Positions 1-9,934 of a stretch of 9,934 bases of DNA are shown here, one piece after another. The notes beneath the pieces were generated by a model, which saw nothing but the letters and a program-made list of their open reading frames with translations, had not been told where the DNA came from and made no database searches. Source of the DNA: Candidatus Poribacteria bacterium (lineage in GTDB: Bacteria > Poribacteria > WGA-4E > UBA9662); the NCBI GenBank assembly GCA_002699335.1, contig PACG01000154.1, forward strand, positions 15,655 through 25,588. The letters run 5' to 3'. The position numbers were made by a program, and so were the translations under genes. Every line of letters starts with the position of its first letter. Position 1 is the first letter of the stretch.

Positions 1-321
1 GGCCTGTTTTCCGAGCGCATCCCAAAGCGCCATTTCGGCCCCTGACATTGGACCTCTGCTGATGCCCGCTTGCTCCATCGCCACAAGCGCACCTTCGATG
101 TTAGCAACGCGGTGTGCTGCGAGAACGGTATTTGGATCGGTTTCAAATTGGCCGGTGCCTTCGCCCCAACCGATGATTCCGCTATCTGCTTCGATTTTGA
201 CGATGAGTCCCGCTGCGCCTAAAGTGCCATGGCCACCGACGCTGCGCCGTCCGATGTACGGGCCGACGGGAGCTGCATAAGGAATTCTAACGCTGGTTGC
301 GGTGATTTGTTTGATTCGCAT
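1..321 (-). CDS. Mandelate racemase/muconate lactonizing enzyme family protein, N-terminal part (cut by window edge)
   Basis: Translation from the ATG at 321 gives 107 codons open to the left edge. The protein starts MRIKQITATSVRIPYAAPVG and the visible part ends near GAEMALWDALGKQA. This is the N-terminal capping domain of the enolase superfamily: an opening beta strand, the IIGWGE motif at about residues 49-54, and the helix ending in A-x-W-D-A-L-G-K that leads into the barrel. The catalytic Lys and the metal-binding Asp/Glu residues lie outside the window, so the substrate (an acid sugar or similar) cannot be named. The start is supported by GGAGGC three bases upstream (325-330). The gene is the last in a leftward series. 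The 155-bp gap before it holds an imperfect inverted repeat (382-391/404-413; outer arms CTGACT/AGTCAG, 12-nt loop) that could be regulatory. Family assignment is firm; the specific reaction is unknown. Confidence 0.85.
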   Translation of the reverse strand, partial: MRIKQITATSVRIPYAAPVGPYIGRRSVGGHGTLGAAGLIVKIEADSGIIGWGEGTGQFETDPNTVLAAHRVANIEGALVAMEQAGISRGPMSGAEMALWDALGKQA

Positions 322-476
322 TTTGCCTCCTGTGTTACGTTGCAGTAGTGTGTGTATCCGTAATAGACCAAGACTCAAAATCTGACTGGCGTAAAGATAC
401 GATCGCAAGTCAGGAAACATTTGCTACGACTGACAGGGGTCTTGAGAATTCGCCTGTGTTATTCAAGGTATAGTTA

Positions 477-566
477 TTAGTTGTTGATCCCTACCAGCAG
501 AGCCCGTTTCTCGGCCAAGGCCGGGGATACGAACCAAACAACGACTAAAGTCTGACACTTTTTCAT
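477..566 (-). pseudogene. Caspase-like (peptidase C14) gene relic: signal peptide plus first core strand
   Basis: From ATG at 566 the reading is MKKCQTLVVVWFVSPALA, then EKRALLVGINN, followed by two stops (477-479, 474-476). The first part is a textbook Sec signal peptide: two Lys, a hydrophobic core and an ALA cleavage site. The second is the characteristic first beta strand of bacterial caspase/metacaspase-type domains, which normally continues GINxY into the rest of a fold of over 200 residues containing the catalytic His and Cys. Here the Tyr codon position is TAA. No clear caspase continuation was recognised in the three frames down to 330. A good Shine-Dalgarno sequence is lacking. Seen: a signal peptide joined in frame to a family-specific strand. 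Inferred: a truncated relic of a secreted caspase-like protein. A genuine 29-residue peptide is possible but less likely. Confidence 0.55.
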
Positions 567-670
567 CTAATCTTTACTAGATTCTGTAAATTGTAACTTA
601 CAACATGTTACCATCGAGACCTGCCAAATATGATGGATCTGATCAATCCTCTGCAAATCCTCTCCGGATT

Positions 671-692
671 TCACTTGAAACGTTGCAAGTGA
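671..692. repeat. Near-perfect 22-bp palindrome, possible operator
   Basis: Outer arms TCACTTG and CAAGTGA flank a perfect core AACGTT. Comparing the 22 bases with their reverse complement gives 20 matches. There is no T-run next to it, so it does not look like an intrinsic terminator. It lies about 105 bp upstream of the caspase relic start, a reasonable distance for a dimeric regulator site. The regulatory role is inferred. Confidence 0.35.
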
Positions 693-964
693 GCGTAGCA
701 ACAAAAGGAACGCCACTTTTCTAGGCTTAGTTTTTTGAAATAGACCTCCAGAAACGGGTCAAAACCGTATTAAAATACGATTGTTAAGACTCATGTCAAC
801 GAGTTAGCTATAAACAGACTACTCCAACTATATCCTCATCTTATAGGACTCCCCGGCCAGATTACGCCTTCCGCCATAAGCAGCCAGTGCAATCTATTTT
901 CAGATAGTGAAAGTCAATCATCCTACTATCTATCTTATTGTCATTACTAAGGGAATTATTCAGG

Positions 965-983
965 CTGGCTTCAAATAAGCCAG
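965..983 (-). terminator. Stem-loop downstream of the dockerin/FlgD relic, possible weak terminator
   Basis: CTGGCTT and AAGCCAG form a 7-bp stem with a 5-nt loop, 45 bp beyond the end of the relic. On the minus strand it is followed by CCTGAATAATTCCC, not by a T-tract, so the intrinsic terminator call is weak. Confidence 0.25.
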
Positions 984-1027
984 GAAGGGTTGGATTAGAT
1001 TTTCAGAGTGTCCGTAGCTGACCAATG

Positions 1028-1622
1028 CTAGTGATTCCAGACATTGGCCACCTTATTTTGCCTCTGACTGCCTACCATTACCGTCACGATATGCAGACCG
1101 CGGGCTACTACCTCTTCCGCGATATCTCGACCCGGCCAACGAATGCCCTGTTTGCCCCGGCCGAATGTCTGCTGGCTGAACGATTCATTCAACCAGTTGG
1201 CCAGCCACATTATAGGCCTTGATGGAGGCATAGCTGGATGGCCCAGGGTAAAAGAGCTGGTGGTATGAGGACTAAAACTGTTGCCTAGAGGAGAAAAGAC
1301 TCTGGGTTGACAGGTTAAAAAGAGTCTTTCATTAAGTTGGCTGAATCCAGCGCTTGAACTTATCCATTCTCCCCAGGGTAAATTGACCTAAGGACTGTAC
1401 TGCTGCTGAGATAGTCTGATGTGCCTGATCTGTGCTGAGTTCAACCTCGGCTAGCATATATGATGCCGCGGCAACTGCTGCTTGGCCGCAGTTGCCTGTT
1501 ACTATGACCAAATTGAAGGTATTGACCAAGCCATCTGCATTAACATCTCCCATAATGCTGGCATCAATCTGACCAAATTGATCCTCGGCATTATGGAGCG
1601 AGTTCCCGTTTCCCCGGTCTAG
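1028..1622 (-). pseudogene. Decayed dockerin plus FlgD/T9SS-like C-terminal module
   Basis: Reading leftward, the first open stretch (about 1619-1335) contains a dockerin/EF-hand-like loop, GDVNADGLVNTFN, followed by LVIVTGNCGQ. Ligand positions 1, 3, 5 and 9 (D, N, D, N) are kept, while position 12 is Asn instead of Asp. The preceding EDQFGQ resembles the end of an earlier repeat. After a stop at 1332-1334 come fragments of a FlgD-like sorting module in shifting frames. These are NSFSPHTTSSFTLG (compare NPFNPETTISFTL), then YASIKAYNVAGQLVE in another frame with a TGA directly after it, then GIRWPGRDIAEEVVARGL back in the first of those frames, ending at TAG 1028-1030. At least two frame changes and several stops make this a relic. 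The same modules are intact in the gene at 8236-9934. It begins right after the SMP-30 stop in the same frame. It is probably the tail of a larger secreted protein. Confidence 0.7.
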
Positions 1623-2510
1623 TTAAGAAATACTTCGACCTGCTACGTTCACACGAGTACGGTACAACGAAGTGGAGGCCGTGATGTACAGAGTTTTTAG
1701 GTCGTCGTCGCCCCAGGTGAAGTTGGCAGCGACTTCTGGTACCTGGATCACTCCAAGGCACGTTGCATCGGGAGCGTAAACGTAGACCCCACCGGGACCA
1801 GCGCAATACACATTCCCTTCGCTATCGATCTTCATCCCGTCACAGCCACCGTCACCGGGGCCCTCAGGAACTGCCCAGACCGCACCTCCAGAGATGCTGC
1901 TATCCTCGGCTACATCGAACACGCGGATATGGCCATAATCTGTGTCGTTGATGAACAACTGCTTCTCATCGAGGGTGAACGTCAGACCATTTGGTTGCCC
2001 GAAATCTGAAGCGAGAAGGCTCACTTCTCCCGAATTTGGATCGATTCGATAGACACCCTGGTAGTCCATATCCTGATCACGCAACAGGCCAAAACCGTCC
2101 ATTCGACCATACGTAGGATCAGAAAAGTAGATCGCACCATCGGACTTCACGATTACGTCGTTCGGGCTGTTTAACTCTTTTCCGCCGTAATGCGTGGCGA
2201 GCACGGTGATCGAGCCGTCATGCTCTTCGCGGATCACTCGACTGTTGGCGTGCTCCGCCGAAATCAGCCGGTGTTCAAGATCGAAGTAGTGACCGTTAGC
2301 TTTACTGCTCGGTTGGCGAAACGTAGTAACCCCGTCTACCGCAGACCATTTGCGAACGATGTCACCAGGCATATCGCTGAATATCAGCTCGCTTTTCTGA
2401 GCGTCCCACATCGCCCCCTCGGTGAAGACGAACCCCGTGGCGATCTGCTCAAGTTGGCTGTCGGTGCCAACTACATCTCGGCATCGATTATCCCTAATTT
2501 CCACACTCAT
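1623..2510 (-). CDS. SMP-30/gluconolactonase/LRE-like beta-propeller protein
   Basis: The 295-residue protein matches the usual length of the SMP-30/regucalcin/gluconolactonase family, calcium- or zinc-dependent six-bladed propellers that hydrolyse sugar lactones. The divalent-metal site is visible: Glu31 in FTEGAMW, Asn117 in NSPNDV, Asn174 in GQPNGL and Asp224 in GCDGMKID. YFSDPTYG (about 128-135) is also typical. No signal peptide is present with this start, so it is probably cytoplasmic. The start at 2510 was chosen over an ATG at 2627 because GAGGAG lies six bases upstream and the family N-terminus (ATGFVFTEG) follows at the expected distance. The extra 39 residues from the earlier ATG would be hydrophobic and overlap thuA. 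It lies 95 bp after the ThuA gene on the same strand and is probably co-transcribed. The substrate is unknown; a role in acid-sugar or lactone catabolism is an inference. Confidence 0.85.
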   Translation of the reverse strand: MSVEIRDNRCRDVVGTDSQLEQIATGFVFTEGAMWDAQKSELIFSDMPGDIVRKWSAVDGVTTFRQPSSKANGHYFDLEHRLISAEHANSRVIREEHDGSITVLATHYGGKELNSPNDVIVKSDGAIYFSDPTYGRMDGFGLLRDQDMDYQGVYRIDPNSGEVSLLASDFGQPNGLTFTLDEKQLFINDTDYGHIRVFDVAEDSSISGGAVWAVPEGPGDGGCDGMKIDSEGNVYCAGPGGVYVYAPDATCLGVIQVPEVAANFTWGDDDLKTLYITASTSLYRTRVNVAGRSIS

Positions 2511-2605
2511 TTTATACTCCTCTACTTGCTCTATGCCCACCAGCCAGTTCACCACGGCAGGCATCAGTCTCTGGACCGGACAGAGAATTATAATTATCAG
2601 GGTAA

Positions 2606-3241
2606 CTATAGCCGCCCCGATGCCCACAACGCGCCGCGACGCATCGTCTTCTGAAAAGCCGGATTTTCAAGGGCCACCATATCATGACCCAGAGCAAAGA
2701 AGAAAACACGTCCATTCCCGTAGCTGTGTTTGAACGCCATCACATGCGTTTCATCTTTTGTGGGGTCGTAGGCTTCCATCAGATGCTGCGACTTCGACGG
2801 GTCATGCTTCAGGTAGTACAGTTCGTCGGTCACAACAAAATCCTCAAGTCCCTGGGTAATAGGGTCCTCCGAATCAATGATACTGACGGTGAAGTCCATG
2901 TATTTGCTATGGCCGTTAAAGAACCCATTGAGCATGCCGTGATACCCTTTGCACTCCCGGAACGATGCGGCCGCCGTATGAAGTCCGAAGAATCCACCCC
3001 CTTGCGTGATGAAACTCAGTAAGCTCTTCTCCTGCGACTTGGTGAGAGTACCCACATCGGTATAGAATATCACCGCTCCGTAGGTATGAAGCCCGTCCGT
3101 CAAAACTTCATAATCCTGTGAAAAGTCCGCCTTAATATCTTCAGTCTTTGAGAGCATTGCGGCCATGAATTTACCGTTACCAACGTGGTCGTGATAAACG
3201 CCCTCTGTACCTACAAATACGAGAAGCCTCAAGGGTTCCAT
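2606..3241 (-). CDS. ThuA-like domain protein (class I glutamine amidotransferase-like fold)
   Basis: The 211-residue protein carries ThuA family marks. These are the N-terminal strand LLVFVGTEGVYHDH (6-19), the GGGFFGLHTAA loop (81-91), FFNGH (107-111), the DELYYL strand (139-144), and a C-terminal ALGHD (183-187) followed by ENPAFQKTMRRGALW. ThuA proteins have a glutamine amidotransferase-like fold and are linked to trehalose and related sugar utilisation in rhizobia; their reaction is poorly defined. No signal peptide is seen. The start at 3241 is fixed by GGAGG seven bases upstream (3249-3253). The frame is open further upstream to 3334 and beyond, and that extension (MGISLSVDIKEK) is the displaced tail of the neighbouring LamG gene, not part of ThuA. 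It precedes the SMP-30 gene by 95 bp, suggesting a shared sugar-related operon. Confidence 0.85.
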   Translation of the reverse strand: MEPLRLLVFVGTEGVYHDHVGNGKFMAAMLSKTEDIKADFSQDYEVLTDGLHTYGAVIFYTDVGTLTKSQEKSLLSFITQGGGFFGLHTAAASFRECKGYHGMLNGFFNGHSKYMDFTVSIIDSEDPITQGLEDFVVTDELYYLKHDPSKSQHLMEAYDPTKDETHVMAFKHSYGNGRVFFFALGHDMVALENPAFQKTMRRGALWASGRL

Positions 3242-3288
3242 ACATTTACCTCCTCTCTGTTTTCTATTCAGACTTAATGCCCCCCAAG

Positions 3289-4078
3289 TTAGTGCCAGTT
3301 TCTCTTTAATATCCACTGACAGCGAGATACCCATATCACGTTTGACCTCTTTTTTGTCAGCACTTTGCTGTAAATAGCGATATTATCAATTAAACCTTGG
3401 GCTCCGTTTTTGGATGGAACATACTTGATGACTTCCAGACCAAATCGAGGATTGACGTGTAAAACGGGAAATTCGCCCAGACCGTTGCCTTTAGCAATTT
3501 CTTCCCCACTAAAATATAGGCATGCCTCTTGGCTGCTTTTGCCCTTGGTCGTGAACTCCCAGGTAGCCGCAATGTGAAACCATCCGTTTTTCTTGACCTC
3601 GCCTTTTGGGTCAAACTCTAGTTGTTGCCAGTCTTTATCAACCTTGTCTTCGAAGTAAAATTCAAACTCCGCGGAGTTAATATCACCATGGCCTGCCCCT
3701 TTAGAGATAAAGAAGTATATACCACCCATACTGGCATCAAAAATTCTGAAATCCTCACCATCTCCGCCATCCCAACTGGGCTTGAACCAGAACTCAATAG
3801 TTCCCTTAGGTTTTAACACTTTGCCAGGAATTTCAATATAACTGCCTTGGCGATCAGTGAAATCCCCTTATTGTCCTGTTTGTCTCCATCTCTACCCATT
3901 TAGCGCCGTCTTTCATGGTGCCATGATTTTTTGTTGGCTGTGGCATCAGTTGCGACATCGGCCCCAGCACGACCTTCACCCGATCCATAACAACAAATCT
4001 TTGTGCAGGTAGTTGACCGATAGCTGACGAAATAGCAAACGCTGAAACTAAGAGAAAAACAAAGTAGTTCCGCATCAT
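3289..4078 (-). pseudogene. Secreted LamG/concanavalin A-like lectin domain protein, broken by several frameshifts
   Basis: Start at ATG 4078 (or 4075), with AGGTGATAAAA just before it. The signal peptide is MMRNYFVFLLVSAFAISSAIGQ. A LamG domain can then be followed only by changing frame: GSGEGRAGADVATDATANK in a second frame; KNHGTMKDGAKWVE back in the first (the switch falls at an A6 run); DGDKQDNKGIS in another; then a long stretch from about 3840 with SYIEIPGKVLKPKGTIEFWF, WFHIAATWEF and LIDNIAIYSKVLTKK. The natural C-terminus (EVKRDMGISLSVDIKEKL) is in the -1 frame after A AAA AAG at 3349-3355; in the zero frame translation ends at 3289. LamG domains bind carbohydrates or proteins outside the cell; the specificity is unknown. 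Five frame changes in 800 bp argue for decay. The C-terminal 176-codon open frame could still be expressed from an internal GTG (3819), without a signal peptide. Confidence 0.7.
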
Positions 4079-4174
4079 TTTTATCACCTTGCACATTTCG
4101 TTTGCGTTTTTCAGTCTAGCAAAAAATACAAACGAAATCAAGTAAACCCGCGAAAGGCTAAATACCAAACGCAT
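4079..4174 (-). other. Possible upstream start and leader segment in frame with the LamG signal peptide
   Basis: An ATG at 4174 has a strong GGAGG nine bases upstream (4184-4188) and is in frame with the LamG signal-peptide start at 4078. It adds a hydrophobic segment, MRLVFSLSRVYLISFVFFA, followed by NANEMCKVIK. Either the protein has a doubled N-terminal hydrophobic region, or this is a short translated leader ahead of the true start. The coding region crosses the hairpin at 4095-4138, which fits a translational control arrangement. The evidence is only the ribosome site and the frame. Confidence 0.3.
4095..4138 (-). promoter_or_regulatory. Long stem-loop just upstream of the LamG start
   Basis: Ten perfect base pairs, ATTTCGTTTG (4095-4104) with CAAACGAAAT (4129-4138), then one mismatch, a G-T pair, five T-A pairs and a loop of about ten bases. 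In the minus-strand transcript the hairpin ends 17-20 nt before the ATG, next to the AAGGTGA ribosome site. It could control translation of the LamG gene, serve as a protein-binding operator, or be a leftover mobile repeat. No canonical terminator T-tract follows it. Confidence 0.45.
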
Positions 4175-4201
4175 ATTGCTTTTCCTCCGGCAAATTTGCA
4201 A

Positions 4202-4600
4202 TTAATTTAGTGGCGTTTGTTAGGAATAGCCCCTAGGGTCATCCTCTCCATTGTCCAAATGACGTCAGGTTGCCCTCTTAATCAGGAAGAATTTGAAGGA
4301 CAAATGGAGGAGAAGTCGACTCGCAGGAGTTATTACGCTTACGACACTAGTAATTAATTGCGTCACACTCCACACAGATATAGCAAAACAGACTTACATG
4401 AAGAGAAAAGATGAAAAAACTCTGTCGCGGAAAGGAAGGGGCACTAGGCATGGGCTTTAACCGAGCAGCCAGGTTAGAAATTAGAATTGAATGAAATTGC
4501 GGGCAGGAGTAGAGGTTAGATTCACTGTACAGGAAGTATTATGCTCAGCTGGCCAAAAGTGGGAATCAAATATCTGGGCTAATATGAAGGAGATTAAAGA
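4202..4600. other. Intergenic stretch with an imperfect inverted repeat
   Basis: No plausible gene was found on either strand. It separates the four-gene surface operon on the right from the LamG-thuA-SMP-30 group on the left. One notable structure is CTCCATTGTCC (4246-4256) against GGACAAATGGAG (4298-4309), complementary apart from one bulged T, around a 41-nt spacer. No clear promoter hexamers or intrinsic terminator could be assigned, although a promoter for the leftward LamG gene and an end for the rightward operon are expected here. Confidence 0.45.
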
Positions 4601-5767
4601 TTAAAAGGGCATGGTTAAGGTCGTCGTCGCTCCTAATCCCTGTATCGATACCGCTTCATCCTTCATCCACCCCTGCGAAAACTGACCGTCTATTTGTAAA
4701 GCAAAGTCCCTTTTCAATTGTGCCATCATACCCAGACTAATAGTCGATACTTGTGACCGCCCCTGGCCGAAATCGTTTGCTAGTTTCCTCTTATGCTCAA
4801 CCATCCCTCTGACTTCAGTGAAACGGGATAGGCGGTAGCCCACATTCAGCCCCATCATTAATCCCATTCCCTGGTAGTTCTTTTCCTCCATCGCTAGTTC
4901 CTCTCCCTGCATAAACCTGTTTCTATTCCTGATCGTCTGACGGATGAATGCACTGGCAGATGATCGTACTCCCTGATAACTGATTCTGTTGTCTACCATC
5001 GTTTCCATTCCTTGCTGAAACTCTTTCTGACCAAAAAACTGGTCAGCCTCATACTGCGTCAAAATCACCGTGCTTCTGAGATTCACCTCTGACATCTTCA
5101 AGCCGGCGGAAAAAACACCATTATACTGGTTGCCCGGTTTATATCCCGCTTCCTCAGAGATGTCCAACTGTTTGTATGCTCCACGTGCCAGGTAACTCCC
5201 CCCACCACCAATGGTGACTGGCCCCATTTCGTGCATGCCCACCAACCCAATGCTGCCTTCCAGTCCCTGACCCAGTTTCCCCACCCGGAAAGCCAGGGTT
5301 TCTGAACTAAACTGGCGGAAGATTTTAGACTCAGGTATCGACAGCGCATTTTTCCCCGTCGGCAGGCTTAAACCGGAGGTGATCAGCAGTTTGTTCGGCA
5401 CCAAGCCATAGGACAGCTTAATCTTGGTATCACCAATGCCGCCAAAACTGAGAGGGTCCTGACTAGGCCATTTGGCACCGTCAGGCAGATCTAGCAACGA
5501 GATGGCATTGGATTCGGCCAGCATCAACTGCAATCGGGAGCCGAAGGTACGTGAGAGGAAGAAGGGTAGGGCCCATTGGGTCAATTTCTTCTCACTGCCA
5601 TCCTCCGTTATCTTCCAGGTTTGAAAGAAGATACTGCTGTGTACTACGGTGTGGGCTTGTCTATACTGGGCTGGAGCATCCTGAGGAATTAACAAACAAC
5701 AGCTAAGAATAAAAAACAGAGCAAAGCGAATGATTTTTTTGTTCTCAATCACTAGATAAAGATCCAA
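4601..5767 (-). CDS. Predicted outer-membrane beta-barrel protein
   Basis: The 388-residue protein has an N-terminal KKIIRFALFFILSCCLLIPQ hydrophobic signal followed by a likely APA cleavage site near residue 33. The rest is rich in alternating hydrophobic/polar strands with Gly and aromatic residues (for example GGIGDTKIKLSYGL, GLMMGLNVGYRL, QVSTISLGMM) and ends LTMPF. A terminal Phe is the usual BAM-recognition mark of outer-membrane barrels. LLITSGLSLPTGKNAL resembles transporter-like or MetA-pathway-type barrels, but no family can be named with confidence. The start is uncertain: the longest frame begins at TTG 5767, GTG at 5752 is another choice, and neither has a clear ribosome site. 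The stop TAA at 4601-4603 is firm. It is the last gene of the four-gene series, 106 bp after the TPR/CsgG-like lipoprotein gene, so a functional link with that protein at the outer membrane is plausible. Confidence 0.7.
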   Translation of the reverse strand: MDLYLVIENKKIIRFALFFILSCCLLIPQDAPAQYRQAHTVVHSSIFFQTWKITEDGSEKKLTQWALPFFLSRTFGSRLQLMLAESNAISLLDLPDGAKWPSQDPLSFGGIGDTKIKLSYGLVPNKLLITSGLSLPTGKNALSIPESKIFRQFSSETLAFRVGKLGQGLEGSIGLVGMHEMGPVTIGGGGSYLARGAYKQLDISEEAGYKPGNQYNGVFSAGLKMSEVNLRSTVILTQYEADQFFGQKEFQQGMETMVDNRISYQGVRSSASAFIRQTIRNRNRFMQGEELAMEEKNYQGMGLMMGLNVGYRLSRFTEVRGMVEHKRKLANDFGQGRSQVSTISLGMMAQLKRDFALQIDGQFSQGWMKDEAVSIQGLGATTTLTMPF

Positions 5768-5873
5768 TCTGCCCGGTGTCCCAATTACCCTACGGCTATT
5801 GAGGCACGGATGTAAGTTGATTCAACAGTTTTTGTCACAGATATTGTTTTTGGAGTATTTCAGCAGAAGATTT

Positions 5874-7262
5874 TCACTGCTCCCAACTGATATCAATCGA
5901 TATTTTGCGGCTGGCAGTTGCGGTCGCCGCCGGACTCTGCTGGTCACTTCCCCCGCCCCGAGTTTGTCCTTGATTCTGAATGGGGGCTGCGCCGGCCGCT
6001 GCTGGTTGAGGAATGAAGTCCTTGCTGACAATGGCATCTACTTCAGCCAAGGCGTTAGGGGCTGTGGCCATCCCTGTAGTGGGTGCTGCAGCGGCCGGTG
6101 TCTCGCTAGCTGCCACTGCCTCTACTTGTTCTACAGCCGCTTCAGGTTCAGCGGAGATGACAGCCGGAGCCATATTAATTTCCTCCACGTCAGACAATGT
6201 TTCCTCCGCCTGACTAAATCCGGGGTCTAACTCCACCGCCTGCGAAAAGGCTTGGCTGGCCGCCGCATAATCGCCCCGATCCACCAGGTCAATTCCACGG
6301 GAATAAGCCATAAAAGCCATAAAGTTTTCGGTCGGTCTTTTTTGAATGGCCGCTTCCTCCTCTGGAGTAATAGAGATTCCCATAGTGTCCAAAATGCTGA
6401 ACACCAAGGCTTTTTCCATCTCAAACAACTCCACTTGTGGCCCTTGCAGCGGCTCAGTCTGGTCGATTTGGGAGGTCTCGATCTGGCTGCAAGTGGCGTT
6501 TAACATTAACCCTGATTCGCTAAGAGAGGTGAAATTTCCCTTGACTACCTGTGCTGCACCCAACAAACGACCAGTGCGAGGCGCTGTTTCTGCGTCGATT
6601 ATCGACTGTTCAGCTAACTCCATCTCCTGCAGGAGCTTTTGCATTCGTGTTCGTTCCACCACTTTCAACGATTTCACCTGCGATAAATCGCTGATCAATA
6701 GGTCAGTTAAGCCCTTACGCAATGGCTCCAGTTCCGGGTTGGAACTGCTATTGTCAAAATACATCACTGCCACCGTGTTAGGTTCTGTTTGTGGGTAATT
6801 GCCTGCAGCCTCTGCCACCAGTGCCTGTTTGGCCAGCCGAGTCATCCGTTTTGCAACCAACGATTTCAGGCGTATCTCTATTTTCTTTTTGGTCGAACTC
6901 AGCGGTGCAACCTCAGTATAGCGTTGATAGGCCTGAATGGCTTGATCTTCGTTTTCCTGCAGTTCGTAGACCAGCCCCAGGTAGAGTATAGTTCCTCCAT
7001 CATCCGGTTTCCGGCTTAGCACTTGATTAAAATAATCGATAGCCTGATCATAATTCTCTTTTTTATAATAGACAATGCCCAATTGACGCAATACCGTAAC
7101 CGATTCCGAATCGGCCTTAAGCATTTCGGTCAAGATCTTGAGAGCTGAATCGTAATCGTCGGAAACCAGTAATTGTTGTGCTTCTTCCAAAGGTGTCAAA
7201 GTAGCGCAGCCAATCGCCATGAACACACAAATCATAACTATCACAAGCGGTTTTATTTTCAT
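5874..7262 (-). CDS. Lipoprotein with TPR repeats and a CsgG/FlgO/TolB-like domain
   Basis: 462 residues from ATG 7262, chosen because GGAAAGAG lies just upstream and the signal follows directly. An earlier ATG at 7295 would add 11 hydrophilic residues before it. A lipoprotein signal ends FMAIGC, giving lipidated Cys19. Residues about 25-120 form three TPR-like units (DYDSALKILTEML, YYKKENYDQAIDYFNQVL, NEDQAIQAYQRYTEV). Residues about 162-300 resemble CsgG/FlgO/TolB-like domains of outer-membrane assembly lipoproteins: NTVAVMYFDNSSSNPELEPL, LTDLLISDLSQVKSLKVVER, then LGAAQVVKGNF. Another TPR follows (AYSRGIDLVDRGDYAAA, about 319-350). The tail, about 365-455, is low-complexity Ala/Pro/Glu/Gln/Gly, ending RKISIDISWEQ. 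Such proteins sit at the periplasmic face of the outer membrane; CsgG itself is a secretion pore, but this one is much longer and pore formation is not shown. It lies 73 bp after the cohesin lipoprotein gene. Confidence 0.8.
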   Translation of the reverse strand: MKIKPLVIVMICVFMAIGCATLTPLEEAQQLLVSDDYDSALKILTEMLKADSESVTVLRQLGIVYYKKENYDQAIDYFNQVLSRKPDDGGTILYLGLVYELQENEDQAIQAYQRYTEVAPLSSTKKKIEIRLKSLVAKRMTRLAKQALVAEAAGNYPQTEPNTVAVMYFDNSSSNPELEPLRKGLTDLLISDLSQVKSLKVVERTRMQKLLQEMELAEQSIIDAETAPRTGRLLGAAQVVKGNFTSLSESGLMLNATCSQIETSQIDQTEPLQGPQVELFEMEKALVFSILDTMGISITPEEEAAIQKRPTENFMAFMAYSRGIDLVDRGDYAAASQAFSQAVELDPGFSQAEETLSDVEEINMAPAVISAEPEAAVEQVEAVAASETPAAAAPTTGMATAPNALAEVDAIVSKDFIPQPAAAGAAPIQNQGQTRGGGSDQQSPAATATASRKISIDISWEQ

Positions 7263-7335
7263 TTCTCTTTCCTTGAAAATTCCTTGTAAATCCAAGCCAG
7301 CTTATCGTTTAGGCGCCACACACAACTTCCAATCA

Positions 7336-8217
7336 TCACTTAATTAAAATTGATACCTGACTATTTGTGACGGTCAGATAGTCCTTTAGTCGCTGAAACT
7401 CAGCAATGGGTTTGCCGTCTGCTTGAATCAGGGTCAACATCTTGCTCTCCGCCGCCGGAATAATGCCCATAGTTGCCCTACCCACAGCCTTGGCCCTAAA
7501 ACTGACCGTTGCTACTGTGCCTTCAGTGGCGGAACTTCCCTGGGCTCCCTTCTGTCCCACCGCTATTCCAATCCTCCCTTCCGACCTGTCCAATTTTAGA
7601 TCGTCAAACAGTAAGGCCTCATTCCCTAGCGATGATCCCAGCTCAACTCCCGTGGGGGTAACTTTCTGCTCATCAAACCCTAACTCCAGTGATAGGCCAA
7701 ACAGCTTACTCACCCCCGCCACATTGACGGCTACCTCAAAGGTCTGCCCTAACGTTACCTCCGCCGCCGACAGTTCCAGCGACAGAATAGAGGTGGTCGG
7801 CGTCGGTGCCAGTTCCACTGTTATTTTGGGCTGCGGTTGATCTATGTTGGCAATTGGCGATTCCCCGCTAAAGGCTACTCGTTCCTCTCCCTTTTCATCT
7901 ACTTCATAGGCCTCGATCAGGATTTTCTCCGCTTCTACCGGCACCATTAAATCCATCGCCAACCGGCGTTGATCGCTGCTGATGTCCACCGATTTCACTA
8001 TCGGTTCAAAGTCCGGTCCTTCTATCGTTATCTGAATACGGGTGACCTGCAATTCAGTCTGGACCACTCCCGGTGCCAGACGCAATTCCAGTTGGGGATA
8101 GGCATAGCGCTGATCCTCATTCTCAATTTGGCCACAGGCTAGCAGCAAAACCAATAGGCCTATCACCCCGCGCAACCGTCTGCCGTTGTAACTCCCCATT
8201 ACTTTAGTCTTCTTCAT
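7336..8217 (-). CDS. Lipoprotein with a C-terminal cohesin domain
   Basis: 293 residues. The N-terminus MKKTKVMGSYNGRRLRG is followed by VIGLLVLLLAC, a clear lipobox with Cys28 as the lipidated residue. Residues about 40-137 form a small beta-sandwich-like domain (RIQITIEGPDFEPIVKSV, KILIEAYEVDEKGEE). Residues about 143-285 read as a cohesin: SLELSAAEVTLGQTFEVAV, then LFGLSLELGFDEQKV, GRIGIAVGQKGA and GTVATVSFRAKAVGRAT. These match the order of cohesin strands, and the length is near the usual 140 residues. Cohesins bind dockerins tightly in the presence of calcium. The gene directly upstream, ending 18 bp before this start, encodes a dockerin, so a pair is likely. The start has no strong ribosome site, and translational coupling to the upstream stop is plausible; ATG at 8199 (residue 7) is an alternative. 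No cellulase or other enzyme domain is present. The cohesin call is from pattern alone. Confidence 0.75.
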   Translation of the reverse strand: MKKTKVMGSYNGRRLRGVIGLLVLLLACGQIENEDQRYAYPQLELRLAPGVVQTELQVTRIQITIEGPDFEPIVKSVDISSDQRRLAMDLMVPVEAEKILIEAYEVDEKGEERVAFSGESPIANIDQPQPKITVELAPTPTTSILSLELSAAEVTLGQTFEVAVNVAGVSKLFGLSLELGFDEQKVTPTGVELGSSLGNEALLFDDLKLDRSEGRIGIAVGQKGAQGSSATEGTVATVSFRAKAVGRATMGIIPAAESKMLTLIQADGKPIAEFQRLKDYLTVTNSQVSILIK

Positions 8218-8235
8218 CTTGGGTCTGGTCTCATG

Positions 8236-9934
8236 CTACTTTAGAATTATCAATCGTCGCGTCTGCTGATAATCTCCCGTCTGGAGTTGATAGAAGTATA
8301 TCCCACTGGAAACCCACTCGCCCCAACGATTTCTGCCATCCCAATAGGCCGCCTGGGAGGGGGCTGTATAGTAAGCGGCCGCTTTAAATCCCAGCTCCAG
8401 GGCTCGTATCTGTTCTCCCTTCAGGTCATAAATCACGATCCGCACCTCACCCGCCTGGGCCAACTGGTAGGGAATCCAGGTCTCCGGATTGAACGGATTA
8501 GGATAATTAGCCAGTAACCGCGTCTGAGACGGTATCTCTTGTGCCGTCAGCTGTTGCACTTGCAACTCTAGCCAAGACTTCAACTGATTAGCCCCAGCTG
8601 TTGGTTCCGGCCAACCTTTCAGCACCTCAATCATCCGCCGCAGAATCTGCCGCTTACGGCCGGATTCAGTACGGTCATCAGCAGCTTCCAGATTAAACGG
8701 TCGACCCAGAGGAGCTACCGCGGTCGTCCCGCTTCTGCTGCGATGCCAATTTTGAGCGATGGCAATCACGTCTTCCTCATTGACCTGGCCGTCACCGTTG
8801 GCATCAGCGTAAGTGCCTGCCTGCTGGCTCCAGGGTATGGCCGGTTGCACCTGCCACACCGTTTGGTCCAACTTCTGCCGTGGTGGACCGCTCTTCTGCC
8901 AATGGATCAGCAGCCACAACACGTCCAGCAAATTGACCACTTCATCCTGGTTGGTATCGCCTGGCCACACCCCCAGACCAGTGGTAAAGGTAAATTCGGC
9001 CTGTTCTAACTGGTTGGCCGACACATCCTGTAAGCTGGGAGAAATACTGACCCGCACCTTGTCTCCATCCGCCATCATCTCCTGCAGGCTGAAAACCAAC
9101 ACTGAATCCCCTTCCAGGGCAGTCTTGCCCGAGTACTTACGTTGGCCTTCAACCTGGATACTGTTAGCCTTTACACTGTCGGTATCTATCAGTTCATCTT
9201 GGCCAAAACTGATGCGTATTTCGGTCAGGTTGACCGCCACGTGAACCGCTTTGTCGGCGGGAATAGCCTGCTGGATAGAGAAATCGCGGTCCTTAAAATA
9301 GGTGAAGGCGGATGACAGACGGCCCGAATGACCGTCGGCATTAGTGACCACAATACCAACGACCCCGGTCGTCTGGTCCGGTGTCAGGGCCTGAATTTCA
9401 GTGGCAGAGGCTACTTTCACCCCGCTGGCGGATTCGCCACCCATGGTGACTTTGGCTCCATCGCTGAAATTGGTTCCTTTAATTCTCACCGATAAACCAC
9501 CGATAGCTCGACCCCGGGTCGGCGAAATTGAAGCCACATTGGGCAGCAGAAAATAGGTGAAGGCTGCAGCCAGAGTGGCGGTTAAACCGGCGGGGTCAGT
9601 CAGTTTCAATTCCTGTGCTCCTACCGCGCCGCTGGGAGCAACAAAGGTCATCCGGCTAGGGGAGACGACTTTGACCTCGGTCGCCGCTTTACCAGCCAGA
9701 GTCACTGTGGTGCCGGCCAAAAAATTGTTTCCGCTCAAAACCACCGTCGTTCCGCCATTAGTCGCCCCCTCATCAGGCACCAGGGACACAATTAGCGGCG
9801 GGTCATCGACCGGAGTCACTGTTAAGGTAACAGTGGCCTCCGCGCTATCGGTCTTGCCATCATTGACTTTAAAGGTGAAACTGTCACTACCGTTGAAATT
9901 GGCATTGGGCGTGTAAACCAGATTGGGTGCTTCT
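8236..9934 (-). CDS. Large secreted multi-Ig protein with dockerin and FlgD/T9SS-like C-terminus (5' part beyond window)
   Basis: The frame is open to the right edge, so the true start is outside the window; GTG at 9819 is not the start because the reading before it is coding (YTPNANFNGSDSFTFKVNDG, a cadherin/VCBS-type Ig repeat). In order along the 565 visible residues: the Ig repeat (1-45); two IPT/TIG domains (about 46-128 and 130-213), each ending in an AFTYF strand; an SbsA-type Ig domain (about 220-318); and a dockerin with two complete EF-loops, DTNQDEVVNLLD (8923-8958) and DANGDGQVNEED (8770-8805). The dockerin is split by an insert with several Trp residues. After a linker comes LLANYPNPFNPETWIPYQL, which opens a FlgD/T9SS-type Ig module ending GIYFYQLQTGDYQQTRRLIILK. 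The protein is probably exported and surface-bound, and the dockerin could dock on the cohesin lipoprotein encoded 18 bp downstream. A role as adhesin or surface-layer component is inferred. Confidence 0.85.
   Translation of the reverse strand, partial: EAPNLVYTPNANFNGSDSFTFKVNDGKTDSAEATVTLTVTPVDDPPLIVSLVPDEGATNGGTTVVLSGNNFLAGTTVTLAGKAATEVKVVSPSRMTFVAPSGAVGAQELKLTDPAGLTATLAAAFTYFLLPNVASISPTRGRAIGGLSVRIKGTNFSDGAKVTMGGESASGVKVASATEIQALTPDQTTGVVGIVVTNADGHSGRLSSAFTYFKDRDFSIQQAIPADKAVHVAVNLTEIRISFGQDELIDTDSVKANSIQVEGQRKYSGKTALEGDSVLVFSLQEMMADGDKVRVSISPSLQDVSANQLEQAEFTFTTGLGVWPGDTNQDEVVNLLDVLWLLIHWQKSGPPRQKLDQTVWQVQPAIPWSQQAGTYADANGDGQVNEEDVIAIAQNWHRSRSGTTAVAPLGRPFNLEAADDRTESGRKRQILRRMIEVLKGWPEPTAGANQLKSWLELQVQQLTAQEIPSQTRLLANYPNPFNPETWIPYQLAQAGEVRIVIYDLKGEQIRALELGFKAAAYYTAPSQAAYWDGRNRWGEWVSSGIYFYQLQTGDYQQTRRLIILK

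Follow-up and report, generated by a model that had tools for sequence, protein, structure and literature searches.

A putative cohesin-dockerin lock that may anchor T9SS-exported adhesin-type proteins on the surface of Candidatus Poribacteria

The type II cohesins of cellulosomes hold something at the cell surface. Outside cellulosomes, cohesin and dockerin modules reportedly occur as well, as Peer et al. are said to have described in 2009. T9SS type A cargo in Bacteroidota is characterized by a C-terminal sorting tail, by partners of the SprA, PorV and PorU types and by anchoring as a PorU-linked lipopolysaccharide conjugate. PelBC, PgaA and BcsC have in common a 16-stranded barrel combined with TPRs; Pel also has a lipoprotein ring, and PelC shows a CsgG-like fold. 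A cellulosome-like complex was described from MAGs of Ca. Stygibacter (Cloacimonadota), for which surface attachment by a T9SS-type C-terminal domain was proposed (CTD; PMC8542988). The locus presented here resembles it in being a non-clostridial cohesin-dockerin system with a T9SS-type C-terminal domain. However, while in Ca. Stygibacter a multi-cohesin scaffoldin has the CTD and the enzymes have dockerins (PMC8542988), the tail and the dockerin of the Poribacteria locus share an adhesin-type protein and a single cohesin is located on a lipoprotein. Our analysis suggests that the cohesin-dockerin lock, best known from cellulose digesters, here holds adhesion-type proteins on the cell of what is most probably a marine, uncultured member of the Poribacteria. 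We give a probability of roughly 0.6 that the locus encodes a cohesin-based, non-cellulosomal anchor by which Candidatus Poribacteria keep adhesin-type proteins exported by the T9SS on their surface. A literature search, confined mostly to papers available without subscription, retrieved no description of such cohesin-dockerin/T9SS surface anchoring in this phylum, and the genome treated in PMC5831590 is reported there to have no cohesins or dockerins.

The window, i.e. the whole stretch of 9,934 nucleotides that was analysed, contains four genes on the minus strand, called as ORFs at 8236-9933 (dockerin protein), 7336-8217 (cohesin lipoprotein), 5874-7295 (TPR/CsgG-like lipoprotein) and 4601-5767 (barrel). 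The dockerin and cohesin genes are separated by 18 bp. Depending on the start codon, 73 bp (ATG at 7262) or 40 bp (TTG at 7295) lie between the cohesin gene and the TPR/CsgG-like gene, and 106 bp (TTG at 5767) or 121 bp (GTG at 5752) between the latter and the barrel gene. The initial annotation had described four leftward genes with gaps of 18, 73 and 106 bp, which agrees with these coordinates, and its cohesin, dockerin and CsgG-like assignments were confirmed by Pfam scores above the cut-offs for all three. It had also seen no carbohydrate-active enzyme, and in the Pfam scan of the window ORFs the operon, as far as it is visible, likewise yielded neither enzyme nor carbohydrate-binding families. 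Promoter-like (6 vs 4.6 expected) and terminator-like (4 vs 5.5 expected) sequences were found at chance level.

The dockerin-bearing Ig/TIG surface protein (8236..9933, minus strand), recognized from its ORF, Pfam and TIGR04183, is truncated at its 5' end by the window. The visible part of 565 residues comprises the end of a Big_9/cadherin-like repeat, two TIG domains, Big_5, the dockerin, a 73-residue spacer and a T9SS-type tail, and it is 88% identical to the protein of a near relative (L079:1-2313) whose copy is cut by a contig end. The dockerin module (8740..8976, minus strand) matched the type I profile Dockerin_1 (PF00404; E 2.2e-7, 31.4 bits, cut-off 22.9). Since this match spans 67 residues over 50 profile positions, the linker of the module is longer than that of the profile. 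Its calcium loops are D7/N9/D11/D18 and D58/N60/D62/D69, all eight ligand positions being identical in 9/9 aligned modules; in the linker between the loops, R and W are conserved and QPA is frequent. The C-terminal tail (8239..8523, minus strand) is a sorting domain of the T9SS/Por-secretion type, which scored 33.6 bits with TIGR04183 (T9SS type A; cut-off 23) and, slightly below the cut-off of 27, 26.3 bits with PF18962. A further ORF of 73 residues (1332-1553) was rejected as a dockerin, since it scored weakly with our own dockerin model and matched no Pfam family.

The cohesin lipoprotein (7336..8217, minus strand) was analyzed by lipobox, Pfam, PDB profile search and structure modelling. 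It possesses a signal peptide, the lipobox LLAC (Cys28), an N-terminal part (~40-138) predicted to be all-beta and a single C-terminal cohesin (~141-293; PF00963, E 4.9e-9, 36.9 bits vs a cut-off of 24.1), so that the cohesin is indeed located on a lipoprotein, as the initial annotation had stated. Apart from this curated profile match, a cohesin fold was obtained: Pfam, the PDB profile search and the model all support the domain, which is nearest to type II (anchoring) cohesins, whereas the window protein as a lone query matched no PDB chain. The best of five models was fair (mean pLDDT 70.8); the other four ranged from 62.7 to 46.5. Structurally, the best matches were cellulosomal type II cohesins (SdbA, ScaB; PDB 2bm3, 3l8q, 4u3s). 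Unlike these, the Poribacteria cohesin has a lipid anchor and an all-beta N-terminal part and belongs to a Gram-negative-type envelope, its presumed cargo is not a scaffoldin, and the dockerin fits the type I profile. Acidic residues follow the lipid-carrying Cys in the compared rows, which are related sequences, and this acidic stretch differs from the published Capnocytophaga motif.

The nearest relative was a Candidatus Poribacteria MAG. The four-gene set is kept in this MAG; a paralogous locus has it as well, and so does a third genome, where the dockerin gene is cut by a contig end. Two findings that the initial annotation had named as speaking against its reading, a C-terminal half of 7336-8217 not matching cohesin profiles and four genes not being neighbours in any relative, did not occur. 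Dockerin-cohesin pairs recur with different adhesin-type passengers, and this conserved and re-used gene pair supports the earlier proposal that the cohesin lipoprotein anchors the dockerin protein, presumably by direct binding. Some match to the cohesin lipoprotein was detected in 62/84 genomes. After exclusion of three proteins (G009:C46 at L091, G003:C112 and G001:C16) and, apart from these, of matches restricted to the cohesin domain, the lipoprotein was counted in 6 genomes; the first of the three proteins is lipoprotein-like, with a different N-terminal half and without a long-linker dockerin, and the second consists of a cohesin plus tail. All 6 genomes fall within the 7/84 that possess the barrel, a co-occurrence uncorrected for kinship. 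For linked genes, the distance matrix of the dockerins agreed with that of the cohesin lipoproteins (7 pairs, r 0.977, 4/5040 permutations equally high), also without near-duplicates (5 pairs, r 0.808, 2/120 permutations equally high). Because linked genes share descent, this correlation was not taken as proof of binding.

The third gene encodes a lipoprotein with the lipobox AIGC (5874..7262, minus strand, ATG start at 7262; ORF open to TTG 7295), in which TPRs accompany a CsgG-like domain of ~135 residues (6375..6779, minus strand). The latter matched PF03783 (E 1.5e-10, 41.2 bits vs a cut-off of 20.8), but the match covers only profile positions 10-102 of 210. By sequence, the domain matched no solved structure; the whole protein yielded TPR-type chains among the 60 matches listed of 175. 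The repeats had been missed by the initial annotation, as had the T9SS tail of the dockerin protein. The fourth gene (4601..5767, minus strand; alternative GTG start 5752) encodes a protein without a Pfam family, and a sequence search with its profile retrieved no chain of solved structure. In its structure model (mean pLDDT 78, pTM 0.72) we counted 16 long strands; one long loop contains a helix (residues 144-153). Nearly all of the 50 listed structure matches of the model, in both searches, were outer-membrane barrels (Foldseek: porins and other barrels, query TM 0.32-0.47), so that the model points to an outer-membrane beta-barrel of an unnamed family, as had been proposed.

As to export, a 2014 paper on Poribacteria reported that WD40 proteins and further repeat proteins carry Por sorting tails and that no secretion genes were found (PMC3909097). 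This gap may be touched by divergent T9SS candidates across the phylum, recognized by sequence similarity: SprA/Sov-like proteins in 83/84 genomes of relatives (1 above the NCBI curated cut-off), PorV-like proteins in 84/84 (0 above) and PorU-like proteins in 9/9 genomes tried (0 above). GldM was found in 0/9 genomes by a search without positive control. The SprA-like protein matched nothing in a single-sequence search of the PDB and gave only a weak CBM_11 match in Pfam. Binding, surface location and export of the dockerin protein, as we infer them, could proceed in three steps. The protein would enter the periplasm by Sec, and its C-terminal tail would guide it across the outer membrane through the divergent SprA/Sov-type T9SS. 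The tail would then be cut off or kept; if a PorU-like peptidase cuts it, the dockerin, usually 60-95 residues before the tail, would become the last folded module. Finally, the calcium-loaded dockerin may insert into the one cohesin that the co-encoded lipoprotein possesses; this lipoprotein would be fixed in the outer membrane by its lipid and is probably exposed to the outside. Exchangeable passengers such as cadherin/TIG proteins, WD40 propellers and PKD arrays could be held on the cell in this way. In contrast to T9SS type A in Bacteroidota, anchoring would be mediated by cohesin and dockerin, not or not only by a PorU-linked lipopolysaccharide conjugate. A single display on a tether suits the dockerin protein as well as the fibre or coat suggested earlier.

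The TPR/CsgG-like lipoprotein and the barrel probably form a second unit that can in part be separated from the anchor and is frequently encoded together with it, most likely an exporter consisting of periplasmic lipoprotein plus channel, or an assembly aid. The initial annotation had assigned to them the export of the dockerin protein, which would make them a curli-like route. They are co-encoded with dockerin and cohesin genes in the window and at L079, L074 and L081, and the CsgG profile match as well as the confinement of the cohesin lipoprotein to barrel-bearing genomes are consistent with this. However, a T9SS tail is present on the dockerin protein itself and SprA/PorV/PorU-like proteins occur in the phylum, and export by the pair is therefore less supported and, in our opinion, quite unlikely. 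Moreover, the dockerin-cohesin loci L073, L084 and L086 have no adjoining csgG/barrel genes; since their genomes carry csgG-barrel pairs elsewhere, these may act in trans. Conversely, among 12 csgG-barrel pairs a cohesin gene lies upstream of 6 and is absent from 5, one pair (G002:C373, L098) being cut at the contig start. The shortness of the CsgG-like domain also argues against a curli system, and neither curli subunits nor CsgE/F were among the Pfam matches of the eight window ORFs, the 5' side of the operon lying outside the window. A rearranged PelBC-type polymer exporter, in which a TPR and CsgG-fold lipoprotein serves a 16-stranded barrel, is a tentative reading that adds to the anchor model instead of competing with it; the anchor would then tie surface proteins to cells beside exported material. 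Different from PelBC, PgaA and BcsC, TPRs and CsgG-like domain are joined in one lipoprotein and the barrel is separate, and no synthase was detected among the scanned neighbours.

It is also conceivable, if rather unlikely, that the true partners of the dockerin protein are cohesins on other proteins, forming fibres or networks, with the adjoining lipoprotein as one receptor of many. One genome (G001) yielded 29 cohesin and 28 dockerin matches, cohesin and dockerin are joined within one chain in the proteins of L092, L093, L105 and L108, and 9/15 dockerins have no adjoining cohesin lipoprotein. The agreement of the distance matrices speaks against this, even though shared descent alone could explain it. 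A cellulosome or other enzyme scaffold is highly improbable. Its hallmark modules are present, and G001 encodes multi-cohesin proteins elsewhere (three matches in a 639-aa frame at C72, two at C165). At the locus itself, however, a lipoprotein with one cohesin was found in place of a multi-cohesin scaffoldin with enzyme cargo, and no enzyme domain is encoded in the visible operon. The Pfam families listed for 10 G001 dockerin ORFs (of 28 dockerin matches; C-terminal pieces, at most 25 families each) include no glycoside hydrolase, polysaccharide lyase or carbohydrate-binding family.

If the anchor model is true, the cohesin-dockerin pairing gains a job outside cellulosomes, which can be tested with the two purified domains. 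The divergent SprA- and PorV-like genes across the phylum likewise make the export route of many large surface proteins testable. A calcium-dependent display module with one socket and many plugs would be relevant to studies of how marine and sponge-associated bacteria adhere, and to surface-display engineering. A more far-reaching version is doubtful: in a divergent Poribacteria T9SS, the lock would replace the usual anchoring of cargo after tail removal by a PorU-like protein, one receptor would serve several giant exchangeable passengers in a calcium-switchable modular coat, and the linked TPR-CsgG/barrel unit would be a Pel-like channel for a matrix bound by the passengers. Signal-peptide-like N-termini were recognized by eye on the proteins of L073, L075, L084, L086 and L087.

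All four genes of the operon are located on the minus strand. The ORF of the dockerin surface protein (8236-9933) is open at the 5' side of the window and is followed by those of the cohesin lipoprotein (7336-8217), the CsgG-like lipoprotein (5874-7295, with an ATG at 7262) and the outer-membrane barrel (4601-5767). With the ATG at 7262 taken for the third gene, the gaps of 18, 73 and 106 bp described in the initial annotation were reproduced. In Pfam, the first protein matched a type I dockerin (31.4 bits, cut-off 22.9) and the second a cohesin (36.9 bits, cut-off 24.1). The third has TPRs and matched part of CsgG (41.2 bits against a cut-off of 20.8, over positions 10-102 of the 210 in the profile), and no Pfam family matched the barrel. 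The dockerin protein also carries a C-terminal T9SS (Por) sorting tail (NCBIfam TIGR04183, 33.6 bits, cut-off 23). The cohesin-dockerin pair is real, conserved and re-used, without a visible cellulosome, and most likely anchors T9SS cargo on a surface lipoprotein; the tail may be removed from the cargo. The closest published case that we found is Ca. Stygibacter, where, in the passages of that report describing it, the CTD is on a multi-cohesin scaffoldin and not on a dockerin protein (PMC8542988); in the window, by contrast, the dockerin protein bears the tail.

The order dockerin, cohesin, CsgG-like, barrel is shared by the window, the operon of the nearest relative (L079, 88-96% identical), a paralogous operon in the same genome (L074, 43-52% identical) and L081 in genome G016, where the contig ends within the dockerin gene and only the end of this gene is present. 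At L083, L085 and L089, cohesin, CsgG-like and barrel genes follow each other with 4-bp overlaps and no dockerin gene adjoins; these are receptor loci without a plug of their own. Genes for an ABC ATPase and a GHMP kinase lie upstream of the trio at L083 and L089. Three further loci (L073, L084 and L086) have the order dockerin, cohesin, beta-helix gene, the last being called by Pfam at L073 and L084 and by position and length at L086, and L087, at a contig start, shows barrel, cohesin, dockerin. The CsgG-like gene is directly upstream of the barrel at 12 of 13 places (exception G003:C254). A cohesin gene precedes six of these 12 pairs and is absent there in five, and one (G002:C373) is cut. 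The cohesin lipoprotein occurs in six of the 84 phylum genomes scanned, all among the seven with the barrel (hypergeometric p 1.7e-8, uncorrected for kinship, to which much of the co-occurrence may be due). Thus, the three dockerin-cohesin loci without an adjoining CsgG-barrel pair have this pair elsewhere in the genome.

The window dockerin belongs to a long-linker subtype. In an alignment of nine modules (the window and eight other loci), all eight calcium-ligand positions (D7, N9, D11, D18, D58, N60, D62 and D69) were identical throughout, and R33 and W41 of the linker were invariant. At E 1e-10 the subtype was detected at 15 places in seven of the 84 genomes. The sorting tail follows after 60-95 residues in 12 of the 15, two (both in G005) have a cohesin between dockerin and tail, and one is cut by a contig end. 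A cohesin lipoprotein gene, whose product is predicted to bind the dockerin, directly adjoins six of the 15; the two from G005 sit in proteins with their own cohesins, and for seven, some of which lie near contig ends, the retrieved sequence showed no adjoining cohesin gene. In the nearest relative's genome (G001), three of five long-linker dockerins are adjacent to a cohesin lipoprotein gene, against 1.6% expected for each (P 4e-5). A lone paralogue of the window dockerin protein (L075:1784-4276, 79% identical over 565 residues) has a signal-peptide-like N-terminus and no cohesin gene was found beside it; it could use a window-type receptor. A 4958-residue ORF (L076:2700-17576) ends C-terminally in a long-linker dockerin plus tail, with no cohesin gene on either side in the stretches fetched (L076, L077). 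Cohesin, dockerin and tail were also observed within single proteins (L092:8944-12297, L092:12319-17364, L093:13319-17695, L105:4270-12099 and L108:130-2643); such proteins could form fibres through head-to-tail contacts or fold back to bind themselves.

The passengers are diverse: 16 TIG stretches with WD40 repeats at L074, a WD40 propeller at L073, 17 PKD stretches at L087 and three Big_9 stretches at L079. G001 has 28 dockerin matches in total; for ten of its dockerin ORFs, all C-terminal pieces, the listed families (at most 25 per ORF) comprise WD40, beta-helix, TIG, Big_9, cohesin and carboxypeptidase-regulatory-like domains, and carbohydrate-active enzymes are not among them. Multi-cohesin proteins are present elsewhere in this genome.

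Putative components of the secretion system were detected throughout the phylum. SprA/Sov (TIGR04189) gave matches in 83 of 84 genomes, one above the curated cut-off, and in none of 14 controls. The G001 protein (2204 aa, E 7.6e-40, 136 bits, cut-off 200) has TIGR04189 as its sole NCBIfam match at E 1e-5; the SprA-like protein gave only a weak CBM_11 match in Pfam and, as a single sequence, no PDB match. The best alignments among the five below-cut-off proteins compared show 51-76% identity (the longest >2200 columns), and the profile of these proteins matched the above-cut-off G007 protein at E 1e-15 in a one-sequence search. A conserved SprA/Sov-like protein of ~2200 aa is encoded at L103:3728-10342. 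PorV-like proteins were found in 84 of 84 genomes, none above the cut-off, and in none of the 14 controls; PorU-like proteins in all nine genomes tried, none above the cut-off, and in two of 14 controls. Many PorU rows represent the shared C-terminal tail only, and each genome's best rows cover the middle of the profile, the site of the peptidase. GldM gave no match in the nine genomes in a search run without a positive control. According to passages of a 2014 account, TIGR04183 occurs on many poribacterial repeat proteins but the Por structural genes were not found (PMC3909097). The present matches are candidates for these genes and, judged by sequence, for a divergent T9SS in Poribacteria.

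The initial annotation had proposed that the CsgG-like lipoprotein and the barrel assist export. Counted by eye, with 58-66 and 69-74 taken as one, there are 16 long strands in the barrel model. A long loop (residues 139-169) contains a helix, and many conserved positions fall in this stretch; of 16 family members, only one matched a Pfam family, at E 0.069. In VIA, PelB (19.8), CdiB (19.7), PgaA (19.6), FhaC (18.7), BcsC (18.2) and porins (from 18.0) were retrieved. Since rows differing by 1 or less count as tied, a role of the modelled barrel as an exporter is a lead only. PelC has a CsgG-like fold. In PelBC, as outlined in part of a published description, TPRs and a lipoprotein ring occur together with a 16-stranded barrel (PMC12141448). 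Eight of 13 TPR/CsgG-like lipoproteins contain RGGG or RGNG near the C-terminus (window 5874-5970, alignment A6), and the family has a short beta-like strand at its end, which possibly contacts the barrel.

As to the side of the membrane, all 12 cohesin lipoproteins possess one to three acidic residues at +2 to +9 (mean 2.5), compared to zero to two in the CsgG-like lipoproteins (mean 0.69, none in six of 13). The difference has a Mann-Whitney p of 1.7e-4, the sequences compared being related. Lipoproteins of Capnocytophaga are directed outward by K-(D/E)2 or Q-A-(D/E)2 near the N-terminus, according to part of a published study (PMC5080379). The window protein has no exact match to this motif; by analogy, the parallel is a lead that the cohesin lipoprotein may face outward.

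For the cohesin lipoprotein, a genome scan yielded a single close relative, 90% identical, on JASMLX010000129.1 (Candidatus Poribacteria bacterium isolate Arabian9_MAG_50; L001, G001), and a weak match in a planctomycete (32%). When 5.8 billion proteins were searched, its sequence alone gave seven matches, and, with ~8000 candidates scored, alignments gave at least 23 for the cohesin lipoprotein and at least 17 for the barrel; all five alignment matches bearing an organism name are Candidatus Poribacteria.

Next to the operon, a signal-peptide-like ORF (3854-4201) and a laminin-G-like ORF (3289-3819, E 2.2e-11) are perhaps one gene split by a frameshift or sequencing error (3289-4201). The ThuA-like gene is intact in the window (2606-3334); its counterpart on the relative's contig (L079:7331-7995) is divided between two ORFs that overlap, perhaps due to an assembly frameshift.
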